Assembly (NCBI GenBank): GCA_905182765.1
Contig: CAJJCV010000001.1
Coordinates: 1-64,000, forward strand
Direction of reading: 5' to 3'
Length of the DNA: 64,000 nt
From: Cryomorphaceae bacterium BACL29 MAG-121220-bin8
GTDB lineage: Bacteria > Bacteroidota > Bacteroidia > Flavobacteriales > Flavobacteriaceae
The notes under the pieces were generated by a model. That model had not been told where the DNA came from, searched no databases, and saw nothing but the letters and a program-made list of their open reading frames with translations. Numbering within the stretch: the first letter of the stretch is position 1; each line of letters begins with the position of its first letter. Positions 1 to 64,000 of the stretch are shown here, piece by piece. Made by a program: the position numbers and the translations under genes.

Positions 1-341
1 ACGCGTGTTTATATATACAAGAAAATATTTCATATTTTTATTCAAGGATTGGTAATGACCCTTAAAAATTAGTTTAAAGGAAAGTAAATCTTGAAAATTC
101 AGATTGGAATAATTGGGCAGTAGGACCTGAATTTATCCTTATGAAAACGGATTTAAATTGGGAAGGTGGAAATTTAAAAGATGTTAAGTCCCGTAAGGAA
201 ACAACTGCTAAAAAATCAAATGATTAGAGTTAACTATCTATCTTTAAAGATTTAAATGCTAAATTATATTTATTATATTGGGGTGGTGGAGAAAAAGAAA
301 TAGGTGTTTCTTTATTAAGAATTAAAACAACAATAATATGA
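1..341 (+). pseudogene. Decayed C-terminal part of a glycosidase-like propeller gene
   Basis: One frame (codons at positions divisible by three) reads as coherent protein through the whole stretch. It is broken only by stops at 63, 75, 225 and 231, and ends at a TGA at 339 that overlaps the next start codon. Decoded pieces include YFYSRIGNDP (33-62), DWNNWAVGPEF, LNWEGG and, near the end, KLYLLYWGGGEKEIGV. The strand-like pattern with a final LYLLY-GGGE-IG block resembles, from memory, the C-terminus of five-bladed propeller proteins of the GH43/GH32 type. The reading frame is intact, so decay was by point mutation rather than frameshift. The 5' part lies outside the window. I am fairly sure it is a dead gene and less sure of the family. 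Confidence 0.6.
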
Positions 342-2002
342 ACAATGAGTTATTTGACTTTCCTTTTTACAAATGGGAAAAAGAATTGGCAGAAAAACCT
401 TTTTTAAAACAACCATTCGGAAACCTTTGGGAAACCTACACATGGAATGAAGTTGGTTTAATGGCTAGAAAACTTTCAAATGGATTAAAAAGTTTAGGTT
501 TAGAAAAAGACAGTCATATTGGATTAGTTTCAAAAAATTGCAGAGAATGGATAATTGCAGATTTAGCAATTTCAATGGCTGGTTATATTTCTGTTCCGTT
601 TTTTCCAACCCTAAATTCAAAAGAAATTAAAAATCTATTAAATTTTGGTGATGTTAAAGCTTTATTTGTTGGTAAGTTAGAAAACTGGGATGAAATGAAA
701 AAAGGTGTTGATTTAGAAATGCCTATTATCGCTTTTCCTCAATATAAAGATCATTCAAAAATTGAAGTTGGTCATCAGTGGCATGATTTTATTAATAAGT
801 TTGATGCCCAAACTGAAGACTTTAGACCCAATCTTAAAGATATCTGGACTGTAATATTTACATCTGGAACAACAGGGGATCCAAAAGGAGTTGTTTTAAC
901 TTATGAAACGTTATTTAATACTAAAAGAATAACTGAAGATGGTAATCCATTGAAAGTTGATTTAAGTGGTAAAAACAGATTTATTTCCTACATGCCTTTA
1001 AACCATATATTTGAACGTGTTGTGATTGAACATGTCGCTTTAAGATATGGGGGAACTATTTCCTTTGTAGAATCATTGGAGACATTTGGTCAAAATTTAA
1101 ACGATACTCAACCTACAGCTTTTCAAGGAGTTCCTAGAATTTATACAAAATTCCAAGAAAAGATATTAATGAAAATGCCTCAAGAAAAACTTGATAAATT
1201 ATTAAAAATACCTATTGTTTCTTGGATTATAAAAAGAAAATTAAAAGGTGCATTAGGAATGTCTAAAGCAAAAGCTTTAGTCACAGGTGCTGCAGCAATG
1301 CCATTAGAGTTGTTAGACTGGTATAGAAGTATTGGAATTTTCATAACTAACGGATACGGCATGACTGAAAATTGTGCTACTTGTACAAATCTAGATCCCT
1401 ACCAGCCATTAGGAAGAGGTTCGGTTGGAAGAGCCACATCTGGTGTTGACTTAAAAATAAGTGATCAAGGTGAAATTCTGATGAAAGGCCCTTTCACATT
1501 AAGTTGTTATTATAAAAACGAAGAAGTTACTAATAAAACTCTAAAAGATGGCTGGTTACACACTGGAGATAAAGGACATATTGACAAAGATGGTTTTCTA
1601 TATATAACTGGAAGAATAAAGGATATGTTTAAAACATCAAAAGGAAAATATATAGAGCCTGGTGTTTTAGAAGCTTATTTTGGAAATGTTTCAGAATTTT
1701 CACAAGTATGTGTAGTGGGATTAAATTGCGATCAACCTCTTTTATTAGCAGTTCCATCTGAGTCAGCTAAAGATAATAAAGCGGCTGTAAATACTAAACT
1801 TACCAAAACATTAGATCAAATAAATGATAAGCTAGATAATTACAAGAAGATTTCAAAAATCATATTTGTTAAAGAAGACTGGGTTCCTGAAAACGGAATG
1901 ACTACTCCAACATTAAAAATAAAAAGATCAAAAATTGATGAGCAGTTTTCAGATCAATATTCGAAATGGGAAAAAAATGACGATAAAGTTATTTGGGAAT
2001 AG
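338..2002 (+). CDS. Long-chain acyl-CoA synthetase (AMP-forming)
   Basis: An ATP-dependent ligase that activates a carboxylic acid to its CoA thioester, probably at the inner membrane face. The AMP-binding loop TSGTTGDPKG is at about residues 175-184, the adenylate motif GYGMTE is near 345, and the C-terminal WLHTGDKGHIDKDGF and GRIKDMFKTSKGKY blocks are typical of long-chain fatty acid ligases. At 554 residues it is slightly short for the bacterial long-chain type, which is usually near 600, but all core motifs are present. The start overlaps the stop of the decayed upstream gene. An alpha/beta hydrolase follows 5 bases downstream, suggesting co-transcription and supply of free acids from an ester. 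The exact chain length or substrate cannot be read from sequence. Confidence 0.9.
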   Translation: MNNELFDFPFYKWEKELAEKPFLKQPFGNLWETYTWNEVGLMARKLSNGLKSLGLEKDSHIGLVSKNCREWIIADLAISMAGYISVPFFPTLNSKEIKNLLNFGDVKALFVGKLENWDEMKKGVDLEMPIIAFPQYKDHSKIEVGHQWHDFINKFDAQTEDFRPNLKDIWTVIFTSGTTGDPKGVVLTYETLFNTKRITEDGNPLKVDLSGKNRFISYMPLNHIFERVVIEHVALRYGGTISFVESLETFGQNLNDTQPTAFQGVPRIYTKFQEKILMKMPQEKLDKLLKIPIVSWIIKRKLKGALGMSKAKALVTGAAAMPLELLDWYRSIGIFITNGYGMTENCATCTNLDPYQPLGRGSVGRATSGVDLKISDQGEILMKGPFTLSCYYKNEEVTNKTLKDGWLHTGDKGHIDKDGFLYITGRIKDMFKTSKGKYIEPGVLEAYFGNVSEFSQVCVVGLNCDQPLLLAVPSESAKDNKAAVNTKLTKTLDQINDKLDNYKKISKIIFVKEDWVPENGMTTPTLKIKRSKIDEQFSDQYSKWEKNDDKVIWE

Positions 2003-2007
2003 TTAAA

Positions 2008-3027
2008 ATGATTTTTATAGTAATTATTTCAGGTGTTTTATTAGGATTTTATATTAGTCATATTATAAAAGACAATCTAATTGATTCTTACATTGATAAG
2101 TTAATTTCAATAACAAAATCAAAACAAATTCCAAACTTTGTTTCTGAAAAAACAGGTTATGCGAAAAATATTGATGTTAGAATATTTTATGAAGACCTAT
2201 GTAGTGTTGAAAGTCCAAAAGGAACCGTTCTACTTATAAACGGAGCGGCTGAGACCATGATTCAATGGCCGGACCAAATGATTAGAACTATTGTAAAAAA
2301 TGGATTTAGAGTTATTAGATTTGATAACAGAGGAGTTGGGAAATCAGATTGGATAAAAGATTGGTCAAAGTCTAACTCTTACAATCTTGAAGAAATGGCC
2401 AGAGACGGTTTAGCCGTAACTAGTCATTTAATGATTAAAAAGTTTCATGTAATTGGGTACTCAACAGGTGGAATGATTGCACAAATACTTGCAATAAATC
2501 ATCCTGAGAAAATTATAACAATGACAAACTTAATGTCAACTGGATATCTTTTAGACCCTGAAGCCGAGAAGCCCGACTCTAAAAGATTAGGTCAACTAAG
2601 AAAATTAATTTTTTCTTACAGAAACAATGAAAGAAACATTGATAAAGTTCTAAAATTTCATTTTAAACTTGATCACTTATTTGTTGGATCTGATAATTAC
2701 GTTATTAATTATGAAAAACAGATTCAAAAAACATTATATGAAATCAAATTTAGAAACGGTTTTAATAAAAAAGCATTTGATCAACATAGACAAGCTATAA
2801 AAAATTCAGGATCAAGATACAGAAAGTTAAAAACCATTACCTCACCTACTCTGGTTATTCACGGTTCTGACGACACGTTAATAAAGTCAAGTCATTCAGA
2901 AAAAATAGCCTCTCTAATACATGGTTCAAAACTTGTAATTATCAAGGGAATGGGACATGATTTCAATAAAAATTTTAAAAATCGAATAAATAGTATTATT
3001 TTGCCACATATATTACAAAATTCGTAA
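2008..3027 (+). CDS. Membrane-anchored alpha/beta hydrolase
   Basis: An alpha/beta-fold hydrolase of 339 residues with one N-terminal membrane segment (residues 1-20). The nucleophile elbow is GYSTGG with Ser152, the acid is Asp288 or Asp289 in HGSDD, and the base is His317 in GMGHDF, so the catalytic triad is complete. The DNRGVGKSD segment before the elbow is typical of esterase or epoxide-hydrolase-like members. I chose ATG at 2008 because the upstream alternative is a TTG (1993) inside the previous gene; the ATG version begins directly with the membrane anchor. It follows the acyl-CoA ligase by 5 bases, so it may release an acid from an ester that the ligase then activates. The substrate is unknown. 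Confidence 0.85.
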   Translation: MIFIVIISGVLLGFYISHIIKDNLIDSYIDKLISITKSKQIPNFVSEKTGYAKNIDVRIFYEDLCSVESPKGTVLLINGAAETMIQWPDQMIRTIVKNGFRVIRFDNRGVGKSDWIKDWSKSNSYNLEEMARDGLAVTSHLMIKKFHVIGYSTGGMIAQILAINHPEKIITMTNLMSTGYLLDPEAEKPDSKRLGQLRKLIFSYRNNERNIDKVLKFHFKLDHLFVGSDNYVINYEKQIQKTLYEIKFRNGFNKKAFDQHRQAIKNSGSRYRKLKTITSPTLVIHGSDDTLIKSSHSEKIASLIHGSKLVIIKGMGHDFNKNFKNRINSIILPHILQNS

Positions 3028-3100
3028 TATTGATTACCTATGTTAATTAATTTATTAATAACCAAACTAGAAGATTAAATTATAACCAAAACAAACAATT

Positions 3101-5824
3101 ATGAAATTTAAATTTTATTTATCAAGTTTAGTTTTTATGCTTGCCAGCTTTATGATGGTAAACGCACAAACTAAAACTGTAAAAGGAAAAATTACAGATG
3201 GAGTTGAAGCGCTTTACGGCGTTAATGTAATTATTCAAGGAACGACAACTGGAGTAATTAGTGATGATGATGGTAACTTCGTCCTTTCATCTGAAAAGGA
3301 TTTGCCTTGGACTTTGGAGATAAGTTCTCTTGGTTTTGAAGGACAAACATATTTAGTGAAATCTGAAAATCAAGTTATTCAATTAAGCTTATCTACTGGT
3401 GAAGCTTTGGATGAAGTTGTAATTTCAGGATCTAGAAAAGCTGAAAAAGCTATTAATGCGGCTTCATCAATTCAAGTTATAGGAGCTAAAGAAATTGAAA
3501 ATAAATCTGCTTTTAATTCTATTGTTCTTTTAGATGACTTGGTAGGGGTACAAATTGACAAACATGGTGCAAACAGAACAACAGTTGCTTTAAGAGACAA
3601 TGTAGATTTATTTACTACTTCTACTCTTGTAATGTTAGATTATAGAGGTCTTAATGTTAATGGAATTAACTTCTTTGACGCAGATGTAAGTAATTTAAGT
3701 AACATTGATACAGAAAGAGTTGAAGTTGTATTAGGTCCTGCATCTGCACTTTATGGTCCTGGTGTTGGAGCTGGTGTTGTACATTATTTAAGTAAAGATC
3801 CTTTCAAACACCCAGGAACTACTATTAACTTACAAGCTGGAGGATTTGAAAAAGGCGGAAGCTTTGATATGAATATGTACAAAATGGATTTCAGACATGC
3901 TGTTAGTAATGATGAAAATACATTTGGATATAAATTCAACTTGAAATATGGAGAAAACGAAGATTTTGATTTACCAGAATCTTCAACATCTACATTTGTA
4001 AATGAAATAACAGATGCTGCTTCAGGTAGAGTTGTAAAAACTATAGATGGTTATCAAGAAAGAAATTCTCAAAAAGGTGCTGACGCAACAATATACTACA
4101 GACCTTCAAACGATCTTTCAATAACAACTGTGGCTGGAATAAATGAAGTTGCAGCAAATATTTTTATTAGTTCAACTGGTGAAACAAGAGCTCAGCAAAC
4201 AACAGCATTTATACAAACTAGAGTTCAATCTGGAAATTTATTCATGCAATACAATTATACAGACACTTCTAATCCTAAAGAAGACAAATACCGTGGATTC
4301 AATTACAGAACAGGTGTAACATCTGGTGTTGAAAGTAAACAATCACAATTTCAGTTACAATACGAATTAGCTTTCGATGCTATTAATACAGGCTTGTCTA
4401 TTGGAGTTGAAAATAAAAGTTCAAAATTCGAAACTGGAACAGGAACTTTTGGTAGATATGAAGATAATGACAACTTCAATGTATACGGAGCTTATTTTTC
4501 CACAAAAACAAAACTTTCAGACAAGCTTAATTTACAGTTTGCTGGTAGATATGATAAATATCCACAAATTGGAGAATCTTCATTTTCACCTAGAGCAGCG
4601 CTTGTTTATAACCCAAGCAATAGACACAAAATGAGGTTTACTTTCAATAAATCTTATGTGCCACCAAGTGCTTTAACTCTTTATGTTGATTTAGCTGTTC
4701 AGAAAATACCAGGTGGATACGGAAATGTATGGGTTTACGGAAATAAAAATGCACAAACTTTTAATAATCCAACAACAAGTTGGTTGCTTCCAGGTCTTCC
4801 TTCTAATCCAGGAATTGGAATGAATATATCTACAGCATATGCAGTTGCAACTGCTTCTGTAGCGCCCCTTTTAGCAGGAACTCCTTTACAGGCGTTTATT
4901 CCATTTATAACCTCTCAAAATACACTAGCTGAAATTGCAGGACTTGGCGCATTTTCACAAGGTGCTATGTTTGATTTAAGTGGAAATCCATTTGGACCTA
5001 TTGATGGTGCAGATACAGCTAAGCTTGGAAAAGAAACTACTTATGAATTTGGATACAAAGGAATGCTTTCTGATAAAACAACATTTAGTTTTAATGTATA
5101 CAATTCTAAAAAAGAAAACTTTACAGCTATTGAACAAATAAGTCCAATGGTAGCTCTTCCTAATTTAGGAGCTGACTTAGGTGGAGCTGTAAATTCTTTA
5201 TTTACTTCTGCATTTACACCTGTATACGGTCCAGTTTACGGACCTTATTACGCGACATTGCTATCAAACGCTTATACAGCTGTTGGTAACGGAATAGCTG
5301 CGATGGGAGTGTTAGGAACTGTAGAAACTGATCAAGCTCCAGACAATGGAGAACCTAATGTAATGCTTGGTTATAGAACTTACGGAAAAATTAATTACTG
5401 GGGGTTTGAAGGTGGTTTAAAAATTAGAGCTACAGATAATTTAACTCTACATGCAAATTACTCTACTGTTAGTCAAACTGTATTTAAAAAAGACGATTTA
5501 GGGTCGTTACTTGAAACAGGATCTTATCACTTAAATCACTCTGCACACAGAGCTAAAGCTGGATTTGCTTATGATAATGGTAGAAAATGGAACGTAGGAC
5601 TTTCTTATAAGTATGACGGAGGATTCGAAGCGAGTCAGGGTAGCTTATTCTCAGGTACTGTAGAAAGCAGAAACATTGTTGATGCTAACCTAGGATATGA
5701 TATAAATGCTAAAACTAAAGTTAGTATGAATATTGCTAATCTTATGGACGAGGCTTACAGTTTGTTTCCAAACATGCCAACTCTTGGAAGACAAGTTATG
5801 TTCTCATTAAAACGTGACTTTTAA
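3101..5824 (+). CDS. TonB-dependent outer membrane receptor
   Basis: An outer membrane receptor that imports a substrate with energy from TonB. A signal peptide ends at about residue 22 (VNAQ). A carboxypeptidase-regulatory-like beta domain follows at about 25-105, with GKITDGVEALYGVNV and TTTGVISDDDGNF. The plug starts with DEVVISGSRKAEKA near residue 105 and contains VEVVLGPASALYGPG near 210. The rest is a beta barrel ending in the aromatic C-terminal SLKRDF expected for BAM-dependent insertion. The length of 907 is normal for non-SusC receptors, and no SusD partner is adjacent, so a lipid or small hydrophobic substrate is as likely as a glycan. A strong terminator follows, so it may be transcribed alone. 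Confidence 0.93.
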   Translation: MKFKFYLSSLVFMLASFMMVNAQTKTVKGKITDGVEALYGVNVIIQGTTTGVISDDDGNFVLSSEKDLPWTLEISSLGFEGQTYLVKSENQVIQLSLSTGEALDEVVISGSRKAEKAINAASSIQVIGAKEIENKSAFNSIVLLDDLVGVQIDKHGANRTTVALRDNVDLFTTSTLVMLDYRGLNVNGINFFDADVSNLSNIDTERVEVVLGPASALYGPGVGAGVVHYLSKDPFKHPGTTINLQAGGFEKGGSFDMNMYKMDFRHAVSNDENTFGYKFNLKYGENEDFDLPESSTSTFVNEITDAASGRVVKTIDGYQERNSQKGADATIYYRPSNDLSITTVAGINEVAANIFISSTGETRAQQTTAFIQTRVQSGNLFMQYNYTDTSNPKEDKYRGFNYRTGVTSGVESKQSQFQLQYELAFDAINTGLSIGVENKSSKFETGTGTFGRYEDNDNFNVYGAYFSTKTKLSDKLNLQFAGRYDKYPQIGESSFSPRAALVYNPSNRHKMRFTFNKSYVPPSALTLYVDLAVQKIPGGYGNVWVYGNKNAQTFNNPTTSWLLPGLPSNPGIGMNISTAYAVATASVAPLLAGTPLQAFIPFITSQNTLAEIAGLGAFSQGAMFDLSGNPFGPIDGADTAKLGKETTYEFGYKGMLSDKTTFSFNVYNSKKENFTAIEQISPMVALPNLGADLGGAVNSLFTSAFTPVYGPVYGPYYATLLSNAYTAVGNGIAAMGVLGTVETDQAPDNGEPNVMLGYRTYGKINYWGFEGGLKIRATDNLTLHANYSTVSQTVFKKDDLGSLLETGSYHLNHSAHRAKAGFAYDNGRKWNVGLSYKYDGGFEASQGSLFSGTVESRNIVDANLGYDINAKTKVSMNIANLMDEAYSLFPNMPTLGRQVMFSLKRDF

Positions 5825-5844
5825 GAATTAACAAAATTATTATA

Positions 5845-5880
5845 TAAAAAAGAGCAATATTTCTATTGCTCTTTTTTTTT
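5845..5880 (+). terminator. Rho-independent terminator after TonB receptor
   Basis: An inverted repeat pairing AAAAAGAGCAATA with TATTGCTCTTTTT around a four-base loop, followed by a long run of T. It ends about 50 bases before the monooxygenase start, so it separates the receptor transcript from the next gene. Confidence 0.85.
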
Positions 5881-5927
5881 TATAAATTTTAAAACTTAAA
5901 TTTAATAGAGCATAATAACAGGACTTA

Positions 5928-7391
5928 ATGAAAAACAATAAAGAGAAATTTGTTGATGTAATAATAATTGGAGCAGGAATTTCTGGTATTGGAGCAGCAT
6001 GCCATTTAAAAAAAAATTGCCCTAAAAAATCATTTTTAATTTTAGAAGGAAGAAATAAAATGGGAGGAACATGGGATTTATTTAAATACCCAGGCATAAG
6101 ATCTGATTCTGATATGCATACTTTTGCTTATAAATTCAGACCATGGACCTTTGATAATACAATTTCTGATGGAAAAACCATTTTAAGATATTTAAATGAT
6201 ACCATTTTAGAATTCAATTTAGAAAATAATATTAAATACAATAATTGGATAGATGAAATTAATTGGGACTCATCAATAAACAAATGGACAGTATTTGGAT
6301 TTGACAAAGAAAAAAACAAGAAAATACAATACAGTAGTAAGTACTTGATGTCTTGTACTGGTTACTATGATTATGAAAAAGGATATACTCCAGATTTCAA
6401 AGGTCTTGAAAATTTTAAGGGTAAATTTATTCATCCTCAAAAATGGACAGATGATATTGATTATTCAAATAAGGATGTGGTTGTTATTGGAAGTGGTGCA
6501 ACAGCCATAACTCTTGTACCATCACTTTCTGATAAAGCAAAACACGTCACAATGCTTCAAAGATCTCCAACTTATTTGATGAATATTTCTAAAAAAGATA
6601 AATTCATAAATCTCTTATTCCGTTTTATTCCATCAAAAATTGCTCATTTCATCTCCAGATGGAAATACATTTTACGACAAATCTATTTTTACCAAATCTC
6701 AAAGCGGAAACCAAAAGAAGTTAAAGCTTTTATTAAAAATGAAATTAAAAAAAATCTTACAAAAGATTTTGACATAGAAACACATTTTAATCCAAAATAT
6801 GATCCTTGGGATGAAAGAGTTTGTGTTGTTGTTGATAATGATTTATTTAGTTCAATTAATGAAGGAAAGTGCACTGTGTTGACTGATCAAATAAAATCTT
6901 TTAATAAAGATGGTATTCTATTAGAGTCAGGAAAAGAATTAAAAGCAGATCTTGTGATTTCTGCAACTGGATTAAAGTTAAAATTTATGGGAGGAATTAA
7001 AATTAAAATTGACAATAAAATAATTGATCCATCAAAATTAGTAAGTTATAAAGGGATGATGTTACAGGATATTCCTAATGCAACTGTTGTTTTTGGATAC
7101 ACAAATGCTTCATGGACATTAAAAATTGATTTAGTGTGTGAATATTTTTGTAGAATTTTAAATCATATGGATAAAAATGAATTAAAATCATTTGTTCCTA
7201 AAATAAAAGAGAATAATTTAGAAACAGAGTCTAGTATTGGATTAAAATCTGGATACGTAAAAAGAGCTCTAAAAATTCTTCCTAAACAAGGGAAAAAATA
7301 TCCATGGAAATTAAATCAAAACTACATAAAGGATATGTTTTTGCTTAAATTTAAAAAAATTGAGGACGAATACATATATTTCAAAAAATAA
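5928..7391 (+). CDS. Type I Baeyer-Villiger flavin monooxygenase
   Basis: A flavoprotein that uses NADPH and oxygen to insert an oxygen next to a ketone, giving an ester or lactone. The FAD Rossmann motif GAGISG is at 15-20 and the NADPH Rossmann motif GSGATA at 188-193. The two published type I fingerprints are both present: GGTWDLFKYPGIRSD (46-60), which fits GGxWxxxxYPGxxxD, and FKGKFIHPQKW (163-173), which fits FxGxxxHxxxW. Length 487 is normal. It lies between the TonB receptor and a nitronate monooxygenase. An ester made here could be the substrate of the alpha/beta hydrolase upstream, and the acid could then enter the acyl-CoA ligase. Ring or chain ketone specificity cannot be inferred. 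Confidence 0.93.
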   Translation: MKNNKEKFVDVIIIGAGISGIGAACHLKKNCPKKSFLILEGRNKMGGTWDLFKYPGIRSDSDMHTFAYKFRPWTFDNTISDGKTILRYLNDTILEFNLENNIKYNNWIDEINWDSSINKWTVFGFDKEKNKKIQYSSKYLMSCTGYYDYEKGYTPDFKGLENFKGKFIHPQKWTDDIDYSNKDVVVIGSGATAITLVPSLSDKAKHVTMLQRSPTYLMNISKKDKFINLLFRFIPSKIAHFISRWKYILRQIYFYQISKRKPKEVKAFIKNEIKKNLTKDFDIETHFNPKYDPWDERVCVVVDNDLFSSINEGKCTVLTDQIKSFNKDGILLESGKELKADLVISATGLKLKFMGGIKIKIDNKIIDPSKLVSYKGMMLQDIPNATVVFGYTNASWTLKIDLVCEYFCRILNHMDKNELKSFVPKIKENNLETESSIGLKSGYVKRALKILPKQGKKYPWKLNQNYIKDMFLLKFKKIEDEYIYFKK

Positions 7392-7407
7392 TAGGATATT
7401 TATACTA
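7392..7407. promoter_or_regulatory. Candidate TetR operator, one mismatch
   Basis: TAGGATATTTATACTA matches TAGTAT-N4-ATACTA with one mismatch in the left arm. It ends 15 bases before the ATG of the first nitronate monooxygenase. It is the weakest of four related sites, and in such AT-rich DNA a one-mismatch site alone is not significant; the position is what supports it. Confidence 0.4.
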
Positions 7408-7422
7408 AACATATTTTAAAAA

Positions 7423-8400
7423 ATGAATAAACCACAATTTATAAATGAATTAAACATTCCTGCTGTTGCAGCCCCAATGTTTTTAATATCGGGACCAGAA
7501 ATAGTTATTGAATGTTGTAAAAATGGAATTGTTGGTACTTTTCCAGCTCTTAATCAAAGAACTTCGGAGGGCTTTGAAGAGTGGTTAATTGAAATCAAAA
7601 CTGAACTTGATAAATTTGAAAAAGAAACTGGAAAAAAAGCTGCGCCTTACGGAGTTAATTTAATTGTTCATCATTCAAATCCAAGAGTGCAAGCTGATTT
7701 AATGATTTGTGTAAAACATAAAGTTCCTATTATAATAACTTCTCTTGGAGCTGTTAGTCAATTAGTTGATGCCGTTCATTCTTATGGCGGTTTGGTATAC
7801 CATGATGTTATTAAAAAAAGACATGCAGAAAAAGCTGCAGAAGCTGGTGTGGACGGTCTTATATTAGTAGCAGCTGGAGCTGGGGGTCATGGAGGAACTC
7901 TTCATCCAATTCCTTTTATAGCTGAAGTAAAGAAGTTTTTCAAAAAAACAATTTTACTATCCGGATGTATCTCAAATGGTAGAGATATAGCATCTGCAAA
8001 GCAAATGGGAGCTGATCTAGCCTATATGGGTACTAGATTTATTAATACTAAAGAAAGTAAGGCTGATGATGCTTATAAAGAAATGATAATAAATTCAAAA
8101 GCTGGTGATATTGTTTATACAGCAGCTGTTTCTGGAGTTAATGCAAATTTTCTTCGACAAAGCTTAGAATCCATGGGAATTACTGAAGATATGTGGGGGA
8201 ATTCTAAAAAAGTTGATTTTGGTGATGAATTAGATGCTGCTAAAGCAGAAGCAAAAGCATGGAAAACAATATGGTCTGCGGGTCAGGGAGTAACTACAAT
8301 TGAGGATGATCCAACTGTTAAAGAACTAGTAAATTCACTAAAAAAAGAATTTATTTCATCCATTAATGAGCAAAAGGATTTATTAGATACTTATAAATAA
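7423..8400 (+). CDS. Nitronate monooxygenase family flavoprotein (first copy)
   Basis: An FMN TIM-barrel enzyme of the nitronate monooxygenase/2-nitropropane dioxygenase family. The N-terminal strand PAVAAPMFLISGP, the phosphate-binding AGAGGHGG segment at about 150-157, and the C-terminal GADLAYMGTRFINT block that closes the FMN site are diagnostic. The length of 325 is normal. Such enzymes oxidise alkyl nitronates, but in catabolic clusters many members have other, unknown roles, including steroid or terpenoid degradation. The gene has its own upstream region with a candidate TetR operator and ends 10 bases inside the convergent acetoacetyl-CoA synthetase gene. A divergent second copy lies at 20855-21823. 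Confidence 0.88.
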   Translation: MNKPQFINELNIPAVAAPMFLISGPEIVIECCKNGIVGTFPALNQRTSEGFEEWLIEIKTELDKFEKETGKKAAPYGVNLIVHHSNPRVQADLMICVKHKVPIIITSLGAVSQLVDAVHSYGGLVYHDVIKKRHAEKAAEAGVDGLILVAAGAGGHGGTLHPIPFIAEVKKFFKKTILLSGCISNGRDIASAKQMGADLAYMGTRFINTKESKADDAYKEMIINSKAGDIVYTAAVSGVNANFLRQSLESMGITEDMWGNSKKVDFGDELDAAKAEAKAWKTIWSAGQGVTTIEDDPTVKELVNSLKKEFISSINEQKDLLDTYK

Positions 8401-10259
8401 TTTTTATAAAATTCTACAAACCAGTCTAAAGATGTTGGGTTTCTTAAAGAATCTTTGCTAACCACATCATTTGGATTTTTACCCATCAAAATCTTTTTTA
8501 CAGGTACTTCAACTTTTTTTCCACTTATGGTGTAAGGAATATCATGAGTTTGAAAGATTGAATCAGGAACGTGCCTTGGTGAACATTTTTGTCGAATTAC
8601 AGATTTTAGTTCATCATGATCAATCTCTGAAATGGATTTGATAAAAAGAATTAACTTATTGTCATTACTATGATCTAAATGAATTATTAAACTATCATCA
8701 ACATAGCTTAAATCTTTAATAGCGCTATATATCTCAGATGTGCCTATTCTAACTCCAAATCTATTTAAAGTTGAATCAGAGCGCCCATGAACAATAATTC
8801 CATCATTTACTGTCTGGGTAACCCAATCTCCATGATTCCAAATGTTATTAAATTTTGAAAAATAACTGTTTCTGTATTTTTCATCATTATTATCATTCCA
8901 AAAAAATACAGGCATTGAAATAAATGGCTTAGTTAAAACCAGTTCACCCATTTCATTTTTGACTTCCATCCCATTATCATTCCAAACTTCAATAGAAGCA
9001 CCCAGCATTTTACATTGAATTTCACCCGGAATAACATCCATTTCTGGATTTCCTCCAATAAAAGCTGTACAAACATCAGTTCCTCCACTTAATGAAACAA
9101 CATGAGCTTTAGGAAACAGCTTATTTAGTCCTATGTTAGTTTCTTTAAATAACGGAGAACCTGTAGAACCTAAAGTTTTTATAAAAGATAAATCATGAGA
9201 AATTAGCTCTTTTGGAATATCGGATAATAGATTTTGAAAAAAAACTGCTCCATGTCCAAAATGATTAATTTTTGCTTTTTTAGCAAATCTCCAAAGCACA
9301 CCTTTATCAGGATAAACTGGAGATCCATTATAAATACAAAGAGTAGCCCCAATTAATAAGCTGCTTAAGGAATAATTCCACATCATCCATCCAGTGGTAG
9401 AGTACCAAAAGTATGTATCGGCTTTATTAACATTTTGATGAATAGACAAAGCTTTGAAATGCTCGAGTATCATTCCTCCTGTTCTATGTGTAATTGCTTT
9501 AGGTTTTCCAGTTGTACCTGACGAAAATAAAATCCAAATAGGGTGATTAAAATCAACTGGAGTGAAAGTTAAATTTATATTTTCTTTACTGTTAGCAAAT
9601 ACTGATTTCGTATTTAAATCTAAACTACAAGAAATTGATTTTATTGAACTTTTAAGTTTTTCAACTTTTGAATCTAATGAAAATATTTTTCCATTATACA
9701 TATACTCAGAATGATAAAATAAAAATTTTGGTTGAATCTGGTTAAATCTGTCGTGAACAGAATCATAACCAAAATCTGGTGAACAAGATGACCAAATCGC
9801 TCCAAGTGAATTGACCGCTAGAAAAGCTGCTACTACGTCAGGAGTGTTTGAACAATATCCAGCTACCCTATCGCCTATTTTTACATTATTTTTAACTAAA
9901 ATCTTCTGGAACTCTAAAGTTTTTATTTTCAATGAGCCCCAGGAAACTTCTATATAATTACCGTTTTCATCTTGATATTTTATTGCAGGAGTTTTTAATT
10001 TATGATTTTTAAAAACGTTCTTAGAGTAACTAATCTTAGAATTCTCAAACCAGAGAGTTTTTGTAAAATCATCATTGAATTTATAAACTGTTGTTGAAGA
10101 TTGGTCAAATTCTATATCAAAGAACTTTACAATTGATTCCCAAAAATCAGAAATTGAATTAATACTCCAAGAATGTAAATCATTATAAGATTTAAAACTT
10201 AATTTATAATTTGATTTTAGAAATTCTTTATATTTTGATAATATAGTTTTCAAACTCAA
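8391..10259 (-). CDS. aacS: Acetoacetyl-CoA synthetase
   Basis: A ligase that activates acetoacetate to acetoacetyl-CoA with ATP. The sequence GAIWSSCSPDFG (153-164) is characteristic of this family rather than acetyl-CoA synthetase. The P-loop SSGTTGKPKA is at 246-255, HGDWVTQT and GRSDSTLNRFGVRIGT lie in the C-terminal lid, and SGKKVEVPVKK (from 579) carries the conserved catalytic lysine. The length of 622 compares with about 650 usually. It is convergent with the nitronate monooxygenase gene, overlapping by 10 bases. Acetoacetate is an end product of branched-chain and some terpenoid degradation; an HMG-CoA lyase gene, which makes acetoacetate, is at 38434-39297. An 18-base inverted repeat sits 17 bases before its start. 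Confidence 0.92.
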   Translation of the reverse strand: MSLKTILSKYKEFLKSNYKLSFKSYNDLHSWSINSISDFWESIVKFFDIEFDQSSTTVYKFNDDFTKTLWFENSKISYSKNVFKNHKLKTPAIKYQDENGNYIEVSWGSLKIKTLEFQKILVKNNVKIGDRVAGYCSNTPDVVAAFLAVNSLGAIWSSCSPDFGYDSVHDRFNQIQPKFLFYHSEYMYNGKIFSLDSKVEKLKSSIKSISCSLDLNTKSVFANSKENINLTFTPVDFNHPIWILFSSGTTGKPKAITHRTGGMILEHFKALSIHQNVNKADTYFWYSTTGWMMWNYSLSSLLIGATLCIYNGSPVYPDKGVLWRFAKKAKINHFGHGAVFFQNLLSDIPKELISHDLSFIKTLGSTGSPLFKETNIGLNKLFPKAHVVSLSGGTDVCTAFIGGNPEMDVIPGEIQCKMLGASIEVWNDNGMEVKNEMGELVLTKPFISMPVFFWNDNNDEKYRNSYFSKFNNIWNHGDWVTQTVNDGIIVHGRSDSTLNRFGVRIGTSEIYSAIKDLSYVDDSLIIHLDHSNDNKLILFIKSISEIDHDELKSVIRQKCSPRHVPDSIFQTHDIPYTISGKKVEVPVKKILMGKNPNDVVSKDSLRNPTSLDWFVEFYKNYL

Positions 10260-10275
10260 ATATTTATTTTAAATA

Positions 10276-10293
10276 ACTTATATCAATATAAGT
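10276..10293. promoter_or_regulatory. Inverted repeat before aacS, possible operator
   Basis: ACTTATAT-CA-ATATAAGT is a perfect inverted repeat with a two-base spacer, 17 bases upstream of the aacS start on the minus strand. Its half-site differs from TAGTAT, so a different regulator would be involved. It could also be a chance palindrome in AT-rich DNA. Confidence 0.35.
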
Positions 10294-10326
10294 CAATATC
10301 CAATATCTACTCTTAAATAAAGAAGA

Positions 10327-10677
10327 TTAATTAAGTAAAAAGTATAGAGAAATAATGAAAAACAAACTGTGAAGTACAGCTATTTTTAAGTCTCTAGTCT
10401 GCTTTAAATAAAATGAAATAATAATAGAACAAGCAACTAACAAATGAAAAACAGAGTAAACAATTAAAAAAGGATCATGTAAAACAGAGTTATCGAAATT
10501 TAAAACTACATAAATAGCAAAAACTGCTATACTAAACGCGGCTGCGCCATACATTCTAGCTGTAGTTATTAAGGCGTTATTGGCGTTTTTATAAGCTGAC
10601 ATTAATTTAGGGTTTAGAAACAATACAATACCTACAAGTAATTCTAAAAGGCCAGAGACAAGTATAAATATTTTCAT
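10327..10677 (-). CDS. Small four-helix membrane protein
   Basis: A 116-residue protein with four predicted membrane helices and no catalytic motif. I do not recognise a named family. It clearly resembles residues 1-115 of the sulfatase at 15701-18022. Both share an opening with an acidic residue and GI-V-LF, then a KMYG-AAFS or RMYGAAAFS block near 42-50, FA-Y, then a HDPFLIV or HKPFLII block, and a final HL-LG or H-LF segment ending in LYF. It is transcribed divergently from the hydroxylase operon, with a candidate TetR operator between. A role as a membrane partner or chaperone for island enzymes is inference only. Confidence 0.75.
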   Translation of the reverse strand: MKIFILVSGLLELLVGIVLFLNPKLMSAYKNANNALITTARMYGAAAFSIAVFAIYVVLNFDNSVLHDPFLIVYSVFHLLVACSIIISFYLKQTRDLKIAVLHSLFFIISLYFLLN

Positions 10678-10716
10678 AATTATTTTTTTACTAATTTAAG
10701 TTAATTAAAAATGAAC

Positions 10717-10732
10717 TAGTATTATTTTACTA
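10717..10732. promoter_or_regulatory. Candidate TetR operator, one mismatch
   Basis: TAGTATTATTTTACTA fits TAGTAT-N4-ATACTA with one mismatch in the right arm. It lies in the 66-base divergent region between the small membrane protein (minus) and the hydroxylase operon (plus), 11 bases before the latter's ATG, where a bound repressor would block transcription or initiation. Confidence 0.5.
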
Positions 10733-10743
10733 TTTTTATAAAA

Positions 10744-11628
10744 ATGATGGAACAAGAAAGTATAAGTAAATTAATTCCTGTAATAGTTCTTTTAATTTTA
10801 GGTACTATAGAAGCTGTAGGCGGATTATATTTTCATGATAAAAGATCTAAAAATGATATAACAATTGAATTAGTTTGTTTAACCATTCTACCTACACTGA
10901 TTCAACCTGGAATTTTAGCTCTTGTATTATTCACTATGGATTCTTGGTTTATTGTTTATGAAGATTATTTTATTAATTCTTATTTTTTATGGCATGTGTT
11001 GGCGTTTCTTATTCTTGATGATTTAACTCAGTATTTGTGGCACAGGTTTTCACATGAAAATCCTTTTATGTGGAAATTACATAGACCTCATCATGTTGTT
11101 GAAGAGATGGGAGTTTTAGTTACTTACAGAAACGCATTTATGTATTATGCTTTTATGCCAGGTCTTTGGTTTTCAGCTATCCTTATTTTTTTAGGAATGA
11201 CAGAAGTTTATTTATATTATTTACCAATAAAAATGACAGTTATAATAGCTGCTCATAGCGAAACTAAATGGGATAGATTTTTATACAAATACAAAATTTT
11301 ACATCCATTAGCTTGGATTGTAGAAAGAACGATATCAACACCTAGTACTCATTATGCTCATCATGGATTGACTGCAGAAGATAAAATTTCAAATCCGAAT
11401 GGAAACTACGGCAACCTACTTTTCTTTTGGGATATTTTATTTGGAACAGCAAAAATTACAAGAAAATATCCAACAAAATTTGGAGCCTGGAATAAAATGA
11501 AAGAACCTTGGTATGTACAATTATTATTTCCTCTAATTAAATCTAAAGATTCTAGAAGCGAGCTTAGTTCTTTTAAAACAAATATGGATTTCGATCCATC
11601 TAAAGACTTCAAAGATTATAACAGTTAA
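10744..11628 (+). CDS. Sterol desaturase / fatty acid hydroxylase family enzyme
   Basis: An integral membrane di-iron oxygenase of the fatty acid hydroxylase superfamily. The histidine boxes are visible: H100-RFS-H104, H113-RP-H116-H117, His171, and H203-YA-H206-H207. Several hydrophobic helices surround them (about 8-30, 44-65, 80-95, 135-165). The length of 294 is normal. These enzymes hydroxylate or desaturate fatty acyl or sterol C-H bonds. It is the first gene of a four-gene plus-strand operon, 5 bases from the following SDR, which could oxidise the alcohol formed. A candidate TetR operator precedes it. Sterol versus alkyl substrate cannot be decided. Confidence 0.9.
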   Translation: MMEQESISKLIPVIVLLILGTIEAVGGLYFHDKRSKNDITIELVCLTILPTLIQPGILALVLFTMDSWFIVYEDYFINSYFLWHVLAFLILDDLTQYLWHRFSHENPFMWKLHRPHHVVEEMGVLVTYRNAFMYYAFMPGLWFSAILIFLGMTEVYLYYLPIKMTVIIAAHSETKWDRFLYKYKILHPLAWIVERTISTPSTHYAHHGLTAEDKISNPNGNYGNLLFFWDILFGTAKITRKYPTKFGAWNKMKEPWYVQLLFPLIKSKDSRSELSSFKTNMDFDPSKDFKDYNS

Positions 11629-11633
11629 ATTTA

Positions 11634-12449
11634 ATGAAAAATCTAAAAAATAAAGTAGTTGTAATAACAGGTGCTGGCTCTGGAATTGGGAGATCACTAG
11701 CAATTAAAATGCATAATAATGGAGCAAAATTAGCTCTTAACGATTTTAATAAGCAATCTCTTGATGAAACATTAAGTATTATTGGTAATATTGATCAAAT
11801 TTATACCGAAGTATTTGACGTTTCTAAAAAAGAAGAATTTTATCAATTTTCAAAAAATGTAGTAAACCATTTTAAAAAGGTAGATGTCGTAATTAATAAT
11901 GCTGGAATTACAAACGGAAGCATTACTGCGGTTGACACAACAATCGAATCTTACGAAAAGGTTTTAGGAGTTAATTTGTGGGGAATGATATATGGCACTT
12001 TAGCTTTTATGCCTGAATTAAGAAAACAAAACGAATCAAGTGTGGTTAATATTTCGAGTATTTGGGGACTCTTAGGATCTCCTTATCAATCTGCTTACAG
12101 CACATCAAAATTTGGCATAAGAGGCTTTACTGAAGCTTTAGCTGCAGAAGAATTATGTAACAACACTGGTGTAGCAGTTACAAGTGTTCATCCTGGTGGA
12201 GTTAAAACTAATATTGTAAGAAACATAGAAGGACAAAATCTAACTGAATTGCAATTAAAAAAATTAGATACTCATTTTCCAACCACTGCAGATAAAACTG
12301 CAGATAAAATTATTTATGCAATTAAAAAAAAGAAGTCTAGAATAGTAATAGGTCCTGACGCTAAATTCATGTACCGTCTATCAAGATTTTCTGAGAGAAT
12401 AACTATGAAATTCTTGGTTAATTGGGCTAAAAAAATGATGAAAATTTAA
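11634..12449 (+). CDS. Short-chain dehydrogenase/reductase
   Basis: An NAD(P)-dependent oxidoreductase of the SDR superfamily. The cofactor motif TGAGSGIG is at 12-19, NNAG at 88-91, and the catalytic set is Ser141/142 with Tyr155 and Lys159 (YSTSK). The segment after Lys159 and the long C-terminal basic tail (about 240-271) resemble SDRs that act on lipophilic alcohols. It follows the hydroxylase by 5 bases and precedes the DUF1214 gene by 2, so the hydroxylase product is a natural substrate guess. Asp37 after beta-2 suggests NAD(H) rather than NADP(H). Substrate unknown. Confidence 0.9.
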   Translation: MKNLKNKVVVITGAGSGIGRSLAIKMHNNGAKLALNDFNKQSLDETLSIIGNIDQIYTEVFDVSKKEEFYQFSKNVVNHFKKVDVVINNAGITNGSITAVDTTIESYEKVLGVNLWGMIYGTLAFMPELRKQNESSVVNISSIWGLLGSPYQSAYSTSKFGIRGFTEALAAEELCNNTGVAVTSVHPGGVKTNIVRNIEGQNLTELQLKKLDTHFPTTADKTADKIIYAIKKKKSRIVIGPDAKFMYRLSRFSERITMKFLVNWAKKMMKI

Positions 12450-12451
12450 AA

Positions 12452-13006
12452 ATGAAAAATAAAATAGTAATATCAGTTATATTATCTATAATTATTGGGG
12501 GTTATACAGCTATTTCAAATATTAATTCTTCAACACAAAACAATGAATTTTCTATTAAAAACGGAAACTGGAAAGTTAATCCAAATATGGATTTAAAAGA
12601 CAGTTACCAAAGAGCTTATATTTCAAGAATTGGAGTTTTTGCATTAGATGATAAAGAAGCGCTTTATTTCTTGTCAAGTAAGGACAATGATGGAAACCCA
12701 TTAACATCAGACTTTGATTATCAAATTATTGGCACACCACCAAAGGGAAGGTATTGGAGTTACACATTATACGGTGAAGATTATTTCTTAGTAAAAAATG
12801 ATGCCAATATTTACACGATAAACAAAGAAAACCTTACTAAAGACAAACCGATTTTAGTATCATCATCTAAAAAAGACATTAATTGGTTACCCTCAGGAAA
12901 TGAAACGAAGTTTCATATTACACTAAGGGTTTATAATCCAGATGAAAGTGTTTATAAAAACTTAGAATCATTAGAGTTACCAATAATTAAAAAAATAGAA
13001 AAATGA
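12452..13006 (+). CDS. DUF1214 domain protein, membrane-anchored
   Basis: A 184-residue protein with an N-terminal membrane anchor or signal (about 5-22) and a DUF1214-like beta domain. I recognise the family by the order of NGNWKVNP, ALYFLSSKDNDGNPL, PPKGRYWSYTLYG, INWLPSG and the closing HITLRVYNPDES. DUF1214 often forms one protein with DUF1254; here the two are separate adjacent genes overlapping by four bases. Function is unknown; in other bacteria such proteins sit beside catabolic and lipid genes. Part of the hydroxylase/SDR operon. Confidence 0.75.
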   Translation: MKNKIVISVILSIIIGGYTAISNINSSTQNNEFSIKNGNWKVNPNMDLKDSYQRAYISRIGVFALDDKEALYFLSSKDNDGNPLTSDFDYQIIGTPPKGRYWSYTLYGEDYFLVKNDANIYTINKENLTKDKPILVSSSKKDINWLPSGNETKFHITLRVYNPDESVYKNLESLELPIIKKIEK

Positions 13007-13518
13007 AGAAGATATTTTTTTACTTAGGGATAATAATGGTAATGAGCATTTGTTCTTATAATTTAACTATACATTACATTCCAAATATTGTATATGCTGT
13101 TTTTCATTATAAAATTGAAAAAAATCAAAATATTAAGGATAATGAAATAAAACATTTTGATATTCCAAGTGACCAGTCTAGAAATGTTGTAATGCCCAAT
13201 CCTGATTTTTTATATTCTACTATTTTTTACGACTTAAGTGAAAAAGATTTAAATATAAATGCAAATATGCCTGACTCTACGTATTGGTCTGTTTCATTCT
13301 ACAAACCAAATACAATAAACTGGTATGTTAAAAATGATCGAGAGTTTGATACAAACAAATTAGATCTTACATTAACTCTTAATGATTCTAAATCAGAGGA
13401 CTTTATAACATCTCCTGTAAAAAAAGGATTTATGATCATCAGAATTCTTGTGGAGAAAAAGGACAAAGAATCTATAAATTATTACAAGTCTCTTCAAAAA
13501 AATATTATACTTAAATAA
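13003..13518 (+). CDS. DUF1254-like protein, membrane-anchored
   Basis: A 171-residue protein with an N-terminal membrane segment (about 3-24). Its core, VVMPNPDFLYSTIFYDLS followed by DSTYWSVSFYKPNTINWYV, matches the DUF1254 pattern in which an N-D-LYS block is followed by a strand-rich region. It is shorter than typical DUF1254 domains, so only part of the family fold is present. It overlaps the DUF1214 gene by four bases and ends the hydroxylase operon. No catalytic function is known for this pair. The family call is from pattern memory. Confidence 0.65.
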   Translation: MKKIFFYLGIIMVMSICSYNLTIHYIPNIVYAVFHYKIEKNQNIKDNEIKHFDIPSDQSRNVVMPNPDFLYSTIFYDLSEKDLNINANMPDSTYWSVSFYKPNTINWYVKNDREFDTNKLDLTLTLNDSKSEDFITSPVKKGFMIIRILVEKKDKESINYYKSLQKNIILK

Positions 13519-13540
13519 AGTTTTTTATTTATATTTTATT

Positions 13541-13564
13541 AAATTAGTATTTAAATACTAATTT
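13541..13564. promoter_or_regulatory. Perfect 24-base palindrome, candidate TetR operator
   Basis: Positions 13541-13564 are a perfect palindrome with core TAGTATTTAAATACTA at 13545-13560 and flanks AAAT and ATTT. The same core arms, TAGTAT and ATACTA with a four-base spacer, occur in the TetR divergent promoter at 18825-18840. It ends 3 bases before the ATG of the dehalogenase gene, so binding would cover the start of transcription or the leader. Confidence 0.75.
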
Positions 13565-13567
13565 TTC

Positions 13568-14725
13568 ATGAAAAAATTAAAACGTAAAATTCAAAAATTG
13601 ATTGTTGGCTTTATGGGTTCTCCAATTAAAATTGACTCGAATGTAAAAAACAGGCAAATCAAAACTATAGCTCCACTTCCAAAAGAAGTTTTCTGGGACA
13701 CTAACGTTAAAATTCATAAAACAAAAAGCGGAATTGAATATGTAAAAACACCTGAAAAATGTTTTTTAAATCTTCCTGATTATAATTTTAATGAAAATTA
13801 TTGTGATATAAATGGACTTAAAATGCATTATATTGATGCTGGTCCTAGCGACGGAAAAATCCTTTTATTGCTCCACGGTCAGCCTGTATGGTCTTTCCTT
13901 TACCGAAAAATGATTCATAAACTTATTGCTAAAGGATACAGGTGTATCGCACCAGATTTAATGGGAATGGGAAAATCAGACAAACCGATTTCAATTAAGT
14001 ACCATATTTACGACACTCATTGCGATAATATTTTATCTTTTATTAAAAAATTAGAACTGAAAAAAATTACTCTTTTTTGTCAAGATTGGGGAAGTTTAAT
14101 AGGGCTTCGAATTGCTGGTGAAAATTCAAATCTTTTCTCTGGTATAATTGCTGCTAATGCTGAAATTCCAAACTTTACTGAAGAATCAAATCCATTATAT
14201 ATCCCAGAACCGTTAAAAATTAATACTAAAATTAAAAGTTTTAAAAAAGCAATGGCATACCATATGTTAAATAATAATGGATTTAATATGAATAACTTTC
14301 AAGTGTGGATTACTTATTGTATTACGACTCCATTTGTTCACATTAGTGAGATTATGGGGCTAAGTTTATCCAGAGACTTCAAAAAAGATCAAAAAATACT
14401 TGATGCCTATGCTGCTCCATTTCCATCATTTATATACATGGCCGGTCCTAGAACCTTACCCTCAATGAATGCTGGGATTACTGGTCAAACTCTAAAAGCA
14501 ATTGATGGGTTGAAAAAATTTAAAAAACCTTTCTTATCTTTAATAGGGCTACAGGACAAGCTTCTTGGAACACCAAGAATTCAGAACAAATTTATTAAAA
14601 TGGTACCAGGAGCTAAAGGTCAGGATCACGAACAGTTCAAAGAAGCCAATCATTTTATTCAAGAGGATATTGGTGAAATAATGGCAAATAGAATGCATAA
14701 GTTTATAGTAAAAAATAAAATTTAA
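13568..14725 (+). CDS. Haloalkane dehalogenase, subfamily I type
   Basis: An alpha/beta hydrolase expected to cleave carbon-halogen bonds by forming an alkyl-enzyme ester. The nucleophile is Asp173 followed by halide-binding Trp174 (CQDWGS), the oxyanion segment is HGQPVWSFLYR (103-113), the acid is Asp330 in GLQDKLLG, and the base His362 in ANHF. A second tryptophan, Trp247 (FQVW), aligns with the cap halide-binding Trp of DhlA, and YAAPFP (281-286) matches the same cap region. The length of 385 exceeds the usual ~300 because of about 45 extra basic N-terminal residues. It opens the dehalogenase/PfpI/sulfatase operon, directly after a palindromic operator. Natural halogenated substrates occur in marine algae; the real substrate is unknown. 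Confidence 0.9.
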   Translation: MKKLKRKIQKLIVGFMGSPIKIDSNVKNRQIKTIAPLPKEVFWDTNVKIHKTKSGIEYVKTPEKCFLNLPDYNFNENYCDINGLKMHYIDAGPSDGKILLLLHGQPVWSFLYRKMIHKLIAKGYRCIAPDLMGMGKSDKPISIKYHIYDTHCDNILSFIKKLELKKITLFCQDWGSLIGLRIAGENSNLFSGIIAANAEIPNFTEESNPLYIPEPLKINTKIKSFKKAMAYHMLNNNGFNMNNFQVWITYCITTPFVHISEIMGLSLSRDFKKDQKILDAYAAPFPSFIYMAGPRTLPSMNAGITGQTLKAIDGLKKFKKPFLSLIGLQDKLLGTPRIQNKFIKMVPGAKGQDHEQFKEANHFIQEDIGEIMANRMHKFIVKNKI

Positions 14726-15597
14726 TGAAGAAAAAAACTTTAAAAATAATCGGACTTATTTCCGTAGTAATAATATTGTTATTTATTGCCTTACCTACAT
14801 TGCTAAATAATGCAGGTTTACATCCAGTCTTTGAAGGAAGTAAAAACTACGATTTCAAAAACACAAAAGCTGTAATTATTTCCACTAGCCATAGTATACT
14901 AAGTAAACCTGGTGAGACAGATGGTAAATTAACTGGAGTATTTGCATCTGAATTAACCGTGCCATATTATGAATTCATTAATTCAGGAATTGAAGTTGAT
15001 ATAGCAAGTATAAATGGAGGTGAAATCCCTATTGATCCTGAATCATTTTTTTATGCAATTAAGACTAAAGAAGATGACAAGTATCTTAACGATGAGATTC
15101 TTCTGAAAAAAGTTAAAAACTCAATATTGATTGATGATTTAGATATAAATCAGTATGATTTAGTATTTATTGCTGGAGGATGGGGAGCAGCATATGATTT
15201 AGGTTACTCTGAAATTCTCGGAAAAAAAATTAGTCAAGCCTATTACAATAAAAAAACTGTAATAGGAGCTGTATGTCACGGAGTTTTGGGTTTTATTAAA
15301 GCCAAAGATTCTTTGGGTAACTTAATTATAGAAAACAAAAGAATGACCGGAGTTACCAATAAACAAATTAAAGAATTAGGAATTGACTTTACACCACTAC
15401 ATCCTGAGGATGAATTAATAAAAGCAGGTGTAATATTTGAGAGTAAAACAGCATTTAGAGATGTATTTGCTAACCTAACAGTATTAGATGAAGAAACTAA
15501 GTTTGTTACTGGACAAAATCAAAATGCAGGTCACGAAACCCCTCAAAAAATGATGGAAATTCTAAATAATAATAATAATAATAATAATAATAGGTAA
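14725..15597 (+). CDS. DJ-1/PfpI family protein, membrane-anchored
   Basis: A class I glutamine-amidotransferase-like protein with an N-terminal membrane helix (about 7-27). The nucleophile elbow is Cys184-His185 in GAVCHGVLG, and FIAGGWGAAYDL (148-159) is the preceding conserved strand. Members include DJ-1, Hsp31 and isocyanide hydratases; the extended N-terminal S-H-S loop is closest to Hsp31-like glyoxalase III types, but I cannot assign activity. Its start codon overlaps the stop of the dehalogenase gene (TAATG), indicating translational coupling. The C-terminus is nine asparagines plus arginine, encoded by nine AAT repeats. Confidence 0.88.
   Translation: MKKKTLKIIGLISVVIILLFIALPTLLNNAGLHPVFEGSKNYDFKNTKAVIISTSHSILSKPGETDGKLTGVFASELTVPYYEFINSGIEVDIASINGGEIPIDPESFFYAIKTKEDDKYLNDEILLKKVKNSILIDDLDINQYDLVFIAGGWGAAYDLGYSEILGKKISQAYYNKKTVIGAVCHGVLGFIKAKDSLGNLIIENKRMTGVTNKQIKELGIDFTPLHPEDELIKAGVIFESKTAFRDVFANLTVLDEETKFVTGQNQNAGHETPQKMMEILNNNNNNNNNR
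15565..15591 (+). repeat. (AAT)9 trinucleotide tract at gene end
   Basis: Nine in-frame AAT codons (15565-15591) encode the poly-asparagine tail of the PfpI protein, then AGG and the stop. Slippage would change tail length without shifting frame. Confidence 0.95.
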
Positions 15598-15701
15598 TGA
15601 TTTATTTTGATGGGCCTCCAACTGGATTTTATGCTAGACGCATTGGCACTCCTTTAATGATAATAGTTTTTATCTTGTCACTAATAAAAATAGAAAAATA
15701 A
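15597..15701 (+). CDS. 34-codon membrane micro-ORF
   Basis: An ATG overlaps the PfpI stop (TAATGA) and the ORF ends in a TAATG that overlaps the sulfatase start, so both ends have the form of translational coupling. The product begins MIYFDGPPTGFYARR and continues with a hydrophobic helix (about residues 19-30), ending KIEK. It fills the only gap in this operon exactly. I do not recognise the family. It could be a real small membrane subunit for the sulfatase, or just a leader that keeps ribosomes moving. Confidence 0.5.
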   Translation: MIYFDGPPTGFYARRIGTPLMIIVFILSLIKIEK

Positions 15702-18022
15702 TGAGAAAATTCTTTCTTTTAACGGCAATTGTTGAAATTTTAGCAGGAATAGTATTGTTTTTCGTTGCTGATAGAATTCCTGAATTTAACAATGCCAGTC
15801 AACTTACTTTAGGTTTTGCTAAAATGTATGGGATAGCCGCATTTTCTCTTGGTCTTTTTGCGTTATATATTTGGAGATTTTTTAATCTTAATAATTTACA
15901 CAAACCTTTTTTAATTATATTTTCAATTTTTAATATCGGAATAGCTTACACAGTTATTCAATCAAACTTGAGTTCTGGGTTTGAAACTCCTGTTCCTGGA
16001 TTATTTCATCTTGTGTTAGGATGTATTGGTTTATATTTTATAATTAAAAAAAAAAGTTTAATAAATAATTTCAGTAAGCTTCTACTCTACTCATTTGCAC
16101 TAATAACAACTGCTTTAGTTACGACTAATTACGTTCTGTTTGCATTACCAATAACAGTAAGTAATGATTCTTTTTTTAGGATAATACTACTTTTTATAAT
16201 TGTTATTTTTCCAGGAATGTATTATTTAAATAAAGTAGCAAATAAAAAACTAAATAGTACAATTAAAAAAATACTTTTTATCTCCATTTCAGGATCCATA
16301 TTAGCTTGGATTGTTCAGCTTATCGAGATTCATCTTTACCATTTTGAAATAGGAGTTAACTCTCCAATAGGATTATTTGAAGATGAATTTACAAGGACCT
16401 GGAAATATTTTTTACCTACACTATTGTTATGCGAAATGATATGGCTTTCCCTTAGAAATAAACTAAGGCTTGTTTATACTGGTTTTTCAATTATTATAAT
16501 TTTTTCATTTATATCATTTTATAATTCATTTGTTTTTCCTGACTCTAATGCTGCATTATATCCAGATCTATCATTCAATAAAACTGATAGTCCTAATGTA
16601 ATTCTAATTGTCGCAGACGATTTAGGGTACAACGACATTTCGTTTAATGGTAATAATTTAATAGAAACTAAAAACATTGATCAAATAGCTAAAAACGGAA
16701 TTAATTTTACAAGAGCTTATGCATCAGCTTCTGTTTGTGCACCATCAAGAGCTGCATTTTTAACAGGCAACTATCAACAGAGATATGGATTTGAATTCTT
16801 GCCGGATCTATTTAATTATAGTCCAAGAGTTAGGAAAGCAGATTTTAATAGATTTGGACATCAAGATAATTTCAAAAAATGGTACGAAAATGATACTCCT
16901 ACTAACAAAAGAGGTTTAAATCCATTTGTGAATACAATAGGAGATTATTTAAAGAAAATGGGCTACCAGACTTCAGTAGTTGGAAAATGGCATATGGGAG
17001 CACATCCGAAATTTAATGCTACAAATTTCGGGTTTGACTCACATTATGGTATTGTAGGTGCTGCATCTTTATACGCACCACTAAATCAAGATAATATTAT
17101 AGAATCTAGACATACATGGGATTTTGCTGATTTTATAACTTGGCAAGTAACTAATTATCACACTTTAGAAAATGGAAAAAAAACAATTCCAAAAAATTCA
17201 GAATATTTAACAGATGTATTTACAAAAAGAGCTGTTGATTACATTAAAGCAAATAAAAATAAACCGTTTTTTCTCCATTTGTCTCATATGGCTCCTCATG
17301 GACCTTTTCAGGCTCAAAAAAAATATTATGACCAATTCACACACATTAAGGATCATAATAAAAGAGTTTATTATGCTATGATAAAGAATTTAGATGATAG
17401 TATTGGTGAAATTAAAAAAGCTCTAAATGACGAAGGAATTGCGGAAAATACATTAATTATTTTTACTAGTGATAACGGGGGAGCTACTTATACAAGAGCT
17501 ACTGATAACTCACCATTTATTGGTGGGAAAATGTCAAATTTTGAAGGTGGAACTGCAGTTCCAATGATGATAGAATGGACTAATAAAATCAAACCTCAAG
17601 GAAATTATGCTAATATGGTCAGTTTACTGGATATTGTACCAACAATACTAGATGCCGTAGACTCACCTTCTCTAAATAATACATTTGATGGGGTTTCATT
17701 GCTGCCATTTATAAATTCGAGTGATAAAAAACCACACAAAGAATTGTTTTGGAAAACAGGTTATATAAAATCGATAATTTCAGATAATTTCAAATTACAT
17801 ATTAACGAAAAAGAAAATTTCAAAACATTAATAGATCTTGAAAATGACCCATCAGAAAAAGTTAATCTAATTTCAAAATACCCTGAAAAAGTTAAAATAC
17901 TTACTGAAAGTTGGGAACAATGGAATAGTACTTTAAAAAAATCCAAATGGGAATCAAATGCTGATGTTTCTATCCCTGTAGATAACTCTGTGAATTCAAA
18001 AAGATATTATTTTCCTTGGTAA
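15701..18022 (+). CDS. Sulfatase fused to a multi-helix membrane domain
   Basis: A type I sulfatase. Residues 1-115 form a four-helix module similar to the protein at 10327-10677, residues 120-275 add further membrane helices, and the sulfatase domain runs from about 298 to 773. The metal site begins IVADDLGYND (303-312), and Cys346 in CAPSRAAFLTG is the residue that must be converted to formylglycine. Later metal ligands include FTSDNGG near 587. Most family members have a signal peptide and 450-600 residues; this one has 773 and stays in the membrane, presumably with the catalytic domain in the periplasm. It ends the dehalogenase operon, so the substrate may carry both sulfate and halogen. 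Confidence 0.9.
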   Translation: MRKFFLLTAIVEILAGIVLFFVADRIPEFNNASQLTLGFAKMYGIAAFSLGLFALYIWRFFNLNNLHKPFLIIFSIFNIGIAYTVIQSNLSSGFETPVPGLFHLVLGCIGLYFIIKKKSLINNFSKLLLYSFALITTALVTTNYVLFALPITVSNDSFFRIILLFIIVIFPGMYYLNKVANKKLNSTIKKILFISISGSILAWIVQLIEIHLYHFEIGVNSPIGLFEDEFTRTWKYFLPTLLLCEMIWLSLRNKLRLVYTGFSIIIIFSFISFYNSFVFPDSNAALYPDLSFNKTDSPNVILIVADDLGYNDISFNGNNLIETKNIDQIAKNGINFTRAYASASVCAPSRAAFLTGNYQQRYGFEFLPDLFNYSPRVRKADFNRFGHQDNFKKWYENDTPTNKRGLNPFVNTIGDYLKKMGYQTSVVGKWHMGAHPKFNATNFGFDSHYGIVGAASLYAPLNQDNIIESRHTWDFADFITWQVTNYHTLENGKKTIPKNSEYLTDVFTKRAVDYIKANKNKPFFLHLSHMAPHGPFQAQKKYYDQFTHIKDHNKRVYYAMIKNLDDSIGEIKKALNDEGIAENTLIIFTSDNGGATYTRATDNSPFIGGKMSNFEGGTAVPMMIEWTNKIKPQGNYANMVSLLDIVPTILDAVDSPSLNNTFDGVSLLPFINSSDKKPHKELFWKTGYIKSIISDNFKLHINEKENFKTLIDLENDPSEKVNLISKYPEKVKILTESWEQWNSTLKKSKWESNADVSIPVDNSVNSKRYYFPW

Positions 18023-18150
18023 AACATTAAATATTAATGATAAATTAAGGACAGAATCAGTTTAAAATCGAACATTATTCAGACAAACATTTAACCTAGA
18101 AATGATAATTAGTTTAGCTTCTATTTAAAGAAAATTTATTTTTTCTAGAA

Positions 18151-18798
18151 TTAAAGATTTTTAAAATCTTTAGCTATTTGTTTAGTTATCTCTTTTTCTC
18201 GTTGTTTATATCTATCCAAACCTTTTTTTGTTAAATAAGGATAATGATGTCCCATAATTTCTTTAATAGTATTTGAATATTTAGATTTTGAATCTTCTGA
18301 AACTTCCCATTTAGTAAGTGAAGAATTAATAATTGCCCAATTATTTTTAGCAAAAGTTAGATACTGGTCCTTATATGCTTCTTTTTTCATAAATCCATTT
18401 TCAACTATGATATTGACATAAGTTTTGGTAAATTTTTCATTTCCACTTATTACATCTCTAAAAACTGATTTAGCATTAGGTACTATATTTATAATTTCTA
18501 AAATATCTCTAAAGAAAAACCTATAACTAATTAAAAAAATGAGGTGATTTTTAAAAATTTGATACAAAGACAAATGGTCTAATAATTCCTTTTGCTTTGC
18601 TTCTATTTCAACTAATTTTCTGATCATATAATAGATTATATAATCCATTAAATCTTTTTTTGTTTTAAAATGATAAGTTAAGTTACCTGGACTAATCTTA
18701 TTATATTCTGCTATGTCTTGAAGACGGACATTAGCTAAACCTTTATTATTAAACAACAATATAGAAGACTCTACTATTTTTATTCTTGTACTACTCAC
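18151..18798 (-). CDS. TetR family transcriptional regulator
   Basis: A 215-residue regulator. The N-terminal helix-turn-helix reads ANVRLQDIAEYNKISPGNLT followed by YHFKTKKDLM (about 18-52), the standard TetR pattern; the C-terminal ligand domain is unrelated to any I recognise. It is divergent from the DUF1330/acyl-CoA dehydrogenase operon and convergent with the dehalogenase operon. A perfect TAGTAT-N4-ATACTA repeat lies 27 bases upstream of its start, so autoregulation is likely, and similar sites precede other island operons. A long-chain or isoprenoid acyl-CoA would be a typical inducer for a TetR at this kind of locus, but that is inference. Confidence 0.92.
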   Translation of the reverse strand: MSSTRIKIVESSILLFNNKGLANVRLQDIAEYNKISPGNLTYHFKTKKDLMDYIIYYMIRKLVEIEAKQKELLDHLSLYQIFKNHLIFLISYRFFFRDILEIINIVPNAKSVFRDVISGNEKFTKTYVNIIVENGFMKKEAYKDQYLTFAKNNWAIINSSLTKWEVSEDSKSKYSNTIKEIMGHHYPYLTKKGLDRYKQREKEITKQIAKDFKNL

Positions 18799-18824
18799 TT
18801 TTTACATTTAAGATTTTGTATAAT

Positions 18825-18840
18825 TAGTATAAAAATACTA
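18825..18840. promoter_or_regulatory. Perfect candidate TetR operator in divergent promoter
   Basis: TAGTATAAAAATACTA is a perfect inverted repeat of TAGTAT around AAAA, extended to TTAGTAT on both sides. It sits in the 82-base region between the TetR gene (minus) and the 18881 operon (plus), where one site could control both directions. Confidence 0.75.
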
Positions 18841-18880
18841 AATTTATAAAGAACAGTAATTTTACGTATTACAAATTATA

Positions 18881-19714
18881 ATGGTAAATATTATCCCTGA
18901 TCCTATAAAATTATTTAATAACGAAAATACAAATAAAATTGTACTGTTTATATTTTTAAAATTCTCTAAATCTTCAAAAACTGAAAACTTTAAAGATTAT
19001 CTTTTAAAAAAAAAAATAAATACTGTCCATTGGTTTATATGTCAATACACTAATATTGGAAGAAAAGATTATTGGACCAATGCTATAATTATAGAATTTG
19101 AAAATAAAATAGAACTTCAAAAAGCTTACGAAAACAAAATTAAAGTCATTGATATTGAAGCTGTTCAAGTTTTTAATTTGTTTCCTAAAAACCCTCCTAG
19201 ACTATTAATAAATTTTTTAAAATTATTTAGACCTATTGGTTTTTTTTTAGAACTAATTAATTCATCAAGGAAAGAGTTGCAGAATTTAGAAAATAGCAAC
19301 TCAAATTTACTTCCAACAAAAAAACAAGCTGAACGGATTATAAATGAAAAATCTAACGAAAAGGCCTTTATGATTAATCTTTTACAATCGAGAAAAACAG
19401 CTAAATATAAAGACAGCTCTATTTCTATTTCTGGTAGAGAAGCATATTATGAAAAATATGGGGAAATAGCAGCTAAATGTGTAATATTACTTGGAGGTGA
19501 TATTACATATTCCGGAAGAATACTTGGCGACACTTTAATCGAATATAATGTACCTTTAGATACTAAGGGTAATTGGGAAGCTATAGGGATTATTGAATAC
19601 CCAAAAGCCATTAAAATGTTGGATCTTGAAAAGATGCCTGGCTATTCTAAAGCTTTAGTACACAGAGAGGCAGGACTTGAAAAAACTTATAATTTATATG
19701 CAACTAAAAACTAA
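18881..19714 (+). CDS. DUF1330 domain protein with N-terminal extension
   Basis: A 277-residue protein whose C-terminal third (about 185-275) has the DUF1330 pattern: AFMINLLQSRK, then GREAYYEKYGE, GGDITYSGR, WEAIGIIEYP and MPGYSKALVHREAGL. DUF1330 has a small ferredoxin-like dimeric fold. The first ~115 residues (KIVLFIFLKFS ... AIIIEFENKIELQKAY) look like a second, diverged copy of that fold, joined by a lysine-rich linker. It is the first gene of the long operon and directly follows the TetR operator. The biochemical role is unknown; related small dimeric barrels include isomerases, cyclases and monooxygenases. Confidence 0.75.
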   Translation: MVNIIPDPIKLFNNENTNKIVLFIFLKFSKSSKTENFKDYLLKKKINTVHWFICQYTNIGRKDYWTNAIIIEFENKIELQKAYENKIKVIDIEAVQVFNLFPKNPPRLLINFLKLFRPIGFFLELINSSRKELQNLENSNSNLLPTKKQAERIINEKSNEKAFMINLLQSRKTAKYKDSSISISGREAYYEKYGEIAAKCVILLGGDITYSGRILGDTLIEYNVPLDTKGNWEAIGIIEYPKAIKMLDLEKMPGYSKALVHREAGLEKTYNLYATKN

Positions 19715-19718
19715 ATAA

Positions 19719-20858
19719 ATGAATTTTGATTTAAGCGAAGAACATTTAATGATAAAACAAGCCGCTAGAGATTTTGCGCAAAATGAACTAAAAGATGGAG
19801 TTATTGATCGTGATTCTAAATGTGAATATCCGGTGAAACAAGTTAAAAGAATGGCTGAATTAGGTTTTTTAGGAATGACTGTTTCTAGCAAATATGGAGG
19901 TGGTGGAATGGATACTATGTCTTATGCTATAGCAGTAAAAGAAATTTCAAAAATTGATAATTCATGTTCCGTTATTTTATCTGCTCACAATTCACTAGCA
20001 TGTTGGGGAATAGAAGAATATGGAACCGAAGAACAAAAGGAAAAATATCTAAGACCACTTGCAACTGGACAAAAAATTGGAGGATTTTGCTTGTCAGAAC
20101 CTGAATCAGGATCTGATGCAACTCAACAAAAAACTAGCGCTATTGATAAAGGTGATTATTACGTTTTAAATGGAGTTAAAAACTGGATTACTAATGGTAA
20201 AAAAGCTGAATTATATGTTGTTATAGCTCAGAGCGATATAGCAAAAGGATACAAAGGGATTAATGCATTTGTTATAGAAAGTAAAACCAAAGGAATATCA
20301 ACAGGCCCAAAAGAAGATAAATTAGGTATTCGATCTTCCGATACTTCATCTGTGATTTTTCAAGACGTGATTGTTCCTAAAGAAAATCGATTAGGTCCAG
20401 AAGGGTTTGGTTTTAAATTTGCCATGAAAACTATTGAGGGTGGACGTATTGGAATTGCAGCTCAAGCGTTAGGACTTACTGAGGGAGCATATGAATTAGC
20501 ATTAGAATATTCTAAACAAAGAAAAACTTTTGGTAAACCCATAAGCCAGCACCAAGGAATAGCTTTTAAGTTAGCAGAAATGGCAACAGATATTGAAGCT
20601 GCAAAACTTTTAGTTTACAAAAGCGCAGTTGAAAAAGACAATGGTCTTCCCTACGGCTACTCTAGCTCCATGGCTAAACTTCATGCTTCCGATATTGCAA
20701 TGAAGCATACTGTTGAAGCTGTTCAAATACATGGAGGAAACGGTTTTGTAAAAGAATATCATGTTGAACGATTAATGAGAGATGCGAAAATCACTCAGAT
20801 ATATGAGGGCACTTCAGAAATACAGAAAATTATAATTTCTAGACAATTATTAAAATGA
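19719..20858 (+). CDS. Acyl-CoA dehydrogenase (first copy)
   Basis: An FAD enzyme introducing a 2,3-double bond into acyl-CoA. The flavin-binding segment FCLSEPESGSDA is near 125-136, the WITNG motif near 161-165, and the catalytic base is Glu363 in YEGTSEIQ, as in short/medium-chain and branched-chain members. Length 379 is standard. It starts 4 bases after the DUF1330 gene, and the following nitronate monooxygenase start overlaps its stop (ATGA). It is likely the ordinary beta-oxidation step of the island, distinct from the second copy at 24293, which belongs to another subgroup. Confidence 0.94.
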   Translation: MNFDLSEEHLMIKQAARDFAQNELKDGVIDRDSKCEYPVKQVKRMAELGFLGMTVSSKYGGGGMDTMSYAIAVKEISKIDNSCSVILSAHNSLACWGIEEYGTEEQKEKYLRPLATGQKIGGFCLSEPESGSDATQQKTSAIDKGDYYVLNGVKNWITNGKKAELYVVIAQSDIAKGYKGINAFVIESKTKGISTGPKEDKLGIRSSDTSSVIFQDVIVPKENRLGPEGFGFKFAMKTIEGGRIGIAAQALGLTEGAYELALEYSKQRKTFGKPISQHQGIAFKLAEMATDIEAAKLLVYKSAVEKDNGLPYGYSSSMAKLHASDIAMKHTVEAVQIHGGNGFVKEYHVERLMRDAKITQIYEGTSEIQKIIISRQLLK

Positions 20859-21823
20859 TAAAAATAGCAACTAAACAGTTTTTAAAAGATACAGGAGCTA
20901 ATACACCCGTTATATGTGGACCTATGTACCCAGGATCAAATCCTGAACTAGTTGCGGCAGTTTCTGAAGCTGGTGGTTTTGGTGTAGTTCAACCTGTAGC
21001 ACTAACATCTTTATACGGACACGATTTTAGAGAGGGTTTGAAACTTATAAAAAAACTAACTAAAAAGCCATTCGGAGTAAACTTTACAATTTTTGGTGGA
21101 GCCAATCAAAAATATCACGACCAAATGAAAAAATGGATGGATATTTCGATTGAGGAAGGGATTAAATTTTTTCTCACATCTTTAGGAAAGCCTCATGAAA
21201 TTGTGAAGATTGCTAAAGAAAATAACATCAAAGTGTATCATGATGTTCCAAACAAAAAGGTAGCTCTTGCTATGATTGATTGTGGAGTTGATGGTTTAAA
21301 TTGTATAAATTGGAGAGCTGGGGGGCAGACAGGTGTTCAATCTGCTGAAAAATTTATTGAAGATTTAAAAGATATTGAAATTCCATTAATATGCGCAGGA
21401 GGCATTGGAAATATAGAGGATTATAAAAAGGTTATGGAAATGGGATATGCTGGAGTTCAACTTGGAACTAGATTTTTAGCCAGTAAAGAATGTATAGTAA
21501 CTGAAAGCTATAAAAAAGCAATAGTAGATTCAGAAGAAAAAGACATAGTATGGACTAATAAAGTTGCAGGAAACAACTCCTCTGTTATAAAGACAAACGA
21601 TATAATGAGAGGTGGTCTTAGAACAGGGCCAATTATTAATTTTATGTTGAGAAAACCTAAACTCAAAAAATATGCAAGAATGTATTTAATGAGTAAAGGA
21701 TTAAAAAATTATAGCAAAACTGCGTTTGATGATAATGTCAAGTTTTGGCAAGCTGGCAAGGGAGTCGGCGGAATAAAATCAATAGAAACTTGTGAAGAAA
21801 TTTTAAAAGATTATAAAATTTAA
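20855..21823 (+). CDS. Nitronate monooxygenase family flavoprotein (second copy)
   Basis: An FMN TIM-barrel protein of 322 residues. It shows the N-terminal PVICGPMYPGSNPELVAAVS segment, NWRAGGQTG at about 149-157 as the phosphate loop, and AGGIGN plus GYAGVQLGTRFLAS near the C-terminal FMN site. It is only distantly like the copy at 7423: the loop is AGGQTG here and AGGHGG there, so the two probably act on different substrates. The gene is coupled to the acyl-CoA dehydrogenase by ATGA and is 1 base from the sulfatase. Acting on an acyl-CoA-type intermediate is suggested by context only. Confidence 0.88.
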   Translation: MIKIATKQFLKDTGANTPVICGPMYPGSNPELVAAVSEAGGFGVVQPVALTSLYGHDFREGLKLIKKLTKKPFGVNFTIFGGANQKYHDQMKKWMDISIEEGIKFFLTSLGKPHEIVKIAKENNIKVYHDVPNKKVALAMIDCGVDGLNCINWRAGGQTGVQSAEKFIEDLKDIEIPLICAGGIGNIEDYKKVMEMGYAGVQLGTRFLASKECIVTESYKKAIVDSEEKDIVWTNKVAGNNSSVIKTNDIMRGGLRTGPIINFMLRKPKLKKYARMYLMSKGLKNYSKTAFDDNVKFWQAGKGVGGIKSIETCEEILKDYKI

Positions 21824-21824
21824 A

Positions 21825-23483
21825 ATGGAACATAAATTTTTAAAAATTTTATTAAGCTTCGTTTTTATTGCTATTGGAACTGGTATTTGGTTTTCCCAAA
21901 ACTGGTACAAAATGCCAAAATATATTTCCAACTTCACAAACCCAACTTATGAAAATATTGCAATTGAGTGGGAAAATGGACCTGAAAGCAGAACAAGCTC
22001 TAAACCGAATATAATTGTAGTTTTAATAGATGACTTAGGTTTTAATCAAATTAGTTCTTATGGTGGAGGAATGGCAAATGGTAAGTTTAAAACACCCAAT
22101 ATTGATAAGTTAGCAAACGATGGAGTTTTATGTACAAATGGATATTCATCAAGTCCAGTTTGTTCACCGTCAAGAGCATCTCTTTTAACTGGAAGATTCG
22201 CTACCAGATTTGGATATGAGTTTACTCCAACCACTTCTAGTATGATGAAAGCAGTTAATGTTTTTTCAAAGAAAAATGAAGTTGTTGATGGCATTTATCA
22301 TAACGACAGATCAGAAAATATTATTGACATTGAACAAATGGGAATACCTCAGTCTGAAAGAACCATTGCAGAAATGCTAAAGCCTGAGGGTTATCATAAC
22401 ATTCATATTGGAAAATGGCACTTAGGTCACTCAAAAGACTTTTTGCCAAGACTTCATGGATTTGACGAAAGTCTTAGAATGGATCAAGGCTCTTTATTTT
22501 TACCTGAAGATGATGATAATGTTGTTAATGCAAAAATTGACTTTGATCCGATTGATAAACTTCTTTGGGGAAATCTGCCATATGCAGTTAATTTTAATGA
22601 AGGATCAAGAATAAAACCTGATGGGCATTTGACCGAATATTTAACAAATGAAGCAGTAAAGACAATTGAAAAAAACAAAAACAGACCCTTCTTTTTATAC
22701 TTAGCCTATTGGGCAGTTCACAGTCCATTACAAGCTAAAAAAGAAGATTATGAAAAATTATCTTTTATTGAAAATCATGAGGAAAGAGTTTTAGCATCTA
22801 TGGTTATGACTGTTGATAGAGGAGTTGGTAAAATTAAAGAAGCACTGAAAAAAAACAATATTGATGACAATACTATAATTATTTTCACAAGTGACAACGG
22901 TGCTCCTGGATACATAGGGTTACCCGATTTAAATAAACCATACAGAGGATGGAAACTTACTCATTTTGAAGGTGGTGTTCATGTTCCATTTATTGTAAGC
23001 TATCCAGGAAAAATTCCAAAGGGTACAACTTACAACGGAAGAGTTTCTAATTTAGATATATTCTCAACTTTAGCAAATGTAGCAGGAGTTGATATGAGTA
23101 GAGAAGATCTTTTAGAAATAGAATTCGATGGGGTAAACATACTTCCTTATTTAAGTGGAGAAAATGAAGGTGAACCAGAAAGAATTTTATTTAATAAATC
23201 TGGAGATTATTCATTTTTAATTAAAGACGGATGGAAACTACAAGTAGATTTAGTTCAAAATAAAAAATGGCTATATAATTTAAACGAAGACCCTACTGAA
23301 CAGTTAGACTTAAGTGAAACTAATTTTATAAAACTAAATAAACTTGAAGAAATATTAAATAATAAATTATCTGAACAAGTCAAACCAATATGGCCTAGTT
23401 TGCTAGACTGGCCTATTTTTGTTGATAAAACTTTGGATCAAGAAGTAAATAATAAAGATGAGTATATATTTTGGGCTAACTAA
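21825..23483 (+). CDS. Sulfatase with N-terminal membrane anchor
   Basis: A type I sulfatase of 552 residues, anchored by one helix (about 7-24). The metal-binding start is VVLIDDLGFNQ (65-75), the formylglycine precursor is Cys113 in CSPSRASLLTG, then GKWHLGHS near 193 and FTSDNGAPG near 350. The catalytic core is complete. It lies between the nitronate monooxygenase and an SDR within the long operon, which is unusual: sulfatases normally travel with polysaccharide-degradation genes, while here all neighbours act on acyl-CoA or alcohols. A sulfate ester on a lipid is the simplest reading. Confidence 0.92.
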   Translation: MEHKFLKILLSFVFIAIGTGIWFSQNWYKMPKYISNFTNPTYENIAIEWENGPESRTSSKPNIIVVLIDDLGFNQISSYGGGMANGKFKTPNIDKLANDGVLCTNGYSSSPVCSPSRASLLTGRFATRFGYEFTPTTSSMMKAVNVFSKKNEVVDGIYHNDRSENIIDIEQMGIPQSERTIAEMLKPEGYHNIHIGKWHLGHSKDFLPRLHGFDESLRMDQGSLFLPEDDDNVVNAKIDFDPIDKLLWGNLPYAVNFNEGSRIKPDGHLTEYLTNEAVKTIEKNKNRPFFLYLAYWAVHSPLQAKKEDYEKLSFIENHEERVLASMVMTVDRGVGKIKEALKKNNIDDNTIIIFTSDNGAPGYIGLPDLNKPYRGWKLTHFEGGVHVPFIVSYPGKIPKGTTYNGRVSNLDIFSTLANVAGVDMSREDLLEIEFDGVNILPYLSGENEGEPERILFNKSGDYSFLIKDGWKLQVDLVQNKKWLYNLNEDPTEQLDLSETNFIKLNKLEEILNNKLSEQVKPIWPSLLDWPIFVDKTLDQEVNNKDEYIFWAN

Positions 23484-23494
23484 AAAATGATAAA

Positions 23495-24280
23495 ATGATA
23501 AAAGAAAAATTTGATTTAAAAAATAAAGTTGCTATAATAACTGGAGCATCTAAAGGAATTGGAAAAGCAATGGCACAAGGACTAGCAGAGTTTGGTGCTA
23601 CAGTTATAGTAAGTAGCAGAAAACAAGAATCAGTTGATCAAGTTGCAAAAGAATTTTCTGAACTTGGATTTAGTGCTGATTCAATAGAATGTCATGTGGC
23701 AAAACAAGAAGATAGAATTAAACTTATTGATAAGGTAATTGAAAAATATGGCCGTATAGATATACTTATAAATAACGCAGGAACAAATCCTTATTTTGGA
23801 CCAATTAGTAAAATGCCTGTTGATTTATATCAAAAAACTATGGATATAAATGTTAATTCTGCAATTGAACTCAGCAATCTGGTCTATCCTCACATGAAAA
23901 AACAGGGAGGTGGCAGTATAATACACATTAGTTCAATTGAAGGACTCCACCCCTCTCCTTTTATGGCTGCATACAACATAAGTAAAACAGCCCTTCTAAT
24001 GGCTGGAAAAAATCAATCTATTGAATGGGGAAGACACAATATAAGAGTCAATTCAATTTGCCCTGGGTATGTAAAAACTAAGTTGAGTGCTGCTTTACTA
24101 GAAAACGAAGCATCAAGAAATGGTTTTCTGAAAAATGTTTCTCTAGGAAGAGGGTCAACACCAGATGAAATGGCTGGGTTAGCTGTCTTTTTAGCATCAG
24201 ATGCAAGTTCTTATATGACAGGAACTTCAATAGTTAACGATGGAGGATTAATGAATGCTCCTTTAATACCAATGCACTAA
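23495..24280 (+). CDS. Short-chain dehydrogenase/reductase
   Basis: An NAD(P)-dependent SDR of 261 residues in the classical FabG-like group. The cofactor motif TGASKGIG is at 16-23, NNAG at 93-96, and catalytic Ser147, Tyr160 and Lys164 (YNISK) are present; GGSI and the C-terminal NDGG motif are typical. An arginine in the VSSRKQ stretch after beta-2 suggests NADP(H). It lies between the sulfatase and the second acyl-CoA dehydrogenase, consistent with oxidation of an alcohol exposed by sulfatase action, or of a 3-hydroxyacyl-CoA. Confidence 0.9.
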   Translation: MIKEKFDLKNKVAIITGASKGIGKAMAQGLAEFGATVIVSSRKQESVDQVAKEFSELGFSADSIECHVAKQEDRIKLIDKVIEKYGRIDILINNAGTNPYFGPISKMPVDLYQKTMDINVNSAIELSNLVYPHMKKQGGGSIIHISSIEGLHPSPFMAAYNISKTALLMAGKNQSIEWGRHNIRVNSICPGYVKTKLSAALLENEASRNGFLKNVSLGRGSTPDEMAGLAVFLASDASSYMTGTSIVNDGGLMNAPLIPMH

Positions 24281-24292
24281 AAATTTTAAAAT

Positions 24293-25501
24293 ATGAATTT
24301 CGAATATCCACAAAAAACTATTGATCTTATTGAAAAAGTAGATCAGTTTATGAAAAAACATCTATTTTCTCATGAAAAAAAAGTATATGAGTTTAGTAAA
24401 ACTAATCTTTGGGAGAATTACCCTGAACTAGAAAATTGGAAAAAACTTGCTAAAAAAGAAGGTTTATGGAATTTATTTCTTCCTTCAAATTATGGAGATT
24501 TAAGTCCAGGCCTAACTAATTTAGAATATGCTCCACTTGCAGAGAGAATGGGAAGTTTAGGGTGGGCATCTGAGATTTTTAATTGTTCTGCACCAGACAC
24601 AGGGAATATGGAAACGATTGCAAAATATGGTACTGATAAACAAAAAGAAAAATGGCTTAAACCAATAATGAATGGTGAAATAAGGTCTGCTTTCTTAATG
24701 ACAGAACCAGCTGTTGCATCTTCAGATGCAACTAATATTCAAACTTCAATTGTAAAAGACGGTGAGGATTATATTATAAATGGTAGAAAGTGGTGGTCTT
24801 CAGGCGCTATGAATCCAGATTGCAAGATTTATATTTTAATGGGTAAAACTGATTTTAATGCACAAAAACATCAACAACAAAGTATGATCCTAGTCCCTGC
24901 TAACACACCTGGTGTTAAAATATTAAGACCTATGGAAGTTTTTGGAAGTGTAGATTCTCCAGAAGGTCATGCTGAGATTGAATTAACAAACGTTAGAGTC
25001 CCAGCTACTAATATTTTACTTGGTGAAGGGAGAGGGTTTGAAATAGCTCAAGGTAGATTAGGCCCGGGGAGAATTCATCATTGTATGAGACTTATTGGAG
25101 CAGCTCAAAGAGCTCTTGATCTAATGTGTAAAAGAGCTAATGAAAGAACAGCTTTTGGTAGAAACTTAATAAAATTTAGCAGTATTCGTCAAGATATTGC
25201 AAAATCAGAATGTGAAATTCAACAGGCAAGATTACTAACTCTTGCAGCTGCAGATAAGATCGATAAGTTTGGAATTAAAGAAGCAAAAAACTTAATTGCA
25301 ATGATAAAAATTCAAGTTCCTCAAATGGCGTGTAATGTTATTGACAGATCAATACAAGTTCATGGCGGAATGGGTGTAAGTCAAGATTCTCCATTAGCAG
25401 GATTTTATGTATACGCAAGATGTATTAGATTAGCAGACGGACCTGACGAGGTTCATATGTTTCAATTAGGTAGAAATTTAGCAAAACAACATGAGATATA
25501 A
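24293..25501 (+). CDS. Acyl-CoA dehydrogenase, ACAD10/11-like
   Basis: A 402-residue flavin enzyme of the subgroup that includes the dehydrogenase domain of ACAD10/11 and bacterial LvaC. Distinguishing features are the flavin loop FLMTEPAVASSDATN, the WWSSGAMNPDCKI stretch near 165-177, and the C-terminal ADGPDEVH (381-388) where ordinary members have YEGT. In ACAD11 and the levulinate pathway such enzymes act with an APH-type kinase to remove a 4-phosphate from 4-phosphoacyl-CoA. The matching kinase is encoded two genes downstream (26258). The gene overlaps the next SDR by 11 bases. Function inferred from family and context. Confidence 0.9.
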   Translation: MNFEYPQKTIDLIEKVDQFMKKHLFSHEKKVYEFSKTNLWENYPELENWKKLAKKEGLWNLFLPSNYGDLSPGLTNLEYAPLAERMGSLGWASEIFNCSAPDTGNMETIAKYGTDKQKEKWLKPIMNGEIRSAFLMTEPAVASSDATNIQTSIVKDGEDYIINGRKWWSSGAMNPDCKIYILMGKTDFNAQKHQQQSMILVPANTPGVKILRPMEVFGSVDSPEGHAEIELTNVRVPATNILLGEGRGFEIAQGRLGPGRIHHCMRLIGAAQRALDLMCKRANERTAFGRNLIKFSSIRQDIAKSECEIQQARLLTLAAADKIDKFGIKEAKNLIAMIKIQVPQMACNVIDRSIQVHGGMGVSQDSPLAGFYVYARCIRLADGPDEVHMFQLGRNLAKQHEI

Positions 25502-26249
25502 AGATAAAATAGTTTTAATTACAGGAAGTGGATCTGGGATTGGTAAGGCTGCAGCAATTGCCTTCTCTAAAGAAGGCGGTACTATTGTAGTTTCTGATAT
25601 AAATGAAAAAAACGGACTAGAAACAGTTTTAGAAATAAAAAGTAACGCAGGAAAAGCTTCATTTTTCAAAGCAGATGTGTCAGACCATAATATGGTTGAA
25701 AATTTAATGAAATTCATTGTTGAAAAATATGGAAGATTAGATGTGGCTATTAACAATGCAGGCGTTGGAGGTGACTTTGCAAAGATTACAGATCTTACCA
25801 TTGAATCTTGGAATAAAACAATGTCAGTTAATTCTTCTGGCGTTTTTTATTGTGTAAAAAATCAAATACCCATAATGTTAAAGCAAGGTGGTGGTGTTAT
25901 ACTTAATACATCCTCAATTGCAGGTATTAGAGGATTACCAAATGCTACAGCATATTCTGCAAGTAAACATGCGGTAATTGGTATCACTAAAACAGTTGCA
26001 ATGGAATATGCAAAAAATAATATAAGAGTAAATGCTATATGTCCTGTATTTACTGTAACTCCGATGTTCGATCCGGAGGCAATGGATAAACTAAAATCTG
26101 GTATTTCAGACAAGTTAAAAGCCAACATTCCGATGAAACGCTTTGCTGATGTTATGGAACAAGTTAATTCAATGCTATGGCTTTGCTCAAGTGAAGCAAG
26201 TTTTATAACAGGTCAAGCCATTTCGGTTGATGGGGGAATAACAGCTTAG
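25491..26249 (+). CDS. Short-chain dehydrogenase/reductase
   Basis: A classical SDR of 252 residues. The cofactor motif TGSGSGIG is at 11-18, Asp36 after beta-2 points to NAD(H), NNAG is at 88-91, and the catalytic residues are Ser141/142, Tyr155 and Lys159 (YSASK). The closing VDGGITA is typical. It begins inside the last codons of the ACAD10/11-like gene and is followed by the kinase gene, so it is embedded in the proposed 4-hydroxyacyl-CoA module; it might form or oxidise the hydroxyl that the kinase phosphorylates, or act on the 3-hydroxy product. Confidence 0.9.
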   Translation: MRYKDKIVLITGSGSGIGKAAAIAFSKEGGTIVVSDINEKNGLETVLEIKSNAGKASFFKADVSDHNMVENLMKFIVEKYGRLDVAINNAGVGGDFAKITDLTIESWNKTMSVNSSGVFYCVKNQIPIMLKQGGGVILNTSSIAGIRGLPNATAYSASKHAVIGITKTVAMEYAKNNIRVNAICPVFTVTPMFDPEAMDKLKSGISDKLKANIPMKRFADVMEQVNSMLWLCSSEASFITGQAISVDGGITA

Positions 26250-26257
26250 TCAATAAT

Positions 26258-27319
26258 ATGGAGCAAAAAGTAAGAAAGGGCGACGAATTAAATGAAATTA
26301 ATCTTAAAAAATTTCTGAAAGAAAACAATTTAATTTCTGAGTTAAAAAGTGATTTAGGAGTTTTACAATTTTCTAATGGCTTTTCAAATCTAACTTATAA
26401 ACTAAATATAGAAGACAAGGAATATGTTATAAGAAAACCGCCAAAAGGTGCTGTTTACGGACATGATATGGGTAGGGAATATAAAGTTTTAAAAGGTCTT
26501 AGCAACGGATTTAATAAAGCACCAAAAGTTTATGCGTTTTCTAATGACAACAATATTATTGGTACTCCATTTTATATAATGGAAAAAGTTAATGGAAGAA
26601 TAATAACTCCTAGAGAATTAAAAGAAAAAACAATTCCATCTAAAGATTATTCAACTATTTCAAAAACCTGGTTAAATACAATGGTAGAGTTACATCATCT
26701 AGACTATAACAACTTGGGACTATCTGATCTTGGAAAACCTGAGGGTTACGTAGAAAGACAAGTTAGAAATTGGGGGAAACAGTATTTAAAAGCAGCAACA
26801 GATGATATAAAAGAAGCTAAGTTAATTATGAACTGGCTAAATGAAAATCAACCTAAACAATACAAACACAGTTTAATACACAATGACTACAAATACGACA
26901 ATGTTGTTTTTAGTTCAGATTCTTGGACAAAGATCAACTCAATTTTAGATTGGGAAATGTGTACTATTGGAGACCCTTTAATGGATTTAGGAACGTCGAT
27001 AGCTTACTGGGCTATGGCATCTGACCCTAAGGTACTAAAAGCTGCTTTTGACTACCCTACTTCTCTAGAAGGCAATCCATCAAGATTAGAAGTTGTAGAA
27101 ATGTATGAAAAACAGACTGGAGAACCAGTTAATAATTTGGTTTTCTATTATGTTTTTGGGCTTTTTAAAATAGCAGTAATTGTGCAACAAATATATTACA
27201 GATACAGTAAAGGATTAACAACAAATGAAAAATTTAAAAAGTTAAATAAGATTGCTGAAATATTATGTAAAATAGGTTGGCAATCGATTCAGAAAAACAG
27301 AATTGAAAATCTTTTTTAA
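26258..27319 (+). CDS. APH-type phosphotransferase (ACAD10/11, LvaA-like)
   Basis: A 353-residue kinase of the aminoglycoside-phosphotransferase fold. Visible motifs are the ATP-site GFSNLTYKL (41-49), the lysine in VIRKPP (57-62), the catalytic loop H208-N-D210-YKYD-N215, and the metal-binding Asp231 in ILDWE, followed by GDPLMDLG. Because its neighbours are acyl-CoA enzymes and the ACAD10/11-like dehydrogenase, the likely substrate is a 4-hydroxyacyl-CoA rather than an antibiotic, as for LvaA in levulinate catabolism and the N-terminal domain of ACAD11. Its stop overlaps the start of the histidine phosphatase gene. Confidence 0.9.
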   Translation: MEQKVRKGDELNEINLKKFLKENNLISELKSDLGVLQFSNGFSNLTYKLNIEDKEYVIRKPPKGAVYGHDMGREYKVLKGLSNGFNKAPKVYAFSNDNNIIGTPFYIMEKVNGRIITPRELKEKTIPSKDYSTISKTWLNTMVELHHLDYNNLGLSDLGKPEGYVERQVRNWGKQYLKAATDDIKEAKLIMNWLNENQPKQYKHSLIHNDYKYDNVVFSSDSWTKINSILDWEMCTIGDPLMDLGTSIAYWAMASDPKVLKAAFDYPTSLEGNPSRLEVVEMYEKQTGEPVNNLVFYYVFGLFKIAVIVQQIYYRYSKGLTTNEKFKKLNKIAEILCKIGWQSIQKNRIENLF

Positions 27320-28029
27320 TGAGTAAAATATATTTATTTAGACACGCACAAGCTTCTATAGGAAAAGCAAATTATGACGTATTATCTCCAAAAGGTGAAT
27401 TACAAGCCGAAGAACTAGGTAAGTTTTTATGTGAAGAAAATCTAATTTTCGATAAAGTATATGTGGGAGACTTAAGGAGACAAATGCATACTTTAGAAAT
27501 TGTATCCGATCAATACAACAAAAAGGGAATATCTATACCAAAGCCAATAGTTTTAGATGATCTAAATGAACATCAAGCAACTGAAGCGATGAAATCTGAG
27601 TTTCCAAAATTATTAAATGATCCTTATCTAAAATCTCTAAAAAATAAAATTGAAAAAAATCCTGAAAAACAATATTCATACATGATGCTAGGATTCAAAT
27701 ATTTTTTACACAAATGGGTAAAAAATGAAATTATAGTTGAAGGAATTATACCTTGGAAAGAATTTAGATTAAATTCTGTAAATGCTTTAAAAACAATTAT
27801 ATCTGAAATTGAAAAAGGGGAGCAAATAGCAATATTTTCATCTGGTGGTACAATAAGTTCTATAATTGGAGAGGTACTTCAGCTTAATGATGAAATTAAA
27901 ATTGCTGATTTAAATTTTTCTGTTAGAAATACATCCTACTCTACTCTACTCTATTCCAATGATGAAATCAATCTTTTATCATTTAATGAATTACCCCATT
28001 TAAAAGAGGATATGATAACCTTTGTTTAA
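27319..28029 (+). CDS. Histidine phosphatase family protein
   Basis: A 236-residue protein of the phosphoglycerate-mutase-like superfamily. The N-terminal YLFRHAQAS carries Arg8 and catalytic His9, with A in place of the usual G. The partner residues appear as VYVGDLRRQMHTLEI (Arg near 55) and FSSGGTISSI near 175, where the second catalytic histidine would be expected as H-GG; I see SSGG there, so this residue may be missing. It overlaps the kinase stop and may remove phosphate from wrongly phosphorylated intermediates. The inactive alternative should be considered. Confidence 0.82.
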   Translation: MSKIYLFRHAQASIGKANYDVLSPKGELQAEELGKFLCEENLIFDKVYVGDLRRQMHTLEIVSDQYNKKGISIPKPIVLDDLNEHQATEAMKSEFPKLLNDPYLKSLKNKIEKNPEKQYSYMMLGFKYFLHKWVKNEIIVEGIIPWKEFRLNSVNALKTIISEIEKGEQIAIFSSGGTISSIIGEVLQLNDEIKIADLNFSVRNTSYSTLLYSNDEINLLSFNELPHLKEDMITFV

Positions 28030-28040
28030 TATTATGTTAT

Positions 28041-29594
28041 ATGAGAAAAGATCTAAATGAACTGTACAAAAGAAAAGAATTTTTAAAAGATGAAAACAGA
28101 TCTGAATCTGTAAAAAAAAGACACAATAAAGGAAGCAGAACTGCAAGAGAAAATATCATGGATTTATGTGATAAAAACTCTTTTAATGAATTAGGATCTT
28201 TAATAACAGCAGGTCAAACTAAAAGATTTTCTAAAGAAGAATTGATTAAAAAAACTCCCGCTGATGGTCTAGTTGCTGGTATTGGAAATATTAACGGCAA
28301 AATATTTGGTGAAGAAATTTCAAAATGTTGTGTAATGAGCTATGATTACATGGTTCTTGCTGGTACTCAAGGAGGCTTTAATCATAAAAAAACTGACAGA
28401 CTTATTTCAATTGCCAAAAAAGGGAATCTAGCAATTATATTTTTTGTTGAAGGTGGCGGTGGAAGACCAGGAGATGTAGATTTTGATGCAATTAATTCGG
28501 GTGGTTTAGATCTACCCACTTGGAGTGAATATGCAAAATTAAGTGGAAAAGTACCTAGAATTTCAATTGTTTCAGGAAATTGCTTTGCAGGAAACGCAGC
28601 AATAGCAGGCTGTTCAGACGTGATAATAGCAACTAAAAACAGTTCTATTGGAATGGCAGGTCCTGCTATGATAAAAGAGGGAGGTTTGGGAGATTTTAAA
28701 GCTAGTGAAATCGGACCATCAAAAATTCAATACGAAAACGGAGTAATAGATATATTGGTTGAAAACGAAAAAGATGCAGTAGAAAAAGCCAAACAATATC
28801 TATCTTATTTTCAAGGTAATAACCCAAAGTGGAAAGTTGGAGATCAAAATAAATTACATAATTTAATTCCCGAGGATAGAAAATATGCATATGATGTAAC
28901 TAAAATTCTTGATTTAATTTTTGATCAAAATTCAGTTTTAGAATTAAGAGGAGGCTTTGCGAAAAATATGATTACATCATTTGCTAGAATTGATGGTAAA
29001 CCAGTTGGTATAATTGCAAATAGTACTAAACATCTTGGAGGGGCAATTGATAGTGATGCATCTGAAAAAGCTTCAAGATTTATGCAGTTATGTGATGCTT
29101 TTAATCTTCCATTAGTATCATTTTGTGATACTCCTGGGTTTATGGTAGGACCAACTCACGAAAAACTAGCACTAGTAAGAAAGACATCAAGATTTTTTAT
29201 TAATGGAGCTAACTTAAATGTTCCTATTATTACAATAATACTTAGAAAAGCTTATGGACTTGGTGCAATGGCGATGGCTGGTGGAAATTTTCATGAATCT
29301 TACATGACTCTTAGTTGGCAAACCGGAGAATTTGGCCCAATGGGTCTTGAAGCAAGTGTAGAGCTAGGATTTAAAAAAGAATTAGAAAGTACAAACTCTA
29401 AAAAAGAAAGAGATAACCTATATAATAAATTAGTAAAAGAGGCCTATAACAGAGGGAAAGCTATAAATGCTGCATCAACTATGGAAATAGATGAGGTTAT
29501 AGATCCTAAAGAAACTAGAATTAGAATTTCAACTGCTTTAAACAGTTATTCTTTTAAATCAAATAAAAGAAATAACTTCATAGACTCTTGGTAA
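28041..29594 (+). CDS. Acyl-CoA carboxylase carboxyltransferase subunit
   Basis: The beta (carboxyltransferase) subunit of an acyl-CoA carboxylase, 517 residues, with two crotonase-like halves. The N-terminal RHNKGSRTARENIMDLCD, the GTQGGFNHKKTDR region, VSGNCFAGNAAIAGCSD in the first half, and SFCDTPGFMVGP and AYGLGAMAMAGG in the second half are typical of propionyl-, methylcrotonyl- or geranyl-CoA carboxylases. No biotin carboxylase or biotin carrier gene is in the window, so the partner must lie elsewhere. It is the last gene of the long operon, before a strong terminator. A biotin-dependent step would suit branched or isoprenoid acyl-CoA breakdown. Confidence 0.9.
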   Translation: MRKDLNELYKRKEFLKDENRSESVKKRHNKGSRTARENIMDLCDKNSFNELGSLITAGQTKRFSKEELIKKTPADGLVAGIGNINGKIFGEEISKCCVMSYDYMVLAGTQGGFNHKKTDRLISIAKKGNLAIIFFVEGGGGRPGDVDFDAINSGGLDLPTWSEYAKLSGKVPRISIVSGNCFAGNAAIAGCSDVIIATKNSSIGMAGPAMIKEGGLGDFKASEIGPSKIQYENGVIDILVENEKDAVEKAKQYLSYFQGNNPKWKVGDQNKLHNLIPEDRKYAYDVTKILDLIFDQNSVLELRGGFAKNMITSFARIDGKPVGIIANSTKHLGGAIDSDASEKASRFMQLCDAFNLPLVSFCDTPGFMVGPTHEKLALVRKTSRFFINGANLNVPIITIILRKAYGLGAMAMAGGNFHESYMTLSWQTGEFGPMGLEASVELGFKKELESTNSKKERDNLYNKLVKEAYNRGKAINAASTMEIDEVIDPKETRIRISTALNSYSFKSNKRNNFIDSW

Positions 29595-29628
29595 TAAAAA
29601 AAGCCTCGATTAAATCGAGGCTTTTTTA
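29595..29628 (+). terminator. Strong Rho-independent terminator ending the island
   Basis: GCCTCGA pairs with TCGAGGC around TTAAA, flanked by A-run and T-run, immediately after the carboxyltransferase stop. Being symmetrical, it may also end the convergent transcript from 29644-30573. Confidence 0.92.
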
Positions 29629-29643
29629 TTAAGTTATATTCAA

Positions 29644-30573
29644 CTACTGCATTAAAGAAGCATTAAAATACATAGTAACATTTATTATCTTTCCTTCGTT
29701 ATCGAATCCATGAATGTAGTGAATTGGTAAAACGATTTTCTTGCCATCTGATTTTCTTGTCATTCTAAATTTCCACCAAGACAATACATCTTTACTTTCC
29801 CATAAATCATATTCTAAATAATCAGGGTAACCTACTTCATCAGCAGCATCAAAAGTAAAATTTTTCATCAATTCTTCATTAGCTTTTTTTGCATCTGACA
29901 ATGTTATTGGTTCTGATAAATTTATATCGTTAACTTCTGCATTTTCATCCCAGTAAGAATACGATTTTTCATAATCACCATTTAGAAATGAATAAATACT
30001 ATGTCTTACTGTATTAATATTTTTGTGATTACTGTAAATTGTTCCATTTTCTCTATCATTTCCTGGCCAAGCATTATTTCTTGTTCTGTAGGTGTTTTGA
30101 TTATTATATTCAGCTATATAAACAATTTTACTAGCATCTTTATTAAGTAAATACAATCTATGTATTGGATCGTCAAATTCTACTCCAGTTTGCTTATTAA
30201 CTGCATATAAATGATCCCATGTTTGAACCCAAAGTTGACCACCTTCTTTATATTCAATCGCATCAGGATATGTCCCTTCTGATGTAGTTAACTTTAAGTA
30301 ATCATTATTGTTATACCACCATGTCATATTATCAATCATCTGAGCTTTATTAGCTCCTTCATTATCTTTATCCTTACTATTTCCGTTTTTAACTTTAAAA
30401 TCTTCAGATAAATAAGATGCTGCTTTTTCAATCTCTCCACTAGTCCATGCGTTATTAAATGAATTAACTAAATCAATTCCTGGATGGTCAACAAATACAG
30501 TTCCATTTTTTTTCTTCTGAGCACTAACAGAAAATGTAATAAGTGCTATCAACATAAAAGTAATTTTTTTCAT
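29644..30573 (-). CDS. Secreted protein with two NTF2/SnoaL-like domains
   Basis: A 309-residue protein with a signal peptide (1-18, cleavage after VSAQ). The mature part seems to contain two cone-shaped NTF2-like domains: about 30-160, starting VDLVNSFNNAWTSGEIEKAASYLSEDFKV, and about 185-305, starting NTVRHSIYSFLNGDYEKSYSYWDENAEV. Each has a helix pair followed by strands rich in Trp and Tyr. Such folds bind small hydrophobic molecules or act as isomerases, but no catalytic residue can be assigned. It is convergent with the island operon, and carries the weak hairpin at 30617-30634 upstream. Confidence 0.75.
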   Translation of the reverse strand: MKKITFMLIALITFSVSAQKKKNGTVFVDHPGIDLVNSFNNAWTSGEIEKAASYLSEDFKVKNGNSKDKDNEGANKAQMIDNMTWWYNNNDYLKLTTSEGTYPDAIEYKEGGQLWVQTWDHLYAVNKQTGVEFDDPIHRLYLLNKDASKIVYIAEYNNQNTYRTRNNAWPGNDRENGTIYSNHKNINTVRHSIYSFLNGDYEKSYSYWDENAEVNDINLSEPITLSDAKKANEELMKNFTFDAADEVGYPDYLEYDLWESKDVLSWWKFRMTRKSDGKKIVLPIHYIHGFDNEGKIINVTMYFNASLMQ

Positions 30574-30616
30574 AATATTTTTAGAATTAAAAATAAATAT
30601 AATAAAAATTAATAAA

Positions 30617-30634
30617 ACATACCTTTAAGTATGT
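30617..30634 (-). terminator. Possible weak terminator
   Basis: ACATAC and GTATGT form a six-base stem around a six-base spacer, followed on the minus strand by TTTTATTAATTTTT. It lies 13 bases after the stop of the secreted protein gene at 30647. The stem is short and AT-rich, so an operator for the downstream gene is an alternative. Confidence 0.35.
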
Positions 30635-30646
30635 GTGATTTTTTGG

Positions 30647-31291
30647 CTATTTTTTTACTACAATAAAAGTAGCTTTTGCTCCAGTGGAAAGATTCCATTG
30701 ATTAGAAGATATTAAGTTGTTAGAATCATCAAACACTCTTAATTCTGCAGTGTTAGGACCAGAGGAACCTTGATTTAATGCGGTAAAATCAATTTTATTA
30801 AACCCTTTGGATAGTGGTAATTTAAAACCTGAAAAGCTAGATTCTAAATACAAATTGTATATCACAATAGAATCGTTAACCGAGATTCTAACTCTATCTC
30901 CATCAACATATTCAAAATCTCTACATAATATGTTCACATAACTAGATCCAGTCGAAACATCACCGAGATATGCACCCTTATTGTAATCGTTAGGTTTTTT
31001 ATCTTTTTCTCTATTTAATTTTTTTAAATAGATATCACCAGGATTTAAAAAATTTTCTTTTTTATCTAATCTATTAGATGCTAAAGATTTTTCCTTTTTT
31101 TTTAGTGAAAAATAATTAGGATTTTTTGGAGTTATATCTAATTTTTTTAAAGCTGCAGAAGTTGGAGGCAAAAGCTCAATTTTTCTAGTTGAATTTTCAA
31201 TTTGAGAAAATCCAACTATAGAAAATAACAAAAAAAATAAAGCATTATTTCTAAATGATTTGAAGCTATTTATAAAAAAATTAAATCTCAT
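30647..31291 (-). CDS. Secreted protein of unknown function
   Basis: A 214-residue exported protein. A hydrophobic signal segment (about 16-29, ending GFSQ) is preceded by an unusually long N-terminus. A lysine-rich, probably disordered stretch (about 35-100) follows, then a C-terminal beta-rich domain (about 108-214) with GDVSTGSSYVNILCRDFEYVDGD and a repeated pattern of strands with SVNDSIVIYNLYLES and LPLSKGFNKIDFTALNQG. It resembles secreted flavobacterial proteins with a C-terminal all-beta domain, but I cannot name the family. It precedes the two-domain NTF2-like protein on the same strand. Confidence 0.65.
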   Translation of the reverse strand: MRFNFFINSFKSFRNNALFFLLFSIVGFSQIENSTRKIELLPPTSAALKKLDITPKNPNYFSLKKKEKSLASNRLDKKENFLNPGDIYLKKLNREKDKKPNDYNKGAYLGDVSTGSSYVNILCRDFEYVDGDRVRISVNDSIVIYNLYLESSFSGFKLPLSKGFNKIDFTALNQGSSGPNTAELRVFDDSNNLISSNQWNLSTGAKATFIVVKK

Positions 31292-31350
31292 AATTTGTTA
31301 AAAGCAAATATGATGCCTTTTAAATAATATAATCTAAAAATTAAGTTAAA

Positions 31351-34300
31351 TTACTTGAAATACTTTTGGTATTTAAAATATGAAGCAAAACCTAGAATAA
31401 ATACAAAAACACTAGAATAATATACAAAATCAGGTGTAATCACTTTATCTCCACTTGCATAAGAATGTAATCCTGATAAGTAAAAATTGACACCAAAATA
31501 GGTCATTAATATACTGGCATAAGCGATTATTGACATTAAATTAAATATCCATTTACTTCTTAAACCAGGAATTAAACGCATATGTAAAATAAATGCATAA
31601 ATCATAATACTGATTAATGCCCATGTTTCTTTAGGATCCCATCCCCAATATCTTCCCCAGCTTTCATTAGCCCATTGTCCTCCAAGAAAATTACCAATTG
31701 TAAGCATTATTAAACCTACAGTTATCGTTAATTCATTAATGATTGTCAACTCTTTTAAATTTAAACCAATTTTTTTCTTATTTTTTTCATTAGTAATTAA
31801 AATTAGAAACAACGAAACTATTCCAAGTATCATTCCAAGTGTTAATGGACCATAACTACCAACTATAACTGAAACATGAATCATTAACCAATAACTATCT
31901 AAAACAGGAACTAAATTTGCAATTTCAGGGTCCATCCAACTCCAATGAGCAATCATTAGGATCATTGAAGCAACAAATGATGTTGCAGCTATAGTCAAAT
32001 CAGATTTCCTTCCAAATGCTAAGCCAATCCCTACTGTTGCCCAAGCAACAAATATCATAGATTCATAAGCATCACTCCAAGGAGCATGACCAGCAATGAA
32101 TCCTCTGGCCACAAGACCTAGGGTATGTAAAATAAATAAGGAAACAATTAGAAACTTGGAGATTGAAACAAGATAATTAACGAACTTATTATCGTAAAAT
32201 ATTTGAAATATTAAAAAGGCAAACATAAGTGTACCAACATACATGTACCAACTGAACAATTTTTTAAAAATATCATACTTATTATATAAAATTTCAGCTT
32301 TAATTTTATTTTCATCAGGTAAGATAGATGAACCATATTTATTTTGAAATCCCTTTATACTCTCTAAAATTTTAGTTGAATTCGTATAATCATTAGTTAC
32401 TATGTCATTCTTTATAGAGCCTAAATAAAGTGGTAAAATATTTTTAACATATAATGAGTCTATACCTTTAAAATCAGTTGTATTTATTTCTGAAAATGAA
32501 ACCCATTTATTACCAATGTCATTTGGGATTGGAAATATTTTTAAAATTTTACCGTCCAATGCAGAAAACAATAAATTAATTTTTCTATCCACATCTATAA
32601 AGTCTTTTTCAAATTGGTTAGGTAGAGAAGATTTATAAGAACTTTCTAACTGACTAGCAAGCTTATAATTTCCGTTTTTATCAAAAAAATCAGTAAAAGC
32701 TGCATACTTTTCTTTACTGTTTCTACCAGCAATTTTTCTTATACTATCGTTTCCTCTTTTTAAATAGATGATGGGAACATTATACCAAAGCAAAGGATCT
32801 TTAGTGATTGATAATAAAACTTGATCAGCATTTAAATTCTTGTAAGAATCAGAACTACTAACCTTTCTTAAAAGTTCAGAAGCAAAAGTATTTAAAGGTT
32901 TCATTCTTCCACCAGAATCTTGTATAACCAAGCTACCAAATTTTAATGCATGTAATTCATCAACTGGGTTATTAATTATAATAGAATCTAACTGTTTTAG
33001 ATTAATTTTTTCTTGATGATCATGTGAATCCTGTGAATAAACTAATCCTGAAAATAAAATTAATATTAGTGTTAAATTTTGTTTTTTTATTTTTACTTTT
33101 TCTAATTGCTTGGCTAAATCTTTAAATCGTGTTTTTCCAAAGAACATGATTCCTAACAAACCTATATAAAGTAAAAAATAGCCAATGTAAGTAATTAATG
33201 TTCCGAAATAATCATGATTTACTGAGAGAACTGTACCTTTTTCATCTGGATCAAAACTAGCTTGAAAAAATCTGTAACCAGAGTGATTCAAAATATGATT
33301 CATATAAATGTCATAGTCAAATGTTTCATCATCAATTACTGTTACTCTACTCATAAAGCTACTGTAGCTTTTTTCAGTACCAGGATATTTTTCAGCTATA
33401 AAATCATTTAGCTTAATTTCAAACGGTAACTTGTTTTCAAGCGATCCATATGTAAGTTGAAAATCTAAGCCTGCAAGACTTATTTTTTTTGGGTCATTAG
33501 CAATCCCTTTTGCTCCTAACAAACCTAAAATTTTTGATTCATTTTCTGAGGATATCTTTACAAATAAGCCATCTTGTTGTGTTATATCTTCAGATTTTAC
33601 TATTTCAAATTTTCCTTCAACAACATGGTCTGGAAAAACAAACTGAAGACCTGCAGAATTATAAAGTGATCTTAATAGTAAGGGTTGATTTTCATTTTTA
33701 TTTAGAGTTCCTTGGAACTGATCAGCCATTCTCATAAAATCTCCATCAAAAGGACTACTAATAAATAATTCTCCTTCATTCTCTGTAATATTTATAGCAC
33801 CCTCAGTTGGACTATTTAATGAGAATAAAATGTTATGTATGCTTGTAACTTCGCCTGATCTTAAATAGTGCTCGTGTCGATTACCTTTACTTGCCTCAAC
33901 TATTTTTAAATATTTTTCTCCAGTTGAAGCTTCAACTAATCCTTCGGATGCATCTTCAATAAAATCTAAATATTCAATAGTAAAATCTTGACCTGAAAAC
34001 TCATAATTCAACTCAAAATAGTTATTAGTATGTTCAGATAAAAGTAAATCATCCTGTATTGTCTTACGTGCAGGCTGACCCTGATGTTCTCCATCTACTA
34101 AAACAGTTAAATAAGTTTTTTCAGATAGAAAAGTGTTTGATGAAGTGTTTTCTCTAATTGGCATTACTCCTTCATATCCAATATACCTAGTTACAAAAGC
34201 ACCAAGTATAATAAGTATCCATGATAGGTGAAGCATTAAAACTGGCCATTTATTAAACTTTAAAAGATTGTATCTTTTAATATTAAATAAAAAATTTAAT

Positions 34301-34476
34301 ACAAATACACCTAAAATAAGTTCGAACCATGTAGCATTATAAATTAAAATTTTCGCAGTTACTGTACCATAGTCATTTTCTATGAATGTCCCTATTGCCA
34401 TGGCTAAAGCAAAAACAATAAATAAAATAGCAGTAAGTCGAGTTGAAACTAGAAAGGAAATTAATTTTTCACCCAT
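31351..34476 (-). CDS. Cytochrome c biogenesis protein CcsBA (ResB-ResC fusion)
   Basis: A 1041-residue fusion of ResB/CcsB and CcsA that moves haem across the inner membrane and attaches it to apocytochrome c (system II). The N-terminal part has membrane helices near 10-30, 50-70 and 80-100 and a large periplasmic section; the C-terminal part (about 720-1041) has at least eight helices and the haem-binding WWD domain as WGRYWGWDPKETWAL. Histidines for haem ligation occur in LHTLGLVARGFIAGHAPW and WLMIHVSVIVGSYG. The length is typical of flavobacterial CcsBA. Its start overlaps the SurA gene by 16 bases. Confidence 0.92.
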   Translation of the reverse strand: MGEKLISFLVSTRLTAILFIVFALAMAIGTFIENDYGTVTAKILIYNATWFELILGVFVLNFLFNIKRYNLLKFNKWPVLMLHLSWILIILGAFVTRYIGYEGVMPIRENTSSNTFLSEKTYLTVLVDGEHQGQPARKTIQDDLLLSEHTNNYFELNYEFSGQDFTIEYLDFIEDASEGLVEASTGEKYLKIVEASKGNRHEHYLRSGEVTSIHNILFSLNSPTEGAINITENEGELFISSPFDGDFMRMADQFQGTLNKNENQPLLLRSLYNSAGLQFVFPDHVVEGKFEIVKSEDITQQDGLFVKISSENESKILGLLGAKGIANDPKKISLAGLDFQLTYGSLENKLPFEIKLNDFIAEKYPGTEKSYSSFMSRVTVIDDETFDYDIYMNHILNHSGYRFFQASFDPDEKGTVLSVNHDYFGTLITYIGYFLLYIGLLGIMFFGKTRFKDLAKQLEKVKIKKQNLTLILILFSGLVYSQDSHDHQEKINLKQLDSIIINNPVDELHALKFGSLVIQDSGGRMKPLNTFASELLRKVSSSDSYKNLNADQVLLSITKDPLLWYNVPIIYLKRGNDSIRKIAGRNSKEKYAAFTDFFDKNGNYKLASQLESSYKSSLPNQFEKDFIDVDRKINLLFSALDGKILKIFPIPNDIGNKWVSFSEINTTDFKGIDSLYVKNILPLYLGSIKNDIVTNDYTNSTKILESIKGFQNKYGSSILPDENKIKAEILYNKYDIFKKLFSWYMYVGTLMFAFLIFQIFYDNKFVNYLVSISKFLIVSLFILHTLGLVARGFIAGHAPWSDAYESMIFVAWATVGIGLAFGRKSDLTIAATSFVASMILMIAHWSWMDPEIANLVPVLDSYWLMIHVSVIVGSYGPLTLGMILGIVSLFLILITNEKNKKKIGLNLKELTIINELTITVGLIMLTIGNFLGGQWANESWGRYWGWDPKETWALISIMIYAFILHMRLIPGLRSKWIFNLMSIIAYASILMTYFGVNFYLSGLHSYASGDKVITPDFVYYSSVFVFILGFASYFKYQKYFK

Positions 34477-35837
34477 TTATTAGTAAAATTACAGTCTTGA
34501 TTGTCTTTGTTTATATTAATGTATGTATCCTCAATTTTTTCTATCATCCAACTTTGAATTCTTTTAAGTTGTTTTTCTTTTAAGGCTAATTCTTTGATTT
34601 TAATAAAATCCTTTGAATAATCCGCAATATGCTCATCAAACCTATTGCTAACTTTTATTATTTTATATTTTTTCAACCCTCTCTGATCTTCATCCAATAA
34701 AGGCATTGATATTTCATTATCTTTTATTCTTTGAGCTTGACTATAAAGTACTGGATCCATTTTTGTTAATTCAAAACGTGTGTCTCCAGTTGTTGGATTG
34801 ATTAGAACCCCTCCGTTACTTTTTGTTTCAACTTCATCTGAAAGTTCTTTTGCTGCATCTGAAAAAGATAATTCGCCATCAATAATTCTTTTTCTAATTA
34901 AGTCAATTGTTCTTTTCGCATCAACTATAGCTTCATTTGTAATCTCTGGAATTAAAAGAATATGTCTAGCATCTACTTCTTGTCCTCTAATTTTTTCAAC
35001 TTTTGCAATATGCCAACCGCTTTCGGTTTCAAAAGGATCTGAAACCTCACCTTCTCTTAGTCTATATACTGCATCTCTAAATTCTTTATGCATTGTAGGT
35101 CTATTTCTATTCAAAGTATACATGCCACCAGTTGATCTAGATCCTGGATCCTGAGAATATAAAATTGCCTTTGTAGCAAATGAAGAACCATTAACAACTA
35201 TATCATTCTTAATAGTTTCTAACCTTCTTATTACTTTTTTTTCTTCTTCTTCAGAAACCTCTGGATTTATCACTATTTGAGCTAACTCTAATTCTGCTCC
35301 AAAAACTGGCCTCTCATATTTTGGTATAGAATAAAAGAATTGACGAACTTCATCTGGTGTGATTTCAATTTCCTCAACAATTTTGTTTTGCATTAACTCT
35401 GAAAGCTGTCTAACTTTATTTATTTCAAATAATTCAGATCTAAAAACCTGTTCATCATTTTTTTTATAAAATTCAAGCACTTTCTCCAAACTTCCAATTT
35501 GATCAACAAAATAATCTATGGTTCTATCCACATAAGAATAAATGGAATTACTATCAACTTGTAAACTATCTTGTTCTGCATGATGTGCATAGAGTTTATC
35601 TTCCATTAATTTTCCTAATAGACTACATCTTGTAATATTTTGAGTTGAAACACCTTGAGATTGAAGGTCAATAAGAGTTTTATCAACGTCTGATTCTAAA
35701 ATAACGTAATCTCCAACAACTGCCGAAACTCCATCAATTTTTATTTTAGTTTTAAAATTGGTGTTTTCTATTTCCTGACTGTAGCCGTAAGTTGTGGAAA
35801 ATAAAATTATTAAGAGGTAATTATAAATTGGTTTCAT
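34461..35837 (-). CDS. surA: Periplasmic peptidyl-prolyl isomerase SurA
   Basis: A periplasmic chaperone and parvulin isomerase for outer membrane protein folding. A signal peptide (MKPIYNYLLIILFSTTYG) is followed by an N-terminal helical chaperone domain and two PpiC domains, recognised by EELELAQIVINPEVS-type strands, SQDPGSRSTGGMYTLNRN and SGWHIAKVEKIRGQEVDARHILL. I chose ATG at 35837 over the longer 35867 start because only it gives a clean signal peptide. It overlaps the preceding lipoprotein gene by 17 bases and the CcsBA gene by 16, so the three are one transcript. Confidence 0.88.
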   Translation of the reverse strand: MKPIYNYLLIILFSTTYGYSQEIENTNFKTKIKIDGVSAVVGDYVILESDVDKTLIDLQSQGVSTQNITRCSLLGKLMEDKLYAHHAEQDSLQVDSNSIYSYVDRTIDYFVDQIGSLEKVLEFYKKNDEQVFRSELFEINKVRQLSELMQNKIVEEIEITPDEVRQFFYSIPKYERPVFGAELELAQIVINPEVSEEEEKKVIRRLETIKNDIVVNGSSFATKAILYSQDPGSRSTGGMYTLNRNRPTMHKEFRDAVYRLREGEVSDPFETESGWHIAKVEKIRGQEVDARHILLIPEITNEAIVDAKRTIDLIRKRIIDGELSFSDAAKELSDEVETKSNGGVLINPTTGDTRFELTKMDPVLYSQAQRIKDNEISMPLLDEDQRGLKKYKIIKVSNRFDEHIADYSKDFIKIKELALKEKQLKRIQSWMIEKIEDTYININKDNQDCNFTNKWVKN

Positions 35838-36672
35838 AAAATTCAAATTCATTTTGTTGAAGAGCATCTTCTATTAATTCTTTTTCAAATTTACTAATAA
35901 ACTCTAATTTCTTTTTATTTAAAAGCACTTGTTTTAATGTTGATTTAATGAAATCAAATGGTGCTATATCATTTTTGAGTTTATAGTCTTTTATATTAAT
36001 CAAATATAGTTCCAAAGAATCTTGTATTCTATAAAATAATTTATTTTTAACAATGTTTTGTTTTAATCTATCATTTATCTCAGGTAATTTATTAAAAAAA
36101 ACTTCTTTGTTAATCCATAAAGAATCATTAAAATAATAAGATGAAAATTGGAGTGAAATAGAGTCTAAAAAAATCTTATCACTCTTTTTAAACCTACGAA
36201 ATCGATTGATAACATCTTTCAAATTATAATTTTCACTATTTATTTTTAAATATCTAGCATTTACAATTTCCTGGTTAAGTTTAAAATTAAATTTGTTTTT
36301 ATTGTAATAATCTTTTATTGAATTTTCTGAAATAAAAGTATCTATTGAGGACTTTACTATTTTTTCTTGATATGCGTAGGAAAATAATTCGTTTTTATAT
36401 GACTCAATTAATTGTTTTAAACTCTCTTGCTTTTTATCTCCTAAATTTACAAGAGCTTTATTGAAAAGTATTTTTCTTTTTGCCCAATTATTAATATGAT
36501 TTTTAACAAAAATGACACTATCTTCTTTAGATAAACCAGTTGGTAAAACGATTTTTAAATCAGATTTATAAAAAAAATCATCTCCTAATCTAGCTAAAAC
36601 TTGATCGGGTTTTTTTTCAATAAAATCACAACCAATAAACAGTAAACTAATTAAAAATAAATATACTTTCAA
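35821..36672 (-). CDS. SurA-like lipoprotein without isomerase domain
   Basis: A 283-residue predicted outer-envelope lipoprotein; the lipobox LFIGC places the lipidated Cys at 15. The rest is helical and charged, with an N-terminal segment LARLGDDFFYKSDLKIVLPTGLSKEDS and INNWAKRKILFNKAL, as in the SurA/PrsA N-terminal chaperone domain. I see no PpiC catalytic motif. It directly precedes surA and overlaps it. A companion chaperone role is likely by context. Alternative: a degenerate PPIase. Confidence 0.7.
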   Translation of the reverse strand: MKVYLFLISLLFIGCDFIEKKPDQVLARLGDDFFYKSDLKIVLPTGLSKEDSVIFVKNHINNWAKRKILFNKALVNLGDKKQESLKQLIESYKNELFSYAYQEKIVKSSIDTFISENSIKDYYNKNKFNFKLNQEIVNARYLKINSENYNLKDVINRFRRFKKSDKIFLDSISLQFSSYYFNDSLWINKEVFFNKLPEINDRLKQNIVKNKLFYRIQDSLELYLINIKDYKLKNDIAPFDFIKSTLKQVLLNKKKLEFISKFEKELIEDALQQNEFEFYETNL

Positions 36673-36679
36673 AATAAAA

Positions 36680-38152
36680 TTATCTAGAATAATTTGGTGA
36701 TTCGTTTGTTATCATCACATTATGAGGATGACTTTCTTTTATACCAGCACCTGTTATTTGAACAAACTTTCCGTCATCCTTAAGTTCTTCAATATTTTTA
36801 CTTCCGCAGTATCCCATACCGGATCTAATTCCACCCACAAATTGATGAATACTTTCTACCAAATCGCCTTTATAAGGAACTCTTCCTACTACACCCTCAG
36901 GGACCAACTTATTTGATTCATTTACTGAATCTTGAAAATATCTATCCTTACTTCCTTTTTGCATAGCCTCAATTGAACCCATTCCTCTGTATGACTTAAA
37001 CTTTCTTCCCTCAAAAATAATCGTTTCACCTGGTGATTCTTTAGTTCCTGCTAATAAAGAGCCTAACATTACACAGTCAGCTCCCGCAGCAATTGCTTTA
37101 GTAATATCTCCAGTATATTTAATTCCACCGTCGGCAATTACTGAAACACCAGATCCTTTAATTGCTTGAGAAACCTCATAAATAGCAGACAATTGTGGAT
37201 ATCCAACTCCAGCAATTATTCTTGTAGTACATATTGAACCAGGTCCAATTCCGACCTTAACTCCGTCTGCTCCAGCCTTAACTAAAAACTTTGCAGCTTC
37301 AGCAGTTGCAATATTTCCAACTATAACATCAATATTAGTAAATTTTTCTTTTATTTTTTTGAGAATATTTAGCACTCCCTTTGAATGACCATGAGCTGTA
37401 TCAATTACAATTGCATCAACACCAGCTTTACATAAAGCCTCACATCTTTTAAGTGATTCAGTTGAAACACCAATTGCAGCTGCAACTTTTAATCTTCCAT
37501 AGGAATCTTTGTTTGATTTAGGTTTTAAAAATATTTTTTGAATATCTCTAAATGTTATTAATCCCTTTAATTTATTTTGTTTATCTACTACAGGAAGTTT
37601 TTCAATTTTATGTTTTTGTAAAATTATTTCAGCTTCATCCATAGTAACTCCTTCATTAGCTGTAATTAAATTAGATTTTGTCATTACTTCGGACAATTTT
37701 TTATTATTGTCATTCTCAAACCTTAAATCTCTGTTGGTAACAATACCAATAAGTAAATTGTCTTCTTTCACAATAGGAATTCCTCCGATGCTATATTCCT
37801 TCATACAATGCTTAGCTTCAGCAACTAGAGAATTTTCATTCAATGTTACAGGATCTAAAATCATCCCAGACTCTGATCTTTTAACTCTTTTGACTTTATC
37901 AGCTTGCTGTTCAATAGTCATACTCTTATGCAAAACTCCTAAACCACCTTCTTGAGCCATGGCTATAGCCATTTTACTCTCTGTAACTGTGTCCATGGCA
38001 GCAGAAACGATTGGAATATTTAAATTAATATTTCTAGAGAATTTAGTTTTTAAATCAACTTGATTTGGGAGACATTCAGAATATGAAGGTACCAATAATA
38101 CATCGTCATAAGTTAGACCTGTACCAATAAATTTTTGTTGTGAGATTTTCAT
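36680..38152 (-). CDS. guaB: Inosine-5'-monophosphate dehydrogenase
   Basis: Oxidises IMP to XMP with NAD, the first committed step of GMP synthesis. Catalytic Cys308 lies in GPGSICTTR, and the phosphate-binding loops are present. Two CBS domains are inserted at about residues 95-210. The C-terminal flap contains [10 protein letters not shown] and [11 protein letters not shown]. From ATG at 38152 the length is 490, the normal value; a longer frame starts at 38179 but adds nine residues unlike the family. It is followed after 7 bases by the SurA-like lipoprotein. Two long overlapping inverted repeats lie upstream (38234-38420). Confidence 0.95.
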
Positions 38153-38233
38153 AGCAATTAACTTATTAATTAATTGCATGCAAATATACTAAATTTTAAC
38201 CTTAGATAAATTAAGAACTTTTAAAATTAAACT

Positions 38234-38348
38234 AATCTAAAAATTAGTAAGAGAACTGTGTAGAATTACTACAAAATAATATATATAAAACAAAGCTCCA
38301 ATTTATTTATTACTACACAGTTCAATGTACTAATTCATTATTTAGATT
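38234..38348. repeat. Long imperfect inverted repeat upstream of guaB
   Basis: The left arm (38234-38263) contains AATCTAAA, AATTAGTA and GAACTGTGTAG in order; the right arm (38313-38348) contains their complements CTACACAGTTC, TACTAATT and TTTAGATT in reverse order. Small spacers differ between arms, and the loop is about 50 bases. It lies in the 281 bases between guaB and the HMG-CoA lyase gene, both on the minus strand. No T-run follows, so it is not a normal terminator. Possible roles: a regulatory RNA leader or a remnant mobile element. Confidence 0.7.
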
Positions 38349-38420
38349 GATTATAAATAAAGAACAAACATAATTGATAAATACTTACAAAACAAGCTTA
38401 TTTATAATTATTCTAAATAA
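38338..38420. repeat. Second inverted repeat, overlapping the first
   Basis: The left arm 38338-38362 and right arm 38397-38420 are complementary over about 22 positions with few mismatches, with 34 bases between. The left arm starts in the right end of the neighbouring repeat, so bases 38341-38348 can pair with either side. This gives two mutually exclusive structures. Confidence 0.65.
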
Positions 38421-38433
38421 ATTGTTTAAATAT

Positions 38434-39297
38434 TTATTTGTGAGATTCAAATAAACTTTTCGCATGATTATAACAAGACTCAAAATTAAGTGAATTGATA
38501 TTTGTTTTTTGATTAACAGAGTTAAAATAAGAAATCAATTTTTCTGTAGGTAAATTTCCTGTTAACTCATCTTTAGCCATGGGACAGCCTCCAAAACCTT
38601 GTATTGCACCATCAAATCTTCTACACCCAGCATTATAAGCTGAATCAATTTTTTTAAACCATTCATCTGGCTTAGTATGGAAATGGGCTCCAAATTCAAT
38701 TTGATTATACTTTGGGATTATATTAGAAAATATATTAAAAATATCATTTGAATCAGCAGAGCCAATGGTATCGGAAAGCGATATTATTTGAATTTTTAAA
38801 TGACTAAGTTTTTCAATCCACATTTCAACAATTTCATAATTCCAAGGTTCTCCGTACGGATTTCCAAAACCCATAGATAAATAAACAACTAATTGTTTAT
38901 TATATTTTTCTGCAATTGACTTAATTCTTTTTAACTCTTCAAAAGATTCATCAATACTTTTATTAGTATTTCTCATTTGAAAAATTTCTGAGATTGAGAA
39001 AGGAAATCCTAGAAAACTTAATGATGAATAACTACAAGCCTCAATCGCTCCTCTTTCATTAGCAACAATAGCCAATAATTTAGATTTTGTATCTGATAAA
39101 TCTAAATTATCAATTATAAAAGCTGAATCACTCATTTGAGGAATTGCTCTTTTTGAAACAAAACTGCCAAAATCAACAACATCAAAACCTACTGATAAAA
39201 CTGATTGTAAATAATCTAATTTAATTTTAGATGGAATCCATTGCTTTATTCCTTGCATTGCATCTCTAGAACATTCAACTATTTTAATTGAAGACAT
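38434..39297 (-). CDS. Hydroxymethylglutaryl-CoA lyase
   Basis: Splits HMG-CoA into acetoacetate and acetyl-CoA, the last step of leucine breakdown, and also a route for isoprenoid catabolism. The metal and substrate residues are visible: ECSRDAMQG (8-16) with Arg11-Asp12, SFVSKRAIPQMSD (45-57), LSDTIGSAD near 168, GAHFHTKP near 205 with the metal histidines, and catalytic Cys238 in GGCPMAKDELTGN. Length 287 is close to the usual 300. The acetoacetate produced could be activated by the acetoacetyl-CoA synthetase at 8391. It is followed by the inverted repeats and guaB. Confidence 0.93.
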   Translation of the reverse strand: MSSIKIVECSRDAMQGIKQWIPSKIKLDYLQSVLSVGFDVVDFGSFVSKRAIPQMSDSAFIIDNLDLSDTKSKLLAIVANERGAIEACSYSSLSFLGFPFSISEIFQMRNTNKSIDESFEELKRIKSIAEKYNKQLVVYLSMGFGNPYGEPWNYEIVEMWIEKLSHLKIQIISLSDTIGSADSNDIFNIFSNIIPKYNQIEFGAHFHTKPDEWFKKIDSAYNAGCRRFDGAIQGFGGCPMAKDELTGNLPTEKLISYFNSVNQKTNINSLNFESCYNHAKSLFESHK

Positions 39298-39316
39298 AGT
39301 ATAAAATTAGTTTTTA

Positions 39317-39925
39317 TTAACTAACTATCCAGTATACAATAAAGATATATACACCTATCTCCAATAAATATATATTATTGCTAATTAAACTGTAGCCTCT
39401 TGAAAGTGAGTTGAGTTTTGAAGAAAAAAGAGAAACCAACATAAAAACTAAAGTAGCTTGTATCCAAAAAATACCACCAAGTATCAAAAACTGAATTTCA
39501 TTACTAAGATTTGAATGAAATAAAAAACTTGGAAAAAAAGCTATAAAAAACAAACTAACCTTAGGGTTTAACAAGTTCATTACAAAGCCTTTAAAAAAAT
39601 CATTACTTGATTTATTTTCAGTATTTAATTCCTTTTTTTTATTCCTGTTAATAAATGTTAAAGTAATTAAATAAGAAAAGTACAATACTCCTAATAATTT
39701 TATAAAATTAAAAATATATTCATTTTGAGAAATTATTAATGACAAACCTATTGTAACAAAAAAAGTATGAACTAATAAACCAGATGTTAAACCAAGAGAG
39801 GTCATTACAGCCGATTTCAAGCCTTTTGATATACTTTGTGAAATAACATATATAATATCAGGACCAGGTGATAGTGTCAACAATAACGATGTTAAAAAGA
39901 AAGTCATTAAAATATCAATATCCAT
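39317..39925 (-). CDS. LysE family amino acid exporter
   Basis: A 202-residue inner membrane protein with about six helices. The family signature LTLSPGPDIIYVISQSISKG is at residues 17-36, and SLGLTSGLLVHTFFVTIGLS is a second conserved helix region. MNLLNPKVSLFFIAFFPSFL near 112-131 is the conserved NPK motif. LysE/RhtB exporters remove excess amino acids or derivatives by proton exchange; the substrate cannot be predicted. It sits 19 bases before the HMG-CoA lyase gene on the same strand, so it may share its transcript. Confidence 0.9.
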   Translation of the reverse strand: MDIDILMTFFLTSLLLTLSPGPDIIYVISQSISKGLKSAVMTSLGLTSGLLVHTFFVTIGLSLIISQNEYIFNFIKLLGVLYFSYLITLTFINRNKKKELNTENKSSNDFFKGFVMNLLNPKVSLFFIAFFPSFLFHSNLSNEIQFLILGGIFWIQATLVFMLVSLFSSKLNSLSRGYSLISNNIYLLEIGVYIFIVYWIVS

Positions 39926-39993
39926 AAATAATTTATTGATTTTAAGATTGTAATTTAAGGTTTATAAATTATTTTTGCTCAAAATTTATTAAA

Positions 39994-40758
39994 ATGTCAT
40001 ATATCCAAAATTTAGAGAAAAATTTATCAAGCACAAGGAAATCTCTTGTAAATCATAACCTGTATTCTAAACTTGATTCAAAACAAAAGCTTGTTGAGTT
40101 TATGGAAAATCATGTTTTTGCTGTTTGGGATTTTATGTCATTGATAAAAGCTCTACAGAAAAACCTAACATGCGTAGATATTCCCTGGGTTCCAAACAAA
40201 AATCGACTTGCTGGAAGACTAGTAAATGAAATAGTTTTAGCAGAAGAAAGTGATGTAGATTTAAAAGGAAATCCAAAAAGTCATTTTGAACTTTACCTGG
40301 AATCCATGATTCAAATAGGCGCAAATACTAAAATTATAGAAGATTTTATTTCTGAAATTAAAAATTCAAAATCTTATACTAAATCTGTTGAAAAAATAAA
40401 TATCAATCCGATTGTTAAAGAATTTATGGATTTCACATTTAATATTATTGATACTAATAAAAATCACGTAATTGCAAGTGTTTTCACATTTGGAAGAGAA
40501 GATTTAATTCCTGATATGTTTATTGAAATTGTAAAAAAACTCTCTTTTAATGATGAAATAAAATCAGATAATTTAATTTATTATTTAGAAAGACATATTG
40601 AAATTGACGCAGACGAACATGGTCCAATGGCACTTAAAATGATTGAAGAGTTATGTGGAGGTGATAAGGAAAAATGGAAAGAAGCTGAAATTGCATCAAA
40701 AAAAGCTCTTGAAATGAGAATTAAACTTTGGAATTACATTGAAAATAAAATTAGCTAA
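39994..40758 (+). CDS. DUF3050 family protein
   Basis: A 254-residue, mostly helical cytosolic protein of the DUF3050 family, which has a haem-oxygenase-like fold. Recognised by FMENHVFAVWDFMSLIKALQ (37-56), with His in the HVFAVWDFM segment, then IPWVPN, LVNEIVLAEESDVD and HFELYLESM; ERHIEIDADEHGPMAL near 200 carries further conserved acidic and histidine residues that could bind metal. Enzyme activity is unknown. It is divergent from the LysE gene and overlaps the convergent sulfatase by four bases. Confidence 0.85.
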   Translation: MSYIQNLEKNLSSTRKSLVNHNLYSKLDSKQKLVEFMENHVFAVWDFMSLIKALQKNLTCVDIPWVPNKNRLAGRLVNEIVLAEESDVDLKGNPKSHFELYLESMIQIGANTKIIEDFISEIKNSKSYTKSVEKININPIVKEFMDFTFNIIDTNKNHVIASVFTFGREDLIPDMFIEIVKKLSFNDEIKSDNLIYYLERHIEIDADEHGPMALKMIEELCGGDKEKWKEAEIASKKALEMRIKLWNYIENKIS

Positions 40759-42125
40759 AGTCTATCCTTTAACCGATCTTTTCCTCTAATTAGTTCTGAA
40801 TTATGATGTTCAATTAGATTAAGAATTTCCTGAATTTTTTCAGGATTATCTTTAGCAATATTAAACTTTTCAGAGGGATCGTTATTTAAATTAAATAATA
40901 AAGGGGGATCATGTGTTTTTGGTTCTTTAAACCAATCTGAAGTTTTTAAATGTAATTTAAAATTTCCTAGCCTTGCCGCAAACAACTCATCGCCCTTATA
41001 AAAAAACATATCTTTTCTTGGACTTTCCTTACTTTCAAATAAAGTTTTAGATAAGTCAAGACCATCTACGAGCATATTTTTTTCTTGTTCAATTCCTGAA
41101 ATACTAAGAAAAGTAGAATAAATGTCAAGTGTTGAGCCTATATCATCAATAACACCTGGTTTAATATTAGAACCCCAAAAAATAGCTGGTACCCTCATTC
41201 CTCCTTCCCAAGTTGTTCCTTTTCCATTTCTTAATAGACCAGCTGATCCAGAATGATTTTTATACACCAGCCAAGGACCGTTATCAGACGTAAAGACAAC
41301 CATAGTGTTTTTATCAAGATTAAGCTTCTTTAATTCCTCAGTTATTAAACCTACACCGTGGTCAATTTCTTCGATAACATCACCATACAATCCTCTTTTA
41401 CTTTTTCCTAAAAAATCTTTTGAAGCATAAAGTGGAATATGTGGAAGATTGTGAGATAAAAAAATAAAAAATCTATCGTCTTTATACTCATTAATTAGTT
41501 CAATAGTTTTTTTAGTGTATCTATCAGTAATTGTAGTTTGATCTACGGGACGCTCAATTATATCAAAATTCTCAATCAATGGCACATTATAACTTTTAGA
41601 ATCAAGTTCATTTCTTTCATACTCTGACCAATAATTATTATTGTTAATCTTATCCATATCATTAGAATATGGAATACCATAATAATAATCAAAACCATGA
41701 TTTAAAGGCAAATATTTCTTTTTATGACCAAGATGCCACTTGCCCACAATAGCTGTCTTATATTTATTTTCTTTTAGTTTCTCAGCTATCGTAAATTCAC
41801 TTGATGGAAGACCATTCAAAGAGTTAGGAAAGAGAACTCCAGTCATACCACTTCTAACTGGAAGCCTTCCTGTAAGAAGAGCAGCTCTACTAGGCGTACA
41901 AACTGATGCAGCAGAATAAAACTGAGTCCATTTTTGACCTTCATAGGCCATTTTATCTAGATTAGGTGTTGAAATAGTTGGATTTCCGAAAACTCCTAAA
42001 TCACCATAACCCATGTCATCTACAAAAACAATTATAAAATTTAGCTTTTGATTTTTCTGAATTCCAAAAGAAAATAAACTAAATAAAAAAAAAGCAAAAA
42101 AACATGTAAAACGGTTAAACATCAT
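40755..42125 (-). CDS. Secreted sulfatase
   Basis: A type I sulfatase of 456 residues with a signal peptide (about 1-22). VFVDDMGYGDLG (33-44) begins the metal site, Cys76 in CTPSRAALLTG is the formylglycine precursor, then GKWHLGHKK and FTSDNGPW follow in the right order. The short length and sequence resemble the arylsulfatase A type used by marine bacteria on sulfated sugars. It is outside the TetR island and convergent with the DUF3050 gene. No polysaccharide-lyase or glycosidase neighbour was seen. Confidence 0.92.
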   Translation of the reverse strand: MMFNRFTCFFAFFLFSLFSFGIQKNQKLNFIIVFVDDMGYGDLGVFGNPTISTPNLDKMAYEGQKWTQFYSAASVCTPSRAALLTGRLPVRSGMTGVLFPNSLNGLPSSEFTIAEKLKENKYKTAIVGKWHLGHKKKYLPLNHGFDYYYGIPYSNDMDKINNNNYWSEYERNELDSKSYNVPLIENFDIIERPVDQTTITDRYTKKTIELINEYKDDRFFIFLSHNLPHIPLYASKDFLGKSKRGLYGDVIEEIDHGVGLITEELKKLNLDKNTMVVFTSDNGPWLVYKNHSGSAGLLRNGKGTTWEGGMRVPAIFWGSNIKPGVIDDIGSTLDIYSTFLSISGIEQEKNMLVDGLDLSKTLFESKESPRKDMFFYKGDELFAARLGNFKLHLKTSDWFKEPKTHDPPLLFNLNNDPSEKFNIAKDNPEKIQEILNLIEHHNSELIRGKDRLKDRL

Positions 42126-42212
42126 AACTCTTAAATTTATTCTAATTTAGATAATAATAATATAATAATAACTTATTTTTTTTACCTTGGCAATTCCTAA
42201 AATTTATAAATT

Positions 42213-43556
42213 ATGAATAAAACATTTTTATCATTAGTTATTATATCTATAATTACTATCAACTTTTCATTTGCTTTTCAAACGTCAAAAGCTAAAAGAT
42301 TTGCTAAAACAATTACTGAGAAAGAATTAAGCGAACATTTATACACTTATGCTTCAGATGAATTTGAAGGAAGAGATACTGGTGCTCCAGGACAAAAAAA
42401 AGCTGTAGAATATATTAGAAATTATTACAAATCAATTGGAATTGAACCAGGAGATTTGGAAGGAGACTATTTTCAAGAAATGACTCTGACAATGAGGGGA
42501 AGAAGAGGTCAAAAACCTAAAACTGTAGAAACTGAAAACGTAATAGCTATAATAAAAGGATCTGAAAAACCAGATGAATATGTAATTATAACAGCACATT
42601 TAGATCATGTCGGTATTACTGATGGTGAAATCTATAATGGTGCAGACGATGATGGTTCTGGAACTGTTGCTTTATTAGAAATTGCTGAAGCTTTCAAAAA
42701 AGCAGCAGATAAAGGGAAGGGACCAAAAAGATCAGTTGTTTTTTTACACGTTACTGGTGAAGAGAAAGGATTATTAGGATCTGCTTATTATACAGATAAT
42801 CCTGTGTATCCATTAGCAAATACAGTAGTGAATTTAAATGTAGATATGATTGGAAGAATTGATCCAACAAGAAGAGAAAAAAATAGAGATTATATTTATT
42901 TAATTGGATCTGATCACGACAGCGTTGATCTTCATAATTTATCAGAACAAACTAATACAGAATCAGTGAATATGACACTTGATTACAGGTTCAATGATAA
43001 AAATGATCCTAATAGATTCTATTACAGAAGTGATCATTATAATTTTGCAAAAAACGGGATTCCGATTATATTTTATTTTACTGGAACTCACGCAGATTAT
43101 CACCAACCAAGCGATACACCTGACAAAATTGAATACGATTTACTAGAAATGAGATCAAGATTAATCTTCTATACTGCTTGGAACATTGCCAACAGAGATA
43201 AAAGATTAGTTGTAGATCCAAAACCAGAAAAAACATCTTTTTCTATTTCAGAAGATGATCTTAAAAAATTTCATGGTTTATATGCTTCAGATTTGATGCC
43301 ACTTAAATTTGAAGTTTACACTAAAGACGGAAACTTAGCTATGAATCCTGTTGGGATGGATCAAGAATTAGTTCTTGAAGCAACATCAGAAAACACTTTC
43401 AAACAAGAAACGGCCGGAATGGAAGTTTCTTTTAGTGAAGGTGCTATGAAGTTAAAAATGCAAGGAAGAGAAATTAGTTTTAAAGCTGTTCCTCCTGCTC
43501 CAGCTGTTCCTCCTACTCCAAAAGATGTTGAAGGTAATGATACTGATGTAGAATAA
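42213..43556 (+). CDS. Secreted M28 family metallopeptidase
   Basis: A 447-residue secreted aminopeptidase-type metalloprotease with a signal peptide (1-22). The zinc ligands are in order: TAHLDHVG, NGADDDGSG, TGEEKGLLG with the catalytic Glu, VDMIGR, and the last histidine in GTHADYHQPSDT. A C-terminal region (about 350-430) of repeated strands, starting FHGLYASDLMPLKFEVYTKDG, is an extra domain after the catalytic part, ending in a Pro-rich tail PAPAVPPTP. It stands alone between a divergent sulfatase and a terminator. Confidence 0.92.
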   Translation: MNKTFLSLVIISIITINFSFAFQTSKAKRFAKTITEKELSEHLYTYASDEFEGRDTGAPGQKKAVEYIRNYYKSIGIEPGDLEGDYFQEMTLTMRGRRGQKPKTVETENVIAIIKGSEKPDEYVIITAHLDHVGITDGEIYNGADDDGSGTVALLEIAEAFKKAADKGKGPKRSVVFLHVTGEEKGLLGSAYYTDNPVYPLANTVVNLNVDMIGRIDPTRREKNRDYIYLIGSDHDSVDLHNLSEQTNTESVNMTLDYRFNDKNDPNRFYYRSDHYNFAKNGIPIIFYFTGTHADYHQPSDTPDKIEYDLLEMRSRLIFYTAWNIANRDKRLVVDPKPEKTSFSISEDDLKKFHGLYASDLMPLKFEVYTKDGNLAMNPVGMDQELVLEATSENTFKQETAGMEVSFSEGAMKLKMQGREISFKAVPPAPAVPPTPKDVEGNDTDVE

Positions 43557-43574
43557 AATTTGAATTATATTTAT

Positions 43575-43605
43575 AAAAAAACGTCCTTTATGGGCGTTTT
43601 TTTTT
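43575..43605. terminator. Bidirectional-type terminator
   Basis: ACGTCC pairs with GGGCGT (one G-T pair) around TTTAT, with an A-run before and T-run after. It lies between the M28 peptidase and the convergent nuclease gene whose stop is at 43604, so it can serve both. Confidence 0.85.
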
Positions 43606-44377
43606 ATGAAAAAATATCATTTAAAATTCCTGCTAAAGTTGAGCCAGCTTTAAATAATTTGTGTTTTATAAAAGGAATTTTATTATTTATATAATTGTTG
43701 TCAATATTATCAATATTCTTGATTTCAGCATATAGAACTTTAACATCTTGATGTGTTTCATAAACCCAATGATCAGGGTCTAATGAAAAACTTGTCTCTT
43801 TCAAATTCATTAGTTCGTCAGTCAGTTGAAGGTAATCCATATTCAAAGATTGAATTATATGAACATCCCAAACAATATGAAAATTTGTAGGTTTTCCTAA
43901 AAACGAAAGTTTTATATCATTACCTCCCCTATCTTCAAACATGCCAGTATGTAATGGCTGATGGATATCTCCAACTAAATGAATTAAAAACTTTAAATAA
44001 AAAGCTTTGTCACTTTTATCTGATCCAGGATCTTTTAAAACTCTTATACATTTTTTTAAAGTAGTTACAATATCTCCATTTGGGTTTTTTTGAATATCAG
44101 TATATTCTTTATCTAATGGCATATTTACATAATGCCATGGACTATGTTTTTGGTATTTAGGATCTGATTTGATTTCATCAGCCCAAGTACTAGCACTTGA
44201 CATAGATTCTCCATCTAACAAATCGTTTACAATGAGTTTAACACTTGGGTTAAGTTTTCTTTCAGCAATTTCTCCAACTACCTTATGACCTATACTTCCC
44301 CAAAGTGAAGAGTTATCTAAGGATGTAAAGGATGTAAAAGTTATTATTATTAAAAAACATGTATTAAAATTTTTCAT
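43604..44377 (-). CDS. Secreted S1/P1 nuclease
   Basis: A secreted zinc nuclease of the S1/P1 class, 257 residues, with a signal peptide (about 1-21). The mature N-terminus begins near WGSIGHKVVGEIAER, where the tryptophan and His ligate zinc; ASTWADEIK and SPWHYVNMP follow, then HLVGDIHQPLHTG and NFHIVWDVHII, supplying the remaining His and Asp ligands. Such enzymes scavenge nucleotides and phosphate from DNA or RNA. It is convergent with the M28 peptidase gene. Confidence 0.93.
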   Translation of the reverse strand: MKNFNTCFLIIITFTSFTSLDNSSLWGSIGHKVVGEIAERKLNPSVKLIVNDLLDGESMSSASTWADEIKSDPKYQKHSPWHYVNMPLDKEYTDIQKNPNGDIVTTLKKCIRVLKDPGSDKSDKAFYLKFLIHLVGDIHQPLHTGMFEDRGGNDIKLSFLGKPTNFHIVWDVHIIQSLNMDYLQLTDELMNLKETSFSLDPDHWVYETHQDVKVLYAEIKNIDNIDNNYINNKIPFIKHKLFKAGSTLAGILNDIFS

Positions 44378-44504
44378 TAAGATTTAAAGTTTTTTGTGTT
44401 TATAGAAATTATAACCGAAACGTATAAAAACAAAAAGGCAATTTTATTATACATTTTAGTTAAAATTTATCTGATAGATAATCTGTTCCTTCCATCACTT
44501 TTTT

Positions 44505-44645
44505 TTATATTTTTTTCTTACTTGACATTCTACATTTCTTACTACAATAAACAACATCATTCCAATTTTTTTCCCATTTTTTTCTCCATGAAAATGGAAA
44601 ATTACAAATGGGACAAGTCTTTTGAGGAAGATTAGATTTTTTCAT
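44505..44645 (-). CDS. DUF2256 zinc-ribbon mini-protein
   Basis: A 46-residue gene, easily missed because a longer ORF runs through it on the other strand. The product starts MKKSNLPQKTCPICNFPFSW and continues RKKWEKNWNDVVYCSKKC; four cysteines at 11, 14, 34 and 38 form a zinc-ribbon pattern and match my memory of DUF2256. The start codon shares its first base with the stop of the upstream sulfatase (TAATG), so it is translationally coupled. Function is unknown. The strong family-like pattern makes me prefer it over the opposite-strand ORF. Confidence 0.8.
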   Translation of the reverse strand: MKKSNLPQKTCPICNFPFSWRKKWEKNWNDVVYCSKKCRMSSKKKI

Positions 44646-46177
44646 TAGTTAAAAACCGGATGCTCGTTTGGCCAAGGAACTCTTGAATTTGTAGTCTTAT
44701 TATAAGGCATTTGCGCATCAACTGATTTCAAATATTCTGACAAAACATTAGCTAGCTCCTCAGATTTTGAATTATTTACAAAAATTAAATTCTCATTTTC
44801 AAAAATATCCTTCTCTAAATTATACAATTCCATAATTTGAGTATTATGAAAGTAAATAAATTTCCATTCGCCCTGCCTAACAGCACTGTAACTACCTATT
44901 CCAGGTCCACTAGGTCCCCACCAGTTAGGATAATGCCAGAATAGTGGTTTATCGTCTATTTCTTTGTTTTTTAAAAGAGGAACAAAACTTTGACCGTCTA
45001 TTTCTTGGATTAAACTACTGTTTTCTAAATTAGCAAATTCTAAGATCGAAGGAAAGAAATCATCAATTATAACTGGGTGATTTATTTCTTTAACATTCGT
45101 TTTATGAAATGGTGAATAAACAATCATAGGAACTCTTATTCCTCCTTCATAAATAGATCCTTTACCACTTTTTAGAGGGTAATTGTGTTGGTGTCTTTTT
45201 CCATCTCTGGCAACTGCACTTAAACCTCCATTATCAGACATAAATACAACAATTGTATTTTCTAAAATATTATTCTTTTTAAGTTCATCCAACACAACAC
45301 CTAAAGCATGATCCATACTTTCAACCATTGAAGCGTATTTAATCTCAGAATTTTCTAAACCTATATTTTTATATTTCTCAACAAAACGATTGTCTTCCAT
45401 TAAAGGAGCATGAACACCATATAAAGAAAAGTATAAAAAAAATGGAGATTTTGAATTAATGGGTTTTTGTAATTTCTCTAAAACTTCTTCACTAAGTGCT
45501 TGAGTCAAGAAAATATCTTTTCCATGATATTTTTCAAGACCAGGAACAGCCCATATTTTATTTTTTGGATCATTGTTTCCGAAATTATCTAGACCTAAGT
45601 AACTCTGCGGAGCTCCAGCGGCATGTCCAGCTATATTAATGTCAAATCCAATGTTTAAAGGGTCTGAAGATGGATATCCAATTGCTCCTAAATGAGCTTT
45701 ACCTGCATGAATTGTATAATAACCATTATCTTTTAAAACTTGAGGAAGAGGAGTAGCATAAACTGAATTATTAATTGAATCTGAAGTTGATAACCCATTA
45801 TAATTCCAATCAGGAAATTCAAAAGATTTATGATTAATTTCTGCCGGTTTTTTTTTATTCGCATGAAGAGTCCAATTTGTAACTCTATGTTTAGCAGCAT
45901 TCATGCCTGTCATTAAGCTAATTCTGGATGGAGAACAAACAGGAGTTGCATAAGCATTAGTAAATTTCACACCCATTTCAGCTAAGAGTTCCATGTTAGG
46001 TGTATTATATAGTTTATTATACTTCGTTTTATTATTCCAAAATGGAACAGAAGTATCTTGCCACCCTAAATCATCTACCATAAATAAAACGATGTTAGGC
46101 TTACTAATTTCATTTGAATTATTGCAAGAAATAAAAAAAAGAAGAATTAAGACATGAAATAATTTAGATAAAGACAT
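44645..46177 (-). CDS. Lipoprotein sulfatase
   Basis: A type I sulfatase of 510 residues with a lipobox (LFFISC, Cys18), so it is anchored in the outer or inner membrane leaflet. FMVDDLGWQDTS (32-43) begins the metal site, Cys81 in CSPSRISLMTG is the formylglycine precursor, then GKAHLGAIG and FMSDNGGLS. It is likely surface or periplasmic and acts on sulfated carbohydrates, though no such genes are adjacent. A 46-codon DUF2256 gene overlaps its stop. It is divergent from the small membrane/HTH operon. Confidence 0.92.
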   Translation of the reverse strand: MSLSKLFHVLILLFFISCNNSNEISKPNIVLFMVDDLGWQDTSVPFWNNKTKYNKLYNTPNMELLAEMGVKFTNAYATPVCSPSRISLMTGMNAAKHRVTNWTLHANKKKPAEINHKSFEFPDWNYNGLSTSDSINNSVYATPLPQVLKDNGYYTIHAGKAHLGAIGYPSSDPLNIGFDINIAGHAAGAPQSYLGLDNFGNNDPKNKIWAVPGLEKYHGKDIFLTQALSEEVLEKLQKPINSKSPFFLYFSLYGVHAPLMEDNRFVEKYKNIGLENSEIKYASMVESMDHALGVVLDELKKNNILENTIVVFMSDNGGLSAVARDGKRHQHNYPLKSGKGSIYEGGIRVPMIVYSPFHKTNVKEINHPVIIDDFFPSILEFANLENSSLIQEIDGQSFVPLLKNKEIDDKPLFWHYPNWWGPSGPGIGSYSAVRQGEWKFIYFHNTQIMELYNLEKDIFENENLIFVNNSKSEELANVLSEYLKSVDAQMPYNKTTNSRVPWPNEHPVFN

Positions 46178-46210
46178 TCATACAATATACGAAAATGAAA
46201 AAAAACACAC

Positions 46211-46263
46211 ATGTTAAGCTAACTTAACATTTTTTATATATATTTGTAAAGTTAACTTAACAT
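46211..46263. promoter_or_regulatory. Paired TTAAC operators of the HTH operon
   Basis: ATGTTAAG-CTAA-CTTAACAT (46211-46230) is a perfect inverted repeat. A second copy of its right half, TTAACTTAACAT, lies at 46252-46263, exactly 33 bases (about three helical turns) downstream and adjacent to the start at 46274. This is typical of autoregulation by a small Cro/CI-type protein, encoded as the third gene. Confidence 0.65.
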
Positions 46264-46273
46264 ATAAATAAAA

Positions 46274-46687
46274 ATGAAACTAAAAATATTAAGAATTATG
46301 GCAATAATAACAGGATTAATTGGAACAACTTTGTTTAATAGATTTATGGAGGGAGGGGCTTTATTTATGTCTCTTGTTCTTGTCTGTTTATTACTTTCAA
46401 TTTACTTTTTAGTAAAATCTCTTGTGAATATCAAAACAAATATTGAAATTTCAAAAAAAATGCTTAAACATATAAGTGATAGTGGCACACTTGGTTTAGC
46501 TTTAGGTGTCACGGGTGCCTTTATAGGACTTATAACTGCTTTTGATGTTCTTGAAGCAACTGGAGAAGCGAATCCTTCTATAATAGCTGGAGGTTTAAAG
46601 GTCGCATTATTATCTCCTCTTTTTGGACTTTTTACTTTTTCAGTTTCTAAACTTGCTATACTAATACTTCGAATAATTCAAAAATAA
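46274..46687 (+). CDS. MotA/TolQ/ExbB-like membrane protein
   Basis: A 137-residue protein with three or four membrane helices. The C-terminal part (about 70-135), GTLGLALGVTGAFIGLITAF and IIAGGLKVALLSPLFGLFTF, has the glycine pattern of MotA/TolQ/ExbB proton channel subunits. It is shorter than true ExbB and has no ExbD partner next to it, so a channel role is uncertain. It opens a three-gene operon with a DUF2178-like protein and an HTH regulator, under paired TTAAC operators. Confidence 0.65.
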   Translation: MKLKILRIMAIITGLIGTTLFNRFMEGGALFMSLVLVCLLLSIYFLVKSLVNIKTNIEISKKMLKHISDSGTLGLALGVTGAFIGLITAFDVLEATGEANPSIIAGGLKVALLSPLFGLFTFSVSKLAILILRIIQK

Positions 46688-46691
46688 AATT

Positions 46692-47171
46692 ATGGGACTA
46701 TCTAAAAAAGAAATATCAATCTTAATTGAGATTATATTTTCAATAGTATTTGTTTTTATTTTCCTTCCTTATTTTTATGAAAATCAAGAGATCAACTTGA
46801 TTTTAATGGATGATTTAATCGGAAAAATAATTGAAATTTTAATATTTACAGTAATTTATTTTTCTATTGCATACTCTTTATTAGAATTTATTTTTAAAAA
46901 AAAAGAATCAAAAGATGAAAGAGATGATATGATAAATTCAAAATCGTATAAATTAGGTTATTTACTCTATGAATTCTCTTTATTCATTTTTATTGGATAT
47001 GTATGTTCTAAATTTCAAAATAAAGAATTATTAAACCTCACTGGAAACCAGGAATTATATAACAACTTTCAATTAACAGATGGTGGAATTGTTTTTTTTG
47101 TTCTTGTTCTGCTTGCATTTATATCAATCATAAAGTCATTGTATCAGTTTTACTTACACAGAACAGTTTAA
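46692..47171 (+). CDS. Four-helix membrane protein, DUF2178-like
   Basis: A 159-residue membrane protein with helices at about 9-28, 45-67, 90-110 and 128-152. The loop ESKDERDDMINSKSYKLGY after helix 2 (about 72-90) resembles the DER-I-S pattern of DUF2178 proteins, a family usually encoded beside small HTH regulators, as here. The function of that family is unknown; membrane sensors that work with the HTH partner have been supposed. It is 4 bases from the upstream gene and 1 base from the regulator. Confidence 0.65.
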   Translation: MGLSKKEISILIEIIFSIVFVFIFLPYFYENQEINLILMDDLIGKIIEILIFTVIYFSIAYSLLEFIFKKKESKDERDDMINSKSYKLGYLLYEFSLFIFIGYVCSKFQNKELLNLTGNQELYNNFQLTDGGIVFFVLVLLAFISIIKSLYQFYLHRTV

Positions 47172-47172
47172 A

Positions 47173-47376
47173 ATGATATTAAAAAATAACCTTAAAGAAA
47201 TAAGACAAAAAAATGGATTCACTCAAGAAGAATTAGGGACCAATGTAGGAGTAAGTCGTCAAACTATTATTTCAATTGAAAGATATAGATATAAACCTAC
47301 TTTAGAATTAGCAATGAAAATAGCGCAGAAACTTAATATTAAAATTGAAAAACTGTTCTATTTTGATCAAGAATAA
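47173..47376 (+). CDS. Small Cro/CI-type HTH regulator
   Basis: A 67-residue DNA-binding protein made of little more than an HTH_3 domain: LKEIRQKNGFTQEELGTNVG and VSRQTIISIERYRYKPTLEL are the helix-turn-helix and its flanks. It resembles the short YozG-like regulators that sit after DUF2178 or DUF2975 membrane genes. It probably binds the TTAAC repeats upstream of its operon. Its last codons overlap the next ORF by about 30 bases. Confidence 0.9.
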   Translation: MILKNNLKEIRQKNGFTQEELGTNVGVSRQTIISIERYRYKPTLELAMKIAQKLNIKIEKLFYFDQE

Positions 47377-47539
47377 ATCAAGAATTAAACATTGTGATAT
47401 CTGTAAAAAAGATTTTTCTGTAATGTATAGAATTCAATATAAATCAATTAAAGAATGGATTTTTTCTTGTAAAGACTGTCTAAGTATAGTAAAAAAAGAC
47501 AATCAGTTTTACAAATATGGCGGTACTTGGAAAAAATAA
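47345..47539 (+). CDS. Small Cys-rich protein, probable zinc binder
   Basis: A 64-residue frame with cysteine pairs in HCDICKKDFSVMYRIQY and FSCKDCLSIVKK and a closing YGGTWKK; I recall similar short flavobacterial proteins but no name. The first codon is TTG at 47345, inside the HTH gene; a second TTG at 47363 is equally possible, so the start is uncertain. The two CxxC pairs suggest one zinc site. It likely belongs to the same transcript as the HTH regulator. Confidence 0.55.
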   Translation: MKNCSILIKNKSRIKHCDICKKDFSVMYRIQYKSIKEWIFSCKDCLSIVKKDNQFYKYGGTWKK

Positions 47540-47556
47540 AATATTTCAAAGAAGAA

Positions 47557-47952
47557 TTAACATACAGTTTTTAGATAATCTATAAGCTTATCCGCTTGCT
47601 TTTGCTCTTCATAATATTTATCAATAAAAGCTTTTAAAATATCATTTGGCAGCTCTTCAGAAGAAACATAATTGTATTGTCCTAGTAGTTCTGCTCTTGC
47701 TTTAACAATTTTCAAATAAGTTTGTCCTGGTCCTTTCCACTCATCAGATAATTTTGAAATTAAACTTTCAATTAATTGAATTCTTTTATCCCAATCTGAT
47801 TTAGAATTCATTTCACTTGAGTTAGCAAATACTTCAATGTCATTCCACGCTTTACAATAAGCTATATCATTAACAATATTAATCTCTTCTTCACTTGAAG
47901 AACAAGAAATAAAACAAAAAATAGATAGAAAAAAGAAATTTTTTAACATCAC
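47557..47952 (-). CDS. Small lipoprotein
   Basis: A 131-residue protein with a lipobox (CFISC, Cys17) after a short hydrophobic signal and a serine- and glutamate-rich spacer. The remainder is helical with conserved-looking WDKRIQLIESLISKLSDEWKG, and ends in a cysteine. I do not recognise the family. It is convergent with the HTH operon and divergent from the ABC transporter genes. Confidence 0.65.
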   Translation of the reverse strand: MMLKNFFFLSIFCFISCSSSEEEINIVNDIAYCKAWNDIEVFANSSEMNSKSDWDKRIQLIESLISKLSDEWKGPGQTYLKIVKARAELLGQYNYVSSEELPNDILKAFIDKYYEEQKQADKLIDYLKTVC

Positions 47953-48080
47953 TATATAAATTTAACTAAAATTAAAGTTTGATATACAATTCTTTAAAAA
48001 TAAATAGTTCAATTTTTAAAATATTACAATTTAGAGTATTTGCTTTTTCTCAAATGTTTATAATATCATATATTTAAAAA

Positions 48081-48704
48081 ATGATAATAACCAAAGAGGT
48101 TGAGTTTAATTACGATAATCAAATATTTTTTAAATTTCAGGACATTGATTTAAAAAGTAATGAAAACTTATTAATTATTGGTAACTCAGGTGTAGGAAAA
48201 ACTACACTAATGCATCTTCTTGCAGGACTACTTAAATCAAACTCAGGGTCGATTAAATTATTTGACAAAGAACTTAGTCAGTTGTCATCACATCAGCTAG
48301 ATAGATTTAGAAAAAATAATATCGGAATTGTATTTCAAAGACCTCATTTTGTTAACTCTCTTACAGTTAAAGAGAACTTACAGCTTGCTCAGTATATAGC
48401 AAACAAAAATGATAATAATAGAATTGAGAGTATTCTTAAAAACTTAAATATTTTTGACAAGTCAAATAAAAAAACAAACCAGTTAAGTCAAGGTGAAAAA
48501 CAAAGAGCTTCTATAGCTTTGGCAATTGTAAATTCTCCTAAATTGATTTTAGCAGATGAACCTACGTCTAGTTTAGATGATACTAATTGTTCAAAGGTTA
48601 TTAAACTATTAAAAAAACAAGCTACTGATTTTGGAGCTCAATTAATTGTTATAACTCATGATAGTAGATTAAAAGAACATTTTAAAAAATCCATTGAATT
48701 GTGA
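48081..48704 (+). CDS. ABC transporter ATPase, LolD/MacB type
   Basis: A 207-residue ATPase that powers the adjacent FtsX-type permease. Walker A is GNSGVGKT (34-41), the Q-loop FQRPHF near 88, the signature LSQGEKQRASIAL near 137-149 and Walker B LILADEPTSSLDD near 155-167, with the switch histidine in VITHDS. It belongs to the MacB/LolD class, which works by mechanotransmission rather than classical import. The GTG start of the permease overlaps its stop. The three-gene set ends in a DUF3299-like protein. Confidence 0.92.
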   Translation: MIITKEVEFNYDNQIFFKFQDIDLKSNENLLIIGNSGVGKTTLMHLLAGLLKSNSGSIKLFDKELSQLSSHQLDRFRKNNIGIVFQRPHFVNSLTVKENLQLAQYIANKNDNNRIESILKNLNIFDKSNKKTNQLSQGEKQRASIALAIVNSPKLILADEPTSSLDDTNCSKVIKLLKKQATDFGAQLIVITHDSRLKEHFKKSIEL

Positions 48705-49897
48705 ATATATTTAAATTAAGTATTAAAAACATTTTCAATAAACCTTTAAGTTCATCTATAAGTTTATCCTTATTAATTCTTGGTATAGGAATAATATCCC
48801 TTTTGCTACAATTAAATACTTTGATAAAAGATCAAATGGATAATAATTTGAGAGGAATTGATATGGTTGTTGGGGCAAAAGGAAGTCCGTTACAGCTAAT
48901 ACTTGCTTCTGTTTACCATATTGACTCACCAACTGGAAATATATCGTTAAAAGAAGCTGAAAAGGTCAGTAAAAACAGAATGGTGGGTTCGAGCATTAAA
49001 CTTCTTTATGGTGATAACTATAAGGGATTTAGAATTGTGGGTACTGAAAAGAAATTCATTGATCTCTACAAGGGCACAATCAAAGAGGGTAAAAAATGGA
49101 ACAACCCTTATGAAGTATTAGTTGGTTCAAAAGTATATGAAAAATTAAAAATAAATTTAGGTGATGTTTTAATTAGTTCACACGGACTAAGAGAAACCGG
49201 ACAACCTCATGAAAATGGAGGCTTTACGGTTGTAGGATTACTTAAGCCTTCAAATTCTGTAATTGATCAACTTATCATAACCTCTCCAGAAAGTATTTGG
49301 GATATTCACGACACTCATGATCATGAAAATGATGATGAACACGAGCATGATGAAAAAAAAATAACAGCAATGCTGATAAAGTTTAAAAGTCCAATGAATA
49401 TCATTCAATTTCCACGACAAATTAATGAAAATACAAATCTTCAAGCAGCAGTACCATCTTATGAAATTTCAAGATTATTTAAACTTTTTGGATTTGGAAT
49501 TGAAACCTTAAGCTATTTAGCCTATTTAATTATAATTGTTTCTGGATTTAGTTTATTTATAAACTTATTTAATTCAATGAGAGAGAGAAAATATGAGATG
49601 GCACTAATTAGAACACTGGGTGCTTCAAGATTTCAGTTATCTACAATGATCATTTTCGAAAGCTTAGTTCTAACAATTTCAGGATTTGTATTAGGAATAT
49701 TATTTAGTAGGTTTGGAGTCATGTTTGTATCTTCGTTAATGGAAGAAAGTATAAATTACAACTTAAGTTCCTTTAAAATTTTAAATGAAGAATATTGGCT
49801 ATTAGGTTTATCTATTTTAATTGGTATAATATCTTCTTTAATTCCAGCTATTCAAGTATATAAAATGAACATTTCTAAAATATTAGCAGATGCGTAA
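48701..49897 (+). CDS. FtsX-type ABC permease with His-rich loop
   Basis: A 398-residue permease with an N-terminal helix (about 17-40), a large periplasmic domain, and three C-terminal helices (about 265-290, 315-340, 365-390). The start is GTG at 48701, overlapping the ATPase stop. The periplasmic domain contains the loop HDTHDHENDDEHEHDEK (about 204-220), where histidine and acidic residues alternate, unusual for MacB-type permeases and suggestive of metal binding. Followed by an eight-base overlap with a secreted Cys-containing protein. I infer a metal-linked transporter, possibly for zinc, but direction and substrate are open. Confidence 0.85.
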   Translation: MNIFKLSIKNIFNKPLSSSISLSLLILGIGIISLLLQLNTLIKDQMDNNLRGIDMVVGAKGSPLQLILASVYHIDSPTGNISLKEAEKVSKNRMVGSSIKLLYGDNYKGFRIVGTEKKFIDLYKGTIKEGKKWNNPYEVLVGSKVYEKLKINLGDVLISSHGLRETGQPHENGGFTVVGLLKPSNSVIDQLIITSPESIWDIHDTHDHENDDEHEHDEKKITAMLIKFKSPMNIIQFPRQINENTNLQAAVPSYEISRLFKLFGFGIETLSYLAYLIIIVSGFSLFINLFNSMRERKYEMALIRTLGASRFQLSTMIIFESLVLTISGFVLGILFSRFGVMFVSSLMEESINYNLSSFKILNEEYWLLGLSILIGIISSLIPAIQVYKMNISKILADA

Positions 49898-50330
49898 ACT
49901 GACTTTCATAATCGTTTTTTTTATATCAACTAGTTTGTTTTCACAGGTAGAAATTGATTGGCTTAAATTAAGAGATGTTTATTATAAATCTGAATATGCT
50001 GAAGACATGTATGGCTATGTTCAAATCCCATATTTTGGTGAAGCAGTTGAACCACTAGACAATAAAGAGGTTAAAATAACTGGATACATGCTTACTCTTT
50101 CCCCTGATGAAGGTGTTTTTGTTCTTTCTGAAAACCCTTATGCCGATTGTTTTTTCTGTGGTTTTGGAGGCCCTGAATCAGCAATAGAGCTAAGATTAAA
50201 TCCAGGCTATGACGATTATTTAATGGATGAACTAGTTACTGTTACCGGAATCCTTAGATTAAAAAGAGAAGATGTAAGTAGTGGTGTTTATATAATGGAT
50301 AATGCTACAGCCATTAAAACAGAAGAATAA
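49890..50330 (+). CDS. DUF3299-like periplasmic protein
   Basis: A 146-residue secreted protein with a signal peptide (1-18, FSQ). The mature part includes VQIPYFGEAVEPLDNKEVKI, a CxxC in ADCFFCGFGGPESAIEL, and LVTVTGILRL. This fits DUF3299, members of which are encoded with MacB-like ABC genes in Vibrio zinc-uptake (Zrg-type) loci as I recall. The CFFC motif could hold a metal. It starts inside the permease's last codons, so the three genes form one unit. Confidence 0.75.
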   Translation: MRKLTFIIVFFISTSLFSQVEIDWLKLRDVYYKSEYAEDMYGYVQIPYFGEAVEPLDNKEVKITGYMLTLSPDEGVFVLSENPYADCFFCGFGGPESAIELRLNPGYDDYLMDELVTVTGILRLKREDVSSGVYIMDNATAIKTEE

Positions 50331-50339
50331 TTATAAGTA

Positions 50340-50804
50340 ATGAAAAAGTATATCTTAACATTAATAGTTTTTTTAACTATTAACTTTGGAGGTTTGGCTA
50401 TTGGTCAAGTTTGGACAGGAGATGGAGTGTCCTCAGATTGGTACACATCATTGAATCAAGCACCTTGGACTCCTCCAGGCTGGGTATTTGGACTAGCTTG
50501 GACAACGATAGCTATTACATTCTCTTTGTTAATGACTTCTTTTTATTTAAAAAACAGTGTTAAATCATTAAAATTATTTTTTCCTGCTCTTCTTTTAAAT
50601 ATTATGTGGAACCCTGTATTTTTTGGATTACAGTGGGTATGGACAGGTGTATTCCTATTACTTCTATTATCATATTTTATATATGCAATTATTGATTATA
50701 ATCGTAAAATGCACGGTTGGAAATATGCTTGGTTAGGATTACCATATTTCATTTGGCTAATGGTAGCCACATCATTAGACATGTACATATCAATAATGAA
50801 TTAA
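50340..50804 (+). CDS. tspO: TspO/MBR family membrane protein
   Basis: A five-helix membrane protein of 154 residues that binds porphyrins and related ligands. The family pattern is clear: SLNQAPWTPPGWVFGLAWTT (about 35-54), then LNIMWNPVFFGLQWVWTG near 83-100, and LPYFIWLMVATSLDMYI at the C-terminus, with the conserved tryptophans. It follows the DUF3299-like gene by 9 bases, so it may share its transcript, but a functional link is not obvious. Confidence 0.92.
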   Translation: MKKYILTLIVFLTINFGGLAIGQVWTGDGVSSDWYTSLNQAPWTPPGWVFGLAWTTIAITFSLLMTSFYLKNSVKSLKLFFPALLLNIMWNPVFFGLQWVWTGVFLLLLLSYFIYAIIDYNRKMHGWKYAWLGLPYFIWLMVATSLDMYISIMN

Positions 50805-50866
50805 TTATATCTAATTAAATACCAACAATAATGGCCATAAATTTGGTTTTACATCTAGAGACACCT

Positions 50867-51205
50867 CTAACCCATAAGAGTAGCTAAACCGACTATTCCT
50901 ATAACAATAAATATGAGGAAGTACGTACTCGTTAATCCAGTGATTGTTTTTAAAACTGAAAACTTTTTGACTTTTAATTCTTGAATTTCAGTATTTTTTA
51001 TTGTTTGGAATCCACTATTAGTTTCCAGAACAATTGAGTTTTCGTTTTTAGAAACTAATCGTCCTGTTAGCTTAGAGCTATCTAACTTTTCAATTTCAAA
51101 CTTTCGTTTTTTTTCAACTACAATATCATTAAAGTCAACTGATTTGTAACTAGAACAGCTTTGGAATAAAATTGAAGTTAATAATAAAAAGATAATTTTT
51201 TTCAT
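50867..51205 (-). CDS. Small lipoprotein with C-terminal helix
   Basis: A 112-residue lipoprotein with lipobox (ILFQSC, Cys17). A charged central part contains a short strand repeat KLTGRLVSKNENSIVLETNSG that looks like an SH3-like or OB-type beta unit (about 42-70), then one membrane helix near the C-terminus (about 90-110). Start at 51205 was preferred to the longer 51226 frame because it gives a standard lipoprotein signal. Function unknown. Confidence 0.65.
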   Translation of the reverse strand: MKKIIFLLLTSILFQSCSSYKSVDFNDIVVEKKRKFEIEKLDSSKLTGRLVSKNENSIVLETNSGFQTIKNTEIQELKVKKFSVLKTITGLTSTYFLIFIVIGIVGLATLMG

Positions 51206-51246
51206 AAGATTAAGATACAAAAACATTCGAAATAGAATGCGTCTAT

Positions 51247-51333
51247 TTAATCTACTTGATTATTGTGAGAACCATCACAAAATCCATCAGGATTTTGAGT
51301 GTTTCCACATCCACATTTAGGTTTATCTGACAT
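51247..51333 (-). CDS. 28-residue CDGSH iron-sulfur protein
   Basis: A very short gene. The product MSDKPKCGCGNTQNPDGFC followed by DGSHNNQVD contains the CDGSH 2Fe-2S binding set: C7-x-C9, Cys19 and His23, with Thr12 and Pro15 in the expected places. There is one more residue between the Thr and the third Cys than in the mitoNEET consensus. Single-motif bacterial CDGSH proteins are usually 60-100 residues, so this is close to the minimum able to bind a cluster, probably as a dimer. The role may be electron or cluster transfer. Confidence 0.8.
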   Translation of the reverse strand: MSDKPKCGCGNTQNPDGFCDGSHNNQVD

Positions 51334-51460
51334 AATTTATATTTAAAAGCGAATATAATATTAAGACACTTTAGAATGAAACTAGATTAAACAATAAGAA
51401 ATACCTATGGTTTAGAGCTATCCTTAATTTTGACATATTCATTATCTTAGTGAACATAAT

Positions 51461-51661
51461 TTAGTTTACTATAAACAACCAAATTTTTTTCCAAATTAGG
51501 TACAGCAGATGACCTGCAACAAGTCCAATAGTTAGTGCTTTTTGAGTTTTTTTTTCTCCTCCAAAAAAATTTAATTTTCTGACAATTAAATAAGACAATA
51601 ATAAACTAATTAAAATCCATAATCCAAAAGCAGAGTAATCAACTAAAGTGAATCCGTTCAT
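51461..51661 (-). CDS. Small two-helix membrane protein
   Basis: A 66-residue frame with two hydrophobic segments (about 10-28 and 42-64) around a basic loop, FFGGEKKTQK. The composition and clean start favour a real gene, but I do not know a family. It lies just downstream of the tRNA-His terminator on the same strand. Confidence 0.55.
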   Translation of the reverse strand: MNGFTLVDYSAFGLWILISLLLSYLIVRKLNFFGGEKKTQKALTIGLVAGHLLYLIWKKIWLFIVN

Positions 51662-51740
51662 AAACTAAATATAAGAAATAAAATTAGCCGTTTAAATAAA
51701 CTGCTTTGCGGGTGTCTTGCTGGAAACTGTAACCTATAAA

Positions 51741-51772
51741 AATGACAAAAGGGACTCAATTTCTTGAATCCC
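51741..51772 (-). terminator. Terminator of tRNA-His
   Basis: On the minus strand GGGATTCAA and TTGAGTCCC form a nine-base stem (one G-T pair) with a GAAA loop, followed by TTTTGTCATTTTT. It starts 6 bases after the mature tRNA end. Confidence 0.85.
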
Positions 51773-51777
51773 TTGAG

Positions 51778-51852
51778 GGTGGAAGACCGGACTCGAACCG
51801 GCGACCTCCTGAACCACAATCAGGCGTTCTAACCAACTGAACTACAACCACC
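51778..51852 (-). tRNA. tRNA-His (GTG)
   Basis: Read on the minus strand from 51852: the extra G(-1), acceptor GTGGTTG, D-arm GTTCAGTTGGTTAGAAC, anticodon stem CCTGA-TTGTGGT-TCAGG with anticodon GTG, variable loop, and T-arm GCCGG-TTCGAGT-CCGGT. The discriminator is C73, opposite G(-1), as required for tRNA-His. CCA is not encoded. The acceptor 3' strand reads CTTCCAC, which leaves two adjacent U-U oppositions at 5-68 and 6-67. Confidence 0.95.
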
Positions 51853-51991
51853 ATATAATCAGGCGCAAATTTATATTATTTTATCTAATATTTCTAATAA
51901 AACACTATTGATATTAAAAGTTAGAAGAATATTTTAAAGAAAAAGATATATTTAATATTTATTATATTAAAGATCATATAAATATCTATTT

Positions 51992-52345
51992 ATGGATTTA
52001 AATTTTGTTTCTCTTATTGTTATGATTCTTTTCTATTTATTCGCTGGAATTAGTCATTTTAAAAATCCTAAATTTTTTCTTTTAATTACACCAAAGTGGG
52101 TCTATAAGCCTGAGTTGATAAATATTATAATTGGAATTATTGAAATAGGTTTAGGACTTGGTCTTATATTAGAAACTACAAGATCAATTTCAGCTATTGG
52201 AATAATAATATTATTAATTATGGTGTTTCCAGCAAATGTATATCACTTGCAGATTTCAATTAAAAAGAAAAAAAATATATTAGGGACAATAATACGATTA
52301 CCAATTCAGGGATTACTAATCTATTGGGCTTATATCTTTATATAA
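51992..52345 (+). CDS. DoxX-like membrane protein
   Basis: A 117-residue four-helix membrane protein of the DoxX type. The diagnostic opening is IVMILFYLFAGISHFKNPKFFLLI (about 8-31), where the first helix is followed by FKNP, then IIIGIIEIGLGLGLIL (about 48-63) and FPANVYHLQIS (about 78-88). DoxX-like proteins are poorly understood membrane proteins often tied to redox stress. It is convergent with bshB1, overlapping by 8 bases. Confidence 0.78.
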   Translation: MDLNFVSLIVMILFYLFAGISHFKNPKFFLLITPKWVYKPELINIIIGIIEIGLGLGLILETTRSISAIGIIILLIMVFPANVYHLQISIKKKKNILGTIIRLPIQGLLIYWAYIFI

Positions 52346-53063
52346 GACTTTGAAGATTATTAACTCCTAATAATTTTTTAGATGTAAATCCTTCTGCATG
52401 TTCTACATTGATTAATCTACCTAAGTCAGCAGATCTGTTTATTACGTTACTAACGAAATTTTTATTACTAATAAGTGTTTCAGGCTCACTACTATTTGGG
52501 TCAAAAAACTGACTAGAATATGCTTTTATTGCATCTGTTTTAGTTTCAATATATCCTGAAATATCAACTAAAAAATCAGGATTTGAATTTTTCCATTGAA
52601 TATAATGATACACATTTTTTGGACGCCATTCCTCCTGGGTTAAATCATCAACTTTAGTTACTACTTTTCTTAATCCACTTAAAAAACATGCATCACTCAC
52701 AAGCTCTGCTCCTTTTGGATGATCTATATGTCTATCATCTTGAGCATTACACAAAACTATTTCTGGTCTGTATTTTCTTAAGATTTTAATTATTTCTAAT
52801 TGATGAGTTTCATCATTTACAAAAAACCCGTCTCTGAAATTTAAATTTTCTCTAATTTCAACTCTCAATATTTTAGATGCATTTTGTGCTTCAATATCTC
52901 TTGTATTAGCATCACCCCTTGTTCCTAATTCTCCTCTGGTTAAATCTATAATTCCAACTTTTTTACCATTATGAATTTCTTTAGCTAATGTACCACCACA
53001 TCCAAGTTCAACATCATCAGGATGAGCACCAAAAGCAAGAATATCTAATTTAATTTCTTTCAT
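52338..53063 (-). CDS. bshB1: Bacillithiol biosynthesis deacetylase BshB1
   Basis: A zinc-dependent PIG-L-type hydrolase that removes acetyl from GlcNAc-malate in bacillithiol synthesis. The N-terminal AFGAHPDDVELGCGGTL (residues 10-26) carries the zinc residues H14, D16 and D17; TRGELGTRGD and LNFRDGFF follow, and NAQDDRHIDHPKGAEL near 107 completes the site. BshB1 of this type is common in Bacteroidota. Length 241 is normal. Its ATG overlaps the stop of the upstream transsulfuration gene by four bases, linking bacillithiol with cysteine metabolism. Confidence 0.9.
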   Translation of the reverse strand: MKEIKLDILAFGAHPDDVELGCGGTLAKEIHNGKKVGIIDLTRGELGTRGDANTRDIEAQNASKILRVEIRENLNFRDGFFVNDETHQLEIIKILRKYRPEIVLCNAQDDRHIDHPKGAELVSDACFLSGLRKVVTKVDDLTQEEWRPKNVYHYIQWKNSNPDFLVDISGYIETKTDAIKAYSSQFFDPNSSEPETLISNKNFVSNVINRSADLGRLINVEHAEGFTSKKLLGVNNLQSLI

Positions 53064-54205
53064 AATTTTTCAAAAGCTTGAATAAGATCATTAATAATAT
53101 CTTCTGAATCTTCAATTCCAATTGAAAACCTCAAAAGTCCATCAAAAATACCTAAATTTTCTCTTTCATTTTTTGATATTTTTGAATGAGAAGTTAATGA
53201 AGGAGAACACAATGTAGATTCTACTCCACCTAAACTCATTGCGGATTTAACTAAATTCAGTTTTCTAGTAAATAGTATTGCTGTATCCAAATCTAATAAT
53301 TCAAAGGATAGCATACCTCCAAATCCTCGCATTTGTTTTTTTGACAATTCATAATCAGGATGAGATTTTAAACCAGGATAAAAAACTGCTTTAACCTTAT
53401 CAACAGTTGTAAGATATTCTGCAATTTTTATAGCATTTTCATTTTGTTTATTGACCCTCAAAGATAATGTCTTAATACTTCTCTCTAAAAGCCAAACAGT
53501 GTATTCACTTAAGTTTCCTCCGTAATTAATTGATGATTCAATTATTTTATTAATAATAGCCTCACTAGAAGCTAAAGTACCTGCTAGTATATCACTATGT
53601 CCACCAAGATATTTTGTAGCACTATGAAGAACTATATCTATTCCAAAATCTGCGGGGTTTTGATTAATTGGGCTGGAAAATGTGTTGTCAATTATAGAAA
53701 TTAAATTATGTTTTTTTGAAAGATTAGAAATCGCTTTCAAATCAATAACTTTTAAAAGAGGATTACTAGGAGATTCAACAAAAATTATTTTGGTGTTATT
53801 TTTAACTTCCTTTTCATATTCTTTAACAGAAAAACTATCAACAAGGCTGTAATCTATATTAAATTTTTTAAATTCTTTAATAACTAAATTTAGTGTTCCT
53901 CCGTATATAGAAGATTGAAATATAACATGGTCACCAGATCTAATAAAACTAAATAAGGAAGTGTAAATTGCAGCTATTCCAGAGCTAAACAATAAGGCTG
54001 ATTCACAATTTTCAAGATCAGCAATTTTTTTTGATAAAGCTTTTTGATTTGGTGTATTAAAATATCTAGGATATTTATCATCTTCAACATCTACAAAATC
54101 ATAAGCAGTAGAGGGGAAAAGTGGAGAGGTTGCACCTTTAAAACGATCATCAATTAATTCTCCTGAATGAACACATTTGGTACTTACTCCATTTTTTTTT
54201 TTCAT
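53060..54205 (-). CDS. PLP-dependent transsulfuration enzyme
   Basis: A 381-residue enzyme of the cystathionine gamma-synthase/beta-lyase class. The PLP lysine is in SATKYLGGHSDILAG (about 194-208), with preceding SSGIAAIYTSLFSF and FVESPSNPLLKVID in the expected places, and VESTLCSPSLTSHSK at the C-terminus. It could be cystathionine gamma-synthase, gamma-lyase or beta-lyase; these are not separable by eye. It overlaps the bshB1 start, consistent with cysteine supply for bacillithiol. Confidence 0.9.
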   Translation of the reverse strand: MKKKNGVSTKCVHSGELIDDRFKGATSPLFPSTAYDFVDVEDDKYPRYFNTPNQKALSKKIADLENCESALLFSSGIAAIYTSLFSFIRSGDHVIFQSSIYGGTLNLVIKEFKKFNIDYSLVDSFSVKEYEKEVKNNTKIIFVESPSNPLLKVIDLKAISNLSKKHNLISIIDNTFSSPINQNPADFGIDIVLHSATKYLGGHSDILAGTLASSEAIINKIIESSINYGGNLSEYTVWLLERSIKTLSLRVNKQNENAIKIAEYLTTVDKVKAVFYPGLKSHPDYELSKKQMRGFGGMLSFELLDLDTAILFTRKLNLVKSAMSLGGVESTLCSPSLTSHSKISKNERENLGIFDGLLRFSIGIEDSEDIINDLIQAFEKL

Positions 54206-54209
54206 TTAA

Positions 54210-54770
54210 TTAAGTTTTAATCCACTGAATGACAGATGGATCATCTGGTTTAGTTCTTGGTGAAATTATTTTTTCAAGATAACCATTTTCATTAATTAAA
54301 TATTTTTGAAAATTCCATTTAACTGAAGAATCTTTATAACCATTCTTGTTTTTACTAGTTAAAAACTTGTAAAGTGGGTGCATGTCAGAACCCTTTACAG
54401 AAATTTTTTCCATCATTGGAAAACTTACACCATAATTTTTAAGACAAAATGCTGCAATATCTTCATTTGAGCCTGGTTCTTGCCATAAAAAATTATTAGC
54501 AGGAAAACCAATAATAACAAAATTATCAGATTTATAATCCTTATACATTTTCTCAAGAATTTCATATTGGTACGTTAAACCACACTTTGATGCAGTATTA
54601 ACTACCATGATTTTCTTACCTTTTAAACTAGACATACTAAAAGTTTCGCCATTTAAATCTGTAAGTTTAAATTGATGAATGCTTTGTTTAACAGTAGATA
54701 TTTCATCTGGTTCTTGAGCACCACAAGAGAAAGTAAATATTCCCATAAATAAAAAAATTAATTTTTTCAT
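54210..54770 (-). CDS. Lipoprotein glutathione peroxidase-like peroxidase
   Basis: A thioredoxin-fold peroxidase of 186 residues. Start ATG at 54770 gives a lipoprotein signal with Cys16 in FTFSC; the longer frame from 54788 does not. The catalytic Cys63 is in TASKCGLT, with Gln98 (FLWQEPG) and Trp152-Asn153 (KWNF) making the tetrad. The usual FPCNQ reads FPANN here, so the second Cys is replaced by Ala. Without glutathione in bacillithiol organisms, thioredoxin is the likely reductant. Confidence 0.9.
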   Translation of the reverse strand: MKKLIFLFMGIFTFSCGAQEPDEISTVKQSIHQFKLTDLNGETFSMSSLKGKKIMVVNTASKCGLTYQYEILEKMYKDYKSDNFVIIGFPANNFLWQEPGSNEDIAAFCLKNYGVSFPMMEKISVKGSDMHPLYKFLTSKNKNGYKDSSVKWNFQKYLINENGYLEKIISPRTKPDDPSVIQWIKT

Positions 54771-54807
54771 ACCAATTATATAACACAAAACTCATGCCAT
54801 AATATTA

Positions 54808-55083
54808 TTACTCAATTTCAGCAGAAAGCCCAGCTTGTAATAATTCGGTACACATCGGTTTCAAATCAGAGTAAGATCCAGTCTTAACACTACATTTACC
54901 TTTATAATGAACTATCAAGGAACACTGCTCTGCTTGCTCTAAAGTATGATCGCAAACGCTTATTAAAGTATTAATAACATGATCAAATGTGTTCACATCA
55001 TCATTATAAAGAATGATTTCATTTTCGTTCATTAAATCAGTCTCTGAAAGTTGCTGTTCAGATATTTTTTCTTTTGTTCCCAA
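54808..55083 (-). CDS. clpS: ClpS adaptor
   Basis: Delivers N-degron substrates to ClpAP/ClpCP. The 91-residue sequence has a disordered N-terminal arm (1-22) and the core with ILYNDDVNTFDHVINTL (about 24-40), the family's Asn-Asp pair for N-terminal residue binding, and the EQAEQCSLIVHYKGKCSV strand-helix. In many Bacteroidota prmA lies between tpiA and clpS; here it is missing. Confidence 0.93.
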   Translation of the reverse strand: MGTKEKISEQQLSETDLMNENEIILYNDDVNTFDHVINTLISVCDHTLEQAEQCSLIVHYKGKCSVKTGSYSDLKPMCTELLQAGLSAEIE

Positions 55084-55108
55084 ACTACTTTTAATTTATA
55101 TAAAAAAC

Positions 55109-55861
55109 TTAGCTATTTGCCTTAATTATTTCAATAAAATCATGTGCTTTTAAAGCAGCTCCTCCAATCAGACCACCATCAACATCCTTTTTATCAAAAA
55201 TTTCAACAGCATTAGAAGGCTTAACACTGCCCCCATATAAAATAGATATATTATCGGCAACTTCAGAATTAAACTTCTCAGAAATATAGTTTCTAACAAA
55301 CTCATGTATTTCTTGAGCTTGTTCTGCTGATGCTGTTTCACCCGTTCCAATAGCCCAAACAGGTTCATAAGCTAAAACAATATTTTTCCATGAACTTGAT
55401 TCCAATTTCATAACAGTGTTATCCAATTGACTTTTAACAACATCAAAATGAGAATTAGATTTTCTATCTTTTAATTCCTCACCAAAACAAAAGATTATAT
55501 CCATATTACTTTTCAATGCAATATTAATTTTTTTAAAAAGTAGAACATCGTCTTCATTATAAATTGCTCTTCTCTCTGAATGACCAATTAAGGTGGTATT
55601 AATTCCAATACTTTTTAACATATCTATCGAAACCTCGCCAGTGAAAGCTCCGGATTTATTATCATTAATATTTTGAGATATAACCTCTATACTATGATCT
55701 CCAACCTGATCAACTGCAGTTTTTAGAAAAGGGAAAGAAGGGGCTATCAGTACTTTAACATCTACATTACCTAAATTCTGTTTTAAATCATTGATTAAAT
55801 CAATGGTTTCTTTTAAATCATTATTCATTTTCCAATTACCAGCTACTATTTTTCTTCTCAT
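55109..55861 (-). CDS. tpiA: Triose-phosphate isomerase
   Basis: Glycolytic isomerase of 250 residues. Lys11 in GNWKMN, His in IGHSERR (about 95-101), the catalytic Glu in AYEPVWAIGTG (about 165-175), and the phosphate loop YGGSVKPSNA (about 209-218) are all present. It lies 9 bases downstream of the peptide-type permease gene and 25 bases before clpS. Confidence 0.96.
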   Translation of the reverse strand: MRRKIVAGNWKMNNDLKETIDLINDLKQNLGNVDVKVLIAPSFPFLKTAVDQVGDHSIEVISQNINDNKSGAFTGEVSIDMLKSIGINTTLIGHSERRAIYNEDDVLLFKKINIALKSNMDIIFCFGEELKDRKSNSHFDVVKSQLDNTVMKLESSSWKNIVLAYEPVWAIGTGETASAEQAQEIHEFVRNYISEKFNSEVADNISILYGGSVKPSNAVEIFDKKDVDGGLIGGAALKAHDFIEIIKANS

Positions 55862-55870
55862 TTTATATTT

Positions 55871-56947
55871 TTAAAAATTATTTTTTGTTCTTGGATCTAA
55901 CCAAGTATAAATTATATCAACAAATATATTGATCATTATGAATATTATAGAAATTGTAAGCACTGATCCAATTAAAACCGGAACATCTAATTTATTTAAA
56001 GCGTCTACAATTTCTTTTCCTAAGCCATTCCATCCAAATATATATTCTACAAAAACAGAACCTGCAAGCATACTTGCAAACCATCCTGATAATGCTGTAA
56101 CAACTGGGTTTAATGAGTTTTTAATGGCATGATTTTTAATAACATTATACTTTGACAAACCCTTTGAATATGCAGTTGTAATATAATTTTTAGAAAGAAC
56201 TTTCAATAATGAATTTCTCATCATTTGAGAAATTACCGCTATTGGTCTAATTCCTAACACTATTGAGGGCAGAATAAGGTTTTTTAACTGTAGTTTCATT
56301 TGCTCACCGTAATCATCAAGTTCATATAAGCTTCCAGTCATATTTAGCCCAGTAAATTCGCTTAAAACAAATCCAAATATCCAGGCGAAGATTATCGCAC
56401 TAAAAAAAGAAGGAATACTCATCCCCAAAGTGCTTGTCACTTGAATTAAATAATCTATCCAAGTATTTTTATTTAAAGCAGCAATTATACCCAAAAACAA
56501 TCCTAAAAATACTGCAATTAAAATAGAAGCAAAAGCTAAAACAAAAGTATTAGGCAATGTATTTTTAATTATTTCTATAACAGATACTCCGTTTTTTTGA
56601 TAAGAGTCTCTCAAGTAAGGAGTTTTTAATACTAAAAAAGAATTTTTATTCTCAAAAATATTTAAGTAGTTGTATTTTTTTTCTTTTAAAAAAGAAATGT
56701 TTTCAGGATCTTTTGAATGAAATGAAATTATTGATAAATCGTTTAAATAATACAAATACTGATTAAAAACTGGTTTATCAAAACCATATTTTTTTTTTAA
56801 AACAAGTAATTGTTCAGAGTTTTCATTTTGACCAAGCATCATTTGAGCGGGGTCACCAGGAAGAATGTTAAATAGGAAAAAAATTATAGTAACTACACCA
56901 AAAAGAGTTATTAATATGTTACCTAATTTTTTCCAAAACCAAAACAT
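55871..56947 (-). CDS. Dipeptide-type ABC permease (DppB-like)
   Basis: A 358-residue inner membrane permease of the DppB/OppB class. The N-terminal helix with LFNILPGDPAQMMLGQ (about 25-40) is the class signature. The EAA loop appears as AYSKGLSKYNVIKNHAIKNS (about 257-276), and the five C-terminal helices fit. The extracytoplasmic loop at about 55-125 is longer than usual. No DppC, ATPase or binding protein lies beside it, so the other subunits must be encoded elsewhere. Confidence 0.9.
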   Translation of the reverse strand: MFWFWKKLGNILITLFGVVTIIFFLFNILPGDPAQMMLGQNENSEQLLVLKKKYGFDKPVFNQYLYYLNDLSIISFHSKDPENISFLKEKKYNYLNIFENKNSFLVLKTPYLRDSYQKNGVSVIEIIKNTLPNTFVLAFASILIAVFLGLFLGIIAALNKNTWIDYLIQVTSTLGMSIPSFFSAIIFAWIFGFVLSEFTGLNMTGSLYELDDYGEQMKLQLKNLILPSIVLGIRPIAVISQMMRNSLLKVLSKNYITTAYSKGLSKYNVIKNHAIKNSLNPVVTALSGWFASMLAGSVFVEYIFGWNGLGKEIVDALNKLDVPVLIGSVLTISIIFIMINIFVDIIYTWLDPRTKNNF

Positions 56948-56953
56948 AATTAT

Positions 56954-57496
56954 TTATTTGTCTTGTAAATGAATCAATGCAAATACAGAATAGTTTATCA
57001 TATCTTGATAATTTGCATCTATTCCTTCACTAACTAAAGTTTTACCTTGATTATCTTCAATTTGCTTAATTCTCAATATTTTTTGAATAATTAAATCTGT
57101 TAATGAACTTACTCTCATTTCTCTCCATGCCTCTCCATAATCATGATTCTTATTTTCCATTAAACTTTTAGTTTTTGCAAAATTAAAATCATAAAGTTTG
57201 ATAGCTTGTTCCAAATTTAAATCAGGAGATTCTACAACACCTTTTTCAATTTGAATTAATGACATTAAAGAGTAATTAATAATACCTATGAACTCTGAAA
57301 ATTCACCTTCATCGACTTTTCTTTCCTTATTAGTTTGTAAACCTCTAATGCGTTGAGCTTTAATGAAAATTTGATCAGTTAAAGAAGTTAGTCTTAAAAT
57401 TCTCCATGCACTTCCATAATCAATCATTTTCTTCTTAAAAAGATCTCTACAAATTGTAATAACTTGATCGTATTGTGATGACGTATTTTCTGCCAA
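56954..57496 (-). CDS. DUF1599 protein with internal duplication
   Basis: A 180-residue protein with two copies of one ~80-residue unit. The first has DYGSAWRILRLTSLTDQIF (about 26-44) and IINYSLMSLIQIE; the second DYGEAWREMRVSSLTDLII (about 122-140) and MINYSVFALIHLQ. DUF1599 is also described as a nucleotide-modification-associated domain, but its task is unknown. The conserved position next to folP in Bacteroidota is kept. Confidence 0.88.
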   Translation of the reverse strand: MAENTSSQYDQVITICRDLFKKKMIDYGSAWRILRLTSLTDQIFIKAQRIRGLQTNKERKVDEGEFSEFIGIINYSLMSLIQIEKGVVESPDLNLEQAIKLYDFNFAKTKSLMENKNHDYGEAWREMRVSSLTDLIIQKILRIKQIEDNQGKTLVSEGIDANYQDMINYSVFALIHLQDK

Positions 57497-57544
57497 TTAT
57501 TATTTTTTCTATAAATTTCGTTGAAAAAATTGAATTAGGTAGAT

Positions 57545-57552
57545 TACTTTTG
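57545..57552 (+). promoter_or_regulatory. TAnnTTTG promoter box before folP
   Basis: TACTTTTG fits the Bacteroidota -7 box TAnnTTTG, 21 bases before the folP ATG in the divergent region. I see no clear TTTG partner near -33. Confidence 0.45.
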
Positions 57553-57573
57553 TGAAAAGTTATTAAAAAAATC

Positions 57574-58404
57574 ATGATTTTAAATATTAAAGGATCTCTT
57601 CTAGACTTATCAAGTCCTAAAATCATGGGGATTTTAAATGTTACTCCTGATTCATTTTATGATGGAGGAGTTTATTCTAACGAAAATGAAATATTAAAGC
57701 AAGCTGAGAAAATGATTTTAGATGGAGTTGATATTATTGACATCGGAGGATATAGTTCTAAACCAGGAGCAAAAAAAATAACTATAAAGGAAGAAGAAAA
57801 AAGAGTATTACCAATTATTAAACTTATTTATAAAACATTTAAAAAAACTATTATATCGGTTGACACTTTTAGAAGTGAAATTGCAGAAAAATCTATTAAC
57901 GCTGGAGCTTCAATAATAAATGATATTTCAGGCGGTGATTTTGATAATAATATTTATAAAATAGCAGAGAGATACAAAGCTCCTTATATAATGATGCATA
58001 TGAAAGGAGATCCTTCAAATATGCAAATAAATCCTACTTATCAAAATATTAATTATGAAATCATAAAAAATTTATCAAAAAAAATAGATTTTGCACAAAA
58101 AAAAGGAGTTTGTGATATTATAATCGACCCTGGTTTTGGATTCGGAAAAACTATTGAACATAATTATCAAATATTAAATAATTTGAAACTATATAAGGTT
58201 TTACACAAGCCTATATTAATTGGGGTTTCAAGAAAATCAATGATTTATAAGCTTTTAAAAACAGATCCTTCAAAAGCATTAAATGGGACTACTGCCTTGA
58301 ACACTATAGCATTAATTAATGGTGCTAACATATTAAGAGTTCATGACGTAAAGCAGGCAAACGAAGTAATTAAACTGTGTGGTTTTTTAAAAGAAAACGT
58401 TTAA
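57574..58404 (+). CDS. folP: Dihydropteroate synthase
   Basis: Condenses 4-aminobenzoate with dihydropterin pyrophosphate in folate synthesis; the sulfonamide target. The first signature IMGILNVTPDSFYDGG (about 17-32) and second GVDIIDIGGYSSKPGAK (about 50-66) are intact, with ISVDTFR and GFGFGKT and the C-terminal IGVSRKSMI in place. Length 276 is normal. It is divergent from DUF1599 and followed after 27 bases by cdaA. Confidence 0.95.
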   Translation: MILNIKGSLLDLSSPKIMGILNVTPDSFYDGGVYSNENEILKQAEKMILDGVDIIDIGGYSSKPGAKKITIKEEEKRVLPIIKLIYKTFKKTIISVDTFRSEIAEKSINAGASIINDISGGDFDNNIYKIAERYKAPYIMMHMKGDPSNMQINPTYQNINYEIIKNLSKKIDFAQKKGVCDIIIDPGFGFGKTIEHNYQILNNLKLYKVLHKPILIGVSRKSMIYKLLKTDPSKALNGTTALNTIALINGANILRVHDVKQANEVIKLCGFLKENV

Positions 58405-58416
58405 AACAATTTTAAC

Positions 58417-58424
58417 TAATTTTG
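58417..58424 (+). promoter_or_regulatory. TAnnTTTG promoter box before cdaA
   Basis: TAATTTTG fits the TAnnTTTG box, ending 7 bases before the TTG start codon of cdaA. If used, the cdaA mRNA would have almost no leader. Confidence 0.4.
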
Positions 58425-58431
58425 TAGTGAT

Positions 58432-59223
58432 TTGGAAGATATACTTAACATAACTAAAAACTTCATAATACCATTTTTAGATATTATTCTAGTTGGAATA
58501 ATGCTATACTATGTGTATAAGTTAGTTAAAGGAACTGCTGCTATAAATATTTTTTTAGGTTTTGTAATAATTTATATTATCTGGTGGTTAACCGAACTTG
58601 TTAATATGCGGATATTAAGTAATATTCTAGGGGGTTTTATTAGTGTAGGAGTAATTGCAATCATTGTAGTTTTTCAACAAGAAATAAGAAAATTTCTGCT
58701 TTTACTTGGTTCTTCAAATATTACTAATAACAAGAATATCCTAAAGAAATTTAATTTATTCTTTAAAATTTCTAACGAACAAAGTAGTATGGATTTTGAT
58801 GAGTTTATTATTGCTTGTGAAAATTTAAAAAAAAATAAAACAGGTGCTCTTTTTGTAATCGAAAGAAATAATAGTTTAGATTTTGTAAGAACTAGTGGAG
58901 ATGAACTTTACGCTACTATTTCTAGTCCAATTATTGAAAGTATTTTTTATAAAAACAGTCCGCTTCATGATGGTGCAGTTATAATTGAAGGGAATTACAT
59001 AACTGGATCCAGAGTTATTCTTCCTGTAACAGATAATCAAAATATTAATTCAAGGCTTGGTCTTAGACATAGAGCAGCTATAGGAATTACAGAAAAAACT
59101 GATGCTTTAGCTATAGTTATTTCAGAAGAGAATGGTAAATTATCTTTAATTAAAAACGGAGAGCTTATCCCAATTAAAAATAGTGAGATTTTAAAATCTA
59201 ACCTTGAGACTGAACTACAGTAG
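58432..59223 (+). CDS. cdaA: Diadenylate cyclase CdaA
   Basis: Makes c-di-AMP from two ATP. Three membrane helices (about 13-30, 37-55, 65-82) precede the DAC domain, whose substrate motifs DGA (180-182 in PLHDGAV) and RHR (212-214) are intact. The start is TTG at 58432; the next ATG lies within the first helix and would destroy it. CdaA located after folP is typical in this lineage. The gene ends 26 bases inside the convergent ABC exporter gene. Confidence 0.93.
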   Translation: MEDILNITKNFIIPFLDIILVGIMLYYVYKLVKGTAAINIFLGFVIIYIIWWLTELVNMRILSNILGGFISVGVIAIIVVFQQEIRKFLLLLGSSNITNNKNILKKFNLFFKISNEQSSMDFDEFIIACENLKKNKTGALFVIERNNSLDFVRTSGDELYATISSPIIESIFYKNSPLHDGAVIIEGNYITGSRVILPVTDNQNINSRLGLRHRAAIGITEKTDALAIVISEENGKLSLIKNGELIPIKNSEILKSNLETELQ

Positions 59224-60982
59224 CTTTTTCTTTTTTAAATTGAATTTCATACAAACCTTTATAATACCCATCTTTCTTTGATATTAATTCCTTGTGTGTT
59301 CCGTTTTCTACCAAAACACCTTGATTCATAACAAAAATTCTATCAGAATTTAAAATTGTAGATAACCTGTGAGCAATTATAATCGATGTTTTGTTCTGAG
59401 TAATTTTTGCGGTTGCATTTTGAATCAATTCTTCAGAATTTGAATCTATACTAGAGGTTGCTTCATCAAGTATTAAAATTGATGGATTTTTAATATATGC
59501 TCTTAAAAAAGAAATCAATTGCCTTTGACCTTGAGACAACATTACTCCCCTTTCCTTTACATTATAATTATAACCGTTAGGCAAAGATATAATGAAATCA
59601 TGAATTCCAATTTTTTTTGCAGCGCTTACAACACTCTCAAAAGAAATGGATAAATCCCAAAGAGTAATATTATTTAAAATAGTATCAGCAAAAAGAAATA
59701 CATCTTGTAATACTAAAGCAGTTCGACTTCTAAGAGATTTTAATTTATAATCTTTTATATTTTGATTCGCAATAAAAATTGATCCTTCTTGAGCATCATA
59801 AAATCTAGATATTAAATTAACAATTGTAGTCTTTCCAGATCCAGTAGAACCAACAATTGCAATTTTTTCACCGTTTTTAATATTAAAAGAAAGATTTTTA
59901 ATTACTTTTTCATTTTCAACATATGAAAAGCTAATATTTTCAAATACTATATTACCATTTATTAAGTCTTCATTTTTAGTGCCTAAATCAGAAATACTGC
60001 TTCTTGTATCAATTATTTTAAAAATTCTATTTGCAGCAACCATACCCATTTGTAATGTATTAAACTTATCTGCTATTTGACGCAATGGCCTAAATAGCAT
60101 TTGAGATAGTTGTATAAATAAAAATATAGTTCCAAGTGTTATTGATGAATTTTCTAAAACAGCATTTAGACCACCAAACCAAACAATCAAACCTATAGTA
60201 ACAGATGTAGAAAGTTCTGCAATTGGAAAAAATATTGAATTATACCAAACTGTTTTCAACCAAGCTTTTTTATGTTTTTCATTAATTTTAACAAAATTAT
60301 CATACTCAATTTTTTCTCTATTGAACAATTGAACGATTTTCATTCCAGTAATTCTCTCTTGGACAAAAGAATTTAAATTAGCTACCTCAGATCGAACTTC
60401 ATTAAATGCAATTTTCATTGACTTCTGAAATTTTCTTGTGGCAAAAAGAATGAAAGGCAAAATAATAAAAATTGTTAAAGATAATTTCCAGCTTAAAAAA
60501 AGCATTACAATAATTACTAAAAACATTTGCATCAGATCTGCAGCTATCATAAACAGACCCTGACTAAAAATACTTGCAATTGTTTCCATATCATTAACAG
60601 CTCTTGTAACTAGACGTCCGACTGATGACTTATCAAAATATGACATTTTAAAATCAAGAATATGTTTGAACAACTGGACTCGAATATCATAAATAACTTT
60701 TTGACCGAGTAAATTGGCATAATAACTAAATAAAAACATAAAAAGAACAGTAAGCATTAAATTCAAAAACATAATAATTATCAAAAAAATAAAATCTTGA
60801 TATTTACCTAATGCTAAATAATCATCAACGGCTACCTTAATCAAATAAGGAGTTAATGTAGAAAAAATAGAAATTAATAATGCTGAAATTGCTACAAAAA
60901 CAAATACAGTTCTATAAATTAAAACATACTCTAAAAGTCTTTTAAAAAGTTTTACATCTAGAAGGTTAGAGTTTTTAGTCAT
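59198..60982 (-). CDS. MsbA-like ABC exporter
   Basis: A 594-residue half-transporter: six membrane helices in residues 1-320 and a C-terminal ATPase. Walker A is GSTGSGKTT (about 377-385), the signature LSQGQRQLISFLR near 487, and Walker B ILILDEATSSID near 507, with the switch His in AHRLST. Lipid or drug export is the likely function, as a homodimer or with another half. It overlaps the truA stop by 8 bases upstream, so both are on one transcript. Confidence 0.93.
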   Translation of the reverse strand: MTKNSNLLDVKLFKRLLEYVLIYRTVFVFVAISALLISIFSTLTPYLIKVAVDDYLALGKYQDFIFLIIIMFLNLMLTVLFMFLFSYYANLLGQKVIYDIRVQLFKHILDFKMSYFDKSSVGRLVTRAVNDMETIASIFSQGLFMIAADLMQMFLVIIVMLFLSWKLSLTIFIILPFILFATRKFQKSMKIAFNEVRSEVANLNSFVQERITGMKIVQLFNREKIEYDNFVKINEKHKKAWLKTVWYNSIFFPIAELSTSVTIGLIVWFGGLNAVLENSSITLGTIFLFIQLSQMLFRPLRQIADKFNTLQMGMVAANRIFKIIDTRSSISDLGTKNEDLINGNIVFENISFSYVENEKVIKNLSFNIKNGEKIAIVGSTGSGKTTIVNLISRFYDAQEGSIFIANQNIKDYKLKSLRSRTALVLQDVFLFADTILNNITLWDLSISFESVVSAAKKIGIHDFIISLPNGYNYNVKERGVMLSQGQRQLISFLRAYIKNPSILILDEATSSIDSNSEELIQNATAKITQNKTSIIIAHRLSTILNSDRIFVMNQGVLVENGTHKELISKKDGYYKGLYEIQFKKEKATVVQSQG

Positions 60983-61727
60983 TAAATAATGAATCTGCTG
61001 GATAAATAATATTTGTTAAATATAAACCTTGTGCTGGAACTGAATAACCTGCAACTTCTCTATCTTTACTATTAATTACCTTATCCAAGTGAGAAATTTC
61101 ATACTTACCTTCTCCAATTTCTATTAAAGTTCCGACAATAGCTCGTACCATATTTCTTAAAAAACGGTTTGCTGAGATTTCAAAAACCCAGTGATTTTCT
61201 TTAAAACTCCATTGAGCATCAGTAATATTACAATCAAAAGTATGCACGTCAGTATTAGATTTAGAAAAAGACTTAAAGTTTTTATAGTTATAAAGTTTCA
61301 AAGCTGCCAAATTCATTTTATAAAAATCAATTTCCTTTTTTAAATAATAAGAGTTATTAAATAAAAAAGGGTTTTTAAAAGTATTAAGTTTGTATTGATA
61401 CGTTCTACTTAATGCATCAAACCTTGCATGAAAATCATCTTTTACTTTATATATTTTATTGATTGATATATCTTTTGGTAAAAAAGAATTTGATTTATAA
61501 ATAAAATCAGATTTTTCTATTATTGATTTATTGAAATCAAAGTGTGCACAAAAATAAGAAGCGTGAACGCCAGTATCTGTTCTACCTGCCCCTACAATAC
61601 TAATTTTTTCGTTTAAAATAGTAGAAAGACAATTCTCAATTGTTTCTTGAACTGAAACCGAATTAGGTTGTATTTGCCAACCGTGATAGTTAGCTCCATT
61701 AAAAGATAATTCTAATAAATATCGCAA
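60975..61727 (-). CDS. truA: tRNA pseudouridine synthase A
   Basis: Converts U38-U40 in tRNA anticodon stems to pseudouridine. The catalytic Asp51 is in GAGRTDTGVHA, Tyr in SRTYQYKL (about 109-116) and the RFLRNMVRAIVGTL motif (about 198-211) binds tRNA. Length 250 is normal. Its promoter appears to overlap that of the divergent phosphoesterase gene. Confidence 0.95.
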   Translation of the reverse strand: MRYLLELSFNGANYHGWQIQPNSVSVQETIENCLSTILNEKISIVGAGRTDTGVHASYFCAHFDFNKSIIEKSDFIYKSNSFLPKDISINKIYKVKDDFHARFDALSRTYQYKLNTFKNPFLFNNSYYLKKEIDFYKMNLAALKLYNYKNFKSFSKSNTDVHTFDCNITDAQWSFKENHWVFEISANRFLRNMVRAIVGTLIEIGEGKYEISHLDKVINSKDREVAGYSVPAQGLYLTNIIYPADSLFND

Positions 61728-61736
61728 GAGAAATAC

Positions 61737-61759
61737 TACTTTTGTTTAAAACAAATATA
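61737..61759. promoter_or_regulatory. Overlapping back-to-back promoter boxes
   Basis: TACTTTTG (61737-61744) reads rightward and TATATTTG reads leftward (complement of 61752-61759); both match TAnnTTTG. They face each other with a seven-base gap, so each predicted start of transcription falls in or next to the other box. Only one can be used at a time. Confidence 0.45.
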
Positions 61760-61789
61760 CCTTAATAAGAAAGTCAAAAAAATATTTAA

Positions 61790-62305
61790 TTGAAAAAAAT
61801 TCTATTATTATCAGACACACATAGCTTTATTGATGATGGCATATTAAAATATGCAAAAAAAGCTGATGAGATATGGCATGCAGGTGATATAGGAAATATA
61901 GATGTTTACGATAAACTAGAAAAAATTACAAAGACTAGAGCAGTATATGGAAATATTGATGATTATGTTATTCGTTCTGCAATTAAAGAGGTGAATACAT
62001 TTATTTGTGAAAAAGTAAAAGTTTCAATGATTCATATCGCAGGAAAACCACCTTATTACAACAGAAAAAGTAAATTGATAATTCGACAAGAAAAACCAAA
62101 AATTTTTATTTGTGGGCATTCACATATTTTGAAAGTTGAATTTGATAAAGTCAATAATGTTTTATTTATGAATCCTGGTGCTGCAGGAAGACATGGATTT
62201 CATAAAAAAAGAACCATGATTAGATTCGAAATAAACGAAGAAAAAATTGAAAACATGGAAATAATAGAACTAGGTAATAGATCTAAATTACCTCAATCTA
62301 TTTGA
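61790..62305 (+). CDS. YfcE/MJ0936-type metallophosphoesterase
   Basis: A 171-residue phosphodiesterase of the calcineurin-like fold. The metal ligands are in order: LLSDTHSF (5-12), HAGDIGN (about 29-36), VYGNIDDY (about 52-59), and CGHSHI (about 109-114), each with the expected Asp, His or Asn. The start is TTG at 61790 by frame, with no ATG nearby. It is divergent from truA and convergent with the DUF4293 gene, which it overlaps by 18 bases. Confidence 0.92.
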   Translation: MKKILLLSDTHSFIDDGILKYAKKADEIWHAGDIGNIDVYDKLEKITKTRAVYGNIDDYVIRSAIKEVNTFICEKVKVSMIHIAGKPPYYNRKSKLIIRQEKPKIFICGHSHILKVEFDKVNNVLFMNPGAAGRHGFHKKRTMIRFEINEEKIENMEIIELGNRSKLPQSI

Positions 62306-62692
62306 TGAGCTTATTATCGCCTGATCTTTTTTAATTGATCGAATAGACATGATTATTAAAACAAACGAAATTATAAAATAAATAAGTCCGAGATCTGAAA
62401 GTGAAGTTTCTAAAGATCTTTCATCAAATAAATTTATTAATCCAAAAATCATAGTTAAAAATAAAATTCTCAATATAATTATTTGAACTTTTGAATGTTT
62501 AAATAAAAAAAGGTTAATCAAAACAATGAATGAAATAATTTCTGAAAAGAAATAATCAGTAATATATATTCTGTAATATCCAAAGTAAGATTCTGGAATA
62601 GAACTGGGAGGATCGCTATCTATAGAAATGATTAAAATTATATTTATTAAAGCCAACAAAAACATAAATATAGATTGAATTCTTTGAATCAT
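62288..62692 (-). CDS. DUF4293 family membrane protein
   Basis: A 134-residue membrane protein with four helices (about 5-24, 50-66, 72-90, 99-117). The opening MIQRIQSIFMFLLALIN is the DUF4293 pattern, a family found next to rho in many Bacteroidota, as here. Function unknown. The C-terminal tail is polar. It overlaps the convergent phosphoesterase gene. Confidence 0.85.
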   Translation of the reverse strand: MIQRIQSIFMFLLALINIILIISIDSDPPSSIPESYFGYYRIYITDYFFSEIISFIVLINLFLFKHSKVQIIILRILFLTMIFGLINLFDERSLETSLSDLGLIYFIISFVLIIMSIRSIKKDQAIISSSNRLR

Positions 62693-62838
62693 ATTATCAT
62701 TAATTTTATGTAAAATTACTAAATAAATGTGTTTTAATAAATAGTTTGTATATTTACGTTGATTATCATAATCATTCCCACAATATCATATAACGAATTA
62801 CATTCCTCAACATATTAAAATAAACTTAAACAATACAA

Positions 62839-64000
62839 ATGTTTGAAATATCCGCATTAAAAGAAAAAAAGATTGCTGAACTACAAGAAATAGCATCTAA
62901 ACTTGGCATTGATAAGATTACTGGATTAAAAAAAATAGATCTAGCCTATAAAATTATTGATCATTATGCTGTAAATCCTAGTACAGCTAAAGATGAAAAG
63001 AAACTTGAAACAAACATTTCTTCAGAAAAGAAAGATTCAAAAAATGAAATTAAAAAAGAGGTTGTAAAACCAAAAGAAGCTTCTAAGGAATCTTTACCAG
63101 TAAAAGATAATAAACTTCCTCACAAACCTAATAAGTTTGTTAGAAAAGAAAGAAATTTTAATCAGGATAATCGAAATAGATATAAAGAAGCTGACTTTGA
63201 ATTTGATGGAATAATCGAAAGTGAAGGAGTTTTAGATATTATGCAAGAAGGATATGGATTTTTAAGATCGTCTGATTATAACTATTTAACTTCTCCTGAC
63301 GATATTTATGTTTCTCAATCTCAAGTTAGATTGTTTGGTTTAAAAACTGGAGACACCGTATTAGGGCATGTAAGACCACCTAAAGAGGGAGAGAAATATT
63401 TCCCTTTAATTAAAGTTTCTTTAATAAATGGTTTAAGTCCTAATATTGTTAGAGACAGAGTATCATTTGAACATCTAACTCCTTTGTTTCCAGATGAAAA
63501 ATTTAATATTGCTGAAAAAAGCAGTACAATTTCAACTCGAATAATGGATTTGTTTTCCCCAATTGGAAAGGGACAAAGAGGAATGATAGTTTCTCAACCT
63601 AAAACTGGTAAAACAATGTTATTAAAGGATGTTGCAAATGCAATTGCAGCTAATCATCCTGAAGTTTATCAAATAATACTTTTAATTGATGAAAGACCTG
63701 AAGAAGTTACTGATATGCAAAGAAATGTAAAAGGTGAGGTAGTAGCCTCTACTTTTGATGAGCCTGCTGACAGGCATGTAAAAGTGGCTAATATTGTTTT
63801 AGAAAAAGCTAAAAGATTAGTTGAATGTGGCCATGATGTAGTAATTCTTTTAGATTCTATAACTAGACTTGCTAGAGCATATAATACTGTCCAACCGGCT
63901 TCTGGGAAAATATTAAGTGGTGGTGTAGATGCTAATGCTCTTCACAAACCTAAAAGATTTTTTGGAGCTGCAAGAAATATTGAAGGAGGTGGATCTCTTT
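62839..64000 (+). CDS. rho: Transcription termination factor Rho (truncated by window end)
   Basis: The first 387 residues of Rho, an RNA helicase that ends transcription. The N-terminal SAP-like part starts [20 protein letters not shown], then a lysine-rich insertion at about 45-118 that is typical of Bacteroidota Rho. The RNA-binding domain has QEGYGFLRS (136-144), and the ATPase P-loop VSQPKTGKT and [15 protein letters not shown] follow. The rest lies beyond the window. It is divergent from DUF4293. Confidence 0.95.

Follow-up and report, generated by a model that had tools for sequence, protein, structure and literature searches.

The gene at 13568..14725 (plus strand) of the window, as we call the whole 64,000-nt stretch of DNA analyzed here, encodes a long-cap haloalkane dehalogenase (HLD) of subfamily HLD-I that, on balance, is probably bound to the inner membrane by a basic amphipathic helix and hydrolyzes the carbon–halogen bonds of lipophilic organohalides. 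The ORF list and the translation confirm the previously annotated frame, which opens with ATG and comprises 385 residues. Three features absent from the first-pass annotation, namely an insertion of ~40 residues in the cap, the coupling of this insertion to N-terminal membrane features, and a cross-phylum pairing of HLD and sulfatase genes, turn out to be more telling than the points raised there. To our knowledge, few haloalkane dehalogenases have a known natural substrate. The substrates tested so far are largely synthetic, according to PMC10503415, and the existence of a long-cap, membrane-linked branch together with the recurrent sulfatase pairing points to a natural substrate class.

The assignment to HLD-I is firm, because the catalytic pentad, the family profile score, and the fold matches agree. 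The pentad, located by alignments, consists of the nucleophile D173 and the adjacent first halide tryptophan W174 (14084..14089), the second halide tryptophan W247 in the cap (14306..14308), the catalytic acid D330 (14555..14557), which in the model lies three residues past the strand 322–327, and the catalytic base H362 (14651..14653), all on the plus strand. W247 presumably corresponds to W175 in DhlA numbering, and we take D260 to be the DhlA counterpart of D330. All five residues are among the 15 invariant columns of a 16-sequence alignment (the window protein, the DhlA-type protein L101 from a Xanthobacter flavus plasmid, and 14 other relatives) and are also invariant across 12 sequences of the genus, while in a 37-sequence alignment D173, W174, W247, and H362 are invariant and D330 is nearly so. 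The DhlA pattern that had been proposed from the sequence is thereby borne out, as is the YAAPFP cap segment (residues 281–286, 14408..14425, plus strand), which is the same in L101 (AYAAPFP). The alignment with L101 further places Q105 within an HGQPVW motif (13874..13891, plus strand), in a column that is occupied by Glu in DhlA and by Asn in HLD-II and HLD-III.

The protein scores 286.7 bits against the NCBIfam haloalkane dehalogenase model NF002043, above the curated cut-off of 265, and 118.3 bits against NF002938, which we take to be the HLD-II model, far under the cut-off of 241. Membership in HLD-II is rejected on the basis of this low score and of Q105 in place of Asn, and membership in HLD-III on the basis of the same substitution and the presence of the cap Trp. 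The halide-binding residues of HLDs are either two Trp or one Trp and one Asn, as stated in PMC10503415.

By sequence, the closest solved structures are 6f9o, 4mj3, 5esr, and DhlA. An AlphaFold2 model built with 37 sequences (mean pLDDT 86.7, pTM 0.86) is matched best in VIA-align by DpcA (Z 42.0, rmsd 1.5, 293 residues aligned), DmrA (Z 41.9), and DccA (Z 40.2). The 12 best rows are all HLD-I, with Z from 42.0 to 37.1, and are followed by the HLD-III enzyme DhmeA (33.0), the ancestral AncHLD5 (32.6), and HLD-II enzymes (at most 32.1). The solved HLD-I enzymes DpcA, DmrA, DccA, DhlA, DppA, and DpaA (Z 42.0 to 37.4) share the fold and the full pentad. The suggested overlay check against DhlA was run as a fold match (Z 37.6, rmsd 2.2, 296 aligned) and a sequence alignment, which places W247 at the DhlA-type Trp. 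The sequence evidence thus supports a complete HLD-I catalytic machinery, while dehalogenation itself is a prediction.

HLD-I enzymes are scarce in Bacteroidota, as the first-pass annotation had held: in an even draw of 395 genomes across the phylum, only five, the window's own included, exceed the NF002043 cut-off. The other four matches are a long-cap protein of lipoprotein type (L106) and three short-cap proteins (L103–L105). Within the genus, the gene is found in 13 of 22 genomes (51–93% complete, the window's own counted). Of the other copies, 11 are 78–93% identical along almost their entire length, and one is a fragment at a contig edge. No relatives were found in viral contigs, despite 46 pattern matches. 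The HLD-I proteins of Saprospiraceae/Lewinella MAGs (L032–L040) are 55–59% identical to the window protein, a match that in complete sequences spans almost the entire protein, N-terminal extension included. Their TetR, DJ-1, and sulfatase neighbors are like those of the window, but their amphipathic helix is weaker. The HLD-I proteins of Halieaceae, Hyphomonadaceae, Myxococcota, and SAR86 (L041–L046, L049, L072, L077–L089) also have a long cap and an extension; they differ in that their N-terminus is transmembrane-like instead of amphipathic, and their identity of 34–39% refers to the catalytic part. Two of the loci, L079 and L084, carry Bifidobacterium breve in their titles, which are probably wrong, as their HLDs match like those of acidimicrobial MAGs.

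The cap insertion of ~40 residues (about residues 203–243, 14174..14296, plus strand) is evident from the spacing between N197 and W247, which amounts to 49 residues in the window protein, 26 in DhlA, and 15–17 in most short-cap relatives. We surveyed this spacing in 66 proteins, namely the window protein, L101–L106, and 60 of the 69 loci L032–L100 minus L066 (the survey omits L038, L040, L048, L066, L067, L075, L079, L081, L084, and L085). The proteins fall into two classes, 24 with 41–58 residues and 42 with 15–26 residues. An N-terminal extension of at least 34 residues is present in all 24 long-cap proteins, while any extension in the 42 short-cap proteins is 15 residues long at most. The window protein and seven Saprospiraceae-type proteins have an amphipathic extension. 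A transmembrane-like one occurs in seven SAR86 proteins and in eight others, from Halieaceae, Hyphomonadaceae, Myxococcota, and an unclassified proteobacterium, and the extension of L106 bears a lipobox.

In a quick tree, the cap state changes twice. A single long-cap clade survives the AU test (p 0.503), and a tree without three long-branch rows shows only one change; a double origin of the long cap and the extension was therefore dropped. Most simply, this would be one long-cap, membrane-associated HLD-I branch, in which an amphipathic helix takes the place of the membrane span in the lineage of the window. In two long-cap SAR86 proteins, L078 and L083, the catalytic acid Asp is replaced by Glu, and the residue aligned with Q105 is Leu.

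The dehalogenase gene is likely part of a seven-gene operon on the plus strand, as suggested by the tight gene spacing. The likely first gene encodes a member of the FA_hydroxylase/sterol desaturase family (10744..11628, PF04116, present in 10/11 genus loci) and is followed by genes for a short-chain dehydrogenase (11634..12449, PF00106), a DUF1214 protein (12452..13006, PF06742), and a DUF1254 protein (13003..13518, PF06863), the gaps between these four being 5, 2, and −4 bases. After a further 49 bases comes the dehalogenase gene, whose last base is the first base (14725) of a DJ-1/PfpI family gene (14725..15597, PF01965), the product of which has an N-terminal hydrophobic segment. The last gene encodes a sulfatase with an N-terminal membrane domain (15701..18022, PF00884, CAPSR motif), which agrees with the earlier placement of a sulfatase in the same operon. 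Beyond it lie a TetR regulator gene on the minus strand (18151..18798, PF13972/PF00440), a gene for a 277-aa protein (18881..19714, plus strand) that gives no hit in a Pfam scan and whose tblastn matches adjoin the HLD gene in L032, L033, L052, L063, and L066, and, in the same catabolic region, a second sulfatase gene (21825..23483, plus strand, PF00884, CSPSR motif). Pfam scans of the neighborhood also find a flavin monooxygenase (PF00743), short-chain dehydrogenases, an acyl-CoA synthetase, and a carboxyl transferase. The window holds four sulfatase genes, starting at 15701, 21825, 40755, and 44645, and the window's own genome has 10 in 1.4 Mb by whole-genome search. The 3′ end of the DJ-1 gene (15560–15597) has about nine Asn codons in a row, a simple repeat that could slip.

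In 11/11 genus loci, the HLD gene adjoins the DJ-1 gene, which is followed by the sulfatase gene; DUF1214 and DUF1254 are present in 10/11. The nine Saprospiraceae-type loci have DJ-1 in seven cases, a sulfatase in seven, and, in six, a divergent TetR homolog just upstream of HLD that is 38–45% identical to the regulator of the window, while no partner genes are in view at L035 and L038. From these shared genes it follows that the regulator, dehalogenase, DJ-1, and sulfatase are kept together across two distant Bacteroidota lineages. A DUF1254–DUF1214 fusion lies near the HLD gene in L032; our searches found no literature on these two domains together.

The fusions of the membrane domain differ between the two lineages, since in the Saprospiraceae-type loci the domain is joined to DJ-1 (a 413-aa protein in L037) and in the window to the sulfatase, so that, as judged from sequence similarity, one membrane domain appears to be attached to different proteins encoded in the cluster. 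At 10327–10677 on the minus strand lies the gene for a 116-aa membrane protein that has no Pfam hit and resembles the N-terminal parts of both the window sulfatase (15701–18022) and the Saprospiraceae DJ-1 protein (L037, 7240–8481).

The association with sulfatases extends beyond Bacteroidota. A profile built from nine sulfatases and run on the fetched flanks of 69 loci finds a sulfatase in 25 of them. Enrichment within flanks of up to 10 kb was estimated for 64 of the 69 loci with a Poisson model on the genome-wide sulfatase counts (L048 and L097–L100, which have no such count, were left out). A sulfatase is present in 7/9 Saprospiraceae-type loci (0.52 expected), 3/7 SAR86 loci (0.17 expected), and 11/22 actinomycete loci (0.98 expected), which is far above chance in all three groups. 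The sulfatase types differ, being mostly CAPSR in Bacteroidota and CSPTR in SAR86 and next to the actinomycete HLDs. A pairing across all HLD-I is not claimed, as Mycobacterium HLD-I gives 0/3 (0.08 expected) and the mixed group of other loci only a weak signal.

Acyl-CoA dehydrogenase genes served as a control; a sulfatase lies no more than 10 kb away in 1/100 cases (six actinomycete genomes) and 0/40 cases (three SAR86 genomes), all nine genomes being ones that already held an HLD–sulfatase pair. A less selected sample, drawn without use of the peptide pattern, comprised 25 genomes from a single actinomycete order and yielded 20 HLD-I copies in 16 of them; a sulfatase lies within 3 kb of 5/20 copies (0.23 expected). 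The P-values, 0.04 for the mixed group (3/23, 0.78 expected) and 0.0006 for the same actinomycete order without the center genome (3/16, 0.17 expected), serve as guides only, since related genomes are counted as independent and the general clustering of catabolic genes is ignored. The paired actinomycete HLDs are short-cap, so that pairing with a sulfatase and possession of a membrane extension are separate traits.

In SAR86 L082, genes for HLD-I (302.4 bits), HLD-II (312.8 bits vs a cut-off of 241), a DUF1330 protein, and the only sulfatase of the 1.0 Mb genome lie within 4.6 kb. On one strand of actinomycete L063, an HLD gene is followed by a sulfatase gene, then by an HLD-like gene (234.1 bits, short of the cut-off of 265) and a second sulfatase gene. 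DUF1330-like proteins recur beside HLD-I (window 18881–19714, L063 9291–10019, L082 12446–12754), of which only the L082 protein has a PF07045 hit, those of the window and L063 being linked by weak similarity. The stretch 9878–16822 of L082 also encodes an FAD hydroxylase of aromatic type along with an FAA hydrolase. In the partly accessible literature found on HLDs with sulfatases, gene clusters, and SAR86, there is no report of HLD–sulfatase pairing.

The neighboring FA hydroxylase, dehydrogenase, monooxygenase, acyl-CoA synthetase, and carboxyl transferase suggest the breakdown of a lipid-like chain, and the neighboring sulfatases suggest sulfate esters. The operon may thus serve the catabolism of lipophilic organohalides. 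Halogenated organosulfates are possible substrates, for instance the algal chlorosulfolipids, which agree with both the lipid-type neighbors and the sulfatases. Coastal seawater contains chlorosulfolipids bearing as many as 11 chlorines and two sulfate groups, and chrysophytes are mentioned as fresh-water producers (PMC13413282); neither dehalogenase nor degrad- appears as a word in that paper. A tentative version of the pathway, which we hold as a minority possibility, has the sulfatases desulfating these lipids, the membrane-docked, long-cap dehalogenase dechlorinating their chains, and the acyl enzymes oxidizing the remainder. Some actinomycete loci come from lake MAGs according to their record titles (Erken, L053; Baikal, L062), a fit to the chlorosulfolipid idea that is only suggestive.

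A partial analogue is the slfCHSL cluster for SDS degradation in Psychrobacter pP62BP1, which, as far as the available text goes, combines a sulfatase, alcohol and aldehyde oxidation, and an acyl-CoA synthetase under a dedicated regulator, but includes no dehalogenase and has a regulator of the AraC/XylS family (PMC10779009). Among the literature matches listed, a non-exhaustive set searched for chlorosulfolipid breakdown by a bacterial dehalogenase, there was no chlorosulfolipid paper. If the link holds, a single enzyme panel would suffice to test what becomes of these lipids in the sea, and the HLD–sulfatase pairing in SAR86 and lake actinomycetes would make the catabolism of halogenated organosulfates a widespread aquatic process.

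The main rival is a general detoxification of algal halocarbons, in which the dehalogenase would strip the halogens from small, volatile halocarbons or deal with algal stress halogens, while the sulfatases would act on an unrelated substrate released by the same algae. The abundance of sulfatases in the genus (7–22 in each of the six genomes searched) agrees with this, as do reports, cited here from partial texts, that, of the dehalogenation genes in macroalgal metagenomes, those for HLDs are the most abundant (PMC10919026) and that an HLD-like gene of Zobellia, located by a TetR gene and a carrageenase, is upregulated on carrageenan, its suggested role being to cope with halogenated algal compounds (PMC5613140). 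However, the pairing is also found in SAR86 genomes with one or two sulfatases, and three lineages pair HLD with different sulfatase types. Moreover, the scanned genes around HLD are of lipid type, with no polysaccharide lyase or glycoside hydrolase among them, and an enzyme for such tiny substrates would not be expected to have a long cap and a membrane tail. We therefore regard detoxification as rather unlikely.

In the preferred reading, the enzyme is held at the membrane by the N-terminal extension, residues 1–55 (13568..13732, plus strand), which the model resolves into a helix at 2–15 and a low-confidence linker. The first-pass annotation described about 45 basic residues; a basic extension indeed exists, but it measures ~55 residues, of which 14 are Lys or Arg vs 3 Asp or Glu. 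It has no counterpart in the solved HLD-I enzymes and falls outside all alignments with solved HLDs, the VIA-align matches beginning at model residue 55 or 56. The pLDDT is 68 for residues 1–10, 51 for 11–20, and 81 for 41–50, and drops below 50 at 17–35. The first 16 residues are amphipathic (hydrophobic moment 0.64, net charge +6, shuffle p 0.011). The same test gives p ≤0.05 in 15/18 sequences, the support being weak for some orthologs (L004 0.105, L033 0.080, L036 0.051). No transmembrane-like segment was found in the extension, the best 18-residue Kyte–Doolittle mean being 0.47 vs 1.61–3.09 in the anchored relatives, and by the same hydropathy value it is not a signal peptide, in agreement with the first-pass annotation.

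The extension is conserved in the genus and common to the seven complete Saprospiraceae-type proteins of the 37-sequence alignment, with a conserved APLPKEVFWD stretch (residues 35–44) in both. In comparisons of the window gene with nine genus orthologs, its dN/dS is 0.13–0.64 in the seven computable pairs, with 0.05–0.10 for the core. Since all seven values are below 1, the extension reads as translated and constrained, though less than the core. Taken together, membrane association of the protein through the extension is plausible. The extension could instead be an arm for protein–protein docking or oligomerization, for which APLPKEVFWD as a possible docking motif and the pLDDT of 81 in block 41–50 would speak, but this is doubtful, considering that the other 16 long-cap proteins, that is, those besides the window and Saprospiraceae-type ones, all have a transmembrane-like or lipobox N-terminus. 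Among the literature matches listed, nothing relevant to membrane-bound or exported dehalogenases appeared in the titles or the beginnings of the abstracts.

According to the mechanism we propose, the basic amphipathic helix would dock the enzyme on the inner membrane, where D173 would attack the halide-bearing carbon, with the leaving halide held by W174 and W247. H362, assisted by D330, would then activate a water molecule to free the alcohol, which the dehydrogenase of the operon and the nearby fatty-acyl enzymes could oxidize. Judging from the neighboring sulfatases, the substrate or its precursor may also bear sulfate esters.

Flavin monooxygenases of the PF00743 kind can make esters or lactones. 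A reaction other than dehalogenation, e.g., one that hydrolyzes or decarboxylates a lactone or ester intermediate in lipid breakdown, would find some support in the PF00743 gene near the HLD, in its homologs located just after HLD in L032 and L033, and in the HLD-III enzyme OleB, a β-lactone decarboxylase which, in the available text, shows that a complete pentad is no guarantee of dehalogenation (PMC10503415), but is improbable given that both halide Trp residues are invariant over all aligned relatives, as opposed to the Asn–Trp pair of HLD-III, and that in SAR86 L082 the partner of the HLD-I is an HLD-II that scores above the equivalog cut-off.
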